In this document: piece by piece, positions 1-64,000 of the stretch
How positions within the stretch are numbered: the stretch's first letter is position 1
How the letters are laid out: each line of letters starts with the position of its first letter
Origin: Modestobacter versicolor
Lineage (GTDB): Bacteria > Actinomycetota > Actinomycetes > Mycobacteriales > Geodermatophilaceae
Reading direction: 5' to 3'
Assembly (NCBI RefSeq): GCF_014195485.1
Contig: NZ_JACIBU010000001.1
Coordinates: forward strand, 1,426,001-1,490,000
Length of the DNA: 64,000 nucleotides
Position numbers and translations under genes: made by a program
Notes under the pieces: model-generated
Database searches by the model: none
What the model was told of the DNA's origin: nothing
The model's input: the letters and a program-made list of their open reading frames with translations, nothing else

Positions 1-1
1 C

Positions 2-562
2 CGGCCGATCGCCTGGGTGTGCACCCGCTCGACGGCCGGCGTGCTCAACCTGGCGCCGCACTCCTTCTACACCGTGGCCTGCGTCGACCCGCCGGTCGTC
101 CAGTTCACCTCGGTGGGCCGCAAGGACTCGCTGACCAACGCCGAGCAGACCCGGGAGTTCACCGTCAGCCTCACCCCGGAGTCGCTGTTCGAGCAGGTCA
201 ACGCCACCGGCACGGACTTCCCGCCGGACCACGACGAGGCCGAGCACACCGGCGTCCGGCTGGAGCCCAGCGACGTCGTGGGCGTGCCGCGGGTCGCGGA
301 GTCGCCGGTGTCGCTGGAGTGCGTCCTGCAGGGCACGGTGTCCTTCGGCGACAGCACCGTCGTCTTCGGCCGGGTGGTGCACATCGCCGTCCACGAGGAC
401 GCCGTGCGCGACGGCCGGCCGCGGATCGAGGCGCTGCGGCCGCTGGCCCGGCTGGGCGGCAACGAGTGGTCGACGATCGGCGAGGTCAAGGAGATCCGCC
501 GGATCCCCTACCGCGACTGGAGCGCGGACCCCGGCATCGGCGAGCGCCTGCGCGGCGGCTGA
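2..562 (+). CDS. flavin reductase family protein (5' partial)
   Basis: The reading frame is open from the first complete codon (base 2), so the true start lies before the window. Visible is RPIAWVCTRSTAGVLNLAPH near the left edge, the FMN-binding N-terminal signature of the flavin reductase-like / DIM6-NTAB split-barrel family, and later HxxxVxFxS-like core strands. About 187 residues are present out of roughly 200 usual, so little is missing. Such proteins reduce FMN with NAD(P)H or bind flavin for a partner monooxygenase; the substrate cannot be told. It ends at TGA and is followed by a palindromic repeat, then by the convergent adenosine kinase gene. Confidence 0.85.
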   Translation, partial: RPIAWVCTRSTAGVLNLAPHSFYTVACVDPPVVQFTSVGRKDSLTNAEQTREFTVSLTPESLFEQVNATGTDFPPDHDEAEHTGVRLEPSDVVGVPRVAESPVSLECVLQGTVSFGDSTVVFGRVVHIAVHEDAVRDGRPRIEALRPLARLGGNEWSTIGEVKEIRRIPYRDWSADPGIGERLRGG

Positions 563-566
563 CGAG

Positions 567-622
567 GGACCACCCTTCCCCCACGCCTCGCAGGCTGGGC
601 GCGGGACCCTGGAGGGCGGCCG
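567..622. repeat. palindromic repeat, copy A
   Basis: This is one of three related elements in the window (others at 43396-43450 and 50216-50266). The core CCCCCACGCCTCGCAGGCT is followed by a GGCGCGGGACCCT stretch, and is flanked by arms CCACCCT (570-576) and AGGGCGG (613-619), which pair with one mismatch. It sits between two convergent genes and could serve as a bidirectional terminator or be a dispersed REP-like element. Confidence 0.6.
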
Positions 623-632
623 TTCCGGTCCG

Positions 633-1613
633 TCACGAAGCGGGCAGGAAGGGGGCGACCTCGTCGGCCGCGTCGGCGCCGAAGGCCTCGGCGAAGCGGG
701 CGAGGAACGGCTCGCGGGGCAGGGTGTACTCCTGGGTGCCGATCACCTCGACCGCCGCCGTCGCCACCGCGGAGCCGACCTGGGTGGCCCGCTCGACCCC
801 CAGCCCCCACTGCCGTGCGGCGACGAAGCCGGCGCGCAGCGCGTCGCCGCCCCCGGTCGGCTCGACCGGCTTGGTCTCCGGCACCGCGATGACGTCGATG
901 GGTGCGGTGTCGGCCTGCTCGACCCGCACCCCGTTGGCCGCCCGGGTGGTGACCCAGGTGCCGACCCGGGCGAGCACCTCGGCCTCGGTCCAGCCGGTCT
1001 TCTGCAGCAGCAGGGCGTGCTCGTACTCGTTGGTGAACAGCAGGTCCGCGCCCTCGACCAGCTCGCGGATCAGCTCGCCGTCGGCCCACGCCAGCTGCTG
1101 GGAGGGGTCGGCCAGGAACGGGTAGCCGCGGTCCCGGCACTCCTGGGTGTGCTGCGCCATCGCCTTCGGGTCGTTGGGGCCGACGATCACCAGGTCGACG
1201 GTGCCGACCCGCTTCTCGACCGGGGCCAGCTCGATCAGCGAGGCCTCGGACATGGCGCCGGAGTAGAACGACGCGATCTGGTTGTTCGCCACGTCGGTCG
1301 TGCAGGTGAACCGGGCGGTGTGCTTGAGCTCCGACCAGTGCACGCTGCCGGTGTCGACCCCGTGCCGGGTCAGCCAGGCGTCGTAGTCGTCGAAGTCCGC
1401 GCCGACCGCGCCCACGAGCACCGGGCGCAGACCCAGCAGACCCAGCCCGTAGGCCATGTTGGCGCCTGCCCCGCCGCGGTGCTGCACCAGGTCGTCGACG
1501 AGGAAGGAGAGCGAGACGTTCTCCATCTTCCCCTCGACGAACTGGTCGGTGAACTTGCCGGGGAAGGTCATCAGGTGGTCGGTGGCGATGGAACCGGTCA
1601 CGACGACGGGCAT
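633..1613 (-). CDS. adoK: adenosine kinase (PfkB/ribokinase fold)
   Basis: The 326-residue product matches the mycobacterial-type adenosine kinase (Rv2202c) along its length: VTGSIATDHLMTFPGKF at the N-terminus, SLSFLVDDLVQHRGGAGANM in the substrate-binding region, HTARFTCTTD, and GGGDALRAGF near residue 254 carrying the catalytic aspartate at about residue 257. The family phosphorylates adenosine to AMP for purine salvage and is ribokinase-like rather than eukaryotic AdoK-like. I chose the ATG at 1613 because it begins right at the conserved N-terminus and has a GGAGG sequence 12 nt upstream. In M. tuberculosis this gene sits beside asnB; here it is some 57 kb away from asnB. Confidence 0.93.
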   Translation of the reverse strand: MPVVVTGSIATDHLMTFPGKFTDQFVEGKMENVSLSFLVDDLVQHRGGAGANMAYGLGLLGLRPVLVGAVGADFDDYDAWLTRHGVDTGSVHWSELKHTARFTCTTDVANNQIASFYSGAMSEASLIELAPVEKRVGTVDLVIVGPNDPKAMAQHTQECRDRGYPFLADPSQQLAWADGELIRELVEGADLLFTNEYEHALLLQKTGWTEAEVLARVGTWVTTRAANGVRVEQADTAPIDVIAVPETKPVEPTGGGDALRAGFVAARQWGLGVERATQVGSAVATAAVEVIGTQEYTLPREPFLARFAEAFGADAADEVAPFLPAS

Positions 1614-1728
1614 GAGGGGGGCTTCCTCCGGGACGGCGGCCACCAGCGGCCGGCGGGCCCGGCCGGGTACGAGCACCGGGGCGGGTCCAGCGTAGGAGCA
1701 GCGGCCCGGGGCCGCCCGGGGTGGGCCG

Positions 1729-2385
1729 TCAGTCGGCCAGCGCGCGGCGCAGCTGGACGCCGAGCTGCGCCGTGCCCACGACGCCGAGCAGGCAGCCCAC
1801 CGCGGCGCCGGTGGTGACCACCACGTCGGTGAGCCCCGCCCCGGCCACCACCCCGGCGCCGCCCAGCGTGAAGCCCGCCATCGCCACCCGGGTGGGGCGC
1901 TCCCACACCGAGATCGCGCCGGTCTCGCTGACCCCGGCCTGCCCGGCCCGGGCCCGCAGGTAGTCCGGCAGCCAGCACAGCGCCCCGAAGGCGACGGCCA
2001 GCCAGCCCGGGGCGCCGGCGACCCAGAACGCCACGGCGTAGGCCGCCTCGGTGAGCCGGTCGACCGCGGAGTCGAGCACGAACCCCCGCCGCGACGCCCG
2101 CCCGCCGGCGATCGCCAGCGCCCCGTCCAGGGAGTCCAGCAGCCCGGACAACCCGATGAGCACCCCGGTCGCGACCAGCCAGGCACCACCGGCCGCGGCC
2201 GGGCCGATCGCGGCGGCGGCGACGGCCAGCCCCAGCGCGGTCGCCACCAGCGGCGACAGCCGGGCCAGCGGCACGGCGAGGGTGTACGCCAGGGTCAGCC
2301 AGCCGTGCACCAGCCGGCTGTCGGCCGGGTCGGTGCCGCCGTGCCAGCGGGACCAGGCCACCAGGTACTCGTCCCGGGTCAGCAC
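1729..2385 (-). CDS. CDP-alcohol phosphatidyltransferase family membrane protein
   Basis: The 218-residue protein is mostly hydrophobic helices with the family metal-binding signature around residues 85-110: LDSLDGALA, then GFVLDSAVD, giving the D-x2-D-G-x2-A and G-x3-D-x3-D spacing exactly. The arginine that normally follows the alanine (consensus DGx2AR) is isoleucine here, which is unusual. Members transfer a phospho-alcohol from a CDP-activated donor, at the membrane; the alcohol (glycerol phosphate, inositol phosphate or serine) cannot be assigned. Start is GTG 2385. It lies 115 bases upstream of adoK on the same strand and diverges from the lipase gene at 2433. Confidence 0.8.
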   Translation of the reverse strand: MLTRDEYLVAWSRWHGGTDPADSRLVHGWLTLAYTLAVPLARLSPLVATALGLAVAAAAIGPAAAGGAWLVATGVLIGLSGLLDSLDGALAIAGGRASRRGFVLDSAVDRLTEAAYAVAFWVAGAPGWLAVAFGALCWLPDYLRARAGQAGVSETGAISVWERPTRVAMAGFTLGGAGVVAGAGLTDVVVTTGAAVGCLLGVVGTAQLGVQLRRALAD

Positions 2386-2432
2386 GGACCCAGTCCACCA
2401 CGCGCGGCGCTCGGACGAGGGACAGTGGTGGG

Positions 2433-3242
2433 GTGCTCGCCGGCCTCTCCCCCGCCCGCCGCCGCCTCGTGCTCGGGCTGCTGGCCCTCCTCCTGGTCGC
2501 CGCCGCCGTCGTGGCCGCCGTCGTCGTCCCCCGGCTGGCCGGTGACGACGCGGCCCCGGCCGCGCAGGACGACACCCCCGGCCCGGTCCTGCTGGTGCCC
2601 GGCTACGGCGGCTCGACCTCCTCGCTGCAGACGCTCGCCGACCGGCTGACCGCCACCGGCCGGGACGCCACGGTGGTCGCCGTGCCCGGCGACGGCACCG
2701 GCGACCTCACCGACTCCGCCGACGCGCTGGCCGCCGCGGTCGACGACGCGCTCGACCGCACCGGCGCCGACAGCGTCGACGTCGTGGGCTACTCCGCCGG
2801 TGGCGTGATCGCCCGGCTGTGGGCCGCGGACGGCGGCGCGGCGCAGGCCCGGCGGATCGTCACCCTCGGCTCGCCGCACCACGGCACGACCGTCGCCGAC
2901 CTGGCCTCGGGCATCCTGCCCACCGAGTGCCCCGCGGGCTGCCGGCAGCTGACCACCGACAGCGAGCTGCTGGCCGGGCTGAACGCCGGCGACGAGACCC
3001 CCGACGGCCCGACCTGGGTGTCGGTGTGGACGACGGCCGACCAGACCGTCACCCCGCCGGACTCCGCCGAGCTGGAGGGCGCGCTGGACCTGCCCGTGCA
3101 GGAGGTCTGCGCCGACTCGCGGGTCACGCACGGGCAACTGCCCTCCGACGCCCTCGTGCAGGGCATCGTGCTGGCGCAGCTGGCGGCCGGTCCCCCGGTC
3201 GAGCTGGGCGCCGGTGACTGCGCCCGGCTCCGGCAGGGCTGA
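2433..3242 (+). CDS. secreted or membrane-anchored alpha/beta hydrolase, triacylglycerol lipase type
   Basis: A 269-residue protein with one N-terminal membrane helix or uncleaved signal (about residues 10-32), then an alpha/beta hydrolase fold. Visible are the oxyanion-side LLVPGYGGS (about 50-58), the nucleophile elbow GYSAGG (serine near residue 117) and GSPHHGT, a sequence typical of lipase class 2 / LipA-like enzymes. Six cysteines in the C-terminal half fit an exported protein. It probably hydrolyses lipid esters outside the cytoplasm. The start is GTG 2433; a weak GACAGT -10 lies 6 nt before it. It is followed after 25 bases by a lipoprotein gene. Confidence 0.85.
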   Translation: MLAGLSPARRRLVLGLLALLLVAAAVVAAVVVPRLAGDDAAPAAQDDTPGPVLLVPGYGGSTSSLQTLADRLTATGRDATVVAVPGDGTGDLTDSADALAAAVDDALDRTGADSVDVVGYSAGGVIARLWAADGGAAQARRIVTLGSPHHGTTVADLASGILPTECPAGCRQLTTDSELLAGLNAGDETPDGPTWVSVWTTADQTVTPPDSAELEGALDLPVQEVCADSRVTHGQLPSDALVQGIVLAQLAAGPPVELGAGDCARLRQG

Positions 3243-3254
3243 CCGGCCGCCTCC

Positions 3255-3260
3255 TAGACT
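3255..3260 (+). promoter_or_regulatory. TAGACT -10 element, leaderless start
   Basis: TAGACT ends 7 nt before the ATG at 3268, so transcription should begin at or next to the start codon. It decides the start of the lipoprotein gene against GTG/ATG codons further upstream. Confidence 0.6.
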
Positions 3261-3267
3261 GCGCCGG

Positions 3268-3789
3268 ATGTCCCGCCGCCTGCTCGCCGCCGTCCTGGTC
3301 GCCGCCCCGGTCCTGCTCGGCGGCTGCGGGTCCGGCAACGACGGGCCGCTGGACGCCGCCCCCTCCTCGCCGTCCACCTCGTCGGCCGCGCCGTCGACCA
3401 GCGCGACGCCGACCCCCACCCAGCGCCCGGTGTCGCAGTGGTTCGACGCCGGCGGGGAGGCGACGCTGGCCGCGCTCGGCGAGACGATGAAGCTCGAGGG
3501 CCTCTCCGTCCCGCCGGTCGACCAGGCCACGCTCACCGCCCGCTGCGAGCAGGTCACCGCCGCCACCGAGGCCGCTCAGGCGCTGCCGCCCTTCCCGGTG
3601 CCCGAGGTCGAGGCCGCCCTGCGGGGCAGCTACCCGGGGGTGCTCGACGTCGCGCAGCGCTGCCTGGCCGAGGCCGCCGCCGGGGTGCAGGACCTGCTGC
3701 GCAGCGGGCTCCTGGTGGCCATGGTCAACGCCTACGGGCCCTTCCAGATCGCCCGGGGCGACGCGATCGCCGCCCTCGCCACCGGCTGA
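3268..3789 (+). CDS. putative lipoprotein of unknown function
   Basis: The 173-residue product begins MSRRLLAAVLVAAPVLLGGC, a lipoprotein signal peptide with lipobox LGGC, followed by a Ser/Thr/Pro/Ala linker and a helical domain (about residues 55-173) with two cysteines. It should be anchored on the outer face of the membrane. I do not recognise the globular domain. The ATG at 3268 is preferred over an upstream in-frame start at 3214 because the signal peptide begins there and a TAGACT -10 lies just before it. The gene converges on the ABC permease gene 3 bases later. Confidence 0.75.
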   Translation: MSRRLLAAVLVAAPVLLGGCGSGNDGPLDAAPSSPSTSSAAPSTSATPTPTQRPVSQWFDAGGEATLAALGETMKLEGLSVPPVDQATLTARCEQVTAATEAAQALPPFPVPEVEAALRGSYPGVLDVAQRCLAEAAAGVQDLLRSGLLVAMVNAYGPFQIARGDAIAALATG

Positions 3790-3792
3790 GGG

Positions 3793-4602
3793 TCAGCTGG
3801 TGACGTCCTTGGTGGTGAAGTTCGCCCAGGCGGCACCGAGCAGCACCGCGACGTAGACGCCCTGCAGCGCCAGCCCGCGCACGATGTCGCGCCACTCGAT
3901 CGGCGAGCGGAAGAGGTCGACGAAGGCCAGCCAGTAGCGGGTCGGCAGGTACGGGGCGAACGACGACGCGGCGTCCAGGGTGAACAGCAGCGACGAGGCG
4001 ACCAGGATGCCCAGCGCGCCGAGCATCGCCGCCAGCGGTGAGTCGGTGAGCGTGGAGAAGAACAGCGCGAACGCCGCCACCCCCAGCATCGAGACGGCGA
4101 CGTAGCCGATCGCCAGCACCGTCCGCCCGGCGATCTGCTCGGGGGTGAGCGTGGTCCCCGACAAGGACGTGCCACCGAGGGGCTGGACGTCGAAGAGCAG
4201 CTGCCCGGTGACGTAACCGACGGCGGCGACCACCAGGACCGTCACGAAGACGAAGGCGAAGACCGACACCAGCTTGGCCACCAGCAGCCGGGTGCGCCCG
4301 GCGGGGCGGGCCAACAGGTAGCGGAGCGTGCCGGCCTGCGCCTCGCCGGCCACCGAGTCACCGGCGATCAGCGCCACCGCGATCGGCAGGAACAGCGGCA
4401 GGACGATGGCCAGGGCGGCCAGCGGGTAGAGCGTGCCGTTGGTCAGCACGGCGGAGAGGAACACCGGGCCCTCGCCCGGCCGCGGCGCCAGGTCGGTGAG
4501 CGCCAGCAGCACCGCGACCAGCACGGGCAGGGCGTTGAGCAGCCCGATCGTCACCCAGGTCCGGGGACGCCGGAACAGCTTGCGCAGCTCGACGGCGATC
4601 AC
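3793..4602 (-). CDS. ABC transporter permease (ABC-2 type, NosY/YhhJ-like)
   Basis: A 269-residue integral membrane protein with about six hydrophobic segments, an N-terminal amphipathic ELRKLFRRPRTW stretch typical of ABC-2 permeases, and AGEAQAGTLRYLLARPAGR, the cytoplasmic loop seen in NosY/YhhJ-like exporters. Start is GTG 4602, preceded by GGGGGAG; GTG overlaps the TGA of the ATPase gene (GTGA, 4599-4602), so translation is likely coupled. With the ATPase it should form an exporter; the substrate is unknown. The third operon gene, a LolA/MucB-like protein, hints at a lipid or envelope cargo. Confidence 0.87.
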   Translation of the reverse strand: MIAVELRKLFRRPRTWVTIGLLNALPVLVAVLLALTDLAPRPGEGPVFLSAVLTNGTLYPLAALAIVLPLFLPIAVALIAGDSVAGEAQAGTLRYLLARPAGRTRLLVAKLVSVFAFVFVTVLVVAAVGYVTGQLLFDVQPLGGTSLSGTTLTPEQIAGRTVLAIGYVAVSMLGVAAFALFFSTLTDSPLAAMLGALGILVASSLLFTLDAASSFAPYLPTRYWLAFVDLFRSPIEWRDIVRGLALQGVYVAVLLGAAWANFTTKDVTS

Positions 4603-5534
4603 CGGCGCGACCTCTCCCCCGGTGCGTCGACCCGGTCGGCGCTGGTGCTCGCCGCGGCCAGCACCACCTCCTCCAGGGTCGGGCGCTCCAGCGCGAGACC
4701 GGTGACCGGCACGCCCGCGCCGACCAGCGCCGCGTTGACCTCGGCCGGGTCGTCGCCGCGGACGACGGCCCGGCCGGCGCCCACGCGCAGCACCCGCCCG
4801 TCCAGGGCGGCCCGGACCCGCTCGGGGTCTGGCGTCTCGACGATCGTCGCGCCGGTCGGGGCGGTCAGCGTGGCCAGCTGGTCCTGCAGCACCAGCCGCC
4901 CCCGGTCCAGCACCCCGACCCGGGTGCACAGCTGCTCGACCTCGGCCAGCAGGTGGCTGGAGAGGAAGACCGTCGTCCCGCCGCGGTGCAGGTCCAGCAG
5001 CAGGTCGCGGATCTCGTGGATGCCCTGCGGGTCCAGCCCGTTGGTCGGCTCGTCGAGCACCAGCAGCTCCGGGCGGCGCAGCAGCGCAGCGCCCAGGCCG
5101 AGCCGCTGCCGCATGCCCAGCGAGTAGGCCTTGACCGGCCGGCGGCCCACCCCGGCCAGGCCGACCTGCTCCAGCACGGTGTCGACCCGGGCGGTGCGGG
5201 TGCGCCGGGAGCCCCCCGGGCCGGCGGCGTCGAGCAGCGCCAGGTTCGCCCGGCCGGAGAGGTGCCCGTAGTGCGCCGGGCCCTCGATGAGCGCCCCCAC
5301 CCGGGGCAGCACCCGGCGGGCCGCCCGGGGCATCGGCTCGCCGAGCAGCTGCACCGAGCCCGACGTGGGCAGGACCAGGCCGAGCAGCATCCGCACCGTG
5401 GTGGTCTTGCCCGAGCCGTTGGCGCCGAGGAAGCCGTAGACGTCGCCGGCCCGGACGTCGAGGTCGATGCCGTCGACCGCGCGCAGCTGGCCGTACCGCT
5501 TGGTCAGGCCCTGGGTGCCGATGACGGTGGTCAG
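4599..5534 (-). CDS. ABC transporter ATP-binding protein
   Basis: Contains a full ABC ATPase: Walker A GANGSGKTT (about residue 38-46), the signature SLGMRQRL, Walker B LLVLDEPTNGLD and the H-loop SSHLL. Length about 311 residues with a C-terminal extension of about 80 residues, as in drug/lipid exporters of the CcmA class. No ATG, GTG or TTG exists near the conserved N-terminus (VIGTQGLTKRYG). The best candidate is CTG at 5534, which overlaps the stop of the upstream gene (CTGA) and has GGAGGGG 4-5 nt before it; I infer a rare CTG start coupled to the upstream cistron. Confidence 0.9.
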   Translation of the reverse strand: MTTVIGTQGLTKRYGQLRAVDGIDLDVRAGDVYGFLGANGSGKTTTVRMLLGLVLPTSGSVQLLGEPMPRAARRVLPRVGALIEGPAHYGHLSGRANLALLDAAGPGGSRRTRTARVDTVLEQVGLAGVGRRPVKAYSLGMRQRLGLGAALLRRPELLVLDEPTNGLDPQGIHEIRDLLLDLHRGGTTVFLSSHLLAEVEQLCTRVGVLDRGRLVLQDQLATLTAPTGATIVETPDPERVRAALDGRVLRVGAGRAVVRGDDPAEVNAALVGAGVPVTGLALERPTLEEVVLAAASTSADRVDAPGERSRR

Positions 5535-6652
5535 CTGTCCCCTCCGGTCAACTCGGTGGCCGCGGCGGCCAGCGCGTCCAGGCTGACGGTGCCGACCAGC
5601 AGCACCGGGCCGTCGGGCCCGCGCAGCAGCATCAGCCCGAGCGGGCCGGCCGAGATCCGGACGCCGAGCTCGTCGACGACCGCCTCGGGCGAGGCCAGCA
5701 GGGCGTCGCGCAGCGGCGAGGCGACCCGGCCGGGCAGCGGGCTGACCGCGAGCAGGGTGATGCCGCGGCCGTAGACCCCGACGCCCCGCGGCGCGCCCTC
5801 GATGGTGCGCCGCGGCAGCCCGGCCAGCTCCGCCGGGCGGGCGACCCGGTCGCCGTCCCGGCCGGCCCGGTCCGCTGCCTGCAGCAGCCGCGAGTCCTCG
5901 CCGGTGCGCACGTCGGCACCCGGCGGGACGGCGAAGGCCAGCACGTCGTCGGCCGGGGTGTCCAGGGAGAAGTCCAGGAAGCCGGTGTCCAGGGCGGCCT
6001 CTGCGCCGGCGCCGGCGGCGTCCTCGCCGAAGACCTGCACCCGCAGCGGCACGCCGCTGGCCGCGTCGACCCAGACGTCGACCCGGGCGACCGACGAGGC
6101 CGCCTCGGCCGGCACCAGCCGCAGCCCGAGGGCGTCGCGGCCGGCGACCCGGTCGGCGCCGCGCCGGCTGAGCTCCTCGTCGGTGGCCTCCGACAGCAGC
6201 CGGCGGCCCAGCGCGCTGGGCAGCAGGTCCGGTGCGGCCGGCAGCGCGAGCGGGCTCGGCGTGCTCCGGGTCGCCGTGGCGTCCTCGTAGTCCCAGGTCC
6301 ACGTGCCGGCGCCGTCGGCGTGCACGCCGGTCTCCCCGGTCGGCGAGACGACGTCGACCCGCCAGGCGGTGGGCCCGCGGTACCAGGCGCGCATCGTCGT
6401 CCGGTCGCTGAGCAGGTCGGCGACGCCGGTCAGCTGGTCGCCCACCGGCAGGTCGAGGCCGCCGGCGGCCTGGGCGTAGCCGGTGAACGCGACGCCGTCC
6501 GAGGCCAGCACCGCGCGCCGCAGCTCGGCTGCGGAGGTGGCGGCGTCGGAGGCGGGCAGTGCGGCGATCACCGACGGCAGCGCCACCAGGACGGCGACGG
6601 CGGCACCCACGAGCGCCCAGCGACCGGCTGCCCCCGTACGTCGCCCAGCCAC
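5531..6652 (-). CDS. LolA/MucB-like exported protein
   Basis: The 373-residue product starts with a signal-anchor segment (about residues 10-33) and then reads as a LolA/MucB-type half-barrel: AWYRGPTAWRVDVVSPTGE, TWTWDYEDATATR, then GRDALGLRLVP and VDVWVDAASGVPLRVQVFG, all typical of the 'sigma-E regulatory/outer-membrane lipoprotein carrier' fold found outside the actinobacterial membrane. A second domain of about 130 residues follows. It is first in an operon with an ABC ATPase and permease (overlaps of 4 bases), so it may accept or sense the exported molecule. Start GTG 6652 is set by a TACCGT -10 six bases upstream. Confidence 0.75.
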   Translation of the reverse strand: MAGRRTGAAGRWALVGAAVAVLVALPSVIAALPASDAATSAAELRRAVLASDGVAFTGYAQAAGGLDLPVGDQLTGVADLLSDRTTMRAWYRGPTAWRVDVVSPTGETGVHADGAGTWTWDYEDATATRSTPSPLALPAAPDLLPSALGRRLLSEATDEELSRRGADRVAGRDALGLRLVPAEAASSVARVDVWVDAASGVPLRVQVFGEDAAGAGAEAALDTGFLDFSLDTPADDVLAFAVPPGADVRTGEDSRLLQAADRAGRDGDRVARPAELAGLPRRTIEGAPRGVGVYGRGITLLAVSPLPGRVASPLRDALLASPEAVVDELGVRISAGPLGLMLLRGPDGPVLLVGTVSLDALAAAATELTGGDS

Positions 6653-6658
6653 CCGGCC

Positions 6659-6664
6659 ACGGTA
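6659..6664 (-). promoter_or_regulatory. TACCGT -10 element, leaderless start
   Basis: On the minus strand TACCGT ends 6 nt before GTG 6652 of the LolA-like/ABC exporter operon. It diverges from the promoter at 6763. Confidence 0.55.
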
Positions 6665-6762
6665 CGACGGACCCCGGCGGCGGGTTGGTTGAAGGTTGCT
6701 GTTCACAGCGTCGGCACAGCCGCAGGTCACCGGCCGGCCCTGCGGCGCCGGCGGGGAGCCCC

Positions 6763-6768
6763 TACGGT
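6763..6768 (+). promoter_or_regulatory. TACGGT -10 element, leaderless start
   Basis: TACGGT ends 8 nt before the ATG at 6777, indicating a leaderless mRNA for the hypothetical protein. Confidence 0.55.
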
Positions 6769-6776
6769 CGGTCGTC

Positions 6777-7412
6777 ATGGCCGCCCCGATCAGCGATGCC
6801 GTCGTCGTCGACGTGCTGCGCCGCGTGGACCGCGGGCTCGCCCCGCTGGTGCAGCGGCTCGGCCGCCCCCCGCAGCTGCCCCCGGCGCAGCGGGCCGCGT
6901 GGTGGGCCGATCAGGTGAGCCGGGTGGCCGCCGGGGTCTCGGCCGCACCGCGGTTCGCCGGCAAGCTCGCCGACCTGCTGCCGCTGCAGAACACCGTCGG
7001 GTCGGCCGTGCAGGCGCTCGTCGTCCTCGGGGTCGCCCGCGAGCACCAGGTCACCGACCAGGCCGGCCGGGTCTCGCTGCTGGCCCGGGTGCTGCTGGGC
7101 CGCGACCTGCCCGCCGAGCGGGTGGAGCCGCTGCTGGCGCGCAGCCGCGGCGTGTACCTGGACGAGGCGCTGGGCGACGACCGCTCCGGGGTGGACGGCG
7201 TCGCCCGCAGCCTGTGGCGGGCCGCCCGGCTGCTCGGCCGGGTCGACGACGCCCTGGACGCCCGGCCCAAGGGCAAGCTCCGGCACCGGGCGCTGGCCCA
7301 GTTCCCGGTCGTGGGCGTGCTTGGCGGTTACGCCGCCGAGCGGGAGGGGCTGCGCCGCGCAGCCCGGCGGGCCGACGAGCTGCTCGCCGGCCCGGTGGTC
7401 ACAGCGCGCTGA
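6777..7412 (+). CDS. conserved hypothetical protein, helical
   Basis: The 211-residue product is rich in Ala, Leu and Arg with no signal peptide; a central segment (about residues 60-85, [20 protein letters not shown]) is mildly hydrophobic. I do not recognise a family; a distant relation to EcsC-like proteins is possible but unsupported. The ATG at 6777 is fixed by the TACGGT -10. Its last 14 bases overlap the 3' end of metF on the other strand, so both stop codons lie inside the neighbouring gene. Confidence 0.6.
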
Positions 7413-8298
7413 CCCCGGCCAGCGACTCGTACACCTCGGTGGTCGCGGTCGACCGGTTCATGGTGATGAAGTGGATGCCGGGCACGCCCTCGTCCAGCAG
7501 CCGCCGGCACATGTCGGTGGCCACCTCCACGCCGTGGGCGCGCACCGCCCGCTTGTGGTCCGGGGTGTCGCCGTCGAGCTCGGCGAACCGGTCGGCCAGC
7601 TCGGTGGGGAACGCCTGGCCGGACAGCTGCACGATCCGGCTGATCTGCCGGGCGCTGGTGACCGGCATGACCCCGGCGATCACCGGGACGTCGCAGCCGC
7701 GGGCGGCCACCCGGTCCCGCAGCCGCAGGTAGTCCTCCACCCGGAAGAACATCTGGGTGATCGCGAAGTCGGCTCCGGCGCGGCACTTGGCCACGAACAT
7801 GTCGGTGTCGGCCTCGAAGTCCGGCGACCGCGGGTGCATCTCGGGGAACGCCGCGACGCCGACGGAGAAGTCGCCGATGCCCTTGATCAGCTCGACCAGC
7901 TCGGCGGCGTACCGCAGCCCGTCGGGGTGGGCGACCCACTCGGCCTGCGGGTCGGCGCCCGGCGGGTCACCGCGCAGCGCGAGCAGGTTGCGCACCCCGG
8001 CCGCGGCCAGCCGGCTCACCACGTGGCGCAGCTCGGCGACGCTGTGGTCGACCGCGGTCAGGTGGGCCAGCGGCAGCATCGTGGTCTCGGCCGCGATCCG
8101 CTCGGTCACCGCGACGGTGCCCTCGCGGGTGGAGCCGCCGGCGCCGTAGGTGACCGAGACGAACGACGGGCGCAGCCGCTCGAGCTCGCGCAGCGCCGTC
8201 CACAGCTGGGCCTCGCCGACCTCGTCCTTGGGCGGGAAGAACTCGAAGGACCACGTGGGCCGCTCCGACTGCAGCAGCTCGCGCACGGTGCCGGTCAT
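7399..8298 (-). CDS. metF: methylenetetrahydrofolate reductase
   Basis: A 299-residue MetF. It shows [17 protein letters not shown] at residues 15-30, [30 protein letters not shown] and the flavin/folate site [13 protein letters not shown]. The enzyme reduces 5,10-methylene-THF to 5-methyl-THF for methionine synthesis, using FAD. The start ATG 8298 is fixed by TACCCT 8 nt upstream. It diverges from the prenyl synthase gene, the same pairing as Rv2172c-Rv2173 in M. tuberculosis (from memory). Confidence 0.96.
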
Positions 8299-8306
8299 GA
8301 CACGCG

Positions 8307-8312
8307 AGGGTA
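8307..8312 (-). promoter_or_regulatory. TACCCT -10 element, leaderless start
   Basis: Minus-strand TACCCT ends 8 nt before the metF ATG (8298). It lies 66 bases from the divergent crtE -10. Confidence 0.55.
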
Positions 8313-8378
8313 CGGGCGATCGGCCACCCACGGGCGCAGCACCCGGCCGAGCGGGAGTCGCGCCCCGCCGAGTTGCGC

Positions 8379-8384
8379 AATACT
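8379..8384 (+). promoter_or_regulatory. AATACT -10-like element before crtE
   Basis: AATACT, one mismatch to TAnnnT, ends 6 nt before GTG 8391. It would drive the crtE-crtI-crtB operon as a leaderless transcript. Confidence 0.45.
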
Positions 8385-8390
8385 CGCTCT

Positions 8391-9527
8391 GTGACAGCCG
8401 GGACGCAGCAGCGCGACACCACGATCGACGGCGGCGCCGTGCCACCCCTGGCAGCCGCTGACCTGGACCGGCTGCGCGGCGCGGTGGAGTCGGCGCTGCA
8501 CGCCTTCCTGGCCGAGCAGCGCGAGACGCTGGCCGGCATGGCCGCCGAGCTGGTGCCGGTGGCCGACGAGGTCGCCGCCGTGGCCGGCGGCGGCAAGCGG
8601 CTGCGCCCGGCGTTCGCCTACTGGGGCTGGCGCGGCTTCGTCGACCCCGACGACAGCGCGTGCGAGGCCGACGACGCGGTGCTCCGCGCGGTCGCGGCGC
8701 TGGAGCTGGTGCACAGCAGCGCGCTGGTGCACGACGACGTGATGGACGCCGCCGACACCCGGCGCGGCCGGCCGGCCACCCACGTCGGCTTCAGCGCTCG
8801 GCACAGCGGGCAGTCCCTGGGCGGCGACGGCGTGGCGTTCGGCGTGGGCGCGGCGATCCTGGTCGGCGACCTGGCCCTGGTCTGGTCCGACGAGCTGCTG
8901 CGCCGCTCGGGCATCTCCCCCGACGCGCTGGCCCGGGCCCGCCCGGTCTGGGACACCATGCGCACCGAGGTGACCGCCGGCCAGTACCTCGACCTGCTCC
9001 GCGCGGCCGGCGGCCTGCCCGGCCCGTCCGGCGCGCTCAAGGTCGCCCGCTACAAGAGCGCCGGCTACACCGTGCAGCGGCCGCTGCAGCTGGGCGCCGC
9101 GCTGGCCTGCGCGGGACCCGCGGCGCTGGACGCCTGCTCGGCCATCGGCCTGCCGCTCGGCGAGGCGTTCCAGCTGCGCGACGACGTGCTGGGGGTCTTC
9201 GGCGACCCCGCCGTCACCGGCAAGTCCGCCGACGACGACCTGCGCGAGGGCAAGCGCACCCTGCTGGTCGCGCTGACCGAGGAGGGCACCGACGGCGCGG
9301 GCCGGGCGCTGCTGGCCGGCGCGCTGGGCAACTCCGCCGCGACCGCCGCCGAGCTCGACGGCGTCCGCACCCTGATGACCCGCAGCGGCGCGCTGGCCCG
9401 GGTCGAGGAGCGCATCGCCGCGCAGACCGGCCGCGCCAGGGAGGCGATCGCGTCCGCCCCGCTGGCCGCCGACGCCCGCCGCGCGCTGGACGCGCTGTCC
9501 GTCGCCGCGACGACGCGCGCAGCGTGA
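8391..9527 (+). CDS. crtE: geranylgeranyl diphosphate synthase (trans-polyprenyl synthetase)
   Basis: A 378-residue all-helical prenyl synthetase with GGGKRLRP near residue 65, the first aspartate-rich motif LVHDDVMD (about residues 112-119) and the second FQLRDDVLG (about 262-269). It condenses isopentenyl diphosphate to a C20 (possibly longer) diphosphate; its place at the head of a crtE-I-B operon supports GGPP for carotenoids. The GTG at 8391 is chosen over a TTG at 8373 because of the AATACT -10. It resembles mycobacterial IdsA2 in context, so it could also feed other isoprenoids. It overlaps crtI by GTGA. Confidence 0.92.
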
Positions 9528-11026
9528 GCCGCACCCTGCGCACCGTCCCCGGCCGCACCGACCGGGTCGTCGTCGTCGGCGCGGGCCTGGCCGGGCTCTC
9601 CACGGCGCTGCGGCTGCGCGGCGCCGGCCGCGAGGTCACCGTCGTCGAGCGCGGCCCCGGCCCCGGCGGCCGGGCCGGCGTGCTCACCCGGGCCGGCTAC
9701 ACCCTGGACACCGGACCCTCGGTCTTCACCGCCCCCGAGGTGCTCGCCGACGCCTTCGCCGCGGTGGGCGACCGGATGGCGGACCGGCTCACCCTCCTCC
9801 CGCTGGACACCACCTACCGCGCGCAGTTCGCCGACGGCTCGCACCTCGACGTGCACGCCGACCGGAGCCGGTTCGCCGCCGAGGTCGAGCAGCTGTGCGG
9901 GCCCGGCGAGGCCGCCGCGCTGCACCGCTACCTCGACGACCTCGCCGAGCTCTACCGGCTGCAGCTGCGCACCTTCATCGACCGGAACCTGGACTCCCCG
10001 CTGGACCTGCTCGGCCCCGAGCTGCTGACCCTGGTCCGCCGCGGCGGGTTCCGCCGGCTGTCCTCGCACGTGGCCGGCTTCTTCGCCGACGAGCGGCTGC
10101 GCCGGCTGTTCAGCTTCCAGGCGCTGTACGCCGGTGTCTCGCCGTTCCGGGCGATCGCGGCCTACGCCGTCATCGCCCAGCTCGACATCGGCGCCGGGGT
10201 CTGGCACCCGGTGGGCGGCATCGGCGCCGTCCCAAGGGCGATGGCCGCCGCGGCCGCCGACGCCGGCGTGGACTTCCGCTACGACACCGAGGCGGTGCTG
10301 GAGCTGTCCGGCAGCCGGGTCACCGCGGTGCAGCTGGACGGCGGCGAGCGGCTGCCGGCCGACGCCGTCGTCGTCACCGCCGACGCCCCGCACCGGCTCG
10401 TGCCCGGGCTGCGCGGCCCCCGGCGGCCGGTCTACTCCCCGTCCTGCGTGGCGCTGCACCTGGGCGTGCGCAGCGAGCTGCCCGGCCAGGCGCACCACAC
10501 GATCAGCTTCGGTGCCGCCTGGGAGCAGGTCTTCGCCGAGCTGACCCGCGAGGGCCGGCCGATGAGCGACCCGAGCCTGCTGGTCAGCATGCCCTCGGCC
10601 ACCGACCGCTCGCTGGCACCCGACGGTGGCCAGGTGCTGAGCGTGGTCGCCCCCACGCCGAACCTGGACCCGCGCAGCGGCGGCAACGCCGGGCTGGACT
10701 GGGACGCGCTCGCCCCGCGGTACCGCGACGAGCTGCTGGGCACCCTGGAGGCGCGCGGCTGGACCGGCATCGGCGAGGCCGTCGAGGTCGAGGAGCTGCT
10801 CACCCCGCTGGACTGGGCGGAGCAGGGCATGGCCGCCGGCACGCCGTTCGCCCTGGCGCACACCTTCGGCCAGACCGGCCCGTTCCGCCCGCCGACCCTG
10901 CCCCGCAGCGGCCCGGAGAACGTGGTGCTGGCCGGCTCCTCGGTGCAGCCGGGGGTCGGCGTCCCGATGGTGGTGATCAGCGGCCGGCTGGCCGCCGAGC
11001 GGATCACCGGGCCGGTGCGGGCGTGA
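9524..11026 (+). CDS. crtI: phytoene desaturase
   Basis: A 500-residue FAD-dependent desaturase. The N-terminal dinucleotide-binding motif VVVGAGLAGLSTALRLRGAG (about residues 15-34) is followed by GGRAG and LDTGPSVFT, and the C-terminus carries AGSSVQPGVGVPMVVISG, the CrtI family FAD signature. It introduces double bonds into phytoene to give lycopene (or neurosporene) at the membrane. GTG 9524 overlaps the crtE stop; GTG 11023 of crtB overlaps its own stop. Confidence 0.95.
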   Translation: MSRTLRTVPGRTDRVVVVGAGLAGLSTALRLRGAGREVTVVERGPGPGGRAGVLTRAGYTLDTGPSVFTAPEVLADAFAAVGDRMADRLTLLPLDTTYRAQFADGSHLDVHADRSRFAAEVEQLCGPGEAAALHRYLDDLAELYRLQLRTFIDRNLDSPLDLLGPELLTLVRRGGFRRLSSHVAGFFADERLRRLFSFQALYAGVSPFRAIAAYAVIAQLDIGAGVWHPVGGIGAVPRAMAAAAADAGVDFRYDTEAVLELSGSRVTAVQLDGGERLPADAVVVTADAPHRLVPGLRGPRRPVYSPSCVALHLGVRSELPGQAHHTISFGAAWEQVFAELTREGRPMSDPSLLVSMPSATDRSLAPDGGQVLSVVAPTPNLDPRSGGNAGLDWDALAPRYRDELLGTLEARGWTGIGEAVEVEELLTPLDWAEQGMAAGTPFALAHTFGQTGPFRPPTLPRSGPENVVLAGSSVQPGVGVPMVVISGRLAAERITGPVRA

Positions 11027-11985
11027 GCGCCGTCCCGCCGGCCACCCGGGCCGAGCAGCAGGCCGCGCTGGACGCCGCCTACGCGGTGTGCCGGGGCATC
11101 GCCGCCGAGCACGGCAAGTCCTACTTCCTGGCCACCCGGCTGCTCACCCCTGACCGCCGGCCGGCCGTCCACGCCCTCTACGCCGCCGCGCGGGTGGCCG
11201 ACGACATCGTCGACGTCGGCGCCGACCAGCCCGGCCGCGACCCCGAGGGCGAGCTGCTGGCCTGGTCGAAGGCGGCACTGGAGGAGCTCGAGGCCGGCTG
11301 GTCCGACGACCCGGTGCGGCTCGCGCTGGTGCACACCTACCGCCGGTACGACATCGCGCGGGAGCACCTGGTCGACTTCCTGGCCGCGATGACCAGCGAC
11401 CTCGACGTCACCGGCTACGCCGACCTGGCCGCCCTGGACCGCTACATGTGGGGCTCGGCGTCGGTGATCGGCCTGCAGGTGCTGCCGGTGCTCGGCACCG
11501 CGCCCGGCGTGGCCCGGGAGGAGGCCGCCCCGCACGCGATCGCGCTGGGCGAGGCCTTCCAGCTGACCAACTTCCTGCGCGACGTCGGCGAGGACGTCGA
11601 CCGCGGGCGGGTGTACCTGCCCGCCGACCTGATGGCCGCCCACGGGGTGACCCGCGAGCAGCTGGAGTCCAAGCGGTTCGACGACCGGTTCCGGCAGCTG
11701 ATGCGGGAGATGGTCGAGGTGGTCCGCCGCCGCTACGACGACGCCGCGCCCGGCACCCCGATGCTCGCGCCGGAGTCGCGGGACTGCGTCCGGGCCGCCA
11801 CCGAGCTGTACGGCGGCATCCTCGGCGCGATCGAGCGGGCCGACTACCGGGTGCTGGACCGCCGGGTGTCGGTGTCCCGGCCGCGCCGCCTGGCGGTGTT
11901 CGCCCGCCGGTTGACCGCCGCCCAGCTGGCCAGGGTCAGCGTGACCATCGCCCAGCCGAAGAGCAGGTCCTCGACCGGGGCGTAG
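11023..11985 (+). CDS. crtB: phytoene synthase
   Basis: A 320-residue squalene/phytoene synthase with the two Mg-diphosphate binding sites: VADDIVDVG (about residues 57-65) and NFLRDVGEDVDRGRVYLP (about 183-200). It joins two GGPP molecules head to head into phytoene. It is coupled to crtI by a GTGA overlap. Its last 142 bases overlap, on the opposite strand, the end of the lycopene cyclase subunit gene at 11844-12191, so the two C-termini are encoded by the same DNA. Confidence 0.95.
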   Translation: MSAVPPATRAEQQAALDAAYAVCRGIAAEHGKSYFLATRLLTPDRRPAVHALYAAARVADDIVDVGADQPGRDPEGELLAWSKAALEELEAGWSDDPVRLALVHTYRRYDIAREHLVDFLAAMTSDLDVTGYADLAALDRYMWGSASVIGLQVLPVLGTAPGVAREEAAPHAIALGEAFQLTNFLRDVGEDVDRGRVYLPADLMAAHGVTREQLESKRFDDRFRQLMREMVEVVRRRYDDAAPGTPMLAPESRDCVRAATELYGGILGAIERADYRVLDRRVSVSRPRRLAVFARRLTAAQLARVSVTIAQPKSRSSTGA

Positions 11986-12191
11986 GCGATCCGCGGCCCC
12001 CAGATGGCGTCGGGGTCGTAGGTGACCACGCCCAGGCCGGTCAGCACCCCGTTCATGAGCAGCTGGAAGAACACGATGATGGCGTAGGCGGTCCAGTAGA
12101 CCGGCCGGGTCACCATCCGGGTCCGGTAGACCGCGAGGTCCAGCACCAGCACCGCGACGACGGCGGTGACCGCCAGGGCCGAGTAGCTCAC
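11844..12191 (-). CDS. crtYd: lycopene cyclase subunit, CrtYd/CarR type
   Basis: A 115-residue membrane protein with about three helices and the heterodimeric lycopene cyclase motif APVEDLLFG (PxE(E/D)xxF, about residues 71-79), plus YTAYAIIVFF-like helices. With CrtYc it forms the bacterial heterodimeric cyclase that closes beta or epsilon rings on lycopene. GTG 12191 overlaps the crtYc stop (GTGA). The tail, rich in arginine, lies entirely inside the antisense of crtB; the family core ends near residue 95, so the overlap may reflect a C-terminal extension. Confidence 0.88.
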   Translation of the reverse strand: MSYSALAVTAVVAVLVLDLAVYRTRMVTRPVYWTAYAIIVFFQLLMNGVLTGLGVVTYDPDAIWGPRIAYAPVEDLLFGWAMVTLTLASWAAVNRRANTARRRGRDTDTRRSSTR

Positions 12192-12532
12192 GCGTCGGCC
12201 TCCTCGGCGGGGTAGCCGGCGTCCCAGCCGGTCACCTTTCGCACCGCCTCCAGGGCCAGCACCGAGGCCAGCGGGACGACGAGGAAGAACAGCACCTCCT
12301 CGACCGGGATGCCACCGGGCAGCCGCACCCCGAGGGTGTGGTCGTCGCTGTAGTCCCAGTGGCCCTCGGCGATGGCGTACAGCACCCAGACCACGAACAC
12401 GGCGAACTCCGGCAGCACCGCCAGCACCAGCCGGCGCCAGCGGGCGTAGACCCGCACCCCGAGCAGCAGCTCCAGCGGTGCGGTGACGACGAGGCAGCCG
12501 ACCAGCAGCGACAGGTAGGTCAGGTGCCCCAT
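12188..12532 (-). CDS. crtYc: lycopene cyclase subunit, CrtYc type
   Basis: A 114-residue membrane protein beginning MGHLTYLSLLVGCL with the motif GIPVEEVLFFLVVPLAS (PxEExxFF, about residues 72-88) that marks lycopene cyclase domains. It pairs with the next gene, crtYd, to form a cyclase. Its ATG at 12532 is 13 bases from the stop of the Rv2175c-like gene upstream on the same strand, so the two may share a transcript from the promoter at 12866-12886. Confidence 0.9.
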   Translation of the reverse strand: MGHLTYLSLLVGCLVVTAPLELLLGVRVYARWRRLVLAVLPEFAVFVVWVLYAIAEGHWDYSDDHTLGVRLPGGIPVEEVLFFLVVPLASVLALEAVRKVTGWDAGYPAEEADA

Positions 12533-12545
12533 CAGCCGGCGACGA

Positions 12546-12869
12546 CTACAGCGCCAGGGCCTGCGCCCGGCGGGTGACCTCGGTGTGCCGGTCGTCGCGC
12601 AGGGCCTGGACCGGGGTGCCGGGCAGCGAGTCGTCGGCGCGGAAGAGCCACTCGAAGGCCTCCTCGTCGGTGAACCGGCCGTCGTGGAGCACCGTGAGCA
12701 GACCGGGCAGGTGCTTGAGGACGGCGCCGTCCTGCACGAAGTCCGCCGGGATCTTGCTGTTGCCGCTCCCGGGGACCGCCATGAGCTTCCGCTCGGCGAT
12801 GAGCTGGCGGACCTTGTTCGTCGAGACGCCGAGCTGCTCGGCGACCTCCGCGGGGGTGAGCGTGTCCAT
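12546..12869 (-). CDS. Rv2175c-like winged helix DNA-binding protein
   Basis: A 107-residue protein: an N-terminal helix-turn-helix of excisionase/MerR type (LTPAEVAEQLGVSTNKVRQLIAERKL, residues 4-29, quoted only to show spacing of A, G and R), then a C-terminal helical half ending TRRAQALAL. The order and length match M. tuberculosis Rv2175c, a DNA-binding protein phosphorylated by the neighbouring kinase PknL; here a PknL-like gene lies 1.3 kb away, so the same pairing is likely. Start ATG 12869 lies inside a palindrome that also holds the divergent gene's start, suggesting autoregulation (inference). Confidence 0.85.
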   Translation of the reverse strand: MDTLTPAEVAEQLGVSTNKVRQLIAERKLMAVPGSGNSKIPADFVQDGAVLKHLPGLLTVLHDGRFTDEEAFEWLFRADDSLPGTPVQALRDDRHTEVTRRAQALAL

Positions 12870-12886
12870 AGGCTCCCAGCCTATGG
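12866..12886. promoter_or_regulatory. symmetric bidirectional leaderless promoter palindrome
   Basis: Arms CCATAGGCT and AGCCTATGG, separated by ccc, form a perfect palindrome. On each strand it reads TAGGCT, 8 nt, ATG: plus strand -10 at 12869-12874 and ATG 12883; minus strand -10 at 12883-12878 and ATG 12869. Each -10 overlaps the other gene's start codon, so the two promoters should be mutually exclusive and any factor binding the palindrome would block both. Confidence 0.75.
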
Positions 12887-14016
12887 CGAGTGCGCAGGAG
12901 CCGACGACCGGTCCCCGGCTGACCCAGCGCCGGCGGGCGGCCGGTGAGCCGGCGCACCCCGCCGACCCGGCGTACCTGGACCTGGACGCGCTGGAACGGC
13001 AGGCCCGCGAGCTGCTCCCACCCGACGTCGTCGACCACTTCGCCGGCGGCGCGGACCGGGAGACCACGTTGGGCGAGGCGACCGCCGCCTGGCGGGCCTG
13101 GCGGTTGCGGCCCCGGGTGCTGACCGACGTCGGCCCGGTCGCGCTGGCCACCACGCTGCTGGGCACCGACGTCGCCACCCCCGTCGGGATCGCGCCCTGG
13201 GCTCACCAGGCGATGGCCCACCCCGAGGGCGAGCGCGCGACCGCGCGGGGCGCCGCCGCCACCGGGGCGCTGGTGACCGTCTCGACCAGCTCCACCACCT
13301 CGCTGGAGGACGTGGCCGCTGTGCGCCCGACCGGCCCGCGCTGGTTCCAGCTCTACCGGCTGCACTCCCCCGCGCACACCGACGACCTGGCCCGCCGCGC
13401 CGGCCGGGCCGGCTACACCGCCCTGGTGCTCACCGCCGACCTGCCGGTGCTCGGCCGGCGGCTGCGCGACCTGCGCAACGACTTCGCGCTGCCGGCGGGG
13501 CTGCCGCTGCCGCACCACCCACCCGCCGACGGCACCGGGCCCGCGCCGGCCGGGACGCCCCGCTGGACCACCGCCGACATCGCCCGCTTCGCCGACCTCT
13601 CCGGGCTGCCGGTGGTGGTCAAGGGGGTGCTGCGGGGCGACGACGCCGCCCGCTGCGTGGCCGCCGGGGCCTCGGCGGTGTGGGTGTCGACGCACGGCGG
13701 GCGCCAGGCCGACCCGGTGGTCGCCAGCGCCGCAGCGCTGCCGGAGGTCGTCGAGGCGGTGGGCACCGAGGCCGAGGTCTACGCCGACGGCGGCATCCGC
13801 TCCGGCTCGGACGTGCTGACGGCGCTCGCGCTCGGCGCCCGGGCGGTCTTCGTCGGCCGGCCGGCGATCTGGGGCCTGGCGACCGGGGGCGCGGACGGCG
13901 TGGCGCGGGTGATCGGCGGGCTGACCGGGGAGCTGGCGCACACCATGGCGCTGTGCGGACTCGACGACGTGCGGGCGGTGGGCCGGGACGCCGTCGCCCG
14001 CGCGGCATGGCGCTGA
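12883..14016 (+). CDS. FMN-dependent alpha-hydroxy-acid oxidase/dehydrogenase
   Basis: A 377-residue TIM-barrel flavoenzyme of the lactate/glycolate oxidase, LldD and lactate 2-monooxygenase family: PVGIAPWAHQAMAHPEGE near residue 100, WFQLYRL, ALVLTADLPVLGRR, VVKGVLRGDDA (catalytic lysine), STHGGRQAD (the S-N/T-H-G-G-R-Q motif with catalytic His and Arg) and YADGGIRSGSDV. It oxidises an L-2-hydroxy acid; which one is unclear. Asn in SNHGGRQ is Thr here. The ATG 12883 is set by the palindromic promoter it shares with the Rv2175c-like gene. Confidence 0.9.
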   Translation: MASAQEPTTGPRLTQRRRAAGEPAHPADPAYLDLDALERQARELLPPDVVDHFAGGADRETTLGEATAAWRAWRLRPRVLTDVGPVALATTLLGTDVATPVGIAPWAHQAMAHPEGERATARGAAATGALVTVSTSSTTSLEDVAAVRPTGPRWFQLYRLHSPAHTDDLARRAGRAGYTALVLTADLPVLGRRLRDLRNDFALPAGLPLPHHPPADGTGPAPAGTPRWTTADIARFADLSGLPVVVKGVLRGDDAARCVAAGASAVWVSTHGGRQADPVVASAAALPEVVEAVGTEAEVYADGGIRSGSDVLTALALGARAVFVGRPAIWGLATGGADGVARVIGGLTGELAHTMALCGLDDVRAVGRDAVARAAWR

Positions 14017-14024
14017 CCGGGGTG

Positions 14025-14038
14025 GCGCTGATCAGCGC
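14025..14038. repeat. 14-bp perfect palindrome after the FMN oxidase gene
   Basis: GCGCTGATCAGCGC starts 9 bases after the stop codon at 14016. It could be a short terminator or a protein site. The rest of 14039-14199 shows only an inverted repeat GGTCAC (14133-14138) / GTGACC (14152-14157) upstream of pknL; no gene. Confidence 0.35.
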
Positions 14039-14199
14039 ACCCCGGGACCGTCCGGGCCCGGTGCCGTCGCTGGACGGGGCGCCCGCCCGGCGTCCACCCC
14101 GCCCGCCCCACGGGGCGCACCTGGCCACTCCAGGTCACTGGTGTCCAGACCGTGACCGCGACGTCCGTGTTGATCGGTCCACCGGTCGCGATCCGCTCC

Positions 14200-14205
14200 T
14201 AGACT
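14200..14205 (+). promoter_or_regulatory. TAGACT -10 element, leaderless start of pknL
   Basis: TAGACT ends 7 nt before GTG 14213. A TTGATC at 14170-14175 is 24 nt away, too far to be its normal -35. Confidence 0.6.
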
Positions 14206-14212
14206 CAGCCCC

Positions 14213-16237
14213 GTGGACACCGTCGTGACCGACCCCGTGGTCGGCCTCGTCCTCGAGGGGCGCTACCGCCTCGAGGAGCGGCTGGCGCGTGGCGGCATGT
14301 CCACCGTGTACGCGGCCACCGACCTGCGCCTGCACCGCACCGTGGCGGTCAAGGTGATGGCCGAGCACCTGGCCCACGACCCGGCGTTCGTCGACCGGTT
14401 CACCCGCGAGGCCCGGGCCACCGCGATGCTCAGCCACGTCAACGTCGTCTCGGTCAGCGACCAGGGCTCCGACCAGGGGCTGGTCTACCTGGTGATGGAA
14501 CTGGTCCGCGGCCGCACGCTGCGCGACCTGCTGCAGGCCCGCGGCCGGCTCACCGTCGGGGAGGCCTTCGCCGTCCTCGAGCCGGTGCTCGCCGGGCTGA
14601 CCGCCGCCCACCGGGCCGGCATCGCGCACCGCGACGTCAAGCCGGAGAACGTGCTGATCTCCGTCGAGGGCCAGGTGAAGGTGGCCGACTTCGGGCTGGC
14701 CCGCGCCGTGGCCGGCACCGGGCAGACCAGCCACACCGGCGGCGTGCTCATCGGCACGGTCGCCTACCTCTCCCCCGAGCAGCTCGAGCGCGGGCGCAGC
14801 GACGCCCGCAGCGACGTCTACGCCGCCGGCGTGATGCTCTACGAGCTGCTCACCGGCCACCCGCCCTACGCCGGCGACAGCGCGCTGGCCGTCGCCTACC
14901 AGCACGTGCACCACGACGTCCCGGCCCCCTCGGCCGAGGTGCCCGGCGTGCCGTGGCAGGTCGACGAGCTGGTCGCCCGCACCACCCGCCGCGACCCGGC
15001 CGCCCGACCGCTGGACGCCGGTGCCTTCCTCGCCGAGCTCACCGACCTGCGCGCCGACCTGGGCCTGGCCCGGGTGCCGGTGCCCACCGGGCGGCCCGCC
15101 GACAACCCGACCGCGACGCTGCGGCCCACCAACCGCCCTACCGCGCCGCGACCGCGCCACCCGAGCGCACCCGCGCCCGCCGGCGACCCCCGCACCGAGG
15201 TCATCGGCGGCGCCCGGGTCCCCCGCGGGCGGGACGGCCGCGGCACCACGGTGCTGCCCGGCATGGGCGGCGGCCCGACCACCTCGGTCGGCCAGGCCCG
15301 TCCCGGTGTCGCGCCCCGGCAGCCGGTCGCCCGGCCCGGCGTGCCGCCGCACATCCGGCGTCGCCGTGCCCGGTTCGCCCTGGCCCTGGTGCTGCTGCTG
15401 GCGATCACGATCGGCGCGATCGGCTGGTGGCTCGGCTCCGGCCGCTGGGTCGACGTCCCGGAGCTGGTCAACCAGGACCAGGACACCGCGATCGGCATGC
15501 TGCAGGAGGCCGGGCTGGACCCCGCCCTGGCCGACGAGCAGTTCAGCGAGACGGTCCCCGCCGGTGTCGTCATCTCCGCCGACCCCGCCGACGGCGAGGC
15601 GATCCGCGGCTCCGACGTCCAGCTCGTCGTCTCCAAGGGCCCGGAGCGGTTCGAGGTCGACCCGGCGCTCACCAGCCTGCCGCTGGCCGACGTCCAGGCC
15701 CAGCTGGGCACCCTGCCGATCGCGACCGCCACCCGCGAGCAGTTCTCCGACGACGTCGACGCCGGCCTGGTGCTCGGCTTCGAGCCGCAGGCCGGCACCG
15801 ACCTCAAGCGCGGCGACACCGTCACCATCGTCGTCTCGGCCGGGCACTCCCCGGTCGACGTGCCCAACGTGGTCGGCCAGTCCCCCGACGCCGCCCAGGG
15901 CACCCTCGAGCAGCTCGGCTTCACCGTCGAGCGGGACACCGGCCGCAGCGCCGCGGTGGGCACCGGGCAGGTCATGGGCGTCGACCCCGGTCCGGGCGAC
16001 GGCGAGCAGCCCTACGGCAGCACGGTGACCATCACGGTGTCCGAGGGGCTCCCCCAGGTCGCCGTCCCCGACGTCACCGGCAAGAAGAAGGACGACGCCG
16101 TGAAGGCGCTGGAGGATGCCGGGCTCAAGGTCCAGGTCCAGCAGTTCTTCGGCAACAACGTGCTGCGCCAGACGCCGTCGGCCGGCGAGACCGTCGACGT
16201 CGGGTCGACCGTCACCATCCTCGTGACGTTCGGGTGA
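14213..16237 (+). CDS. pknL: serine/threonine protein kinase with PASTA repeats (PknL-like)
   Basis: A 674-residue receptor kinase. The kinase domain (about residues 12-275) shows the glycine loop LARGGMSTVY, ATP lysine in VAVKVM (about residue 46), catalytic HRDVKPEN (about 137-144), DFGLA and GTVAYLSPEQ. A Pro/Arg-rich linker leads to one membrane helix (about 385-405) and four extracellular PASTA repeats with repeated VPxVxGxxxxxA patterns. PASTA kinases sense muropeptides or lipid II and control cell division and wall growth. Position beside the Rv2175c-like gene and before aroG argues for PknL; mycobacterial PknL lacks PASTA repeats but other actinobacterial PknL proteins have them. Confidence 0.93.
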   Translation: MDTVVTDPVVGLVLEGRYRLEERLARGGMSTVYAATDLRLHRTVAVKVMAEHLAHDPAFVDRFTREARATAMLSHVNVVSVSDQGSDQGLVYLVMELVRGRTLRDLLQARGRLTVGEAFAVLEPVLAGLTAAHRAGIAHRDVKPENVLISVEGQVKVADFGLARAVAGTGQTSHTGGVLIGTVAYLSPEQLERGRSDARSDVYAAGVMLYELLTGHPPYAGDSALAVAYQHVHHDVPAPSAEVPGVPWQVDELVARTTRRDPAARPLDAGAFLAELTDLRADLGLARVPVPTGRPADNPTATLRPTNRPTAPRPRHPSAPAPAGDPRTEVIGGARVPRGRDGRGTTVLPGMGGGPTTSVGQARPGVAPRQPVARPGVPPHIRRRRARFALALVLLLAITIGAIGWWLGSGRWVDVPELVNQDQDTAIGMLQEAGLDPALADEQFSETVPAGVVISADPADGEAIRGSDVQLVVSKGPERFEVDPALTSLPLADVQAQLGTLPIATATREQFSDDVDAGLVLGFEPQAGTDLKRGDTVTIVVSAGHSPVDVPNVVGQSPDAAQGTLEQLGFTVERDTGRSAAVGTGQVMGVDPGPGDGEQPYGSTVTITVSEGLPQVAVPDVTGKKKDDAVKALEDAGLKVQVQQFFGNNVLRQTPSAGETVDVGSTVTILVTFG

Positions 16238-16247
16238 CCCGCCCCTC

Positions 16248-17132
16248 GTGACAGCGCTCGGCTCCTCCGTGCCCCCGATCGGGGCACACGTGCAGATCAA
16301 GGGCGGCCTCGCCAAGGGCGGGCTGGCCTACACCGACGCCGTCGGCGCCCGCGCGGTCCAGGTCTTCGTCGGCAACCCCCGGGGCTGGAAGCCCAGCGCC
16401 GGCGACCCGGCGCAGGACACCGCGTTCACCGCCGGCTGCGCCGAGCGCGGGGTGCCCTCCTTCATCCACACCCCGTTCCTGGTCAACGTCGGCTCGCCCA
16501 GCGAGGCCACGGTCGACCAGTCGGTGGCCACGATCCGGCACAACCTGCTCCGCGGCGCCCAGCTGGGCGTCCAGGGGGTGGTGGTGCACGCCGGGTCGGC
16601 CGTCGGCGAGGACCGCTACGAGGCGGCGCTGGGCCAGCTGCACGAGCGGCTGCTCCCGCTGCTCGAGGAGCTGCCCGAGGGCGGCCCCCGCCTGCTGGTC
16701 GAGCCCACCGCCGGCGGCGGGCGGTCGCTGGCCGCCACCGTCGAGGACCTGGGGCCCTACCTGGCGGCGCTGGAGCACCACCCCGCGGTGGGCGTCTGCT
16801 TCGACACCTGCCACGCCTGGGCGGCCGGCCACGACTTCTCGGTGCCCGGTGGGATGACCGCCACCCTGGACGCGCTGGTCGCCACCGTCGGCGCCGGCCG
16901 GCTGGGCCTGGTGCACGCCAACGACTCGCTGGACGCCTGCGGCTCGACCCGCGACCGGCACACCACCATCGGCGCCGGGTCGATCGGCGCCGCGCCCTTC
17001 GCCGAGCTGCTCGCCCACCCGGAGGTGGCTGGGGTGCCGGTGGTGGTCGAGACGCCGAGCGAGGACGACGGGCACGCCAGGGACATCGCGCTGCTGTGCG
17101 CGCTGCGCGACGGCGCCCTGCTGCCCGCCTGA
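16248..17132 (+). CDS. nfo: deoxyribonuclease IV (AP endonuclease, Nfo type)
   Basis: A 294-residue TIM-barrel endonuclease IV with the family metal ligands visible in GAHVQIKGG (His near residue 13), VVHAGSAVG, LLVEPTAGGG, VCFDTCHAWAAGHD and LVHANDS. It cleaves abasic sites in DNA repair using zinc. The gene starts GTG 16248, ten bases after the pknL stop, with no clear ribosome binding site, so it is likely co-transcribed. Helix and strand pattern covers the family length. Confidence 0.92.
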   Translation: MTALGSSVPPIGAHVQIKGGLAKGGLAYTDAVGARAVQVFVGNPRGWKPSAGDPAQDTAFTAGCAERGVPSFIHTPFLVNVGSPSEATVDQSVATIRHNLLRGAQLGVQGVVVHAGSAVGEDRYEAALGQLHERLLPLLEELPEGGPRLLVEPTAGGGRSLAATVEDLGPYLAALEHHPAVGVCFDTCHAWAAGHDFSVPGGMTATLDALVATVGAGRLGLVHANDSLDACGSTRDRHTTIGAGSIGAAPFAELLAHPEVAGVPVVVETPSEDDGHARDIALLCALRDGALLPA

Positions 17133-17225
17133 CCCGCCCCGGGGCGACGCGCCCGGACGCACGAAACGCCGGGACGGGATCGATTGCACCGGCTCATTAC
17201 TTTCGCTCAGGAAGACGCCGGGCTT

Positions 17226-17261
17226 CACTCTGCGTGTCTGTGTTGCACCTCAGAGTGCAAC
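17226..17261 (+). promoter_or_regulatory. overlapping inverted repeats in the leader of the subtilisin gene
   Basis: CACTCTG (17226-17232) can pair with CAGAGTG (17251-17257), while GTTGCAC (17242-17248) can pair with GTGCAAC (17255-17261). The two right arms share GTG at 17255-17257, so the hairpins exclude each other. This could be an RNA switch or a repressor site; the start codon is 25 bases downstream. Confidence 0.4.
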
Positions 17262-17285
17262 TCCCCGGACCGAGGAGAACCACCC

Positions 17286-18449
17286 GTGCACCTCCGGAAG
17301 ACCCTGGCCACCGCCGCCGTGACCGCCCTGGCCGCCACCGGCGTCGGGGCCACCGCCGGCACCGCTGCCGCCGCCCCAGCGCCCCCGACGGGCACCTACA
17401 TCGTCAGCCTCACCCCCGGCTCGCCGGCGGCCGCCCTCGCCGAGCAGGCCGCCGCCCGGCTGGGCGGGCAGGTCGACCACGTCTACACCGCCGCGCTCAC
17501 CGGCTTCGCCGTCACGCTGCCCACGGCGGTGGCCGAGCGGCTGGCCACGCTGCCCGGAGTGGCGGCCGTGGAGCCGGACGCCCCGGTGCAGCTGGCCGCC
17601 ACCCAGTCCGGGGCCACCTGGGGCCTGGACCGGATCGACCAGCGCGCGCTGCCGCTGAGCTCCTCCTACACCTACGGCGCGACCGGCGCGGGGGTCACCT
17701 CCTACGTCATCGACACCGGCATCCGGCTGTCGCACACCGACTTCGGCGGCCGCGCGGTGTCCGGCTACGACGCGGTGGACGGCGGCAGCGCCGACGACTG
17801 CAACGGCCACGGCACGCACGTCGCCGGCACCGTGGGCGGCACCCGCCACGGCGTGGCCAAGGGCACCCGGCTGGTCGCCGTCCGGGTGCTGGACTGCGCC
17901 GGCAGCGGCACCAACGCCGGGGTCATCGCCGGCATCGACTGGGTCACCGCGAACCACCCGGCGGGCGCCCCGGCGGTGGCCAACATGAGCCTGGGCGGGG
18001 GCGTCAGCTCGGCGGTCGACGCCGCGGTGCAGCGGTCGATCGCCGACGGCGTCACCTACGCGGTGGCCGCCGGCAACGGCGACGCCCGCGGGGTGCCGCA
18101 GGACGCCTGCGGCGGCAGCCCGTCCCGGGTGCCGGCCGCGCTGACCGTCGGCGCCACCGACCGGAACGACGCTCCGGCCTCGTTCAGCAACTACGGCGCC
18201 TGCGTCGACCTGTTCGCCCCGGGCGTGGGGATCACCAGCGACTGGTACACCTCCACGACCGCGACCAGCACGATCAGCGGCACCTCGATGGCCACCCCGC
18301 ACGTCGCCGGTGTCGCAGCGCTCTACCTGCAGGGCAACCCCTCGGCGTCACCGGCCACCGTGTCGGCGGCGATCACCGCGGCCACGACCAAGGACCGGGT
18401 GCCCACCACCCGTACGGCGAACAACGACCTGCTGTTCAGCTCCTACTGA
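17286..18449 (+). CDS. secreted subtilisin-like serine protease (S8 family)
   Basis: A 387-residue preproprotease. A signal peptide with AAAAPAPP cleavage region (about residues 1-33) is followed by an inhibitor I9 propeptide ([10 protein letters not shown] to [10 protein letters not shown], about 36-105) and the catalytic domain: Asp in YVIDTGI (about residue 143), His in NGHGTHVAG (about 175), oxyanion Asn in AAGNGD and Ser in [11 protein letters not shown] (about 334). Paired cysteines fit a proteinase K-like exoprotease. GTG 17286 is preceded by GAGGAG; the 150-base leader has nested inverted repeats. Confidence 0.95.
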
Positions 18450-18464
18450 GCCCAGCGGGCTGCC

Positions 18465-18498
18465 GGGCCGGGTCGCTCCCCAGGGGGCGACCCGGCCC
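18465..18498. terminator. bidirectional hairpin terminator
   Basis: A perfect 12-bp stem, GGGCCGGGTCGC (18465-18476) with GCGACCCGGCCC (18487-18498), lies between the convergent protease and permease genes. No U tract is present, as usual for this GC level. Confidence 0.7.
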
Positions 18499-18505
18499 TC
18501 GCGCG

Positions 18506-19918
18506 TCAGACGACCAGGCTGAGCACCGCGGCGATGGCGAACCCGACCACGCCGATGAGCGTCTCCATCACCGTCCAGGTGCGCAGGGTGGTCTTCACGT
18601 CCATCCCCAGGAACCGGCCGACCAGCCAGAACCCGGAGTCGTTGACGTGGGAGAGCACGGTGGCGCCGCAGGCGATCGCGATCACCACGAGGGTGACGTC
18701 CAGCCGGGACAGGTCGGCGGACTCGACGGCCGGGGCGATCAGCCCGGCGGTGGTCAGCAGCGCCACCGTGGCCGAGCCCTGGGCGACCCGCAGGCAGGTG
18801 GCGATCACGAAGGCGGCGACGATGACCGGCAGCCCGATCGACTCGAGGCTGTCGGCCAGCGCGGTGCCGATGCCGCTGGCCCGCAGCACGCCACCGAACA
18901 TGCCGCCGGCGCCGGTGATCAGGATGATCGCGCAGACCGGGCCCAGCGAGTCGTTGAGCAGCTTCTCGGTCTCCGCGCGGCTGAACCGCTCGCGGGTGAG
19001 CACGACCATGGCCACCAGCACGGTGATCAGCAGGGCGACCGGGGTCTGGCCGAGCAGGGTGACCCACTGGAGCCAGCCGGCCTCCTCGTCGACCGCCCCG
19101 GCGGTGGCCAAGGTGGTGAAGCCGGTGTTGAGCAGGATGAGCACCAACGGCAGGAGCAGCAGGGACAGCACCGTGCTGAACCGCGGCGGCGCCTTCCGGT
19201 CGACCGCCGTCGCCACGCCCCCACCGCTGCCGTCGCCCCCACCGGCGGACGAGCCGTCCACGTCGGCCGGCACCGGCACGTGGAAGCGCTCGCCGGCCCA
19301 CTTGCCGTACAGGTAGGCCGCGACGTACCAGGTGGGCAGCCCCACGACGAGACCGACGAGCACCAGCAGGCCGATGTCGGCGCCGAGGATGTCGCCGGCG
19401 CCGACCGGGCCGGGGTGCGGCGGCACGAAGGCGTGCATCACGGCGAAGGCACCGGCGGCGGGCAGCGCGTAGGTGAGCACCGACCCGCCGAAGCGCCGGG
19501 CGACGCTGAAGATGATCGGCAGGAAGACGACGAACCCGGCGTCGAAGAAGATCGGGAACCCGAACAGCAGCGAGGCCACGCCCAGCGCCAGCGGCGCCCG
19601 GCGCTCGCCGAACCGGTTGATCAGCGTGTCCGCGAGCACCTGCGCGCCGCCGGTGACCTCGAGGAGCTTGCCGATCATCGCGCCGAGCCCGACCAGGAGG
19701 GCGACGCTGGCCAGCGTCGTCCCGAACCCGGAGAGCAGCGTGGACACCACGTCCCCGACGGGGATCCGGGTGGCCAGCGCGGTCAGCAGGCTGACCAGGA
19801 CCAGCGCCACGAAGGCGTGGACCCTGAACTTCATGATCAGGACGAGCAGCACCCCGACCGCGGCCACCGCGATCAGCAGCAGGGGCGTGGTGCCCAGGAC
19901 GGGTTCGACTTCTGGCAC
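18506..19918 (-). CDS. gntP: gluconate:H+ symporter family permease (GntP)
   Basis: A 470-residue transporter with about 12-14 membrane helices and the GntP-family sequences GFGTTLASVALLVGLGAMIG, LLFGFPIFFDAGFVVFLPI, HAFVPPHPGPVGAGDILGAD, LRVAQGSATVALLT and SHVNDSGFWLVGRFLGM. A Gly/Asp-rich cytoplasmic loop (about residues 225-245) separates the halves. Members import gluconate or related sugar acids with protons. Start GTG 19918; AGAGG lies 5-9 nt upstream. A GntR-type operator is centred 75 bases upstream of the start. Confidence 0.92.
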   Translation of the reverse strand: MPEVEPVLGTTPLLLIAVAAVGVLLVLIMKFRVHAFVALVLVSLLTALATRIPVGDVVSTLLSGFGTTLASVALLVGLGAMIGKLLEVTGGAQVLADTLINRFGERRAPLALGVASLLFGFPIFFDAGFVVFLPIIFSVARRFGGSVLTYALPAAGAFAVMHAFVPPHPGPVGAGDILGADIGLLVLVGLVVGLPTWYVAAYLYGKWAGERFHVPVPADVDGSSAGGGDGSGGGVATAVDRKAPPRFSTVLSLLLLPLVLILLNTGFTTLATAGAVDEEAGWLQWVTLLGQTPVALLITVLVAMVVLTRERFSRAETEKLLNDSLGPVCAIILITGAGGMFGGVLRASGIGTALADSLESIGLPVIVAAFVIATCLRVAQGSATVALLTTAGLIAPAVESADLSRLDVTLVVIAIACGATVLSHVNDSGFWLVGRFLGMDVKTTLRTWTVMETLIGVVGFAIAAVLSLVV

Positions 19919-19987
19919 GGGAGACCTCTTCGAGTCGACGACGACGCGGTCTCCACCGCGGCTGCGGAGGAGGTCACCACTCTCTCA

Positions 19988-19998
19988 GTGATGATCAC
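19988..19998. promoter_or_regulatory. GntR-family type operator GTGATGATCAC
   Basis: GTGATGATCAC is a perfect dyad around a central G and matches the TGATnATCA half-site pattern known for GntR/FadR-subfamily repressors. It lies 70-80 bases upstream of gntP. No GntR gene is in the window. Confidence 0.5.
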
Positions 19999-20048
19999 CC
20001 GCGCGCCTGCTGCCCGGTCTCGATCCGGACTCGGTGCCGAGCCCGGCC

Positions 20049-21103
20049 TCAGCGGCCGGTGAGCTCGCCGACCACCTGGGTGAGCACCTTGGCCGCGCGG
20101 TCGATGCCGGCCCGGTCGACGTCGAGGTGGGTGACCAGCCGGACCCGCCGGGCGCTCACCTGGCCGACCAGCACGCCCTGGGCCTTGGCGGCCTCGGCGA
20201 CCGCGGGGGCGGGGACGTCGTCGACGACGACCATGTTGGTCTCCACGGTCGCCGGGTCGACGCCGAGCTGCTCGGCCAGCAGCCGGGCGTGCTCGTGGTC
20301 CTCGGCCAGCCGCTCGACGTGGTGGTCCAGCGCGTGCAGCCCGGCCGCGGCGAGCACCCCGACCTGGCGCATGCCGCCACCGAGGCGCTTGCGCCACAGC
20401 CGGGCGGCGGCGATCCGCTCGGCGCTGGCGACCAGCACCGACCCGACCGGCGCGCCCAGGCCCTTGGACAGGCAGACCGACGCGGTGTCGGCGAGCCGGC
20501 CGTAGGTGGCCAGCGGGACGCCGGAGGCCGCGTGGGCGTTGAACACCCGCGCGCCGTCCAGGTGCACGTTCACCCCGGCGCCGCGGGACCAGTCGAACAG
20601 CCGCTGCAGCTCGGCGAGCGGCTGCACCAGCCCGCCCCCCCGGTTGTGCGTGTTCTCCACCGCGATCGCGGCGGTCGCGGTCAGGTGCCAGTCACCGTGC
20701 GGGCGGACCTGCTCGATGAGCTGGTCGGCGGACAGCCGGCCGCCGTCGGAGACCACGGTGCGCGAGGAGAGCCCGAACAGCGCGGCCGCGGCACCCATCT
20801 CGTAGGTGAGCACGTGCGCGTCGGCGTCGCCGAGCACCTCCTGGCCCGGCTCGCAGACCAGCCGCAGGCCGATCTGGTTGCCCATCGTCCCGGAGGGGAC
20901 GAACAGCGCAGCCTGGTGGCCGAAGAGCTCGGCGACCCGCTCCTCCAGCGCGTTGACCGTGGGGTCCTCGCGGTAGACGTCGTCGCCGACCTCGGCCTCG
21001 GCCATCGCCCGGCGCATCGCCGGGGTGGGGCGGGTGAGGGTGTCCGAGCGCAGGTCGACGGCGCCGCTGGTCGAGCCCGGGCCGTCGGTGTCGATGCCGT
21101 ACA

Positions 21104-21104
<1 letters not shown>
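20049..21104 (-). CDS. ltaE: low-specificity L-threonine aldolase
   Basis: A 351-residue PLP enzyme with [20 protein letters not shown] at the N-terminus, [32 protein letters not shown] and the PLP lysine in [14 protein letters not shown]. It cleaves threonine or allo-threonine to glycine and acetaldehyde. Its ATG (21104) shares one base with the stop of the DAHP synthase gene (TGATG), so it is translated from the same message. Confidence 0.93.
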
Positions 21105-23554
<2,450 letters not shown>

Positions 23555-23701
23555 TCAGCGGCAGGGGCGATCCGCAGGTGAGCGGCCCGTCGGCCCCGGT
23601 GTCTCGGTTCGGTCACACCCGTACCGGTGATCGGACCGCCTGCCGATGAGCACGCTGAGGCGGGAGGACTCCCGCCCGGGGAAGCGGGCCAGGGGGCACA
23701 C

Positions 23702-25819
23702 GTGCGTTGGGGCATCAGGACGAAGGTGGTGGCGCTGGCCGTGGCCAGCGTCGCCGTCACGGGGGCGGCGATGGTCGGCGTCAGCGCCTGGCAGAGCGGT
23801 GAGTTCGCCGACGACGCCAGGACCGACGTCGAGGACATGGTCGGCCACAGCATCGAGCAGACCGCGGACGGCGTGTACGACGTCGTCTCCACCCAGGGCG
23901 AGTCGACCGCCGCGAAGGTCGACACCGACCTGCAGGTGGCCAACTACGTGCTGCAGCAGGCCGGCGGGCTGGCCCTCGGCTCGACCACCAAGAACACCGT
24001 CACCTGGGACGCCAAGAACCAGGTGACCAGCGAGGTCACCCCCGTCGCGCTTCCCCGCGTCGAGGTCGGTGGCACCTGGCTGGGGCAGAACGCCGACGTC
24101 AACACCCCGACGCCGGTCGTCGACCAGATCCAGGGGCTGGTGGGCGGCACCGCCACGATCTTCCAGCGGCTCAACGCCGAGGGGAACATGCTGCGGGTGG
24201 CCACGAACGTGGTCAGCGCGACCGGCAGCCGGGCCATCGGCACCTACATCCCGGCCATCGGGGCCAACGGCACGCCCAGCCCGGTGATCGCCGCCGTGCT
24301 GGCCGGCCAGACCTACCGGGGGACGGCGTTCGTCGTCGACTCCTGGTACGTGACGGCGTACCAGCCGCTGTTCGACGCGGGCGGCCAGGTCATCGGCATG
24401 ATCTACGTCGGCGTCAAGCAGGAGGCCATGCCGACGCTGCGGGAGAGCGTGCAGAACACCGCCGTCGGCGAGAACGGGGACGTGACCGTGCTGGGCGCCA
24501 CCGGCGACCGCGCCGGCACGGTGCTGATCAGCCCGGACGGCAGCACCGACGGCACCAACCTGCTGGAGACCACCGACGCCGACGGCACGGCCTACGTCCA
24601 GGAGATCGTCGACGCCGCGCTGACCCTGACCGACGGCGCGCAGGCCACGGTCCGGTACCGGGACGCCGACAGCGGCACCCACACGGTGCAGGTCGCCTAC
24701 TACCAGCCGTGGGACTGGGTCATCGCCGTCGACGCCCAGGACAGCGACTTCGCCGGCCCGGTCACCCGGCTCGACGAGGGCCGCTCCTCGATGTTCACCG
24801 CGCTGGTCGTCGCCGCGCTGCTGGTCGCCGTCATCGGCTTCGTGCTGGCCTGGTGGCTGGGCCGCCGGCTCACCGAGCCGCTGGAGAGCCTGCGGCAGCG
24901 GATGGCCGAGATCGCCGACGGCGAGGGCGACCTGACCCAGCGGGTCGACGACTCCTCCCGCGACGAGGTCGGCGAGCTCGCCGGTGCCTTCAACCGGTTC
25001 GTCGACAAGGTCGCCGGCACGATCCGCGACATCGGCGTCGCCGCCGGGTCGCTGGCGGTCTCCGCCTCCGGGGTCGCCCGGGTGGCCGACGGCCTCAGCG
25101 AGCGGGCCTCGCGCAGCCGGGACCAGGCGCGGCACGCCCACCAGGCGGCCTCCGACATCAGCTCCGGGGTCTCCTCCGCGGCCGCTGGGGCCGAGCAGAT
25201 GGGCTCGGCGATCCGCGAGATCGCCCGCAGCGCCAGCGACGCCAGCCACGTCGGCCAGGGTGCGGTCGACCTGGCCGCCAAGACCGAGACGGCGATCGCC
25301 GCGCTGGGCACCAGCTCGGCGGAGATCAGCGACGTCGTCAAGGTCATCTCCGCGGTGGCCGAGCAGACCAACCTGCTGGCGCTCAACGCCACCATCGAGG
25401 CGGCGCGGGCCGGGGAGGCCGGCAAGGGCTTCGCGGTCGTCGCCACCGAGGTCAAGGAGCTGGCCCAGGAGGCCTCCCGCGCGAGCGAGGAGATCCACCA
25501 GCGGGTCCAGTCGATCCAGGCCGACACCAGCGCGGCGGTCGGCTCGATCAGCCAGATCGTCGGGGTCATCCGCGAGATGAACGACCACCAGACCACCATC
25601 GCCAGCGCGGTGGAGGAGCAGACGGCGGTCACCAACGAGCTGTCCCGCAGCGTCAGCTCGGTCGCCGACGGCGCCAGCTCGGTGACCGAGACCATGAACG
25701 ACGTCACCACCGACGCCGACCGCACCGCGGCCGACGTCGACCAGGCGCGGACCGCCGCCCGCGAGCTGGACCAGCTCTCCGGTGAGCTAACCCGGCTGAT
25801 CAACGTCTTCACCGTCTAG
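23702..25819 (+). CDS. methyl-accepting chemotaxis protein
   Basis: A 705-residue transmembrane chemoreceptor: first helix about residues 7-30, an extracellular Cache 3/Cache 2-like ligand domain (about 35-355, with [17 protein letters not shown] and [15 protein letters not shown]), second helix about 363-385, HAMP, and the cytoplasmic signalling domain with the conserved hairpin tip [19 protein letters not shown] and [13 protein letters not shown]. It should signal to CheA/CheW. No CheR-binding C-terminal pentapeptide is visible. GTG 23702 with a GGGGG upstream was chosen over GTG 23627 because MRWGIRTKV is the typical start. No other chemotaxis gene lies nearby. Confidence 0.93.
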
Positions 25820-25856
25820 GCGGCCCCCGCACGGGCCCAGGGGCCGTCGGCAGCGC

Positions 25857-26459
25857 TCAGCTGGCGGCGGCCCCTGTCGTCGTCCCCGTGCTCTGCAGCC
25901 CCCACATCACCGGTCCGGTCGGCCCGAGCCGCGCCTCCGAGCGGACCCGCAGGCCGTGCGACTCGTAGAACGGCAGGTTGCCCGGGTTCGTCGTGTCCAG
26001 CCGCAGGGGCACGCCGGCCGCACGGGACCGGTCCAGGACGCCGGCCAGCAGCCGCGCGCCGAGCCCCCGCCGCCGGGCGTCGGGGTCGACCGCCAGGAAG
26101 TGCAGGTAGCAGTGCGGGACGTCGTCCTCCGGCGTCCCGGCGCGGACGGCGGCGAAGCCCGCGGCGACCTCCGCCGCCCGGTCCGCGCCGAGGAGGGCGC
26201 GCAGCAGGCCGTCGGCCGTGGGCAGCAGGTCGGCCGGCCCGGCCAGCGTCGTCGACGGGCGGCGCCACAGCGCCACCGCAGCGAGGCGCTCCTCCCGGAC
26301 GACGTCCACCTCACCGGCCTCGACGTACCGCTCGACCATGAGCCCGAGCCAGGCGGCCAGGGCCTGCTGCCGGTCGTGCTCGTCGGGGAAGACCCAGACC
26401 ATCAGCGGATCGGCCACGAAGGCCCGGGCCAGCAGCGTCCGGATCTCGGCGACGGTCAC
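25857..26459 (-). CDS. GNAT family N-acetyltransferase
   Basis: A 200-residue acetyltransferase with the family sequences YLHFLAVDPDARRRGLGARLL (acetyl-CoA motif A, R-R-R-G-L-G, about residues 117-137), RLDTTNPGNLPFYESHG (motif B). N-terminal half (FVADPLMVWVFPDEHDR) is of the type often annotated as puromycin-resistance-like GNAT. Substrate unknown. GTG 26459 overlaps the stop of the exoribonuclease gene (GTGA). Confidence 0.88.
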   Translation of the reverse strand: MTVAEIRTLLARAFVADPLMVWVFPDEHDRQQALAAWLGLMVERYVEAGEVDVVREERLAAVALWRRPSTTLAGPADLLPTADGLLRALLGADRAAEVAAGFAAVRAGTPEDDVPHCYLHFLAVDPDARRRGLGARLLAGVLDRSRAAGVPLRLDTTNPGNLPFYESHGLRVRSEARLGPTGPVMWGLQSTGTTTGAAAS

Positions 26460-26947
26460 GGCGCGGCGGCCTGCATGATCTCCCAGCGCGCCAGGTTGTA
26501 GCGCGCGTCGACCAGGGCGTCGTGGGTGCCGGTGGGCTTGGGCGGGAACGCCGGGCGGCCGACGTCGTCCCAGCGCTGGCGGAGCTCCCGGGTGAACCGC
26601 GGGATCGGCCGCGGCAGGGCCGGCATCGCGCCCCACAGCTGGGCCAGCGCGACGTGGTCGTAGGCGGCGAACCAGGCCCACAGCTCGATCTCCTCGCCGG
26701 GTGCGGTGAGGAAGGACAGCAGGTCCTCGCGGATCCGCTGCCGGCTGCGCCACGCCTTGTCCGCCGGCGGCGGGAGCTGGTCGAGCACGTTGCGGCGCAC
26801 CCACGGGATCGCCCGGTCCGGGTCGAACTCGGTGCTCACGGCGTAGAACTCCCGGCCCGTCTCGTCGACCACGCCGATCGACACCAGGTCGATGGTCGTG
26901 CCGTCCTCGATGAACTCGGTGTCGTAGAAGTACCGCCGCACGCTCAC
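26456..26947 (-). CDS. 3'-5' exoribonuclease, Rv2179c family
   Basis: A 163-residue DEDDh-type nuclease: the first acidic pair in YFYDTEFIEDG (about residues 6-16), LVSIGVVDETGREFYAV, WAWFAAYDHVALAQLWG (third Asp) and GTHDALVDARYNL (His and last Asp). The length and order match Rv2179c of M. tuberculosis, shown to degrade RNA from the 3' end. Start GTG 26947 is fixed by TACGGT six bases before it. It is first in a two-gene unit with a GNAT gene. Confidence 0.92.
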   Translation of the reverse strand: MSVRRYFYDTEFIEDGTTIDLVSIGVVDETGREFYAVSTEFDPDRAIPWVRRNVLDQLPPPADKAWRSRQRIREDLLSFLTAPGEEIELWAWFAAYDHVALAQLWGAMPALPRPIPRFTRELRQRWDDVGRPAFPPKPTGTHDALVDARYNLARWEIMQAAAP

Positions 26948-26953
26948 GCCGCC

Positions 26954-26959
26954 ACCGTA
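26954..26959 (-). promoter_or_regulatory. TACGGT -10 element, leaderless start
   Basis: Minus-strand TACGGT ends 6 nt before GTG 26947 of the exoribonuclease gene. Confidence 0.55.
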
Positions 26960-27053
26960 GGCGTCGCTGCAGGGCCGGGGCGGCCGGGTCCGGTCGCCGG
27001 GTGCCCGGCAACCTGCTCGCCAACCCCGGGCCCACCTGCGAACATCTCCGCCC

Positions 27054-27566
27054 GTGCCCGTCGAGCAGACCCTCACCCGGGTGGCGGGCGACCTCGTCAA
27101 GGACCGGGTCGACCTCGCCCGCCGGCGGCTGCGCGGGCTGGTCGAGGCCTTCCCGCACCGGCTCGACCTCCGGGAGCGGCTGGCCGACACCTACCGCCGG
27201 ACCGGCGACGCGGCCCAGGCCGGGCGCTGGGCCTACCTCGGGGGCGCGGCCCGGCCGGAGGAGGTGGCCGCGTTCGAGGCGCTGTACCCGCACCCCGACC
27301 GGCGGCTCGAGGCGCTGCGCTGGCCCGACGGGTCGGAGCCCGGCGACCCCCTCGGCCGGCGCCGGTTGCAGCACCTCCGCGCCCACTCCGCCGCCCTGGC
27401 CGACGGGTCGGCGGTCTGGGTCGGGCCGCCTCGTCGTGATGCCGTCCGGACGAGGACCTCGCCGGCCGAGGTCGCGTCCGCCGCGGGCTGCCTGCTGGTG
27501 GCCGTCGTCCTGCTCGCGCTGGTCGTCGTCGGGGCGGTGGTCGTCGTCCGGGCGCTGGTCGGCTGA
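27054..27566 (+). CDS. DUF6584-like protein with a C-terminal membrane helix
   Basis: The 170-residue product begins with VAGDLVKDRVDLARRRLRGLVEAFP and RLADTYRRTGDAAQAGRWAYL, a TPR-like helical pair seen in a family of actinobacterial unknowns (I recall DUF6584), then a tail with one hydrophobic helix (about residues 142-168). It is probably a tail-anchored membrane protein. Function unknown. Start GTG 27054 follows the divergent exoribonuclease promoter by about 95 bases. It converges on an antiporter gene 6 bases downstream. Confidence 0.7.
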   Translation: MPVEQTLTRVAGDLVKDRVDLARRRLRGLVEAFPHRLDLRERLADTYRRTGDAAQAGRWAYLGGAARPEEVAAFEALYPHPDRRLEALRWPDGSEPGDPLGRRRLQHLRAHSAALADGSAVWVGPPRRDAVRTRTSPAEVASAAGCLLVAVVLLALVVVGAVVVVRALVG

Positions 27567-27572
27567 GCCGGC

Positions 27573-28862
27573 TCAGACCTTGGTGACCGGGGCGCGGTCG
27601 GCCGAGCCGTGCACGGTCTCGGCGGTCAGCGCGCGACGGCGGTCCAGCCAGTTCATCACCGGGGTCGCCGTCACGCCGTGCACGACCACCGAGGCGATCA
27701 CGACCAGGATGGTGACCCGCCAGATCTGCTCGGCGCCGGCGAACTCCGCCTCGCCCGTGGCGTAGGCGACGTAGTAGAGCGACCCGATGCCGCGGACGCC
27801 GAAGAACGAGATGACCGCCCGCTCGCGGGGTCCGGTCGCCCCGCCGGCGAGCCCGAGCCAGCCGGTCAGCGGGCGGACGACCAGCAGCACCAGCCCGACC
27901 AGCACGCCCTCGGCCCAGGTCACGTCGGCGAGCGCGCCCCGGGCGACCGCGCCGCCGAGCAGCACGAGCACGACCACGGTGAGCAGCCGCTCCAGCTGCT
28001 CGACGTAGGTGTGCAGCACCTGGTGCTGGCCGTGCGACCGCTCCCCCGCCCGGATGGTGCACGCGCAGACGAACACCGCGACGAAGCCGTAGCCGTTCGC
28101 CAGCTCAGCGGCGCCGTAGGTGAGGAACACCGAGGCCAGCGCCACGAACCCGCCGGCCCGGTCGGCGAGGCCCGCCCTGCGGGACCGGTGGGAGAAGAAC
28201 AGCAGCCGCAGCACCCAGCCGACGGCGATGCCGATGGTCACCCCGGCGGTGATCTTCCACAGCACGTCGACGGCCAGCCACCCGCCCAGCCAGTTCGACG
28301 GGGCGGCACCGAGGGTGGCCATGGCGATCGCGGCGTAGGTGAAGGGGAAGGCCAGCCCGTCGTTCAGCCCCGCTTCCGACGTGAGGGCGAAGCGCGCCTC
28401 GTCCTCGCTCTCGGTGTCGTCGCTGGGCTCGCCCACCTGCACCTCGGAGGCGAGCACCGGGTCGGTCGGCGCAAGGGCGGCGGCGAGCAGGACGGCGGCG
28501 GCCGCCCCCAGCCCGAGCAGCCAGCCGCCGAGCAGCGCGGTCACCGCGATGGCCACCGGCATGGTCACCGCCAGCAGCCGCCAGGTCGACGCCCAGCGCC
28601 GCCAGCCCACCGGCCGGTCCAGGGCCAGCCCGGCGCCGAGCAGCGAGACGATCACGCAGACCTCGGTGAGGTGCACCGTGATCGTCTCGTGCGCCATCGG
28701 GTCGGGCGTGGGCAGCCCGTCGGCCAGGGCGAAGACGACGATGCCGATGGCCACCACGATCATCGGCTCGGACACCGGTGCCCGGCGGAGCAGCCGCGGC
28801 AGGAGGGCCGCCAGCAGCGCAGCGCCGCCGGCGATGGCGTAGGTCAGGCCGACGGCGTCCAC
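27573..28862 (-). CDS. CPA1-family Na+(K+)/H+ antiporter
   Basis: A 429-residue transporter with about 12 membrane helices and the CPA1 signature LAPTDPVLASEVQVG (about residues 135-149) and TSEAGLNDGLAFPF (about 165-178), whose acidic residues form the ion site. It exchanges protons with Na+ or K+ for pH and salt balance. It lacks a long C-terminal regulatory tail. GTG 28862; no convincing promoter motif upstream. Another CPA1 antiporter of a different subtype lies at 33173-34807. Confidence 0.92.
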   Translation of the reverse strand: MDAVGLTYAIAGGAALLAALLPRLLRRAPVSEPMIVVAIGIVVFALADGLPTPDPMAHETITVHLTEVCVIVSLLGAGLALDRPVGWRRWASTWRLLAVTMPVAIAVTALLGGWLLGLGAAAAVLLAAALAPTDPVLASEVQVGEPSDDTESEDEARFALTSEAGLNDGLAFPFTYAAIAMATLGAAPSNWLGGWLAVDVLWKITAGVTIGIAVGWVLRLLFFSHRSRRAGLADRAGGFVALASVFLTYGAAELANGYGFVAVFVCACTIRAGERSHGQHQVLHTYVEQLERLLTVVVLVLLGGAVARGALADVTWAEGVLVGLVLLVVRPLTGWLGLAGGATGPRERAVISFFGVRGIGSLYYVAYATGEAEFAGAEQIWRVTILVVIASVVVHGVTATPVMNWLDRRRALTAETVHGSADRAPVTKV

Positions 28863-28969
28863 CGGGTCAGCGCCCCGGGTGGGGCGGTCGGGGGGAGGCG
28901 TCGGCGCAGGAGAGCACGGTCCAGTGTGCCCAACCGGACGGCTCCGGACACCTCGCGGCGGGAACGGTG

Positions 28970-29878
28970 TCAGGCCGGGCGGTGCGCCTCCACGGAGTGG
29001 GTGCCGAACTCCTGCCCGTGCAGGTCGGCGATCTCCCCCTCCAGCCGGGGGACGGCGGTGCGGGACCGGGCGAGCACCAGCTTCTCCCCCAGCACCCCGG
29101 TCACCAGCTGGCGCCAGGCCGCGACCACGCCCACCGAGCGCGGCACGAAGACCCGCCGGCCGCGGCGCTCGAGGTTGCCCACCAGCGCCTCGGCGCAGTC
29201 ACCCACCGAGGTGTAGGCGCCCAGCGGCCCGGGGAGCCGGCCGAGCGTCTCGGCGAAGGTCGGCAGCGCGGCCTTGGTGTCGCGCACCATGTCGGTGTCG
29301 ATCCAGGTGGGGTGCGCGCTGCCGACGGTGATGCCGCGGTGCGCGACCTCCAGCCGCAGCACGTCGCCGAAGCGCTCCAGGCCGGCCTTCGCCGCGCAGT
29401 AGGCGCTCATCCCCGGCAGCACGGTGAACGCCGCCGCCGAGCTGACCAGCAGCACGTGCCCGCGGCTCGCGGTGAGCGCGGGCAGCGCGGCCCGGGCGGT
29501 GAGCATCGCACCGGTCAGGTTGACCTCGATCGTGCGCGACAGCGACCGCGCCGAGGACGTCGCGACCGTGGTGAGCGGGGCGATGCCGGCGTTGGCCACG
29601 ACGGCGTCCAGCCGGCCGAAGGTGTCCACGGTGCGCTGCACGGCGACGTCGAGGGCGGCGGGGTCGGTGACGTCGGCCTCCACCCACAGGTGCTCCGGCC
29701 CGAGCTCGGCCGCGACGGAGGCGAGCAGCTCGGGCTCCAGCCCGACCAGGGACACCCGCGCGCCCCGGGCGGCGACCCGGCGGGCGAGCTCGGCCCCGAT
29801 CCCCCGGGCGGCGCCGGTGATCAGCACCGTCGAGCCGGCGAGCGGGGACGGGGTGGTCGAGCTGCGGCGGGAGCGCAT
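28970..29878 (-). CDS. short-chain dehydrogenase/reductase
   Basis: A 302-residue classical SDR: cofactor loop LITGAARGIGAEL (TGxxxGxG, about residues 20-32), VANAGIAPL (NAG), SSAAAF and the catalytic YCAAK (Tyr-x3-Lys). A C-terminal extension of about 60 residues is longer than usual. It likely oxidises an alcohol to a ketone for the divergent Baeyer-Villiger monooxygenase (inference from context). I chose ATG 29878, which has GGAGGA at 29892-29887; a GTG at 29929 lies inside the operator and is unlikely. Confidence 0.88.
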   Translation of the reverse strand: MRSRRSSTTPSPLAGSTVLITGAARGIGAELARRVAARGARVSLVGLEPELLASVAAELGPEHLWVEADVTDPAALDVAVQRTVDTFGRLDAVVANAGIAPLTTVATSSARSLSRTIEVNLTGAMLTARAALPALTASRGHVLLVSSAAAFTVLPGMSAYCAAKAGLERFGDVLRLEVAHRGITVGSAHPTWIDTDMVRDTKAALPTFAETLGRLPGPLGAYTSVGDCAEALVGNLERRGRRVFVPRSVGVVAAWRQLVTGVLGEKLVLARSRTAVPRLEGEIADLHGQEFGTHSVEAHRPA

Positions 29879-29920
29879 CGTCGCGGTCCTCCAGGGTCGT
29901 GGGCCGGGTCGGCCGTCCGT

Positions 29921-29968
29921 GTTGAGCACTGCTCAACAGCCGTTGTAGCGTGTTGAGCAGTGCTCAGC
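29921..29968. promoter_or_regulatory. twin TetR-type operators around overlapping divergent promoters
   Basis: Operator 1 (29921-29937) is GTTGAGCA-C-TGCTCAAC, a perfect dyad. Operator 2 (29952-29968) is GTTGAGCA-G-TGCTCAGC, one mismatch. Centres are 31 bp apart. Between and across them lie TAGCGT (29946-29951, plus strand) and TACAAC (29947-29942, minus strand), plausible -10 elements for the monooxygenase operon and the SDR gene. The TetR gene at 32466 is the likely ligand-responsive repressor. Confidence 0.75.
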
Positions 29969-30004
29969 AAGCCGGAGCCGTCCCGTCAGCGAAGGAGCCG
30001 ATCG

Positions 30005-31531
30005 GTGACCAGCACGACCACGACCCCCGCCAGCGCGCAGCTCTCCCCCGGCCGCGAGGTGGGGGTCGCCGTCATCGGCTCGGGCTTCGCCGGCCTCGGC
30101 CTGGCGATCCGGCTGCGGCAGCGCGGCGAGACCGACTTCCTGGTGCTCGAGCGCGGGCACGACGTGGGCGGCACCTGGCGCGACAACACCTATCCCGGCG
30201 CCGCCTGCGACGTGCAGAGCAACCTCTACTCGTTCTCCTTCGCGCCCAACCCGGACTGGCCGCGCACCTACTCGCGGCAGCCGGAGATCCAGGCCTACCT
30301 GCGCGACACCGCCGAGCGGTTCGGCGTCTACCCGCACTGCGTCTTCGGCGCCGAGGTGACCGCAGCCAGCTGGGACGACGAGGCCCGGCGCTGGCGGGTG
30401 CGGACGACGGCCGGCGACCTCACCGCGCGGGTCCTCGTCTCCGCCGCCGGGGCGCTGGCCGACCCGGCGTACCCCGACATCCCCGGCCTGGGCTCCTTCG
30501 CCGGCACGGTCATGCACTCCGCCCGCTGGGACGCCGGCCACGACCTCGCCGGCGAGCAGGTCGCGGTCATCGGCACCGGGGCCTCCGCCGTCCAGATCGT
30601 GCCGGCGGTCCAGCCGCAGGTCGCCAGCGTCGCGGTCTACCAGCGCACGCCGCCCTGGGTCGTCCCCCGCGGTGACCGCCCGGTGAAGCCCGCCGCCCGG
30701 CGCGTCTACCGGCGGCTGCCCGCCGCGCAGAAGGCCGTCCGCGGTGCGCTGTACGCCGCGCGGGAGGTGCTGGTGGTCGGCATGGCGAAGCAGCGGCGGG
30801 CGCTGCGCCCGGTCGGGAAGCTGGCCCGGACCCACCTGGAGCGGCAGGTCCGCGACCCGCAGCTGCGCGCGGCGCTCACGCCGGACTACACGATCGGCTG
30901 CAAGCGCATCCTGATCAGCAACGACTGGTACCCCGCGGTCAGCGCGCCCAACGCCGAGGTGGTCACCGCCGGCATCGCCGAGGTGCGGCCGCACTCGATC
31001 GTCACCCGGGACGGCGTCGAGCGGCCGACCGACACGATCGTGCTGGCCACCGGCTTCGCCGTCACCGACCTGCCGATCGCGCACCGCATCTCCGGCCGCG
31101 ACGGCCGCACGCTCGCCCAGGTCTGGGACGACGGGATGGTCACCAACCGCGGCAGCGCGGTGGCCGGGTTCCCCAACCTGTTCCTGCTGGTGGGCCCGAA
31201 CGTGGGCGTCGGCCACACGTCGATGGTGTACATGATCGAGTCGCAGCTGGCCTACGTGCTCGACGCGCTGCGCACGATGGCCGAGGAGGGCCTGGAGGTG
31301 CTGGAGACGACGCCGCAGGCCCAGGAGGCCTACCGGCAGCTCATCGCCGAGCGCTCGCAGGGCACGGTGTGGCTGGCCGGCGGCTGCGGCAGCTGGTACC
31401 TCGACCGGCACGGGCACAACACCACGCTGTGGCCCGACTTCACCTTCCGGTTCCGCCGGCTCACCCGGCGGCTGGACCGGGAGAACTACGTGGGGACGCC
31501 GGCCGGCGCCCGGGCGGGGGTGGCCGCGTGA
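30005..31531 (+). CDS. flavin-containing (Baeyer-Villiger type) monooxygenase
   Basis: A 508-residue class B flavoprotein monooxygenase: FAD fold VAVIGSGFAGLGLAIRL (about residues 21-37), GGTWRDNTYPGAACDV, the Baeyer-Villiger fingerprint FAGTVMHSARW (FxGxxxHxxxW), and the NADPH fold VAVIGTGASAVQIV. It inserts oxygen beside a ketone to give an ester. GTG 30005 has GAAGGAG seven bases upstream and is preferred; a GTG at 29960 inside operator 2 is the alternative. It heads an operon with a hydrolase and a TetR regulator joined by GTGA overlaps. Confidence 0.93.
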   Translation: MTSTTTTPASAQLSPGREVGVAVIGSGFAGLGLAIRLRQRGETDFLVLERGHDVGGTWRDNTYPGAACDVQSNLYSFSFAPNPDWPRTYSRQPEIQAYLRDTAERFGVYPHCVFGAEVTAASWDDEARRWRVRTTAGDLTARVLVSAAGALADPAYPDIPGLGSFAGTVMHSARWDAGHDLAGEQVAVIGTGASAVQIVPAVQPQVASVAVYQRTPPWVVPRGDRPVKPAARRVYRRLPAAQKAVRGALYAAREVLVVGMAKQRRALRPVGKLARTHLERQVRDPQLRAALTPDYTIGCKRILISNDWYPAVSAPNAEVVTAGIAEVRPHSIVTRDGVERPTDTIVLATGFAVTDLPIAHRISGRDGRTLAQVWDDGMVTNRGSAVAGFPNLFLLVGPNVGVGHTSMVYMIESQLAYVLDALRTMAEEGLEVLETTPQAQEAYRQLIAERSQGTVWLAGGCGSWYLDRHGHNTTLWPDFTFRFRRLTRRLDRENYVGTPAGARAGVAA

Positions 31532-32469
31532 GCGCGCTCGTGCAGCGCCGGACCGTCGCCGTCGACGCCGGGGACGGCGCCCTGCTGCACGCGACCGTCG
31601 AGGGCAGCGACACGGCGCCGGTGACGCTGGTGCTCGCGCACGGCTGGACGCTGTCCCAGGCCGCGTGGGACGACGTCGCCGCCGAGCTCGCCGCCGAGGT
31701 CGCCGCCGGCGGGCTGCGGCTGGTCCGCTACGACCAGCGCGGCCACGGCCGGTCGACGTGGGGCACGACCGAGCCGGTGTCGATCGACCTGCTGGGCGAG
31801 GACCTGCGCCAGGTGCTCGACCGGTGCGCCCCGACCGGCCCGGTCGTGCTGGGCGGGCACTCGATGGGCGGCATGACGATCATGTGCCTGGCCGCCGGGC
31901 ACGCCTCGCTGTTCGGCGACCGGGTGCGCGGCGTGGCACTGGTCGACACCTCCGCCGGCGACCTGCGGCGCACGCCGCGGACCCGGTCGCAGCGGCTGCA
32001 GCAGCGGCTGGAGCCGGGCGTGCTGTCCTTCGCGCTGGCCCGGGCGGGGCTGGTGGAGCGGCTGCGCCGGCTGTCCCCGCCGTCGTCCCGGACGCACCAG
32101 CGGCTGGTCCGCGGGCTGCTGTACGGCGCGGACGCCAGCGATGAGGTGGTCCGCCGGGGCGCGGAGATCATGCACGCCTCGTCGGTGCGGGCCTTCGCCG
32201 TCTTCCACCCCGCGCTGGGCGAGCACGAGAAGCGCGACGGGCTCGCGGCGCTGACCCGGGTGCCGGTCGAGGTGCTGGTCGGCGAGGAGGACAGGCTCAC
32301 CCCCGTGCGGCACAGCCGGCAGCTCGCCGAGGTGCTGCCGCACGCCGTGCTGCACGTCGAGCCGCGGTGCAGCCACATGCTGCCCCAGGAGCGGCCGGCC
32401 CTGGTCGCGGCGTCGCTGCGCCGGCTGCTGGCCGCCGCCGTCGATGGCGACCTGGCGGCGACCGGGTGA
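31528..32469 (+). CDS. alpha/beta hydrolase (esterase candidate)
   Basis: A 313-residue alpha/beta hydrolase with LAHGWTLSQAAWDDV (oxyanion loop, about residues 39-53), RYDQRGHGRS, nucleophile elbow GGHSMGGM (Ser near residue 114), GEEDRLTPV (catalytic Asp) and CSHMLPQE (catalytic His). In this operon its logical role is to cleave the ester made by the monooxygenase. GTG 31528 overlaps the upstream stop, and its own stop overlaps the TetR start. Confidence 0.9.
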   Translation: MSALVQRRTVAVDAGDGALLHATVEGSDTAPVTLVLAHGWTLSQAAWDDVAAELAAEVAAGGLRLVRYDQRGHGRSTWGTTEPVSIDLLGEDLRQVLDRCAPTGPVVLGGHSMGGMTIMCLAAGHASLFGDRVRGVALVDTSAGDLRRTPRTRSQRLQQRLEPGVLSFALARAGLVERLRRLSPPSSRTHQRLVRGLLYGADASDEVVRRGAEIMHASSVRAFAVFHPALGEHEKRDGLAALTRVPVEVLVGEEDRLTPVRHSRQLAEVLPHAVLHVEPRCSHMLPQERPALVAASLRRLLAAAVDGDLAATG

Positions 32470-33056
32470 CCGTGGTGCGCCGCAGCGCCGGCGACCGGCG
32501 GGCGCAGCTGGTCGAGATCGGGCTGGAGCTGCTGCCCACCACGCCGGTGCAGGACCTCACGATCGACGAGGTGGCCCGCCGGGCGGGGATCAGCCGCAGC
32601 CTGCTGTTCCACTACTTCGCGACCAAGGCGGAGTACTACGCCGCGGTGATGGACGCCGCCGCGGCGCTGCTGCGCGACCACGTCGTCCCGCGGCCCGGCA
32701 CCGCGCCGGCCGGGCAGCTGCCGGGGATGCTCGACCGGTTCGTCACCTGGGTGGAGACCTACCGGGACAGCTACCTGGCCTTCGTCCGCGGCGCGCACGC
32801 CGGCGACCCGGGCGTCGCCGAGGTGTACGAGCAGACCCGCGAGCAGCTGGTCGCGGTGGCGCTGGCCGCCGTCCCGCTGCCCGACGGCCCGCGGCAGCGG
32901 CAGCTGGTGCGCGCCTGGTTCGCCTTCACCGAGGACCTGGTGCTGCAGTGGACGCGCGAGCCGACGCTCCCCCGCGCGGAGCTGCTGGAGCTGCTGGTCG
33001 AGGTGCTCGGCGGCCTGCGGGCCCGCGCGGCGGGACCACCGGCCGGTCGCGGGTAG
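32466..33056 (+). CDS. TetR family transcriptional regulator
   Basis: A 196-residue regulator with the TetR helix-turn-helix at about residues 12-58 (LTIDEVARRAGISRSLLFHYF, F/Y-rich recognition helix ending HYFATKAEYY) and a helical ligand domain after it. It is the last gene of the monooxygenase operon and is likely to bind the two dyads at 29921-29968, 2.5 kb upstream, and thus control itself as well as the divergent SDR gene. Effector unknown, perhaps a ketone or ester intermediate. Confidence 0.92.
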   Translation: MTVVRRSAGDRRAQLVEIGLELLPTTPVQDLTIDEVARRAGISRSLLFHYFATKAEYYAAVMDAAAALLRDHVVPRPGTAPAGQLPGMLDRFVTWVETYRDSYLAFVRGAHAGDPGVAEVYEQTREQLVAVALAAVPLPDGPRQRQLVRAWFAFTEDLVLQWTREPTLPRAELLELLVEVLGGLRARAAGPPAGRG

Positions 33057-33172
33057 CCCCGGGCCCGACGAGCGCCTCGCCGCCGGCGCGTCAGCGGCAC
33101 GTCAGCGCGGTGCCAGCCCCCGGTGGTCACCTGGCTCCGGCCCGGGACCGGGCCGGAGGCGAGGAGGACCGG

Positions 33173-34807
33173 GTGGAACCGCTGATCGTGATCGTGCTCG
33201 GGTTGCTGGTGATCGCCGCGACCGCGGTGATCGCACCCCGGGTGGGGGTGGCGGCCCCGCTGCTGCTGGTGCTGACCGGGATCGGGGTCAGCGTGCTGCC
33301 GGTCGTCCCGCCGGTGCACGTCGAGCCGGAGTGGGTGCTGGCCGGCGTGCTGCCCCCGCTGCTCTACTCCGCCGCGGTGTCGATGCCGGCGATGGACTTC
33401 CGCCGGGAGTTCCGCGCGATCAGCGGCCTGTCCGTCGTCCTGGTCGTGGCCAGCTCGCTGGTCATCGGCTGGTTCGCGACCCTGCTGGTGCCCGGCCTGC
33501 CCTTCGCCTGGGGCGTGGCCCTCGGCGCGGTGGTCAGCCCGACCGACGCGGTGGCCACCTCGATCGTGCGCCGGCTCGGCGTCTCGCCCCGGGTCGTCGC
33601 GGTGCTCGACGGGGAGGGGCTGCTCAACGACGCCACGGCGCTGGTCGTGCTGCGCACCGCCATCGCCGGCGCCGCCGCCTCGGTCTCCCTGGGCGGGGTG
33701 CTCGGCGACTTCCTGTTCGCGGTGCTCGTCGCCGGCCTCATCGGGTTCGTGGTCGGGCACGTCGACCTCGCCGTCCGCGGCCGGGTCCGCGACGCGACGG
33801 TGAACACCGTCCTGTCCTTCACCGCCCCGTTCCTCGCCTCCGTCCCCGCCGAGCAGCTGGGCGCCTCGGGCCTCGTCGCCGCCGTCATGGCCGGGGTGGT
33901 CACCGGGTACGACGGCCCGCGCCGCCTCCCGCCGCAGCACCGGCTGTCCGACGCGCAGAACTGGCGCACCGTCGAGCTCGTGCTCGAGGGCGCGGTCTTC
34001 CTCGTCACCGGGCTGCAGCTGGCCACCGTGGTCGCCGACGTCCGGGCCGACCACGGCGGCACCGGCACCGCGGTGGCGCTGGCCGCCGGGGCGCTGGTGA
34101 TCAGCGTCGTCGTCCGGGCGGCGTACGTCGCGCCCCTGGTGGCCGGCCTGCGCCGTCGCGCCCGCCGGGCCGCCGACAGGCGCGACCGGGTGCTGGTGAT
34201 CCAGGACCGGCTGCGCGACCCGGAGAGCGCGGCCACCGCCTTCGACCGGCCGGGCGCCCGGGCCCGCCGGGCGCGGGTCCCGTCGACCGGCCAGCTGGAG
34301 CGGATGCGGGTCCGGGTCCGCCGGCTCGTCGCCGACATCGACTACTTCCTCGCCGCCCCGCTCGGCTGGCGGGACGGCGCCGTCGTCGTCTGGGCCGGGA
34401 TGCGCGGCGCGGTCACCGTCGCCGCGGCCCAGACGCTGCCCGAGGACACCCCCAGCCGGCCGCTGCTGGTGCTGACCGCCTTCCTGGTGGCCATCTCCTC
34501 GCTGCTGCTGCAGGGCGGCACGCTGCCCCGACTCGTGCGTGCGGTGGGCGCGGCCGGTGCCCGGCCCGCCGACGGCACCGACGACCGGGCCGCCGTCGCG
34601 GACCTGCTGGAGAGCGCGGCGGCGACCGTCCCCGACCGGACCGACCCCGACCGACCGCTGGCCGTGGTCCGCGCGCAGCGGCTGGCGCTGCTGGACGCCC
34701 GGGACGACGGCACGCACAGCTCGGCCGCGCTGGCCGCGGCGCTGGCCGTGCTGGACGCCGAGCAGATCAGCCTGGAGCTGCGCAGCGCGGGCGGTGCCGC
34801 GGGGTGA
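33173..34807 (+). CDS. CPA1-family Na+/H+ antiporter, long form
   Basis: A 544-residue transporter: about 12 helices in residues 1-325 and a second hydrophobic block near 410-450, with VVSPTDAVATSIVRRLGVS (about residues 117-135), GEGLLNDATALV and the conserved WAGMRGAVTVAAA. This is the plant/bacterial NhaP-like type with a helical cytoplasmic tail (about 340-400 and 460-544), which may be regulatory. It should extrude Na+ for H+. GTG 33173 is preceded by GAGGAGG. It converges on plsC, with 3 bases between. Confidence 0.93.
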   Translation: MEPLIVIVLGLLVIAATAVIAPRVGVAAPLLLVLTGIGVSVLPVVPPVHVEPEWVLAGVLPPLLYSAAVSMPAMDFRREFRAISGLSVVLVVASSLVIGWFATLLVPGLPFAWGVALGAVVSPTDAVATSIVRRLGVSPRVVAVLDGEGLLNDATALVVLRTAIAGAAASVSLGGVLGDFLFAVLVAGLIGFVVGHVDLAVRGRVRDATVNTVLSFTAPFLASVPAEQLGASGLVAAVMAGVVTGYDGPRRLPPQHRLSDAQNWRTVELVLEGAVFLVTGLQLATVVADVRADHGGTGTAVALAAGALVISVVVRAAYVAPLVAGLRRRARRAADRRDRVLVIQDRLRDPESAATAFDRPGARARRARVPSTGQLERMRVRVRRLVADIDYFLAAPLGWRDGAVVVWAGMRGAVTVAAAQTLPEDTPSRPLLVLTAFLVAISSLLLQGGTLPRLVRAVGAAGARPADGTDDRAAVADLLESAAATVPDRTDPDRPLAVVRAQRLALLDARDDGTHSSAALAAALAVLDAEQISLELRSAGGAAG

Positions 34808-34810
34808 GCG

Positions 34811-35593
34811 TCAGCCGGCGAGCGAGCTGGGCAGCCGGTCGGCGGCCTCCTGCGGCGGCGGCTGCAGCCGGCTGACGGCCTCGGTGGCGCTGGCCCCGGT
34901 GGTGTCCATCGACTTCTTCACCTTGGCGCCGTAGACGTCGACGTACTCCTGGCCGGACAGCTCCATGATCTCGTACATGACCTCGTCGGTGATCGAGCGC
35001 TCGACGAAGCGGTCACCGGACAGGCCGGCGTAGCGGGAGAAGTCCAGCGGCTCCCCGAAGCGGACCACGACCCGCACCATGTTCTTGCTCAGCCGCCGGC
35101 CGAGCTTGCCCGGCACCGGCAGCTTCCGCGGCTCGTAGAGCATCGCGACCGGCACGACCGGCGCACCGGTCTCGAGCGTCATCCGGGCGATGCCGGTCTT
35201 GCCGCGGAACAGCCGGCCGTCCGGGGAGCGGGTGCCCTCGGGGTAGATGCCCAGCAGCTTGCCCTGGCCCAGGATGCGGATGCCGGTACGGATGGCGTCC
35301 TCGGCCGCGGAGGCGTTGGTGCGGTCGATCGGCACCTGCCCGCTGCCGCCGAAGAACACCCGCTGGGCGAAGCCCTTGGGCCCGGTGCCGGTGAAGTACT
35401 CGGCCTTGGCCAGGAAGGTGACCCGCCGGCGCAGCGACAGCGGCATGAAGATCCAGTCGGCCGCGGACAGGTGGTTGCTGGCGATGATCGCCGCACCGGT
35501 CACCGGCACGTGCCCGGTGCCCTCCGCGCGGGGCCGGAACACGAGCTTGACGATCGGCCCGACGGCCACGAACTTGAGGAACCAGTAGAACAA
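34811..35593 (-). CDS. plsC: 1-acyl-sn-glycerol-3-phosphate acyltransferase
   Basis: A 260-residue PlsC-type acyltransferase: N-terminal helix FYWFLKFVAVGPIVKLV, NHX4D motif NHLSAAD (about residues 40-46), FFGGSGQVPIDR, YPEGTRSPDG (EGTR) and VPVAML. It acylates lysophosphatidate to phosphatidate on the inner membrane face. I chose TTG 35593 because it aligns with the start of the Rv2182c-type protein, and GGGAGG precedes it; upstream in-frame codons would add non-conserved residues. In-frame GTG 35632 is the alternative. Confidence 0.9.
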   Translation of the reverse strand: MFYWFLKFVAVGPIVKLVFRPRAEGTGHVPVTGAAIIASNHLSAADWIFMPLSLRRRVTFLAKAEYFTGTGPKGFAQRVFFGGSGQVPIDRTNASAAEDAIRTGIRILGQGKLLGIYPEGTRSPDGRLFRGKTGIARMTLETGAPVVPVAMLYEPRKLPVPGKLGRRLSKNMVRVVVRFGEPLDFSRYAGLSGDRFVERSITDEVMYEIMELSGQEYVDVYGAKVKKSMDTTGASATEAVSRLQPPPQEAADRLPSSLAG

Positions 35594-35615
35594 CGCGCCT
35601 CCCTCAGCGACTGTC

Positions 35616-35621
35616 AGACTA
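35616..35621 (-). promoter_or_regulatory. TAGTCT -10 element of plsC
   Basis: Minus-strand TAGTCT lies 22 nt before TTG 35593, leaving a short leader of about 15 nt that carries GGGAGG; this supports the TTG start. Confidence 0.5.
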
Positions 35622-35709
35622 AGGAAGCGCACAACACCCCGACAATCGAGACGGCCGCCGCCGTCCATCCCGCCACACGGCTCCCACGCCCGCACCCCCC
35701 GGAGGACCG

Positions 35710-36489
35710 ATGTCGCAGGCCGCACCGGTGCTGCCCGGCGCCGAGCCGTTCGACCTGCCCGGTGGCCCGGTCGGCGTGCTGCTGTGCCACGGCTTCACCA
35801 GCACGCCGCAGAGCATGCGCGGCTGGGGCGAGCACCTGGCCGCCGCCGGGTTCACCGTCCGCTGCCCGCTGCTGCCCGGGCACGGCACCCGCTGGCAGGA
35901 CGCGAACGCCAGCACCGAGGACGACTGGTACGCCGAGCTGTCGGCCGCGCTCGACGACCTGACCTCGCGCTGCACCACGGTCGTCGTCGCCGGGCTGTCG
36001 ATGGGCGGCACCCTGGCGCTGCGGCTGGCGCAGCGGCGCCCGGACGACGTCGCGGCCCTGGTGCTGGTGAACCCCTCGCTGCTCACCGAGCGCCGGGACG
36101 CCAAGCTGCTGTCGGTGATCGCCCGGATCACCCCGGTCTGGCCGCCGATCGCCAGCGACATCAAGAAGGCCGGCTCCACCGAGCTGGCCTACCCGCGACT
36201 GCCCACCCGGGCGGCGGTGGCGGTGCGCCGGCTGTGGGCCGCCGTCCGCGCCGACCTGGGCACCGTCCGGGCGCCGCTGCTGGTCTTCCGCAGCGTCACC
36301 GACCACGTCGTCGAACCGGCCTCGACCCGGCTGCTGCTGGCCGAGGTGGGCAGCACCGACGTCACCGAGGTGCTGCTGCACGACAGCTTCCACGTGGCCA
36401 CCCTGGACAACGACGCCCCGGCGCTGTTCGCCCGCTCGGTCGCGTGGATCCGGGAGCGGGTCCCGGCCGCCGCACCGGAGTCGGCGTGA
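35710..36489 (+). CDS. alpha/beta hydrolase, carboxylesterase/monoacylglycerol lipase type
   Basis: A 259-residue esterase of the Est30 type: GVLLCHGFTSTPQSMRGWGE (about residues 21-40), PLLPGHGTRWQD, nucleophile elbow AGLSMGGT (Ser near residue 97), DHVVEPAS (Asp) and DSFHVATLDND (His). These enzymes cleave medium-chain carboxyl esters or monoacylglycerols. ATG 35710 has GGAGG five bases before it. Placed next to plsC, it may act in lipid turnover. It is joined to the following gene by GTGA. Confidence 0.9.
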   Translation: MSQAAPVLPGAEPFDLPGGPVGVLLCHGFTSTPQSMRGWGEHLAAAGFTVRCPLLPGHGTRWQDANASTEDDWYAELSAALDDLTSRCTTVVVAGLSMGGTLALRLAQRRPDDVAALVLVNPSLLTERRDAKLLSVIARITPVWPPIASDIKKAGSTELAYPRLPTRAAVAVRRLWAAVRADLGTVRAPLLVFRSVTDHVVEPASTRLLLAEVGSTDVTEVLLHDSFHVATLDNDAPALFARSVAWIRERVPAAAPESA

Positions 36490-37175
36490 CCCTCCCCCGC
36501 CGCGGGCGCGGCCGGCGGGACAACGGCCTGGACGCCGCGCTGTGGTCCCCGGTCCGCGACGTCGACCCGCGGGTCGGCGAGCACCTGCTGGACCTGCTGG
36601 AGGCCGCGGGCATCGCCGCCTACCTCGAGCCCTCCACCGACACCGACGCCTACACCCGCACGGTGTCGCTGCCGAGCCCGCCGTCGGACCGGCTCTACGT
36701 CGACCGGGCCCGGCGGCTGGAGGCCGACGCGCTCGTCGACCAGCACGCCGACGCCCACCCCGCTCCCCCGTCGCCGGCCGCGCCCCGGGGCGAGCGCTCC
36801 GACGCCGACGCCGACGCCGAGTTCGCCCGGATCGTCGCCGCCTTCGAGGCCGAGCACGGCCGCACGGTGGTCTCCGAGGAGCCGCGGGACGACCCGCCAC
36901 CGCCCCCCGCCGAGCCCTCGGTGCTCGACGCGCCGGAGGAGCACTACGAGCCCCCACCGCCCCCGCCGCTGCCGGTGCTCGCCCCCGCCACGGTCTACGC
37001 GCTGCTGCTGCTGGTCGTCGGGGTGCTGCTGGTCTTCCGGCCCGGCACGGTGGGCCTCACCTCCGACGTCGGGCTGGTGCTCGGGGTCGCCTCGGTGGCC
37101 GGTGCGGTGTTCGTGCTGGTGTCCCGGATGCGCGAGCGCTCGATCGACGACGGCGACGACGGCGCGGTCGTCTAG
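36486..37175 (+). CDS. hypothetical protein with two C-terminal membrane helices
   Basis: A 229-residue protein. The N-terminal third (DPRVGEHLLDLLEAAGIAAYLEPS) recalls small domains found in actinobacterial 'DUF308'-annotated proteins; the middle is acidic and proline-rich with two runs of prolines; the C-terminus holds two hydrophobic helices (about residues 168-185 and 193-213). Likely an inner-membrane protein with a long cytoplasmic arm. Function unknown. GTG 36486 overlaps the esterase stop. Confidence 0.65.
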   Translation: MTLPRRGRGRRDNGLDAALWSPVRDVDPRVGEHLLDLLEAAGIAAYLEPSTDTDAYTRTVSLPSPPSDRLYVDRARRLEADALVDQHADAHPAPPSPAAPRGERSDADADAEFARIVAAFEAEHGRTVVSEEPRDDPPPPPAEPSVLDAPEEHYEPPPPPPLPVLAPATVYALLLLVVGVLLVFRPGTVGLTSDVGLVLGVASVAGAVFVLVSRMRERSIDDGDDGAVV

Positions 37176-37180
37176 CCCGA

Positions 37181-37186
37181 TACGGT
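37181..37186 (+). promoter_or_regulatory. TACGGT -10 element, leaderless start
   Basis: TACGGT ends 7 nt before GTG 37194 and argues for that codon over an in-frame GTG at 37185 that overlaps the hexamer. Confidence 0.55.
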
Positions 37187-37193
37187 GCGCGGT

Positions 37194-38432
37194 GTGAGCT
37201 CCCCCACGCGCACGCACTCGACCACCGTCACGCTGACCGGGCACCTGATGGACACCGGGATCCTCGCCCGGGTCCTCGACGACGTCCTGGAGTACGGCGG
37301 CGACTACCGGATCGAGAGCCTGGACCTCGGCCGGCAGCACGAGGACGAGTCGCGGGCGCTGGTCGAGGTGAGCGCCGCCGACGGCGAGCTGCTCGAGCGG
37401 ATCCTGATGCGCGTCCAGGTGCACGGCGCGAACGCGGTCGACCCGGGGACGGCGACCACCCGGCCCGCCCCGGCCGACGGCGTCTTCCCCGAGGACTTCT
37501 ACTCCACGACCAACCTGGAGACCCTGGTCCGGCTGGACCGGGAGTGGCTGCGGGTCGAGCGCCCCGAGATGGACTGCGGGTTGGTCGTGTCCGGCGAGGG
37601 CACCGTGCGCACCGTGCCGGTCAGCGACGTGCGGGCCGGCGACGCGGTGGTCTGCGGCGCGCACGGTGTACGGGTCGAGCTGCCGCCGCAGGCTCCGCGC
37701 GGCGAGGAGGACGACTTCGGGTTCATGTCCTCGTCGGTGTCCAGCGAGAAGCCGCAGGCGCTGCTCGTCCGGCAGATCGCCGAGCGGATGCGCGAGGTGA
37801 AGGCGGCCGGCCAGCGGGTGCTGTGGGTCGGCGGCCCGGCGGTGGTGCACACCGGGGCGGCACCGGCGATGGTGCGGCTGGTGCAGGCCGGCTACGTCGA
37901 CGTGCTGTTCGCCGGCAACGCGCTGGCCACCCACGACATCGAGTCCTCGCTGTTCGGCACCTCGCTCGGCGTCGACCTGGCCAAGGGCTCGGGCGTGCCG
38001 CACGGGCACGAGCACCACATCCGGGCGATCAACACCATCCGGGCGGCGGGGTCGATCGCCGCGGCGGTGGGGTCCGGCGTCCTCACCGGCGGCGTGATGC
38101 ACGCGATGGTGCAGGCCGAGAAGCCGTTCGTGCTGGTCGGCTCGGTGCGCGACGACGGGCCGCTGCCCGACGTCATCACCGACGTGATCGATGGTCAGCG
38201 GGCGATGCGGGCCGAGCTGCACGACGTCGGCTTCGCGATCATGGTGGCCACGATGCTGCACTCGATCGCCACCGGGAACCTGCTGCCGGCGTCCATCCCG
38301 CTGGTCTGCGTGGACATCAACCCGGCCACGGTGACCAAGCTGGCCGACCGGGGCAGCGCCCAGGCGATGGGCATCGTCACCGACATCGGCCTGTTCCTCG
38401 AGCAGCTGGCCCGCGAGCTCGCCCCGGAGTGA
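37194..38432 (+). CDS. LOR/SDH-domain protein (TIGR00300 family), possible ornithine cyclodeaminase
   Basis: A 412-residue protein of the TIGR00300 / LOR-SDH family: TVTLTGHLMDTGILARVLDDV at the start, FPEDFYSTTN, LWVGGPAVVHTG, LFAGNALATHDIESSLFGTSLGVDL, GHEHHIRAINTIRAAGSI, FVLVGSVRDDGPLPDVITD and VDINPATVTKL. Archaeal members and the C-terminal domain of cyanobacterial AgrE convert ornithine to proline with NAD. This stand-alone protein could do the same; without arginine or proline genes nearby this is inference. GTG 37194 follows a TACGGT -10. Confidence 0.85.
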   Translation: MSSPTRTHSTTVTLTGHLMDTGILARVLDDVLEYGGDYRIESLDLGRQHEDESRALVEVSAADGELLERILMRVQVHGANAVDPGTATTRPAPADGVFPEDFYSTTNLETLVRLDREWLRVERPEMDCGLVVSGEGTVRTVPVSDVRAGDAVVCGAHGVRVELPPQAPRGEEDDFGFMSSSVSSEKPQALLVRQIAERMREVKAAGQRVLWVGGPAVVHTGAAPAMVRLVQAGYVDVLFAGNALATHDIESSLFGTSLGVDLAKGSGVPHGHEHHIRAINTIRAAGSIAAAVGSGVLTGGVMHAMVQAEKPFVLVGSVRDDGPLPDVITDVIDGQRAMRAELHDVGFAIMVATMLHSIATGNLLPASIPLVCVDINPATVTKLADRGSAQAMGIVTDIGLFLEQLARELAPE

Positions 38433-38436
38433 GCGA

Positions 38437-39429
38437 TCAGGCGGTGCCCTCCGCGACGGCCTGGCGGACCAGGTCGGCGGCGCCGACCAGCCCGGCCTGC
38501 GCGCTCAGCTCCGCGCCGACCACCCGCGGGCCGGGGCGGAAGCCGCGGCCGGGCAGCGCCCGCTCCAGCCGGTCGCGCGCCGGCGCGAGGATCGTCTCCC
38601 CGAGCACGCTGACGCCACCGCCGATCACGACGACGTCGGGGTCCAGGATCGCGGCCATGTCGGCGATGCCCTGACCCAGCCAGGTGCCGACCTCGCACAG
38701 CAGCTCGATCGCCAGCGGGTCGCCGTCGGCGGCGGCGGTCGCGACGACCTCCCCGGTGATCCGGGCGGCGTCGCCCCCGACCCGGTCGAGCAGGTCGGCG
38801 GCGGCCGCCGGTGAGTGGTCGGCGACCTCGCGGGCGGTGTGCCCGAGCGCGTTGCCGCTGGCGTACTGCTCCCAGCAACCGCGGTTGCCGCAGGCGCAGA
38901 GCCGGCCGTCGGGCACCACGCGCATGTGCCCCCACTCGCCGGCCACCCCGTGCGCGCCGCGCTGCAGCCGGCCGTCGATGACGATGCCGCCACCGATGCC
39001 GGTGCCCAGGGTGATCATCAGCATCAGGCTGCTGCCGCGGGCCGCGCCGTAGCGGTACTCCGCCCAGGCGGCGGCGTCGGCGTCGTTGCCCACCCACAGC
39101 GGTCGCTGCAGCCGGTCGGCGAGCTCCTTGCGCAGCGGCTGGTTGCGCCAGGCCAGGTGCGGGCTGAACAGCACGGTGTCGCCGGTGCGGTCGAACCAGC
39201 CGGCCGCACCGACACCGACCCCGACGAGCTCCCCGCCGTGCCGCTCGGCCAGCTCGTCGACGACGGCGGCGATCGCGTCCTCGGTGGCGCTGACCGACTT
39301 GCCGGGGGTGGCCCGGCGGGCGGTGTCCAGGATGCTGCCGTCGGGGGCGACGACCCCGCCGGCGACCTTGGTGCCGCCGATGTCGATGCCGATGGCGGGC
39401 AGCTGGGTGACGTCCACGGGGGCGGTCAC
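38437..39429 (-). CDS. glk: ROK-family glucokinase
   Basis: A 330-residue sugar kinase: ATP loop IGIDIGGTK (residues 13-21), VGNDADAAAWAEYRYG (catalytic Asp), LGTGIGGG, HGVAGEWGHM and the ROK zinc site CACGNRGCWEQYASG. It phosphorylates glucose with ATP; Streptomyces glkA lies in a similar neighbourhood with SRPBCC and ATPase genes. GTG 39429 overlaps the stop of the next upstream gene; the whole string SRPBCC - ArsA-like - small protein - glk reads as one operon. Confidence 0.93.
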   Translation of the reverse strand: MTAPVDVTQLPAIGIDIGGTKVAGGVVAPDGSILDTARRATPGKSVSATEDAIAAVVDELAERHGGELVGVGVGAAGWFDRTGDTVLFSPHLAWRNQPLRKELADRLQRPLWVGNDADAAAWAEYRYGAARGSSLMLMITLGTGIGGGIVIDGRLQRGAHGVAGEWGHMRVVPDGRLCACGNRGCWEQYASGNALGHTAREVADHSPAAAADLLDRVGGDAARITGEVVATAAADGDPLAIELLCEVGTWLGQGIADMAAILDPDVVVIGGGVSVLGETILAPARDRLERALPGRGFRPGPRVVGAELSAQAGLVGAADLVRQAVAEGTA

Positions 39430-39845
39430 GCGACGTCGATCCGCTGGACGGCGGGGGCGGGGGCCGGGTGGGGCACGGTCTCCTCCGGAGGGGTGCTCGG
39501 CTCGGGTGCGGGGGCGCCGGTGCCGGCGTCGCTGCCGTCCGGGGTGGTGCGCGTCGTGGTGCCCGCGGTGGTCCGCAGGGCGTCGGCGGCGCCGGCCAGC
39601 ACGTCGGCCAGCGCCTCCAGCAGGTCGGGCCGCCGGCCGCGCAGCGCGGCGAGGCCGGCGCACAGCGGGCAGGAACGGCACTCCGCGGCCTGCTCGCCGG
39701 CCTGCTCGCCGGCCTGCTCGGCCGGGGCGGGCCGGGCGGCGCCGAGCAGCCCGCCCAGGGCGTCGGTCAGCCCGGGGTGCTCGGTGGCCAGCCCCGCGGC
39801 GAACCGCCGGGCCTGCTCGACCCAGTCGGGTCCGGGGGCGGTCAC
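39426..39845 (-). CDS. DUF5304-like hypothetical protein with CxxC
   Basis: A 139-residue protein: helical N-terminus WVEQARRFAAGLATEHPGL, an EQAG repeat (three copies), then CRSCPLCAG (about residues 58-66) and a helical segment LEALADVLAGAADALRT, ending in a Pro/Thr/Ala-rich tail. The CxxCxxC cluster could bind zinc. Similar short proteins accompany glucokinase and ArsA-like genes in actinomycetes (I recall DUF5304). Function unknown. Both ends overlap neighbours by GTGA. Confidence 0.7.
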   Translation of the reverse strand: MTAPGPDWVEQARRFAAGLATEHPGLTDALGGLLGAARPAPAEQAGEQAGEQAAECRSCPLCAGLAALRGRRPDLLEALADVLAGAADALRTTAGTTTRTTPDGSDAGTGAPAPEPSTPPEETVPHPAPAPAVQRIDVA

Positions 39846-40990
39846 GCCCGGCTCCCCTGCGCCTCGAGGAGACCGGCCGGCCACTGCTCGGGGTCGGGGG
39901 TGAACCGCACCTCCAGCGTCGCCGCCGCGGTGCCGGGCGAGGTCAGCGCGCCGCCGGAGACCGTGCAGCGGCGCAGCAGGGCGTCCAGCGGCAGCGAGCG
40001 GCGCACCCCGGCGGCGGTCAGCACCAGGTCGTCCTCCCAGCGGGTCAGCTCGACCTGCCCGGTGCCGGCGAAGGGCAGCGGGACGTCGAGGACCCAGCCG
40101 CCGTCGACCCGGCGAGAGCCCGCACCGGCGGGTGCCTGCGCGGCGACGTCGGGGACGGCGGCGTCCAGCGCCGCCAGCTCGGCGACCGAGGACGGCGCGG
40201 CGGCGGCCTCGGCCACCTCCCGGACCGGGCCGGCGACGTCCTGCAGCCGGCGCAGCGCGTCGGCCTGGACGGCGGCGCGGCGGGCCCACCACTCCCCCGG
40301 GCCGTCGGGCAGCACCCGGGACACGGTCACCGAGGCGATCCGCTGGCCGAGCACCCCGAGCGCGGTGGCGCACTCCTCGAGCCGGTCGGCGGCGTCGGCC
40401 TCGGGGCGCGCCACCAGGTGCACGGCGGTGCGGGCCGGGTCGGCCAGCGGCGCGTCCTCCAGCAGCTGCTCCACCCCGGCCGCGCCGGCGAGCAGGCCCG
40501 CGGCCACCCCGGGCCGCCCGGGTGTCGCGGCGGCCCGCAGCGTGGCGAGCACCCGCAGCCGGGTGGGCGCCACCTGGGCCAGCCACCAGCGCAGCGCACC
40601 CGGCAGGGCCAGCAGGGCGGTGGCGGTCGGCGTCGGGCCGGCGTCCAGCACCACGACGTCGACGTCACCGGACCGGGCGTGCCCGGCCAGCGCGGCGAGC
40701 ACGGCGAACTCGGCGACGCCGGGCACCGGGACGACGGAGGCGGCCGGCGGGACGGTGAGCACCGGCACCGCGGCGGACAGCGCCTCCGCGTGCCGGGCCC
40801 ACAGCTGCTCGAGCGCGGGCTGGGCGGTGACGACGTCGACCCGCACGGCCTCGGGCAGGCCGGGGGTGGCCGGCGGCCGGGTGGTGAGCAGGACGCAGCG
40901 CGAGCCGGCGGCGGTCAGCCCGAGCGCGGTGGCCGCGGCCACCGTGGAGCTGCCGGCGCCGCCCGGCCCGGTGACGAGGAGGGTCTGCAC
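39842..40990 (-). CDS. ArsA/MinD-like ATPase homologue with altered P-loop
   Basis: A 382-residue protein that follows the ArsA/Get3 fold: N-terminal VQTLLVTGPGGAGSSTVAAA, VVLDAGPTPTATALLALPGAL, SVTVSRVLPDGPG and a C-terminal domain LPFAGTGQVELTRWEDDLVL like that of ArsA-family homologues. The deviant Walker A reads GPGGAGSST where ArsA proteins have GKGGVGKT: both lysines are missing, so ATP hydrolysis is doubtful. It corresponds in place to Rv2184c. Start GTG 40990 is one base from the SRPBCC stop. Confidence 0.8.
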   Translation of the reverse strand: MQTLLVTGPGGAGSSTVAAATALGLTAAGSRCVLLTTRPPATPGLPEAVRVDVVTAQPALEQLWARHAEALSAAVPVLTVPPAASVVPVPGVAEFAVLAALAGHARSGDVDVVVLDAGPTPTATALLALPGALRWWLAQVAPTRLRVLATLRAAATPGRPGVAAGLLAGAAGVEQLLEDAPLADPARTAVHLVARPEADAADRLEECATALGVLGQRIASVTVSRVLPDGPGEWWARRAAVQADALRRLQDVAGPVREVAEAAAAPSSVAELAALDAAVPDVAAQAPAGAGSRRVDGGWVLDVPLPFAGTGQVELTRWEDDLVLTAAGVRRSLPLDALLRRCTVSGGALTSPGTAAATLEVRFTPDPEQWPAGLLEAQGSRA

Positions 40991-40991
40991 C

Positions 40992-41423
40992 TCAGGCCTC
41001 GACGCGCTTCTTGAGCTCCTTGAGCGCGGTGTCGAGGATGACCTTCTCCGCCTTGCGCTTGATGAGCCCGAGCATCGGGATCGACAGGTCGATGGTGATC
41101 GAGTAGGTGACCGTGGTGGAGCCGCCGGACTCGACGAGCACGTAGGAGCCGTCCTGGCGCTTCTGCATCTGGCCCTGCACCAGGGTCCAGTCGACCCGGC
41201 GGTCGCCGTCCCAGGTGTAGGCCAGGACGTAGTCGTCCTTGACCGCACCGGCGTCCAGGACGAAGTGCACCCGGCTGGCCCGCCCGTCCGGGCCGGTCTC
41301 CAGCACCTCCACCTGCTTGGCGGCCGACACCCACGTGGGGTAGGCGGGGAAGTCGGCGATGACGGCCATGACCTGGGCCGCGGGGGCATCGACGACGATC
41401 GACTGGGTGGACTGGTCCGCCAT
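40992..41423 (-). CDS. SRPBCC family protein (Rv2185c-like)
   Basis: A 143-residue START/polyketide-cyclase-like protein: SIVVDAPAAQVMAVIADFPAYPTWV (beta strand then two helices), YTWDGDRRVDWTLVQG, VTYSITIDLSIPMLGLIKRKAEKVI and a C-terminal helix ELKKRVEA. Such folds bind lipids or other hydrophobic ligands in a central cavity. It matches Rv2185c in size and position. ATG 41423 is fixed by TACCCT seven bases upstream and opens the operon leading to glk. Confidence 0.9.
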   Translation of the reverse strand: MADQSTQSIVVDAPAAQVMAVIADFPAYPTWVSAAKQVEVLETGPDGRASRVHFVLDAGAVKDDYVLAYTWDGDRRVDWTLVQGQMQKRQDGSYVLVESGGSTTVTYSITIDLSIPMLGLIKRKAEKVILDTALKELKKRVEA

Positions 41424-41430
41424 GGGCCGC

Positions 41431-41436
41431 AGGGTA
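41431..41436 (-). promoter_or_regulatory. TACCCT -10 element, leaderless start
   Basis: Minus-strand TACCCT ends 7 nt before ATG 41423; it should drive the SRPBCC - ArsA-like - DUF5304-like - glk operon. Confidence 0.55.
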
Positions 41437-41526
41437 GTCGCTCGGCCCCTCCCACCTGGCCGGTCTCCACGACCGGCTGCCCCGGCCGGGTGGGCGTTCG
41501 GCTACTGCCCGGTACGCGGTGCGGGA

Positions 41527-41532
41527 TAGATT
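41527..41532 (+). promoter_or_regulatory. TAGATT -10 candidate of fadD15
   Basis: TAGATT lies 72 nt before GTG 41605, in the 181-base divergent gap. It would give a leader of about 65 nt carrying AGAGAGGA before the start. No clear -35. Confidence 0.35.
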
Positions 41533-41604
41533 GATCGAACCGACCCCACGTCCGGGGCCCGGGGGCGACGGCGCCTTCGACCGGGCGGGGCAGAGAGGAC
41601 CGGC

Positions 41605-43455
41605 GTGCGCGAGCTGAGCGTTCCCCCCACCGCCACCGTGGGGCCCGACGACGCCCTGACGGACATGGTCGCCCGCAACGCGGCGGAGCACCCGCACGAC
41701 GTCGGGCTGCGGATCCAGCGCGGCGGCACCTGGGAGGACGTCACCTACTCGGCGTTCGCCACCCAGGTGGCCGGCGTCGCCAAGGGCCTGGTGGCCGGTG
41801 GCGTCCAGCCCGGCGACCGGGTCGGGCTGCTGGCCAAGACCCGCTACGAGTGGACCGTCCTGGACTTCGCGATCTGGACCGCCGGCGCCGTCGTCGTCCC
41901 GATCTACGAGACCTCCAGCGCCGACCAGATCGCCTGGATCCTCTCCGACTCCGGCGCCCGGGCGCTGGTCGTGGAGAACGCCGAGCACGCCGCAGCGGTC
42001 GACTCCGTGCGCGACGGGGCGCCCGAGCTCGGGCCGGTCTGGGTGATCGACGACGGCGGGCTGGACACCCTCACCGCCGCCGGCGCCGACGTGCCCGACA
42101 GCGAGCTGGCCGCCCGCCGGGCCACGCTGACCTCCGCCAGCCTCGCGACGCTGATCTACACCAGCGGGACGACGGGGCGGCCCAAGGGCTGCGAGCTCAC
42201 CCACGCCAACTTCCTGTTCGAGATCCGCAACGGCATGAGCCTGCTCGGCGACTACCTCGACGAGAAGGGCTCGCTGCTGCTGTTCATCCCGCTGGCGCAC
42301 GTGCTGGCCCGGGTGCTGCAGGTCGGGGCGATCAACACCCGCACCGTCATCGGGCACACCCCCGACGTCAAGGACCTGGTCGGCGACCTCGGCCGCTTCC
42401 AGCCGTCGTTCGTGCTGGCCGTGCCGCGGGTGTTCGAGAAGGTCTACAACAGCGCCAAGGCCACCGCCGACGAGGGCGGGAAGGGCAGGATCTTCGACCG
42501 CGCCGCCCAGGTCGCCGTCGACTGGTCGAAGGCCCAGGACACCGGTGGCCCCGGGCTGCTGCTGCGGGCCCAGCACGCGCTGTTCGACAAGCTCGTCTAC
42601 AGCAAGCTGCGCGCCGCCCTCGGTGGCCGCTGCCGCGCCGCGATCTCCGGCGGTGCGCCGCTCGGCGAGCGGCTCGGCCACTTCTTCCGCGGCATGGGCG
42701 TCACCGTCTTCGAGGGCTACGGCCTCACCGAGACCACCGCGGCCGCCGCCGTCAACCACGACGCCGCGCTCCGGATCGGCACGGTCGGCCGTCCGCTGCC
42801 CGGCGTCGACGCGGCCATCGCCGACGACGGCGAGGTGCTGCTGCGCGGCGGGATCGTGATGCGCGGCTACTGGAGGAACGAGCAGGCCACCCGGGAGGCC
42901 ATCGACGCCGACGGCTGGTTCCACACCGGCGACATCGGCGAGCTCGACACCCAGGGCTTCCTGAAGATCACCGGCCGCAAGAAGGAGATCCTGGTGACCG
43001 CCGGGGGCAAGAACGTCGCCCCCGCGGTGCTCGAGGACCGGCTGCGGGCGCACAAGCTGATCAGCCAGTGCATCGTCGTCGGCGACCAGCGGCCCTACAT
43101 CGCCGCGCTGATCACCCTGGACGCCGAGGCCCTGCCGGCCTGGCTGAAGAGCAGGGGCAAGCCGGAGTCGACGACCGCGGCGGAGCTGCGCGAGGACGCC
43201 GAGCTGCTCGCCGAGCTCGACGCCGCCGTGGCCGAGGCCAACAAGGCGGTCTCGCACGCCGAGGCGATCAAAAAGTTCCGGGTGCTGGCCGACGACTTCA
43301 CCGAGGACAACGGCACGCTCACGCCGAGCCTGAAGCTCAAGCGGGCCGTGGTCATGAAGGAGTTCGGCGACGAGGTGGAGGCCCTGTACCAGAAGGACCC
43401 TGCTGCCCCCCGCCCCTCGCAGGCTCGCGGCGGGACCCTGCAGCAGGGCCGTTAG
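41605..43455 (+). CDS. fadD15: long-chain fatty acid-CoA ligase (FadD15-like)
   Basis: A 616-residue AMP-forming acyl-CoA synthetase: P-loop YTSGTTGRPKGCELTH (about residues 184-199), FIPLAHVLAR, AVPRVFEKVY, GYGLTETTAA (about 372-381), TGDIGELDTQGFLKITGRKK and KNVAPAVLED. It activates long-chain fatty acids. GTG 41605 follows GAGAGGA. The last 20 or so residues (from DPAAPRP to the stop) are encoded by palindromic repeat copy B, so the natural C-terminus was probably near ALYQK. Its stop overlaps the PimB' stop on the other strand. Confidence 0.94.
   Translation: MRELSVPPTATVGPDDALTDMVARNAAEHPHDVGLRIQRGGTWEDVTYSAFATQVAGVAKGLVAGGVQPGDRVGLLAKTRYEWTVLDFAIWTAGAVVVPIYETSSADQIAWILSDSGARALVVENAEHAAAVDSVRDGAPELGPVWVIDDGGLDTLTAAGADVPDSELAARRATLTSASLATLIYTSGTTGRPKGCELTHANFLFEIRNGMSLLGDYLDEKGSLLLFIPLAHVLARVLQVGAINTRTVIGHTPDVKDLVGDLGRFQPSFVLAVPRVFEKVYNSAKATADEGGKGRIFDRAAQVAVDWSKAQDTGGPGLLLRAQHALFDKLVYSKLRAALGGRCRAAISGGAPLGERLGHFFRGMGVTVFEGYGLTETTAAAAVNHDAALRIGTVGRPLPGVDAAIADDGEVLLRGGIVMRGYWRNEQATREAIDADGWFHTGDIGELDTQGFLKITGRKKEILVTAGGKNVAPAVLEDRLRAHKLISQCIVVGDQRPYIAALITLDAEALPAWLKSRGKPESTTAAELREDAELLAELDAAVAEANKAVSHAEAIKKFRVLADDFTEDNGTLTPSLKLKRAVVMKEFGDEVEALYQKDPAAPRPSQARGGTLQQGR
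43396..43450. repeat. palindromic repeat, copy B, inside the fadD15 3' end
   Basis: Arms CCCTGCTGC (43398-43406) and GCAGCAGGG (43440-43448) pair perfectly around a core CCCCTCGCAGGCTCGCGGCG-GGACCCT that nearly matches copy A (567-622). The element is read as the last codons of fadD15 and ends 3 bases before the stop codon. The arms differ from those of copies A and C but keep pairing. Confidence 0.65.
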
Positions 43456-44573
43456 GGGCTCAACACCTGGGCGAAGGTCCCGGCGATCGTCGTCCAGGAC
43501 CAGCGCTGCTCGACCCAGGCCCGGCCCGCGGCCCCCATCGCGCGGGCCCGGGCCGGGTCGTCGAGGAGGTCGGCCAGCACCGCGGCGACGGCGGCCGGTG
43601 ACCGCGGGTCGACCACGTGCCCGGTGACGCCCTCCTGGACCGTCTCGGGCGCGCCGCCCGAGGTGCCGGCGACCACCGGCAGCCCGCACGCGGCCGCCTC
43701 CAGGAACACCATCCCCAGGCCCTCGACGTCCAGCCCGCCGCGGCGGGTGCGGCAGGGCATCGCGAAGACGTCGCCGGCGGCGTAGTGCGCGGGCAGGTCC
43801 TCGGACGGCACGCCACCGGTCAGGACGACGGAGTGGCCGAGCCCCTGCGACTCCACCGTCCGGCGCAGCGAGCCCTCCAGCGGTCCCCCGCCGACCAGCA
43901 GCAGCCGGGCGCGCGGGTGGCGGGCCAGCACCTGCGACCAGCCACGCACCAGCGTGTCCTGCCCCTTGCGCGGCACCAGCCGGGAGACGCAGACGACGAC
44001 CGGGGCGTCGTCCAGCCCGTACCGCTCCCGGACCGCGGTGCCGTCGGCGTCCGGGGTGAACCGGTCGACGTCCACGCCCGGCGAGAGCTGGACGAGCTCC
44101 GTGCGGCCGCCGAGCGCCGGCGCCAGCCGGCCGTGGGTGTACCGGCTGATGTAGGTCAGCACGTCCAGCCCGCCGGCGATCCGCTGCAGCAGCTGGCGCG
44201 CGGCGGGCAGCGCCACCCAGCCGGTCTCGTGCCCGTGCGTGGCCCCGACCAGCCGCTCCACCCCGGCCCGGCGCAGGCCCGGGGCGAGCAGCCCCAGCGG
44301 TGCGGCGGCCCCGAAGAACACCGTGCGGCACTCGTGCTCGCGGGCCAGCCGGGCAGCGGTGCGGGCGGCGCCCGGCGTGGGCAGCAGCATGCCGGTGGGC
44401 GCCCGCACGACCTCATAGGGCAGCGCGGCGTCGTGCTCGGCGCTGCCGGGGTGGTCGGAGGCGAGCACGACCAGCGACCCCGGCGGGCGGGTGGCGAGCA
44501 GCGCGGCCACGAAGGTCTGGATGCCGCCCTGCCGGGGCGGGAAGTCGTTGGTGACGACGAGCGTGCGGCTCAT
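43452..44573 (-). CDS. pimB: glycosyltransferase family 4, PimB'-like mannosyltransferase
   Basis: A 373-residue GT-B enzyme: VVTNDFPPRQGGIQTFV at the N-terminus, ATHGHETGWVALP, YISRYTHGRLAPAL, VVCVSRLVPRKGQDTLV (donor site) and the E-x7-E motif in DVEGLGMVFLEAA. It matches PimB' (Rv2188c), which adds the second mannose to phosphatidylinositol monomannoside on the inner membrane face. ATG 44573 overlaps the stop of the M48 protease gene (ATGA). Its own stop overlaps that of fadD15. Confidence 0.9.
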   Translation of the reverse strand: MSRTLVVTNDFPPRQGGIQTFVAALLATRPPGSLVVLASDHPGSAEHDAALPYEVVRAPTGMLLPTPGAARTAARLAREHECRTVFFGAAAPLGLLAPGLRRAGVERLVGATHGHETGWVALPAARQLLQRIAGGLDVLTYISRYTHGRLAPALGGRTELVQLSPGVDVDRFTPDADGTAVRERYGLDDAPVVVCVSRLVPRKGQDTLVRGWSQVLARHPRARLLLVGGGPLEGSLRRTVESQGLGHSVVLTGGVPSEDLPAHYAAGDVFAMPCRTRRGGLDVEGLGMVFLEAAACGLPVVAGTSGGAPETVQEGVTGHVVDPRSPAAVAAVLADLLDDPARARAMGAAGRAWVEQRWSWTTIAGTFAQVLSP

Positions 44574-45868
44574 CCGCCGTCGACCCGGACCCAGTCCGCG
44601 GCGAAGGCCACCCGCTGCGGCACCGTGGGGTGCGAGCCGAACACCCACTGCCAGAGGGCCGGCGGGTCGGGGTCGGAGAGGTTCGCGGTCCCCAGCTGCT
44701 CCTGCACGGCGACGAACGACCCCGGGTCGCGGGTGAGCTCCAGGGCGTGCAGGTCGGCGCGCGCCTCGATGTGCCGGGAGACCAGGTTCTGCACCGGGGT
44801 GGACAGCAGGGTGCCCAGCGCGAGCAGGAAGAGCAGCAACCCGATCACCTGCCCGTCGCCGGGGCCGCTGGCACCGCTCCGCCGCAGCAGCGGGGTCGAG
44901 CCCAGCAGCCAACCCAGCAGCGCGGTGCCCGCACCGGCGCCCAGGGCACCGATCAGCGTGCCGGTGAGGACGTCGTCGGCGGAGACGTGCCCGAGCTCGT
45001 GGGCGACGATCGACTCGACCTCGGCGTCGGAGAGCTGGTCGAGGACCGTGTCGTAGACGACGATCCGCCGGGTCGAGCCGAACCCGGAGACGTAGGCGTT
45101 CAGGGCCGTCGTGCGCCGCGAGGCGTCGGCCACCAGGACGTCCTGCACGGGGGTGCCGCTGCGCTCGGCCAGCGCGAACAGCTCGGTGCGCAGCTCGCCG
45201 GCGGGCATCGACTCGAAGCGGTTGAAGGCCGGCTCGATCACCAGCGGGTAGAGGAACGACCCGATGACCACCAGCGCGGCGGCCGCGCCGCCCGCCCAGG
45301 CCCACCAGGTGCGCGGGGCACGCCGGGCCAGCGCCACCAGCCCGAGCATGCCCAGCGCGGTGAGCCCGGCGTTGATGCCGGTGGAGGTGGCGACGTCGCG
45401 GGCCCACAGTCCCCAGCCGCGGGTGGACAGCCCGAACCGGTGCCGCACCACCTCGGCGTAGGCGGCCAGCGGCAGGGTGACCAGCCGGCCGACGACCAGG
45501 ACGGCGATCCCGCCCAGCAGCACCTGCCAGCCCCACCCACCGCCCAGCGGCCGGGCGACCGCACGCGCGGTGGCGGCCCCGGCGCGGGTGAGCCCGAAGA
45601 CCGCGGAGACCACCAGCCCGAGCACCAGCGAGGTCAGCGACGCCGGGCGCAGCTGGGAGACGAAGTCCTCGGCCCGGGCGATCTGCTCCGGGGTGAAGGC
45701 CTGCGCCGGGTCGACCGGGGTGCGGCCGCCGGGCGGGGTGGGCAGCAGGTCCCACGGGGTGACGACGGCGATGACGACGGCCAGCGCCAGCCCGAGCAGC
45801 ACGGCCACCAGCAGGGCGGGGCGGCGAGCGGTGGGCCGGGCGGGCGCCGACGGGTGCGCCGTGCTCAC
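44570..45868 (-). CDS. M48 family membrane metalloprotease (Ste24-like)
   Basis: A 432-residue membrane zinc protease with about seven helices, the zinc site SIVAHELGHVSADD (about residues 285-298), the third ligand region SRHIEARADLHALELT, and the preceding VYDTVLDQLSDAEVE typical of Ste24/CAAX prenyl protease 1 homologues. It likely degrades misfolded or specific membrane proteins. GTG 45868; the product is coupled to pimB. The pairing with a mannosyltransferase has no obvious functional reason. Confidence 0.92.
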   Translation of the reverse strand: MSTAHPSAPARPTARRPALLVAVLLGLALAVVIAVVTPWDLLPTPPGGRTPVDPAQAFTPEQIARAEDFVSQLRPASLTSLVLGLVVSAVFGLTRAGAATARAVARPLGGGWGWQVLLGGIAVLVVGRLVTLPLAAYAEVVRHRFGLSTRGWGLWARDVATSTGINAGLTALGMLGLVALARRAPRTWWAWAGGAAAALVVIGSFLYPLVIEPAFNRFESMPAGELRTELFALAERSGTPVQDVLVADASRRTTALNAYVSGFGSTRRIVVYDTVLDQLSDAEVESIVAHELGHVSADDVLTGTLIGALGAGAGTALLGWLLGSTPLLRRSGASGPGDGQVIGLLLFLLALGTLLSTPVQNLVSRHIEARADLHALELTRDPGSFVAVQEQLGTANLSDPDPPALWQWVFGSHPTVPQRVAFAADWVRVDGG

Positions 45869-45964
45869 CCGTGCCGGCTCAGCTGGGTCGGGGTGCGCAC
45901 GCTGGGGAGCTTAGGGAGCCTCCCTGTGCCCCGCCGCACCACCGCTGGGGTGGCGGGACGCGGG

Positions 45965-47056
45965 TCAGCCGACCAGCCGGCGGGCGCTGACGTAGCCGGA
46001 CATGTCGACGCTGGTGACCAGCACCGGGCTGCCGAACGTGGAGGCGTGCACCATCTGGCCGTTGCCGATGTAGATGCCCACGTGGCTGACCGGGCTGTAG
46101 AAGAAGACCAGGTCGCCGGGCTGCAGGTCGGCTCGGGCGACCGCTGTGCCCATCCGGGACTGCGCCAGGCTGGAGTGCGGCAGCGAGATGCCGGCGGCGG
46201 CGTAGGCGTACTGGGTCAGCCCGGAGCAGTCGAACGCGTCCGGTCCGCCGGCACCCCACACGTAGGGGTCACCGCGCTGGGCCATCGCGGTGTCGATGAC
46301 CACCTGCGCGGCATCGCTCGAGGCGCTGACCGCCACCGCCGGGGCCTCCAGCACCGGGCCGGCGTGCTCCTCGACGACCTCCTCCTGCTGGACGACGCTG
46401 AGGGCCTGGAACTGCTGCTGGTAGTCGGCGATGTCGGCGGTCAGGGCGTCCTGCCGGGCGGTGACGTCGGCCAGCGTCTGCTGCGCGGCAGCGGCCGCGG
46501 CGTCGGCGTCGGCCTTGGCCTGCTCGGCGGCCTGGGCGGCGGCGGTGACCTCGGCCAGCACGTCGTTGGTGTGCCCGGCGATCGCGTCGAGCGTGGTGAC
46601 CTGGGCGAGGAACTCGTCGGCCGAGCCGCTGGACATCAGGGCGTTGAACCGGGAGAGGTTCTCCCCGGTGAAGGCGCTGCGGGCGATCTGCCGCATCTGG
46701 GCGTCCAGCGCGGCGAGCTGGGCCTGCGCGCCGGCCACCGCCTGGCCGGCCGCGTCGGCGGCGGCCTGCTGCTGGGCCAGCGTCTCGCGGGCGTCGTTGA
46801 GCTGCTCGGTGACGACCTCGAGGTCGTGGGTGGCGGTGGCCACCAGTCGCGTCGCCTCGTCGGCCGTGCCCGCCTGTGTCGCGTCACCCGGCGCGGCGGA
46901 GGCGCTGCCGGGGAGGACGGTGAAGGCCAGGCTGGCGGCCGTGCCGAGGAGCAGGCCGGTGCCGAGTCGACCGAGGGCCCGGCGGGGGCCGGCCGGACGG
47001 GCGTCGGACTCGGACGCGCGCAGGGCACGCCGGGGGCAGGGCTGAGGACTCGCCAC
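45965..47056 (-). CDS. secreted NlpC/P60 peptidoglycan endopeptidase (RipA-like)
   Basis: A 363-residue exported enzyme: signal peptide ending near GSASAAPGD (about residue 53), a long coiled coil (about 60-230, Ala/Gln-rich), then the NlpC/P60 domain with catalytic Cys in DAFDCSGLTQYAY and His in SPVSHVGIYIGNGQMVHA. It cuts D-Glu-mDAP peptide bonds in the wall for daughter cell separation. GTG 47056. Its leader carries a cyclic di-AMP riboswitch, the usual control of wall hydrolases in actinobacteria. Confidence 0.93.
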   Translation of the reverse strand: MASPQPCPRRALRASESDARPAGPRRALGRLGTGLLLGTAASLAFTVLPGSASAAPGDATQAGTADEATRLVATATHDLEVVTEQLNDARETLAQQQAAADAAGQAVAGAQAQLAALDAQMRQIARSAFTGENLSRFNALMSSGSADEFLAQVTTLDAIAGHTNDVLAEVTAAAQAAEQAKADADAAAAAAQQTLADVTARQDALTADIADYQQQFQALSVVQQEEVVEEHAGPVLEAPAVAVSASSDAAQVVIDTAMAQRGDPYVWGAGGPDAFDCSGLTQYAYAAAGISLPHSSLAQSRMGTAVARADLQPGDLVFFYSPVSHVGIYIGNGQMVHASTFGSPVLVTSVDMSGYVSARRLVG

Positions 47057-47067
47057 GGTTCGGCGGG

Positions 47068-47225
47068 GCTCCGTTTCTTCCAGTCGAACCGCCTACCGGG
47101 TTAGCTGACGGGTTCGGGCGTGGAAGCAAGCGCCCTATCTCTGCGCGCCGTCGTCGGCGCGTGCGCCCCGGTCTCCCGGAGCGCGCGAGAACTCACCCCA
47201 GTGCTGCGGTGGGTCCCCGGTCCAC
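47068..47225 (-). ncRNA. cyclic di-AMP riboswitch (ydaO/yuaA class)
   Basis: Read on the minus strand the region holds the conserved 5' part GGGGACCCACCGCAGC and TGGGGTGA (47219-47192), an inner hairpin of variable GC sequence (about 47185-47125), and the highly conserved CCCGAACCCGTCAGCTAACC then CGGTAGGCGG (47118-47089). These are hallmark blocks of the ydaO riboswitch seen before rpfA and NlpC/P60 genes in Streptomyces and Mycobacterium. The 3' CGAACCG block can pair with CGGTTCG at the start codon. Bases 47226-47394 upstream hold only promoter-like sequence; no gene. Confidence 0.9.
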
Positions 47226-47394
47226 CCGGCCGGAGGAGGCCTGGCGGTTCGGCGGTGTCCGATCGAGGTCACCCTCAGTGGTGACGACCTCTCGTTCGGA
47301 CACGACGAACTTAAGTCCGTGACCGGATCGAGATGAAGCCCTGTCAAACCCCCGAGTACGGGTCAGACCTGACAAATCACACCTGTGGAATTTG

Positions 47395-47793
47395 TCAGCT
47401 CACGTGGCGATCTCCCGGCGTGGACGCATCCTGATGACGCAACGGCGGGACCAGGCCGAAGTCTGCCAAAGCCTGCACCGCGCGACGCTCGACCTCGTCG
47501 AGCTCGACGACCGACCAGGCGTCCGCGGCGCTGGTGTCAACGCGACGGACGTCACGGGCACCGGCGGCACGGCCGGGCGCGCCACCGGCTGCCTGCGCAG
47601 CGTGGTGGTCATGGCCGGTGGCCGGGTCCCCGGCGCGGCGCTCAGGAGCGCGCCCCACGGCCGGGCGACGGGTGAGCGGCACGACGGTCGGGTCGCTCCC
47701 GCGCCAGCCCGGCGGGGCGCCCAGCAGCACGGTCACGACGCAGTCGTCGCAGCCCTGACCGCGGACGGTGCAGGTGTCGCAGTCGATGAGCAC
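47395..47793 (-). CDS. conserved actinobacterial protein with N-terminal cysteine cluster
   Basis: A 132-residue protein starting MLIDCDTCTVRGQGCDDCVV, four cysteines in CxxC and CxxC arrangement that could bind a metal, followed by LLGAPPG, an Arg/Pro/Gly-rich middle and a conserved helix VELDEVERRAVQALADFGLVPPLRH. I recall short proteins with these two end motifs next to the same nuclease gene in other actinomycetes; no function is known. GTG 47793 has AAGGAG six bases before it. Confidence 0.75.
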   Translation of the reverse strand: MLIDCDTCTVRGQGCDDCVVTVLLGAPPGWRGSDPTVVPLTRRPAVGRAPERRAGDPATGHDHHAAQAAGGAPGRAAGARDVRRVDTSAADAWSVVELDEVERRAVQALADFGLVPPLRHQDASTPGDRHVS

Positions 47794-47968
47794 GGCGGCT
47801 CTCCTTCTCTCGTTCGTCCGACACCGAGGACGCTAGGAGCAGCCACCGACAGTTCCGCTCGACCGCCCGGCGGGGACACCGCCGGTCCCCCGGCCGGCCG
47901 GTGCGGCGTGGTGACCGGGCACCGCCGGCACCCGGCGTGGCCTCCCCGGGACTGTCGGACCCCCGACC

Positions 47969-47974
47969 TAGCGT
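47969..47974 (+). promoter_or_regulatory. TAGCGT -10 element, leaderless start
   Basis: TAGCGT ends 7 nt before GTG 47982 of the DEDDh/GIY-YIG nuclease gene. Confidence 0.6.
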
Positions 47975-47981
47975 CCGCTGC

Positions 47982-49934
47982 GTGCCGTCCCACCCCTCGC
48001 TCCCGCCGTTCCCGCCGGCCGCTCCCGCAGCCGGTTCACCCGCGGACTGGCGGCACGTGGCGCTGCCGCGACCGGCCGAGGTGGAGCGACCGCGGTTCCA
48101 CCAGGCGACCATCGACGACCTGGGCACCCCGCTGGCCGACGTCACGTTCGTCGTGGTCGACCTGGAGACCACCGGTGGCTCGCCCAAGGACAGCGCGATC
48201 ACCGAGATCGGTGCGGTGAAGGTGCGCGGCGGCCAGGTGGTCGGCGAGTTCCAGACGCTGGTCGACCCGGGCACCGAGATCCCGCCCTACATCAGCGTGC
48301 TGACCGGGATCACCTCGATGATGGTCGCCACGGCGCCCCGGATCGACGCGGTGCTGCCGGCCTTCCTGGAGTTCGCCCGCGGCACCGTGCTCGTCGCGCA
48401 CAACGCCCCGTTCGACCTGGGCTTCCTGAAGGCCGCCTGCGAGGCGAGCGGGGTCCTGTGGCCGGCCTTCGCCTCCGTGGACACCGCCGTCCTGGCCCGG
48501 CGGCTGCTCACCCGCGACGAGGTGCCCAACTGCAAGCTGGGCACGCTGGCCCCGTTCTTCTCCACCACCACCCAGCCGTGCCACCGCGCGCTGGCCGACG
48601 CCCGGGCCACCGTCGACGTGCTGCACGGCCTCTTCGAGCGCCTCGGCCCGCTGGGCGTCACCTCGCTGGAGGAGCTGACCGGCCTCACCCGCCAGGTCGA
48701 CCCGCAGCGCCGGCGCAAGCGGCACCTGGCCGAGCACGTGCCCACCGGCCCCGGGGTCTACGTGTTCCGCGGCCCGCGCGACGAGCCGTTGTACGTCGGC
48801 ACCTCCACCGACCTGCGCAGCCGGGTCCGCAGCTACTTCACCGCCGGCGAGCAGCGCAGCCGGATGACCGAGATGGTCGCCCTGGCCGAGCGGATCGAGG
48901 CGCTGCCCTGCGCGCACGACCTGGAGGCCGCCGTCCGCGAGCTGCGGCTGATCGCCGAGCACAAGCCGCGGTACAACCGCCGGTCCCGCTTCCCCGAGCG
49001 CGCGCTGTGGGTCCGGCTCACCGAGGAGGTCTTCCCGCGGCTGTCGGTGGTCCGCCGGGTCCGCCCCGGCGCCGGGGTCTTCCTCGGGCCGTTCCCCGAC
49101 CGGCGGGCCGCCGACGCCGCGGTCGCCGCCGTGCACGAGGCGCTGCCGCTGCGGCAGTGCACCTCGCGGCTCTCGCTCACCGTGCTCGGCACCGCGTGCG
49201 CCCTGGCCGGGATGGGCCGGTGCGGTGCGCCGTGCACCGGCGCGCAGAGCCGCGAGGAGTACGCGTCGGTCGCCGCGGTCTTCGCCGCCGCCGTCGCCGC
49301 CGACCCCCGGGACCTGGTGTCCCCACTGCTCGCCCGCGTGGAACGGCTGGGCGCGGAGGGCCGGTACGAGGACGCCGCGGTGCTGCGCGACCGGGTCGCG
49401 GTGCTGGTCCGCGCGGTGCGGCGCCGGCAGCGGCTCGAGTCGCTGGCCCGCGTGCCCGAGCTGGTGCTCGCCCGGCCCGACGGCGCGGGCGGGTGGCAGC
49501 TGTCGGTGGTCCGCCGCGGCCGGCTGGTGGCCGCCGGGGTGGCCGAGCGCGGCCGCTCGGTGCGGGCGTACCTGGCCGACCTGCGGGCCACCGCCGAGAC
49601 CCCCGACGGCCCGCCGGACGAGCTCGCCGCGTCGGTCGACGAGACCGAGCTGGTGCTGCGCTGGATGGAGAAGCCCGGCACCCGGCTGGTCGACGTCACC
49701 GGCACGCTGGCCAGCCGCACCCCGGGCACCGGGCGCTACAGCGAGTTCCTGGCCCGGGTCGACGCCGGCCGGGCCGACCGCGACCCGTTCGGCGACTCCC
49801 GGTCGCTGAGCACCCGCGCGCAGCCCGACCGGGTGGTGCCCGGCCAGCCCGAGCCGCGGCCGGGCCGCCGCGGCGCGGCCCGGGTGGCGGGGCGGCGCGG
49901 CCGGGTGGCCACCGGGCTAGCATCCCCGGCGTGA
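47982..49934 (+). CDS. DEDDh exonuclease fused to UvrC-like GIY-YIG nuclease (Rv2191-like)
   Basis: A 650-residue two-nuclease protein. The DEDDh domain (about residues 45-225) shows FVVVDLETTGGSPKDSAITE, AHNAPFDLGFL and HRALADARATVDVL, like DNA polymerase III epsilon. The second part begins about residue 250 with GPGVYVFRGPRDEPLYVGTS (GIY-YIG), LRSRVRSYF and a C-terminal region with a UVR-like helical pair (about 440-470). It resembles Cho/UvrC in repair; likely incises or trims damaged DNA. GTG 47982 is set by a TAGCGT -10. Confidence 0.92.
   Translation: MPSHPSLPPFPPAAPAAGSPADWRHVALPRPAEVERPRFHQATIDDLGTPLADVTFVVVDLETTGGSPKDSAITEIGAVKVRGGQVVGEFQTLVDPGTEIPPYISVLTGITSMMVATAPRIDAVLPAFLEFARGTVLVAHNAPFDLGFLKAACEASGVLWPAFASVDTAVLARRLLTRDEVPNCKLGTLAPFFSTTTQPCHRALADARATVDVLHGLFERLGPLGVTSLEELTGLTRQVDPQRRRKRHLAEHVPTGPGVYVFRGPRDEPLYVGTSTDLRSRVRSYFTAGEQRSRMTEMVALAERIEALPCAHDLEAAVRELRLIAEHKPRYNRRSRFPERALWVRLTEEVFPRLSVVRRVRPGAGVFLGPFPDRRAADAAVAAVHEALPLRQCTSRLSLTVLGTACALAGMGRCGAPCTGAQSREEYASVAAVFAAAVAADPRDLVSPLLARVERLGAEGRYEDAAVLRDRVAVLVRAVRRRQRLESLARVPELVLARPDGAGGWQLSVVRRGRLVAAGVAERGRSVRAYLADLRATAETPDGPPDELAASVDETELVLRWMEKPGTRLVDVTGTLASRTPGTGRYSEFLARVDAGRADRDPFGDSRSLSTRAQPDRVVPGQPEPRPGRRGAARVAGRRGRVATGLASPA
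49918..49923 (+). promoter_or_regulatory. TAGCAT -10 element, leaderless start
   Basis: TAGCAT lies in the last codons of the nuclease gene and ends 7 nt before GTG 49931, so the Lrp-type gene can be made on its own message. Confidence 0.55.
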
Positions 49935-50212
49935 TCACCGCCATCGTGATGATCGATGCCGCCACCGACTCGATCGGTGAGGTGGCCGAGGCCGTCGCCG
50001 CCCTGCCCGGGGTCAGCGAGGTCTACTCGGTCGCCGGGGACGTCGACCTGGTGGCGCTGGTCCGGGTGCACGAGTTCGAGGAGATCGCCCAGGTGATCGC
50101 CGGCCGGATCAACAAGGTCCCCGGGGTGCTCGACACCGCGACCCACATCGCCTTCCAGGCCTACTCCCGGCACGACCTCGAGGCCGCCTTCTCGATCGGC
50201 TTCGAGCAGTAG
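49931..50212 (+). CDS. stand-alone Lrp/AsnC ligand-binding (RAM) domain protein
   Basis: A 93-residue protein consisting only of the alpha-beta sandwich of Lrp/AsnC regulators: ITAIVMIDAATDSIGEVAEA, LPGVSEVYSVAGDVDLVALV and the typical VPGVLDTATHIAF. There is no helix-turn-helix. Such single-domain proteins bind amino acids and may modulate other partners. Being next to trpD is suggestive but not proof of a link to amino acid sensing. GTG overlaps the upstream stop (GTGA), and it has its own -10. Confidence 0.9.
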   Translation: MITAIVMIDAATDSIGEVAEAVAALPGVSEVYSVAGDVDLVALVRVHEFEEIAQVIAGRINKVPGVLDTATHIAFQAYSRHDLEAAFSIGFEQ

Positions 50213-50215
50213 GAG

Positions 50216-50266
50216 TTCCCCGCTCCCCCACGCTGCGCGAGCCCAGCGCAGGGCCCTGGACGGGGC
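50216..50266. repeat. palindromic repeat, copy C
   Basis: Arms CCCCG (50218-50222) and CGGGG (50260-50264) flank CTCCCCCACGCTGCGCGAGC and a CAGCGCAGGGCCCT block, related to copies A and B. It lies between convergent genes (Lrp-type and trpD), 3 bases after a stop codon. Confidence 0.5.
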
Positions 50267-50274
50267 GATGGCCG

Positions 50275-51333
50275 TCAGGCGCCGAGTTCCGCCTTGGCGG
50301 CGCGGCTGACCCGCACCCACTCGTCGAGCTTGGCGGCGGCCCGGCCGTCGTCGACGGCGGCCGCGGCCCGCTCCAGCCCGGCACCGAGCGCATCGTGCAA
50401 CCGGGCGCCGCGCTCGTCGAACGCCGCCAGCGCCGCAGCCGCGTTGAGCAGCACCGCGTCCCGCACCGGACCGCGGTCGCCGGCCACCAGCCGGCGCACC
50501 ACCTCGGCGTTGACCTCCGGTCCCCCACCGCGGAGCGCCCCTGGCTCCGCGACGGGCAGCCCCAGCGCCGTCGGGTCCAGGCGCTCGGCGACCACCTCGC
50601 CGTCGCGGACGACCCAGACCGCCGACGTCGTGGTGGTCGTCAGCTCGTCGAGGCCGTCGTCGCCGCGGAAGACCAGCGCGCGGGTGCCGCGTGCCGCGAG
50701 CACCTCGGCGAGCACCGGCGCCATCCGGGTGTCGGCGCAGCCGATCGCGGCCGCCACCGGCCGGGCCGGGTTGGTGAGCGGGCCCAGGAAGTTGAAGACC
50801 GTGCCGATGCCCAGCTCGCGGCGCGGCACGGCGGCGTAGCGGAACCCCGGGTGGAAGACCGGGGCGAAGAAGAAGCCGATCCCGGCGTCCCGGACGCACC
50901 GGGCCACCGCGGGCGCCGGCAGGTCGATGACCACGCCGAGCGCCTCCAGCACGTCGGCGGTGCCGGACTTCGAGGACGCGGCGCGGTTGCCGTGCTTGGC
51001 CACCGGCGCCCCCGCTGCCGCGGTGACGATCGCGGCCATCGTCGAGATGTTGACCGTCTGCGCGCCGTCGCCGCCGGTGCCGACGATGTCCACGCAATCG
51101 ACCGGCAGCGTCACCGGCGTGGCCAGCTCGACCATCGTCTCGGCCAGGCCGGCCACCTCGGCCGGCGACTCGCCCTTGGCCCGCAGCGCGACCAGGAACC
51201 CGGCCACCTGGGTCGGGCTGGCCTCGCCGGTCATCACCTGGCGCATCGCCCAGCGGGTGTCCTCGGCGGCGAGGTCCTCACCGCGGAGCAGCCGGTTGAG
51301 CAGGCCCGGCCACGTGGGGCTGGTGGCCGCCAC
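50275..51333 (-). CDS. trpD: anthranilate phosphoribosyltransferase
   Basis: A 352-residue Trp[18 protein letters not shown] (PRPP loop, about residues 84-100), [47 protein letters not shown] and the catalytic [12 protein letters not shown]. It transfers phosphoribosyl to anthranilate in tryptophan synthesis. GTG 51333 is chosen as the codon just before the conserved start; it follows the receiver gene by 5 bases, so both share a message. No other trp gene is in the window. Confidence 0.95.
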
Positions 51334-51338
51334 GCCGG

Positions 51339-51761
51339 TCAGCGGCGGACGACGGGGCGCTGCGCGATGCGTTCGCGCAGCAGGCCCGCCACCACGTCGG
51401 CCGCCGTGAGCGGGTCGACGGGGTAGGCCAGGGTGGCGTCGGCCAGCGACCAGTGGGCCAGCCAGCGGTCGGCCTGGCGCGCGATCAGCACCACCAGCGC
51501 GGGGCAGTCGGCGATCTCGTACTTGAGCTGGCGGCTGATGCCCATGCCACCGGTCGGCTGGGCCTCGCCGTCCAGCACGCACAGGTCGATCCCGCCGGCG
51601 TCGACGGCGGCGACGACCTCGTCGCCGGCGGCGCACTCCACGTACGTGAGAGGACCCACATCCGGGGCCGGCGACCGGCCCAGCGCGGTGCGGACGGCGG
51701 CGCGGACCTCGGCCCGCTGGCTGAAGACCAGCACGGTGGCCGGTGCGGCGTCGACGCTCAC
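51339..51761 (-). CDS. degenerate single-domain receiver protein
   Basis: A 140-residue CheY-like fold: strand [14 protein letters not shown], then [17 protein letters not shown] (possible phospho-Asp, about residue 63), LVVLIAR and [13 protein letters not shown]. The usual acidic pair at the end of strand 1 is Ser-Gln and the conserved Lys of the KP motif is missing (VDP), so it is unlikely to be a standard phospho-acceptor. It may be a pseudo-receiver. GTG 51761 follows a TAGGCT -10. It sits between trpD and ctaE, diverging from the oxidase genes. Confidence 0.75.
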
Positions 51762-51768
51762 CCGGGCG

Positions 51769-51774
51769 AGCCTA
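51769..51774 (-). promoter_or_regulatory. TAGGCT -10 element, leaderless start
   Basis: Minus-strand TAGGCT ends 7 nt before GTG 51761. It should also transcribe trpD. Confidence 0.55.
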
Positions 51775-51895
51775 GTGGCTCGGGGTACCCCGCACGACGC
51801 CGCGTCACACGACGTCGTCCGGCGGCTCCGCGCGGGCGCGCCACGCCCACCCACCCCACGTCGTGGGACGGCTGTCCCGATGCCATGATGAGCCC

Positions 51896-52510
51896 GTGAC
51901 AACGGCCCCCGTGGCGAGCAGCACCTTCGACACCTCGCGGGTGCACTCCCTGACCCGACCGAACATGGTCAGCGTCGGCACGATCGTCTGGCTCGCCAGT
52001 GAGCTGATGTTCTTCGCCGGCCTGTTCGCCATGTACTTCACCGCGCGCGCGCGTGCCACCGACGGCTGGCCGCCCGAGCCCACCGAGCTGAACGTGCCGT
52101 ACGCGCTGTTCTTCACGCTGATCCTGGTGCTCTCGTCGGTCACCTGCCAGTACGGCGTGTTCGCGGCGGAGATCGGCAACGTCTACGGGCTGCGCCGCTG
52201 GTTCACCATCACCTTCGTGATGGGCCTCGCCTTCGTGCTGGGTCAGGCCTTCGAGTACCGCACCCTGGTCACCGAGCACGGGACGACGATCGCGTCGTCC
52301 TCCTACGGGTCGGTCTTCTACCTGACGACCGGCTTCCACGCGCTGCACGTCATCGGCGGTCTCATCGCCTTCGTGTTCGTGCTCATGCGGTCCACCATGG
52401 GCCGATTCACGCCTGCCCAGGCCACCTCGGCCATCGTCGTGTCGTACTACTGGCACTTCGTCGACGTCGTCTGGGTCGGTCTCTTCATCACGATCTACCT
52501 GATCAAGTAG
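51896..52510 (+). CDS. ctaE: cytochrome c oxidase subunit III
   Basis: A 204-residue five-helix subunit [58 protein letters not shown] and the end [20 protein letters not shown], all typical of the actinobacterial aa3 oxidase. GTG 51896 has a weak CATGAT -10 six bases before it (51884-51889), like the leaderless starts elsewhere. It heads the ctaE-qcrC-qcrA-qcrB operon; in actinobacteria these genes form the bc1-aa3 supercomplex. Confidence 0.96.
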
Positions 52511-52518
52511 GGAACCGG

Positions 52519-53400
52519 GTGTCCACTCCGATCGCCGACTCCGAAGCCGCTCCCGAGGGCGGCCGTCGCGGGCTGCTGCGCCGCCGTCCGGCTGCCGGCA
52601 CCCCGGCCGCCGCGGCCCGGGTGCGCCGCCGCTCCAAGCAGCGCCGCCGCCTGGCCAACGTCGCCGGCCTGATGGCCGCGCTCGTGCTCACCGGCGTCGG
52701 TTACTCCGCGCTGGCGCCCGGCGCCAGCGCCGCCGACGACCCCACCGGCAACCCGTCCAACGCCGTCGAGGCCGGCCGGGAGCTCTACACCCGCAGCTGC
52801 ATCACCTGCCACGGCGCCAACCTCGAGGGCGTGACCGACCGCGGTCCCTCGCTCATCGGTGTCGGCGAGGCCGCCGTCTACTTCCAGGTGCACACCGGCC
52901 GCATGCCGCTGGTCCGCCAGGAGGCGCAGGCCGCCGAGCGCCCGCCGATCTTCTCCGCGGAGCAGATCGAGCAGCTGATGGCCTACATCCAGGAGAACGG
53001 TGGCGGCCCCACCCTCCCCTCGGGTGACCTGCGCGCCGGGGACGTCGCCGAGGGCGGCGAGCTGTTCCGCCTCAACTGCGCCCAGTGCCACAACTTCGCT
53101 GGCGAGGGCGGTGCGCTCTCCTCCGGGAAGCGGGCGCCGTCGCTGGGCGAGGCCAACGACATGACGATCTACACCGCCATGCTGTCCGGCCCGGAGAACA
53201 TGCCGGTCTTCGGTGACAACCAGCTGTCGCCGGAGGAGAAGCGCTCGATCATCAACTACGTGCAGACCCTCAAGGCGCAGGCCGACCCCGGCGGCGCCGG
53301 CATCGGCCGGGTCGGCCCGGTCGCCGAGGGCCTGGTCATCTGGGTCGTCGGCATCGGCGCCCTGCTGTTCGGGATCTTCTGGATGGGGACCAAGGCGTGA
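52519..53400 (+). CDS. qcrC: cytochrome bc1 complex di-haem cytochrome c subunit
   Basis: A 293-residue protein with an N-terminal membrane helix (about residues 46-66), two haem-c motifs CITCH (residues 94-98) and CAQCH (187-191), and a C-terminal membrane helix (about 268-288). It replaces soluble cytochrome c by passing electrons from the Rieske protein to the oxidase CuA site within the supercomplex. It follows ctaE by 8 bases. Haems attach outside the membrane and need the Ccs system, which is not in this window. Confidence 0.97.
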   Translation: MSTPIADSEAAPEGGRRGLLRRRPAAGTPAAAARVRRRSKQRRRLANVAGLMAALVLTGVGYSALAPGASAADDPTGNPSNAVEAGRELYTRSCITCHGANLEGVTDRGPSLIGVGEAAVYFQVHTGRMPLVRQEAQAAERPPIFSAEQIEQLMAYIQENGGGPTLPSGDLRAGDVAEGGELFRLNCAQCHNFAGEGGALSSGKRAPSLGEANDMTIYTAMLSGPENMPVFGDNQLSPEEKRSIINYVQTLKAQADPGGAGIGRVGPVAEGLVIWVVGIGALLFGIFWMGTKA

Positions 53401-54515
53401 CCACGAACGACCACAGCCGCCCCGGCTCCGGCGGCGGTGACGACGAGCCGGGCCAGCTGCACGGCGGCCCGGACGACGACTACACCCCCGAGCAGCTCGC
53501 GGCGATGGACCGCACCGAGCTCGACCGGCTCGGTGCCCGCTACGACGGCGTCGAGGTCCTGCACGTCGAGCCGGCCGCCCCGGCCGGCTCGCCGCTGGAG
53601 AAGAAGAACACCCGGCTGGTCACCAACTGGTTCCTGCTGGCCGCGCTCTTCGCCCTCGCCTTCGTGGTCATCTACGCCGGCTCGGGCTGGTTCCTCCCCG
53701 ACTGGGAGTGGACCGTCGAGTCCGAGACCTGGAGCAGCATCTACACCCCGCTGCTCGGCCTGACCTTCGGCGCCTCGATGATCTCGGTCGGCATCGGCCT
53801 GGTCCTCTACGTCAAGAAGCTGCTGCCGCACGAGACGGCGGTGCAGGACAAGCACGACGGCTCGCACTTCGACCGGGTCACCACCGGTGCGACGCTGATG
53901 AGTGGCCTGCACAACTCCGGCCTGCCGCGGCGCAAGGCGCTCAAGGGCGCCCTGGGCCTCCTGGGCGCAGCGTTCGGCGCGATGCTGCTGGCCCCGCTGG
54001 GCGGCTTCATCAAGGACCCGAACAAGGGCAACCCGCTGGGCACCACCCCGTGGGCCGAGGGCCTGCGCCTCCTCCGCGACGACGGCACGCCCGTCCGCCC
54101 CGGCGACCAGACCCCGGGTTCGCTGGCCACCGTGTTCCCCGAGGTCGAGGGCGGCAACAAGGCCTACGACGCCGCGGTCATGCTCATCCGGCTCCGCCCC
54201 GAGCAGCTGGAGACGCTGGTCACCCCGGAGGGCCAGGAGGACTTCGGCTACGGCGACTACGTCGCGTACTCGAAGATCTGCACGCACGCCGGCTGCCCGG
54301 TGTCGCTCTACGAGCAGGAGACCAGCCGGATCCTGTGCCCGTGCCACCAGTCGCAGTTCGACGTGACGAAGGGCGCCATGCCCATCTTCGGGCCGGCCAC
54401 CCGCTCGCTCCCCCAACTCCCGATAACCGTGGATGATGAGGGTTACTTCGTGGCGGTCAGCGACTTCCGCGAGCCCGTCGGACCGTCGTACTGGAACATG
54501 GGGAGGCTCGGCTGA
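53397..54515 (+). CDS. qcrA: cytochrome bc1 complex Rieske iron-sulfur subunit
   Basis: A 372-residue actinobacterial QcrA with three membrane helices (about residues 75-97, 117-140, 180-202; the last follows an [10 protein letters not shown] twin-arginine-like motif) and the Rieske cluster CTHAGC (295-300) with CPCHQS (314-319): ligands C295, H297, C314, H317, disulfide C300-C316. It moves electrons from menaquinol to QcrC. GTGA overlap with qcrC at 53397-53400 and one-base overlap with qcrB. Confidence 0.97.
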
Positions 54516-56221
54516 TGGCCACCAACACGGTGCCCGGCCCGAGGGTCGGCCAGCCGACCTCGCTCGCGGGGAAGGCGGCCTTCGAGGTCGATGACCGGCT
54601 CATCGTCGCCGGTCCGGTCCGCCGCACCCTGAACAAGGTCTTCCCCGACCACTGGTCCTTCCTGCTCGGGGAGATCGCGCTCTACTCGTTCATCGTCCTG
54701 CTGCTGTCGGGCACGTACCTGACGTTCTTCTACGACGCCTCGATGCGGGAGATCGTCTACGACGGCTCCTACGCACCGCTGCGCGGCATCGAGATGTCGG
54801 CGGCCTACGAGTCGACCCTGGACATCTCCTTCGACGTCCGCGGCGGCCTGCTGATCCGCCAGATGCACCACTGGGCCGCGCTGCTGTTCGTGGCCTCGAT
54901 CGTGGTGCACCTGCTGCGCATCTTCTTCACCGGTGCGTTCCGCCGCCCCCGTGAGACCAACTGGTTCATCGGCATCGGTCTGCTGGTGCTGGCCCTGCTC
55001 GAGGGCTTCGCCGGCTACACCCTCCCCGACGACCTGCTCTCCGGCGGTGGGCTCCGCATCTTCTCCGCGGTCTTCCTCTCCATCCCGGTGATCGGGACGT
55101 GGGTGTACTTCACCGTCTTCGGCGGCGACTTCCCCGGCGAGCTGATCATCGGCCGGCTCTACATCCTGCACGTGCTGATCATCCCGGCGATCCTGCTGGC
55201 GCTGATCGCGCTGCACCTGCTGATCCTGGTCAAGCAGAAGCACACGCAGTTCCCCGGCGCCGGGCGGACCGAGCACAACGTGGTCGGCAACCGGCTGTTC
55301 CCGACCTTCGCCGGCAAGGCGACCGCGCTGCTGTTCATCGTCTTCGGCCTCTGCGCCGCGCTCGGTGGCCTCGTGCAGATCAACCCGATCTGGCTGCTCG
55401 GTCCCTACAACCCGGCCCAGGTGACCGCCGGGTCGCAGCCCGACTGGTACATCGGCTTCGTCGACGGCGGCGCCCGGATCTTCCCGCCGTGGGAGATCGA
55501 CCTGTGGGGCTACCACATCCCGCCGGTCCTCTGGGGCGCCCTGGGCATCCCGGGCCTGATGTTCGGTGCGCTCGCGCTCTACCCGATCCTCGAGCGCAAG
55601 CTGACCGGTGACACCGCGAGCCACCACCTGCTGCAGCGTCCGCGCGACGTGCCGGTGCGCACCTCGATCGGCGCGATGGCCATCACCGCCTACGTGGTCC
55701 TCTGGATCTCCGGTGGCAACGACCTGATCGCCGACAAGTTCGACATCAGCCTCAACGCGATGACCTGGTTCGGCCGCATCGGCTTCCTGGTGCTGCCGCC
55801 CATCGCCTACTGGGCGACCTACCGGATCTGCCTGGGGCTGGAGCGGCACGACCGCGAGGTGCTCGAGCACGGCATCGAGACCGGCGTCATCCGCCGGCTG
55901 CCGAGCGGCGAGTTCATCGAGGTCCACCAGCCGCTGGGCCCGGTCGACGAGCACGGCCACGGTCAGCTGGCCTACGGCGGTGCCTCGGTGCCCAAGAAGA
56001 TGAACCAGGTCGGCGGCGCCCGTCGCGCGGTCAAGGGCTTCTTCAAGCCGATCGAGGTCCCGGCCGAGGTCCAGCGGCAGGCCGAGATCGAGGCCCGCGG
56101 CCTCGAGGCCGAGCGCGCCGACCGCGAGCTCACCGGCTCGGGCCGTCCGTCCGAGGGTGGTCGCCCCTCCGAGGGCGGGCGACCGTCCGAGGGTGGTCGA
56201 CCGCAGGCACCGAGCGACTGA
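54515..56221 (+). CDS. qcrB: cytochrome bc1 complex cytochrome b subunit
   Basis: A 568-residue cytochrome b: haem ligand helices [19 protein letters not shown] (about residues 116-134) and [18 protein letters not shown], with [19 protein letters not shown] and [13 protein letters not shown] after them. The quinol site motif region PPWEIDLW replaces the PEWY-type sequence. The C-terminal tail (about 150 residues after the last helix) is charged and ends in an imperfect GRPSEG repeat. It oxidises menaquinol and is the target of Q203-type inhibitors in mycobacteria. Confidence 0.97.
56141..56203 (+). repeat. 18-bp tandem repeat encoding GRPSEG
   Basis: Three full units and a partial fourth of an 18-bp unit encode GRPSEG in the C-terminal tail of QcrB. 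Units differ at synonymous positions, so the protein repeat looks maintained or not very recent. Confidence 0.8.
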
Positions 56222-56240
56222 CGCAGCACTCAGCACCACC

Positions 56241-56282
56241 CAGCAGGGGCCTCGGCGGCATCGTCCGCCGGGGCCCCTGCTG
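56241..56282 (+). terminator. hairpin terminator after qcrB
   Basis: CAGCAGGGGCC and GGCCCCTGCTG arms, extended by CGGCGG/CCGCCG, form a strong stem about 20 bases after the qcrB stop. It should end the ctaE-qcrCAB message. Confidence 0.75.
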
Positions 56283-56716
56283 CGTTCTGGGGTGAGCCAC
56301 CTCCCGCCGGCGGTCGCCACCGTCGCACCCCTGAGGCCCTCGGTGAGCCCCCCGACGCCCCCGGGTCGCCGAGGTGCGCCTGCGCGCGGTGCCCCCGTGT
56401 CGCCGCTGCCCCACGACCCGCACCTCGGCAGCCTCGGCCGCGGTCACCCAGGCACCCAGGCACATCTCCACCGAGCCCCGGGCCGGATGCCGAGCTGCGG
56501 CTGGACGTGGTGTCTCGCGCCTCGGATGCCGCATCGGCCCGCATCTCGGCGCCCGTGCGGCCGCGTCAGTGGCTACCGCCGCCCGGCCCTCCCCCCGCCA
56601 GCCACGACGTGCCTGATCGCGGTGTCCCGCTCCTGGGCTGCCGCGGCGGCACCCCAGCACGACCTGCATCGCCGTCCTCGGCGGCGCCGACCGGCGGTCT
56701 CAGCCGGGCCCAGACG
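56283..56716. other. 434-bp gene-free region between two terminators
   Basis: I see no coding frame with family resemblance. The base order looks less codon-like than its neighbours. An 11-bp inverted repeat, GCCGAGGTGCG (56368-56378) and CGCACCTCGGC (56419-56429), could fold. It may hold a small RNA or be decayed sequence; nothing more can be said. Confidence 0.4.
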
Positions 56717-56756
56717 CACGACGGGGCCCCTCCCGGGTGGGAGGGGCCCCGTCGTG
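56717..56756. terminator. bidirectional hairpin terminator after ctaF
   Basis: A perfect 18-bp stem (56717-56734 with 56739-56756; core ACGACGGGGCCCCTCCC) and a 4-base loop GGGT. It lies 18 bases past the ctaF stop (minus strand). Confidence 0.8.
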
Positions 56757-56774
56757 GACGAGTGGTGCTCGGGC

Positions 56775-57176
56775 TCAGCTGTGCGCGTTCTGCCCGACGT
56801 AGTACTCGAAGAGCAGGCCACCGATGGTGAGCAGCAGCGCGGCACCGGCGATGACGATCAGCCACGGGTAGTAGAACGCCAGCGCCAGGCCCATCACCGC
56901 GGCGGAGAGCGCCAGGCCGAAGGGCCAGTAGCTGGCCGGGCTGAAGAAGCCCAGCTCGCCCGCGCCGTCGGCGATCTCGGCGTCCTTGCTGTCCTCGGGC
57001 CGGGCGTCGATGCGCCGGCTGACGAACCAGAAGAAGCCACCGATGAGCGCGGTCAGCCCGGCGGAGAGCGCCAGCGCCGTCGTGCCGATCGGCTCCTTGG
57101 ACCAGACGCCGTAGACGACGGCGGCCGCGATGCAGAACACCGCGATCAAGTTGAAGATGAGCGCTTCGACCTTCAC
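56775..57176 (-). CDS. ctaF: cytochrome c oxidase subunit 4 (actinobacterial CtaF)
   Basis: A 133-residue membrane protein with four helices, starting MKVEALIFNLIAVFCIAAAV and containing YGVWSKEPIGTTAL, RIDARPEDSKDAEIADGAGE, GFFSPASYWPF and the last helix near YYPWLIVIAG. This is the actinobacteria-specific oxidase subunit IV. GTG 57176 has GGAGGA 7-12 bases before it. It follows ctaC by 33 bases on the same message. Confidence 0.95.
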   Translation of the reverse strand: MKVEALIFNLIAVFCIAAAVVYGVWSKEPIGTTALALSAGLTALIGGFFWFVSRRIDARPEDSKDAEIADGAGELGFFSPASYWPFGLALSAAVMGLALAFYYPWLIVIAGAALLLTIGGLLFEYYVGQNAHS

Positions 57177-57209
57177 GGCCGGTCCTCCTGCTGCTGCGGG
57201 GTGGTCTGG

Positions 57210-58097
57210 TCAGTCATCCGAGGCCGCGGCCTGCTCGCGCTCGCCCTCGAACGGCGTGGTGGAGGTCGAGGCACCCGGCTGGCCGATGCTCTCGAGCGCG
57301 TCGTAGGTCGACAGACCCTCTTCACGGGCGGCCAGGTAGTCCTCGAAGTCGTCGGCGCTGACCGAGCGGACCTCGAAGTTCATGAACGCGTGGTAGGTGC
57401 CGCAGAGCTCGGCGCAGCGGCCGACGTAGGCACCCTCCTCGCGGACGGTCACCTCGAAGACGTTGTCGCGGCCGTTCTCGTTGCCCGGGATGACGTCGAG
57501 CTTGAAGAGGAACTCCGGCACCCAGAAGGAGTGGATGACGTCGGCCGAGGCCAGCTCGAAGCGGATCGTCTGGTCGGTGGGCAGCACCAGGATCGGGACC
57601 TCGTCGCTGGAGCCCACGGTCGAGACCGGCTCACCGCCGTTGTCGTCGGTGGTCTCCGGGTAGACGAACTGCCAGTTCCACTTGAAGGCGTTGACGGCGA
57701 CGGTGACGTCGGGCTCGTCGCTGCGCTCCTGCACCTCGTTCTGCGTGCTCACGGTGAAGAAGAACAGCACCGCGATGATCACGAACGGGATGATCGTGTA
57801 GACGACCTCGAGGGGCAGGTTGTAGGCGGTCTGCCGGGGCAGCTCCGCGTCGTCGCTGTTCTTCCGCTTCCGATACCGGATCGCGGCGTAGGCGATGAGG
57901 ATCCACACCGCGATGCCGACGACCAGGGCGGCGATGGTCGAGCCGATCCACAGGTCGTGCATCGCGTGGGCCTCGTCGGTGATGCCCTCGGGCCACCCCC
58001 AGCTGAGCCAACTGCCGCGCATGTCGCACCCGCTGAGCGTCAGAGCCCCCAGGAGACCGAGCCCGGCGACCTTCGCCAGCTTGCTGCGTCGAGCCAC
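57210..58097 (-). CDS. ctaC: cytochrome c oxidase subunit II
   Basis: A 295-residue subunit II made as a lipoprotein: signal with lipobox LTLSGC (about residues 19-24), two membrane helices (about 45-75 and 95-118), then the cupredoxin domain with FKWNWQFVYP, VIHSFWVPEF (CuA His) and CAELCGTYHAFM (CuA Cys, Cys, His, Met). It receives electrons from QcrC. I chose GTG 58097, which has GAGGAGG nine bases before it; ATG 58115 is the alternative and would extend the signal by six residues. Confidence 0.96.
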   Translation of the reverse strand: MARRSKLAKVAGLGLLGALTLSGCDMRGSWLSWGWPEGITDEAHAMHDLWIGSTIAALVVGIAVWILIAYAAIRYRKRKNSDDAELPRQTAYNLPLEVVYTIIPFVIIAVLFFFTVSTQNEVQERSDEPDVTVAVNAFKWNWQFVYPETTDDNGGEPVSTVGSSDEVPILVLPTDQTIRFELASADVIHSFWVPEFLFKLDVIPGNENGRDNVFEVTVREEGAYVGRCAELCGTYHAFMNFEVRSVSADDFEDYLAAREEGLSTYDALESIGQPGASTSTTPFEGEREQAAASDD

Positions 58098-58336
58098 TGC
58101 CCGCTGCCTCCTCATCCCCCGCGTGGCGGCACCACGCGGTCTCCCCGGCGGGGCGGTCCTCGGTTGCCCGACAGGCTCTGCCCACACCGACCACAGTCTC
58201 GCCGAGACTAGCCGACCGCGCCTGTCGTCCCCGGGGCGGGAGCACCTGCGCGGCGGGTCGCCGACCGGCCGGCGCGGGAGCACACCGCGACCCGGCTCAC
58301 CACCTGGGACGACGGCGCCCCACCGACCCCGGCAGC

Positions 58337-58342
58337 TACAGT
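58337..58342 (+). promoter_or_regulatory. TACAGT -10 element, leaderless start
   Basis: TACAGT ends 6 nt before GTG 58349 of the small membrane protein gene. Confidence 0.55.
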
Positions 58343-58348
58343 CGGGAC

Positions 58349-58714
58349 GTGTACCGACGCCTCCTGACCTGGCGCTGGGTGCTGATGCACCTGCTGGTCG
58401 CGGCGCTGTTCGTCATGACCTTCTTCCTCGGCGCGTGGCAGCTGGGCAAGGCCGAGGACGGCGGCGGCGCGGTCAACTGGAGCTACGCGCTGCAGTGGCC
58501 GCTGTACGGGTTCATGGGCCTGGGCTTCTACCTGCGCATGGTGCGCGACGAGTGGCGTCGCGACCCCGCGGACGACGAGCCGGGCACCTCCGTCGTGCTC
58601 TACCAGCGGCCGCGGATCGACACGACCGGCGACCCCGAGCTCGCCGCGTACAACGCCTACCTGGCCGAGCTGAACGCCAAGGCCCTCGGACAGAAGGTGA
58701 ACGGTGGCCGCTGA
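58349..58714 (+). CDS. small membrane protein divergent from ctaC
   Basis: A 121-residue protein with an N-terminal helix RWVLMHLLVAALFVMTFFLGAWQ (about residues 9-31), a second hydrophobic segment (about 46-62, WPLYGFMGLGFYL), then a charged cytoplasmic tail with an AYNAYLAELNAKA helix. The first helix with GAWQ resembles the start of SURF1 proteins, but the rest does not. It may help oxidase assembly, being next to ctaC; this is inference only. Its end overlaps the DUF3817 gene by 11 bases. Confidence 0.7.
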   Translation: MYRRLLTWRWVLMHLLVAALFVMTFFLGAWQLGKAEDGGGAVNWSYALQWPLYGFMGLGFYLRMVRDEWRRDPADDEPGTSVVLYQRPRIDTTGDPELAAYNAYLAELNAKALGQKVNGGR

Positions 58715-59042
58715 CACCTCCACCCTGGCGCCGCGCACCGCCTCCGCGCTGACCCGCTACCGGGTGATGGCCTACGTCGTCGGTGTGATGCTCGTCGTCC
58801 TGGTCTTCGTCGCCGTGCCGCTGAACTACCTGGCCGACGTCCCCGAGGTCTCCGCGGTCGTCTCACCGATCCACGGCTTCCTCTACATCGTCTACCTGGT
58901 GACCGCCTTCGACCTGGCGCTGAAGGCCCGCTTCACCGCGAAGGGCACCGTCCTGGTGCTGCTGGCCGGCGTCGTCCCCTTCGTCTCGTTCTGGGCCGAG
59001 CGGCGGGTGACGGCGCGCGTGCGCGCCGGCCAGCCGCTCTGA
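58704..59042 (+). CDS. DUF3817 family membrane protein
   Basis: A 112-residue protein with three hydrophobic segments: YRVMAYVVGVMLVVLVFVAVPL (about residues 19-40), VSPIHGFLYIVYLVTAFDLA and VLVLLAGVVPFVSFWAERR. The PIHGFLYIVY and PFVSFWAERR sequences are the DUF3817 hallmarks. This family is common in actinobacteria and its function is unknown. GTG 58704 lies in the end of the preceding gene. Confidence 0.9.
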   Translation: MAADTSTLAPRTASALTRYRVMAYVVGVMLVVLVFVAVPLNYLADVPEVSAVVSPIHGFLYIVYLVTAFDLALKARFTAKGTVLVLLAGVVPFVSFWAERRVTARVRAGQPL

Positions 59043-59078
59043 CCGACCCCACCACCTGACCCCGGGAGACCTCCCCGC

Positions 59079-61013
59079 ATGTGCGGACTGCTCGCCTACC
59101 TGTCCACCGACGCCGAACGGGTCGACGAGCAGACGGTCTCCGGGGTGCAGCACGCGCTGCGCTGCCTGCGGCACCGCGGCCCCGACGACCGGGAGCTGTG
59201 GTCCGACGGGCACGCGGTGCTCGGCTTCAACCGGCTGGCGTTCATCGACATCGAGGGCAGCCCGCAGCCGATGCCCTACGCCGAGGGCCGGTACCGGATC
59301 GTCTTCAACGGCGAGATCTACAACTACCTGGAGCTGCGCGAGGAGCTGAAGGCCGCCGGCGCGACCTTCGCCACCGAGGGCGACACCGAGGCGATCGTCG
59401 CCGGCTACCACCTCTGGGGCGAGGCGGTCGTCCCGCGGCTGCGCGGCATGTTCGCCTTCGTCATCTGGGACACCCTGACCGGGACGGCGTTCGGCGCCCG
59501 CGACGCCTTCGGCATCAAGCCGCTGTTCACCGCCCGCCTGGCCGACGGCGGCCTGGTCTTCAGCTCCGAGAAGAAGGCCCTGCTGGAGCTGCTCGGGGGC
59601 AGCGCCGCGGCCGGCGGCGTCGACGCGGCCTCGCTGCAGCACTACCTGACCCTGCAGTACGTCCCGGAGCCGGCGACGCTGCACCGCGGCATCCGCCGGA
59701 TCGAGAGCGGCACCAGCTTCACCGTGGTCGACGGGGAGCTGCACACCGCGCGCTGGTTCCACCCGCGCTTCGACGCCCAGCCGGTGCGGCCGGGGTCGGA
59801 GCAGGCCCTCTACGACCGGATCGCCGAGGTGCTCGACGACTCGGTGGCCAAGCACATGCGCGCCGACGTCACCGTGGGCTCGTTCCTGTCCAGCGGCATC
59901 GACTCCACGGCGATCGCGGCCCTGGCGCACAAGTACAACGACGACCTGGTCACCTTCACCGTCGGCTTCCAGCGGGAGGCGACCTCGGAGGTGGAGATCG
60001 CGGCCGAGTCGGCGGCGATCCTGGGCGTGCGGCACGTGCCGGTCGAGGTCACCGCCGAGGAGTTCGCCGCCGCGATCCCCACGGTGGTCTGGTACCTGGA
60101 CGACCCGGTCGCCGACCCGGCGCTCGTGCCGCTGTACTTCGTCGCCCGCGAGGCCCGCAAGCACGTCAAGGTGGTGCTCTCCGGCGAGGGCGCCGACGAG
60201 CTGTTCGGCGGCTACACGATCTACCGGGAGCCGATCAGCCTGGCCTGGGCGTCGAAGCTGCCGGCCGCGGGCCGCCGGGCGCTGGGCGGGCTGGCCCGGC
60301 TGGTGCCCGAGGGGGTGCGCGGGCAGGACCTGCTCCGCCGGGCGTCCATCCCGCTCGAGGACCGGTACTACGGCAACGCGCGCAACCTCAACGCCGACGA
60401 GCTGGCCCAGCTGCTGCCCGGCCGCGACCCGGACCTCTCGCACGTCACGGTCACCGAGGCGCTCTACCGGCAGACCCGCGAGGCGGGCTACGACGACGTC
60501 ACCGCGATGCAGTACGTCGACCTGTTCACCTGGCTGCGCGGCGACATCCTGGTCAAGGCCGACAAGATGACGATGGCCAACTCCCTCGAGCTTCGGGTGC
60601 CGTTCCTCGACCCCGAGGTGTTCGCGCTGGCCAGCAGCCTGCCGCTGGAGATGCGGGTGCCCCGGCGCGGCGACGCCACCAAGTTCGCGCTGCGCCAGGC
60701 GATGCGGCAGATCGTGCCGCCGAAGATCATGAACCGCCGCAAGCTGGGCTTCCCGGTGCCGACGGCGGAGTTCCTCGCCGGCCCGCTGCACCAGTGGGCC
60801 CGCGACATCGTCACCTCCAGCCAGACCGACGAGTGGCTCGACCGCGACCACGTGCTCGGGCTGCTGGACCGGCTCCGCGACGCCGAGGTGCCGAGCAAGC
60901 GGATCGCCCGGCAGGTCTGGGAGGTGCTGGTCTTCATGGTCTGGCACGGCATCTTCGTCGAGGAGCGGATCCACCCCGAGATCCCGGAGCCCGTCTACCC
61001 GGTCCGGCTGTGA
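59079..61013 (+). CDS. asnB: asparagine synthase (glutamine-hydrolysing)
   Basis: A 644-residue AsnB: the class II glutaminase begins MCGLLAYLSTD with catalytic Cys2 after Met removal, then RLAFIDIEGSPQPM, FNGEIYNYLELREEL; the synthetase domain has the PP-loop SFLSSGIDSTAIAA (about residues 267-280) and SGEGADELFGGY. It makes asparagine from aspartate with ATP and glutamine; in actinobacteria some relatives amidate wall peptide (LtsA). ATG 59079 has GGGAG 12 bases before it. It is coupled by GTGA to a lipoprotein gene. Confidence 0.95.
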   Translation: MCGLLAYLSTDAERVDEQTVSGVQHALRCLRHRGPDDRELWSDGHAVLGFNRLAFIDIEGSPQPMPYAEGRYRIVFNGEIYNYLELREELKAAGATFATEGDTEAIVAGYHLWGEAVVPRLRGMFAFVIWDTLTGTAFGARDAFGIKPLFTARLADGGLVFSSEKKALLELLGGSAAAGGVDAASLQHYLTLQYVPEPATLHRGIRRIESGTSFTVVDGELHTARWFHPRFDAQPVRPGSEQALYDRIAEVLDDSVAKHMRADVTVGSFLSSGIDSTAIAALAHKYNDDLVTFTVGFQREATSEVEIAAESAAILGVRHVPVEVTAEEFAAAIPTVVWYLDDPVADPALVPLYFVAREARKHVKVVLSGEGADELFGGYTIYREPISLAWASKLPAAGRRALGGLARLVPEGVRGQDLLRRASIPLEDRYYGNARNLNADELAQLLPGRDPDLSHVTVTEALYRQTREAGYDDVTAMQYVDLFTWLRGDILVKADKMTMANSLELRVPFLDPEVFALASSLPLEMRVPRRGDATKFALRQAMRQIVPPKIMNRRKLGFPVPTAEFLAGPLHQWARDIVTSSQTDEWLDRDHVLGLLDRLRDAEVPSKRIARQVWEVLVFMVWHGIFVEERIHPEIPEPVYPVRL

Positions 61014-61258
61014 GCCGCCGGCGGGCGGTGGCGGTCGCGCTGGTCGCCGCCGGGCTGCTCGCCGGCTGCTCGGGCGAGGAGGACGCCGACCCCGCGCCGT
61101 CCTCGACGTCCCAGGCACCGTCGTCGGCGCGGACTCCTCCCCCGATCTCGCCGCGGACCACGGTCACGTTCTCCCCGGGCAGCACCCTGCCCGGGACGGT
61201 GACCCCGCCGCCCGGCTCGGGGCTGCCGGTCCCCGTCCCGTCCGCTCCGGAGAGCTGA
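61010..61258 (+). CDS. small Pro/Ser/Thr-rich lipoprotein
   Basis: An 82-residue product MSRRRAVAVALVAAGLLAGC with lipobox LLAGC, then a low-complexity Ser/Pro/Thr tail with no domain. GTG 61010 overlaps the asnB stop. Such short tethered tails occur in actinobacteria without known function. The strong terminator 11 bases downstream supports this as the true operon end and thus a real gene. Confidence 0.65.
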   Translation: MSRRRAVAVALVAAGLLAGCSGEEDADPAPSSTSQAPSSARTPPPISPRTTVTFSPGSTLPGTVTPPPGSGLPVPVPSAPES

Positions 61259-61268
61259 GCCCGGACGC

Positions 61269-61308
61269 GACGAGGCCCGGCACCCCTCGCGGGGTGCCGG
61301 GCCTCGTC
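61269..61308. terminator. hairpin terminator after the asnB operon
   Basis: GACGAGGCCCGGCACCCC (61269-61286) and GGGGTGCCGGGCCTCGTC (61291-61308) make a perfect 18-bp stem with loop TCGC. It can stop both the asnB operon and the convergent erpA-type gene. Confidence 0.85.
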
Positions 61309-61349
61309 ACTGCTCTACCGGCCCTCCTGCAGGGCAGGAGAGTCCTCGC

Positions 61350-61697
61350 TCAGTGGAACGAGTCGCCGCAGGCGCAGGAGCCGCCCGCGTTCGGGTTGTC
61401 GATGGTGAAGCCCTGCTTCTCGATGGTGTCGACGAAGTCGATCGTCGCGCCGCTGAGGTAGGGGATGCTCATCCGGTCGACGATGACCTCGGTGCCACCG
61501 AACTCGAAGGTCTGGTCGCCGTCGAGGAAGCGCTCGTCGAAGAAGAGCTGGTAGCGGAGACCGGAACAGCCGCCGGGCTGCACCGCGATCCGCAGCCGCA
61601 GGTCGTCGCGGCCCTCCTGCTCCAGCAGCGTCTTCACCTTCGACGCGGCCGGGTCGCTGAGGATGACGCCGGTGGCCTGCGTGTCCTGCACGGTCAT
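61350..61697 (-). CDS. erpA: A-type iron-sulfur cluster carrier (HesB/IscA/ErpA)
   Basis: A 115-residue A-type carrier with all three cluster cysteines: GGCSGLRYQ (Cys44) and GGSCACGDSFH at the C-terminus (Cys108, Cys110). It hands [2Fe-2S] or [4Fe-4S] clusters to apo-proteins; the Rieske protein encoded nearby is a possible client, and the match to Rv2204c in position is good. ATG 61697 has GGGAGGA before it. Confidence 0.94.
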   Translation of the reverse strand: MTVQDTQATGVILSDPAASKVKTLLEQEGRDDLRLRIAVQPGGCSGLRYQLFFDERFLDGDQTFEFGGTEVIVDRMSIPYLSGATIDFVDTIEKQGFTIDNPNAGGSCACGDSFH

Positions 61698-61901
61698 GTT
61701 GTGGTCCTCCCACACTCGAGGGTGTCCTGCTCGACCCGTCGTGGAGTGGGACCCCACGCCGGTCGGAACACTGACGGCCAACACCGCCGTGGCGGAGCTG
61801 CTTCCCACTGTACGGCGCGAGAGCGCCCGGAGGGAGCACGCGACCCCACCTGGGGAGGACACCGGGCCCCGGAGCAGCACCGGGAGGGCACCCGCGCCAC
61901 G

Positions 61902-61907
61902 TAGACT
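61902..61907 (+). promoter_or_regulatory. TAGACT -10 element, leaderless start
   Basis: TAGACT ends 8 nt before GTG 61916 of the DUF3043 gene. Same hexamer as before pknL and the lipoprotein at 3268. Confidence 0.6.
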
Positions 61908-61915
61908 CCCGACCC

Positions 61916-62524
61916 GTGAAGCTCCGCCTGCCCGGCCGCCGTCCCGCCACCGACGTGGCGCCGGACCCCGCCACCGACCTCACCGCGCAGCTGACGCCGG
62001 CGGGCGGCAAGGGCCGGCCCACTCCGAGGCGCAACGAGGCCCAGGGCCGCCGCAGCGGGCCGGTCCCGCCGCCGCCGACCACCCGCAAGGAGGCCTACAA
62101 GCGGCAGCGCGAGCAGCAGGCCGCCGGCCGGGGCAGCGCCCGCGAGGCCGCGGCCCGCGGCGACGAGAGCTCGCTGCCCGCCCGCGACCGGGGCCCCCGC
62201 CGCAAGCTGGTGCGCGACATCGTGGACGCCCGGCGCAACGCCGGCAGCTTCTTCCTCGTGGTCGCCGCCCTGGTGCTGCTGGGCTACTTCATCCCGAACC
62301 CGGCGGTGCAGAGCTACACCGTCTTCGTGTGGTTCGCCTTCTTCCTGGTGATCATCGCCGACTCGTTCGTGCTGGGCCGCAAGATCAAGCGGATGGTCAA
62401 CGAGCGCTTCCCCGACCACCCCGAGTCGATGCGCACGCTGATCTGGTACGGCGTCAGCCGGGCCACGATGATCCGCAAGTGGCGCTTCCCCAAGCCGCAG
62501 GTGGCGCAGGGCGCGCAGGTGTAG
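61916..62524 (+). CDS. DUF3043 family membrane protein
   Basis: A 202-residue protein: a basic, disordered N-terminal half with TPRRNEAQGRR and TTRKEAYKRQREQQAAG, then RRKLVRDIVDARRNAG, two membrane helices (about residues 116-133 and 140-160) and RKIKRMVNERFP after them. The order is that of DUF3043, a family found across actinobacteria and of unknown role. GTG 61916 is set by the TAGACT -10; it diverges from the erpA-type gene. Confidence 0.9.
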   Translation: MKLRLPGRRPATDVAPDPATDLTAQLTPAGGKGRPTPRRNEAQGRRSGPVPPPPTTRKEAYKRQREQQAAGRGSAREAAARGDESSLPARDRGPRRKLVRDIVDARRNAGSFFLVVAALVLLGYFIPNPAVQSYTVFVWFAFFLVIIADSFVLGRKIKRMVNERFPDHPESMRTLIWYGVSRATMIRKWRFPKPQVAQGAQV

Positions 62525-62592
62525 GACCCCCTCGTCCCGCGCGGGCCGGGCCCCTGCGCCGGGGCCGTCCGGTGATTAGCCAGGCTGACGAC

Positions 62593-62598
62593 TAGCGT
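62593..62598 (+). promoter_or_regulatory. TAGCGT -10 element, leaderless start
   Basis: TAGCGT ends 7 nt before GTG 62606 of the aldo/keto reductase gene. Confidence 0.6.
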
Positions 62599-62605
62599 CT
62601 CGACC

Positions 62606-63589
62606 GTGCAGACTCGACGCCTCGGCCGCTCCGGCCTGACCATCTCCGAGATCGCCTACGGCAACTGGCTCACCCACGGCAGCCAGGTCGAGGAGGACGC
62701 CGCGCACGCCTGCGTGCGGGCCGCCCTCGACGTGGGCATCACCACCTTCGACACCGCCGACGTCTACGCCGGCACCAAGGCCGAGTCGGTGCTCGGCCGC
62801 GCCCTGGCCGGCCAGCGCCGCGAGGGGCTGGAGATCTTCACCAAGGTCTACTGGCCCACCGGTCCCGGCGCCAACGACCGCGGGCTCTCCCGCAAGCACA
62901 TCACCGAGAGCTGCAACGCCTCGCTGAAGCGGCTGCAGACCGACTACGTCGACCTCTACCAGGCGCACCGGTACGACTCCTCGGTGCCGCTGGAGGAGAC
63001 GATGACCGCCTTCGCGGACCTGGTGCGCCAGGGCAAGGTCCTCTACCTCGGGGTCTCCGAGTGGCGGGCCGAGGAGATCGCGGCCGCCGCCGAGCTGGCC
63101 CGCGAGCTGAAGGTCCAGCTGATCAGCAACCAGCCGCAGTACTCGATGCTGTGGCGGGTCATCGAGGCCGAGGTGGTGCCCACCAGCGAGAAGGAGGGCA
63201 TCTCCCAGATCGTCTGGTCCCCGCTCGCGCAGGGCGTGCTGACCGGCAAGTACCTGCCGGGCCAGCAGCCGCCGGCCGACAGCCGCGGCGGCCACGCCAC
63301 GGTCGGCGGGTCGATGCAGAGCTACCTCACCGACGACGTGCTGACCCGGGTGCAGCAGCTCAAGCCGATCGCCGAGGAGCTGGGCCTGTCGATGGCCCAG
63401 CTGGCGGTGGCGTGGGTGCTGCAGAACCAGAACGTGGCCGCGGCGATCATCGGCGCCAGCCGGCCCGAGCAGGTGCACGACAACGTGAAGGCCGCCGGCG
63501 TCGAGCTGCCGGCCGAGGTGCTGACCCGCATCGACGAGGTCCTCGGCGACGTCGTCGAGCGCGACCCCGCCAAGACCTCGCGGGGCTAG
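62606..63589 (+). CDS. aldo/keto reductase (AKR6 / Kv-beta-like)
   Basis: A 327-residue TIM-barrel reductase: GRSGLTISEIAYGNWLTHG, TTFDTADVYAGTKAESVLG (Asp and Tyr of the tetrad), IFTKVYWP (Lys), YVDLYQAHRYD (His), QPQYSMLWR and IIGASRPEQVHDN (NADPH binding). It reduces aldehydes or ketones with NADPH; the physiological substrate is unknown. Its TAG overlaps the stop of the next, convergent gene in a CTAG. Confidence 0.93.
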   Translation: MQTRRLGRSGLTISEIAYGNWLTHGSQVEEDAAHACVRAALDVGITTFDTADVYAGTKAESVLGRALAGQRREGLEIFTKVYWPTGPGANDRGLSRKHITESCNASLKRLQTDYVDLYQAHRYDSSVPLEETMTAFADLVRQGKVLYLGVSEWRAEEIAAAAELARELKVQLISNQPQYSMLWRVIEAEVVPTSEKEGISQIVWSPLAQGVLTGKYLPGQQPPADSRGGHATVGGSMQSYLTDDVLTRVQQLKPIAEELGLSMAQLAVAWVLQNQNVAAAIIGASRPEQVHDNVKAAGVELPAEVLTRIDEVLGDVVERDPAKTSRG

Positions 63590-63798
63590 CTGGCGGCCAG
63601 GCCCATCGGGCCGTAGACCCGCTCGCCGTCCTGCTGGAGCGTGACCGTCGCGACGCCACGCTCCAGCAGGTCCCGCCAGGCCTCGCCCAGCCAGGACTCC
63701 GCGTCGCCCTGGTTGTCGTGCTCGGGCACCTCCACCCCGAGCGCGGCGGGGTCGACGGGCGTGCCCGAGGGGTCTTCCAGCTGCCAGGTCCAGCTCAT
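63586..63798 (-). CDS. small conserved hypothetical protein
   Basis: A 70-residue soluble acidic protein starting MSWTWQLEDPSGTPVD, with DAESWLGEAWRDLLERGVATVTL and ERVYGPMGL. I recall such short proteins as common and unannotated in actinobacteria. ATG 63798 is set by TAGCCT seven bases upstream. Stop codons of this and the aldo/keto reductase gene share CTAG at 63586-63589. Confidence 0.75.
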   Translation of the reverse strand: MSWTWQLEDPSGTPVDPAALGVEVPEHDNQGDAESWLGEAWRDLLERGVATVTLQQDGERVYGPMGLAAS

Positions 63799-63805
63799 GG
63801 CGGCG

Positions 63806-63811
63806 AGGCTA
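63806..63811 (-). promoter_or_regulatory. TAGCCT -10 element, leaderless start
   Basis: Minus-strand TAGCCT ends 7 nt before ATG 63798. Confidence 0.55.
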
Positions 63812-63946
63812 GCGAGGTGCGCTCCGCACGGCAGTGCCGGGCGCCGCGACACCCGCGATCTTGGTTTACCCGGTCCGGGCAACGGGGCATGGCACGGGAC
63901 GTCGGGCACTCTGCCCACCCCGCTCCCCCGAGCCCGCGGAGGACCC

Positions 63947-63985
63947 ATGAGCCAGCCCACCCCGGGCACCGGCGCGTCCCGGTGA
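63947..63985 (+). CDS. possible 12-residue leader peptide
   Basis: An ATG with GGAGG four bases before it opens a frame for MSQPTPGTGASR and stops at a TGA that overlaps GTG 63982 (GTGA). The good ribosome site and the overlap suggest a short coupled leader for the gene at the right edge. It could equally be chance; the peptide has no attenuator-like run of one amino acid. Confidence 0.35.
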   Translation: MSQPTPGTGASR

Positions 63986-64000
63986 ACGGCCCGGACGAGC
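63982..64000 (+). CDS. start of an unidentified gene cut by the window edge
   Basis: GTG 63982 opens a frame (MNGPDE) that runs to the end. It is placed as a new gene only because of the GTGA overlap with the preceding short frame. Too little sequence is present to name a product. Confidence 0.3.

Follow-up and report, generated by a model that had tools for sequence, protein, structure and literature searches.

The window, a 64,000-nucleotide stretch of the Modestobacter versicolor genome (contig NZ_JACIBU010000001.1, positions 1,426,001 to 1,490,000), contains two divergent genes whose start codons lie within one short palindrome. On the minus strand is a 107-aa protein in which both the winged-helix domain (PF21531) and the C-terminal domain (PF18367) score above cut-off, which places it in the Rv2175c family. 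On the plus strand is a 377-aa FMN-dependent alpha-hydroxy-acid oxidase/dehydrogenase (PF01070), related to lactate and glycolate oxidases of solved structure; searched against NCBIfam, it gave six matches, none at cut-off. The original prediction had identified this same gene pair. The kinase gene beyond the oxidase owes its PknL label to its position next to the Rv2175c-like gene, an assignment that we take over as an assumption. The names crtYc and crtYd are those of the original prediction, and the profile matches on which the two genes were recognized are common to both subunits. The relevant features, among which the -10 elements are putative, are as follows.

11844..12191, minus strand: second lycopene cyclase subunit, crtYc-like (TIGR03462, PF18916), with a 4-nt overlap with the 12188..12532 gene
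12188..12532, minus strand: lycopene cyclase subunit, crtYd-like (TIGR03462, PF18916), downstream of the Rv2175c-like gene
12546..12869, minus strand: Rv2175c-family winged-helix protein, 107 aa (PF18367, E 8e-27; PF21531, E 4.4e-12; PDB 2kfs, E 1.1e-17)
12867..12869, minus strand: ATG of the Rv2175c-like gene, with 12869 as its presumed transcription start, from the window sequence and open frame
12869..12874, plus strand: TAGGCT, -10 element for the FMN oxidase, with its first T base-paired to the A of the minus-strand ATG
12875..12877, no strand: centre separating the hexamers, 3 bp, whose length fixes the gap on both strands
12878..12883, minus strand: TAGGCT, -10 element for the Rv2175c-like gene, with its first T base-paired to the A of the plus-strand ATG
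12883..12885, plus strand: ATG of the FMN oxidase, with 12883 as its presumed transcription start, from the window sequence and open frame
12883..14016, plus strand: FMN-dependent alpha-hydroxy-acid oxidase/dehydrogenase, 377 aa (PF01070, E 4.6e-111; PDB 7f22, named L-lactate oxidase, E 7e-109)
14213..16237, plus strand: PASTA-domain Ser/Thr kinase, PknL-like by position (NF033483, 619.7 bits; four PASTA stretches and a kinase domain)

The distance from the oxidase to the PASTA kinase is ~0.2 kb in the window, compared with ~1.7 kb in many Blastococcus loci.

In the window sequence, the palindrome consists of the arms CCATAGGCT (12866-12874) and AGCCTATGG (12878-12886) around a CCC spacer (12875-12877). 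On the plus strand, TAGGCT (12869-12874) is followed after 8 nt by the ATG at 12883-12885, and on the minus strand, TAGGCT (12883-12878) is followed after 8 nt by the ATG at 12869-12867, with coordinates exactly as had been predicted. The two presumed transcription starts, 12869 and 12883, are thus 14 bp apart. No third exact copy of TAGGCT-N8-ATG was found in the window besides the two at 12866-12886. The minus-strand frame remains open farther upstream of the 12869 ATG, reaching 210 aa from a GTG; the equivalent Rv2175c-side ATG is present in most loci of the family, with a GTG or an unclear start in the rest.

We then asked how unusual such an arrangement is in its own genome. The dyad CCATAGGCT-N3-AGCCTATGG has a single copy in the 4.59-Mb genome, as does the looser form CATANNNT-N1-4-ANNNTATG. 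Perfect dyads with 9-bp arms and spacers of 0-10, counted in a sliding fashion, number 34 in the window and 296 in 464 kb of the genome (the window plus 20 stretches of 20 kb, holding 346 crudely called genes), and 17 of the 296 have a spacer of 3. A perfect dyad alone is therefore weak evidence, being not unusual here; its coincidence with both start codons is beyond chance. In the same 464 kb, TANNNT precedes in-frame ATG or GTG codons 16, 15 and 11 times at gaps of 6, 7 and 8 nt, respectively, and 0-2 times at every other gap from 0 to 15; out-of-frame codons gave no peak at gaps 6-8. Because TANNNT peaks at 6, 7 and 8 nt, the gap of 8 is normal for this genome, yet it is the rarest of the three enriched gaps.

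To place the site in an evolutionary context, we compared it across the family Geodermatophilaceae. The Rv2175c-like gene was found in 110 of 112 family genomes, and we read 110 loci from 109 genomes, one matching genome being left out and one giving two loci. Counting the oxidase as present when more than 300 query residues were covered, it lies beside the Rv2175c-like gene in 72 of the 110 loci and is missing or a remnant in the other 38. The interlocked, start-codon-anchored form, with TANNNT at a gap of 6-8 on both strands, occurs in 59 of the 72 oxidase loci, and in all 59 each hexamer opens with a T that is base-paired to the A of the other gene's ATG. These loci were selected by the left (oxidase-side) hexamer; the right one was unselected, and it conforms to TANNNT in 59 of 59. 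A 3-bp centre, with a gap of 8, is found in 54 of the anchored loci; three have a centre of 2 bp and a gap of 7, and two have 1 bp and a gap of 6. Both strands shift jointly because of this T-A pairing between each hexamer and the opposite start codon. The oxidase-side hexamers read TAGGCT (22), TAGGGT (17), TAGAGT (14), TAGGAT (2), TAAGCT (2), TAAGGT (1) and TAGACT (1). Of the 61 loci with both the -10 sequence and the ATG, 57 have a frame of at least 340 aa from the equivalent oxidase ATG; the other four are G089, G029, G012 and G015. Within the family, the pattern is nearly restricted to this locus: CATANNNT-N1-3-ANNNTATG matches 63 of 112 genomes (backwards control, 11 of 112), 61 of these 63 at the Rv2175c/oxidase locus, with five further places elsewhere.

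If the oxidase-side hexamer serves the oxidase, it should follow the fate of that gene, and the comparison showed that this -10 sequence is absent where the oxidase is missing. Outside g7-g9, our labels for three genera whose oxidase loci do not have the anchored form, TANNNT is present on the oxidase side in 59 of 60 oxidase loci, compared with 2 of the 38 loci lacking the gene (Fisher p 3e-23 for the 2x2 counts 59, 1, 2 and 36, g7-g9 left out and relatedness ignored); the other 36 of the 38 have no fit to TANNNT there. The two exceptions, G089 and G029, have lost the intact oxidase (gone or a remnant) and still hold its -10 sequence. On the Rv2175c side, by contrast with the oxidase side, the hexamer persists either way: TANNNT stands at a gap of 5-9 in 68 of the 72 oxidase loci and in 32 of the 38 oxidase-less ones, and is specifically TAGGCT in 57 of the 68 and 30 of the 32. 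No Rv2175c-side hexamer was found at a gap of 5-9 from the extrapolated start in the remaining 4 of 72 and 6 of 38 loci. When oxidase-less loci were selected for the Rv2175c-side hexamer at gap 8 (n=28), 5 retained the other hexamer's A and 14 retained its final T; in such column counts the selected bases are fully conserved by construction and are not evidence. A side observation in these same 28 selected loci is a minus-strand C two bases upstream of the Rv2175c-side hexamer in 28 of 28. Separately, the oxidase frame is shortened in G012 (L095, 184 aa) and G015 (L093, 270 aa), both of which keep both -10 sequences; recent damage or a sequencing error is suggested.

Since related genomes are not independent, we also followed the two characters on a tree built from Rv2175c and PknL protein pieces (73 rows, from 74 loci less one lacking a usable PknL match). 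On this tree the oxidase state changes 10 times and the -10 state 11 times. Supported branches yield 4 independent pairs, of which 3.5 on average agree, with one disagreeing in 9 of 200 pairings; with 4 such pairs the smallest attainable p is 0.125, short of significance. With relatedness considered, the association between the gene and its -10 sequence rests on few events. A DNA tree (12 and 14 changes, 6 supported pairs, median p 0.0625) was rejected, as it grouped together the rows without carotenoid genes and raised a long-branch warning from the program. In the protein tree, L047, from a record titled 'UNVERIFIED_ORG: Bacillus sp. AZ43', groups with Blastococcus and is probably mislabelled.

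The 13 of 72 oxidase loci without the anchored form comprise G106, g7 (1), g8 (3) and g9 (8), and their promoters were read by eye. In G106 (L039, uncultured Modestobacter 2B2-61; also L010), the oxidase start lies 156 nt away; the oxidase there has TAGGCT-GCGGCC-ATG (N6) and the Rv2175c-like gene TAGGCT-GACGGG-GTG (N6). The separate oxidases of g7 and g8 have TAGGGT-N6-GTG (G071), TAGGGT-N6-ATG (G072, G073) and TAGGGT-N7-ATG (G075). In g9, whose named records include Klenkia and Modestobacter Leaf380, all 8 loci have candidate hexamers that overlap at a TA and start codons spaced 22-24 bp apart (hand count); the oxidase-side candidate reads TAGGTC in all eight and has no fit to TANNNT. The original prediction would have been contradicted by relatives in which one arm is lost while both genes and their starts are kept. 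By eye, none of the 13 is such a case, the oxidase start being elsewhere in each.

Taken together, these comparisons argue for the proposal of two divergent leaderless promoters, each with its -10 element over the other gene's start codon, and the site is very probably a start-codon-anchored bidirectional promoter serving two leaderless genes. RNA polymerase would recognize TANNNT on either strand, and transcription would begin 6-8 nt further on, at the first base of the ATG, giving an mRNA without a leader that would be translated as such. The -10 elements and start codons would interlock through the base pair between the initial T of each -10 and the opposing start codon's A, with an equal gap on both strands. 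Given that hexamers and start codons are interlocked, the dyad would arise from the promoter geometry, and it looks like a by-product of it. It would come from the two start codons together with the hexamers' T and A and with second codons that start with G (Ala; Asp or Glu). The arms would then be symmetrical apart from the three free -10 bases, matched in some species and unmatched in others. 

The palindrome had also been proposed as an ideal binding site for the Rv2175c-like protein, in which case it would be an operator through which the dimeric protein regulates its own gene and co-controls the oxidase. The product is indeed a winged helix of DNA-binding type, the window arms are perfect over 9 bp, and the near-invariant Rv2175c-side TAGGCT exceeds what TANNNT demands. 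This hexamer is stricter than a -10 element requires, and the promoter reading offers no explanation for it. However, only three bases per arm are free, the outer bases being fixed by the start and second codons, and at these the arms do not co-vary across the family, the check that the original prediction had put forward. Identical arms occur in 21 of 59 loci, compared with a shuffle mean of 21.5, and 78% of 10000 shuffles reach 21. Left-arm variants stand opposite an unchanged right arm in 36 of 37 cases, and right-arm variants are matched in 1 of 3. Moreover, 36 of the 38 oxidase-less loci keep the Rv2175c-like gene without the left-arm hexamer, and the dyad has no second copy in the genome. 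We therefore regard an operator as highly improbable. Another reading keeps only the Rv2175c-side promoter as functional, with the plus-strand TANNNT a coincidence or leftover and the oxidase expressed by other means. The Rv2175c-side hexamer is the more conserved of the two, and in g9 the oxidase-side hexamer is imperfect; against it stand the 59 of 60 versus 2 of 38 distribution above, with its disregard of relatedness, and the separated oxidases of G106, G071-G073 and G075 bearing their own TANNNT-N6/7-start, and this reading is very unlikely.

A further possibility concerns what two such close promoters do to each other. It had been predicted that polymerase occupies the site in one direction at a time, giving built-in exclusive expression of either the Rv2175c-like gene or the oxidase. 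The first part is likely to hold as a momentary steric exclusion: with -10 elements 3 bp apart on opposite strands, the geometry would not admit two polymerases together. A mutually exclusive switch does not follow from it. In the available text on five tested E. coli bidirectional promoters, basal activity was too low for competition, which appeared once one direction was strongly activated (PMC12825309). In addition, 38 of the 110 loci retain the Rv2175c-like gene but lack the oxidase. A switch is thus very unlikely. In the bidirectional promoter that we favour, one polymerase would act at the site at a time, and interference would matter only if one direction were strongly activated.

The Rv2175c-like product had further been described as a PknL-type substrate. 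From the ATG at 12869, it has only six residues ahead of the part aligning to residue 35 onward of PDB 2kfs, which we take to be Rv2175c, with a chain that may include a tag. With the start as assigned, the window protein would begin near the winged helix and lack the N-terminal extension that bears the acceptor threonine; it does have threonines at positions 3 and 5 (T3 and T5). That threonine, phospho-Thr9, is in a disordered N-terminal extension described, in the part of the source available, as M. tuberculosis-only (PMC4601284). A PknL-type substrate is thus not supported, as the extension that has the PknL site in M. tuberculosis appears absent, and the PknL link seems weaker than supposed.

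The site shares its main features with bacterial bidirectional promoters described by Warman, Grainger and colleagues, namely a short near-symmetric region, -10 elements for both strands and polymerase working either way, as far as the accessible text of these reports goes (PMC12825309, PMC10268837). They are defined there by opposite-strand transcription starts 7-25 bp apart (PMC10268837); the commonest form has one shared -10 and starts 18 bp apart, with 10 and 23 also common (PMC12825309). Unlike the 18-bp class, here two hexamers lie 1-3 bp apart, presumed starts are 12-14 bp apart, and both coincide with start codons; in the window the hexamers are separate, 3 bp apart, and no -10 is shared, while each strand has a -10 sequence, in the window as in all 59 anchored loci. 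The start-codon spacing of 22-24 bp in g9 is near the 23 class. The site also resembles the leaderless TANNNT genes of Actinomycetota, with a -10 a few nucleotides before the start codon and, presumably, no leader. In M. tuberculosis, according to the portion of that study available, TANNNT lies 7-12 bp upstream of 73% of primary starts, leaderless transcripts are common, and closely juxtaposed divergent promoters are called common, prpD/Rv1129c both being leaderless (PMC3898074). The window gap of 8 is likewise among the three enriched in its own genome. In contrast with those cases, two opposed leaderless genes appear interlocked here, and a hexamer shared with a start codon is not described in the available text of PMC3898074. 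As in divergent overlapping promoters of the EcoRV type, core promoters overlap and two polymerases cannot co-bind; those are under a C protein, as the accessible part of the report describes (PMC5333194), whereas no controller is known at the Modestobacter site. A literature search at the level of titles and abstract openings, covering few subscription journals, returned neither a pair of leaderless promoters that share start codons nor any transcription-start mapping in Geodermatophilaceae.

We conclude that the site is well supported by the sequence comparison as a real and conserved bidirectional promoter, a very compact variant of the known kind. If the starts are as presumed, the two start codons, -10 elements and transcription starts all fit into 19 bp, and a control region for two divergent genes can hardly be much smaller. 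Conservation across much of the family, together with the absence of the -10 where its gene is missing, provides a natural test of which bases matter, and the site would join two themes studied separately, leaderless actinobacterial genes and bidirectional promoters. It also cautions against taking every perfect dyad at a divergent start for an operator, since promoter geometry can produce one.

Start-codon-anchored bidirectional promoters may, more tentatively, recur across Actinomycetota as a class of their own, employed again for unrelated gene pairs and acting as a genetic lock over much of a family, in which neither start-codon A could change without harming the other gene's -10. We consider this generalization possible and somewhat short of an even bet. 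A phylum-wide search for the pattern matched 143 of 296 genomes, with many control matches too, so that it gives no claim of enrichment outside the family. We checked 28 of these loci for frames and took five to Pfam. The same interlocked geometry is found in other Actinomycetota at L264:1503-1516, between a luciferase-like monooxygenase and a GNAT gene, and at L271:1503-1516, between an M24 peptidase and a 61-aa frame with a SPOR match below cut-off; both pairs looked convincing. L265 and L268 (RHH genes) and L272 (helicase) were left uncounted, their opposite frames having no Pfam match. Rv2175c-like genes themselves are also present in 12 loci of other families of the order (L249-L260).
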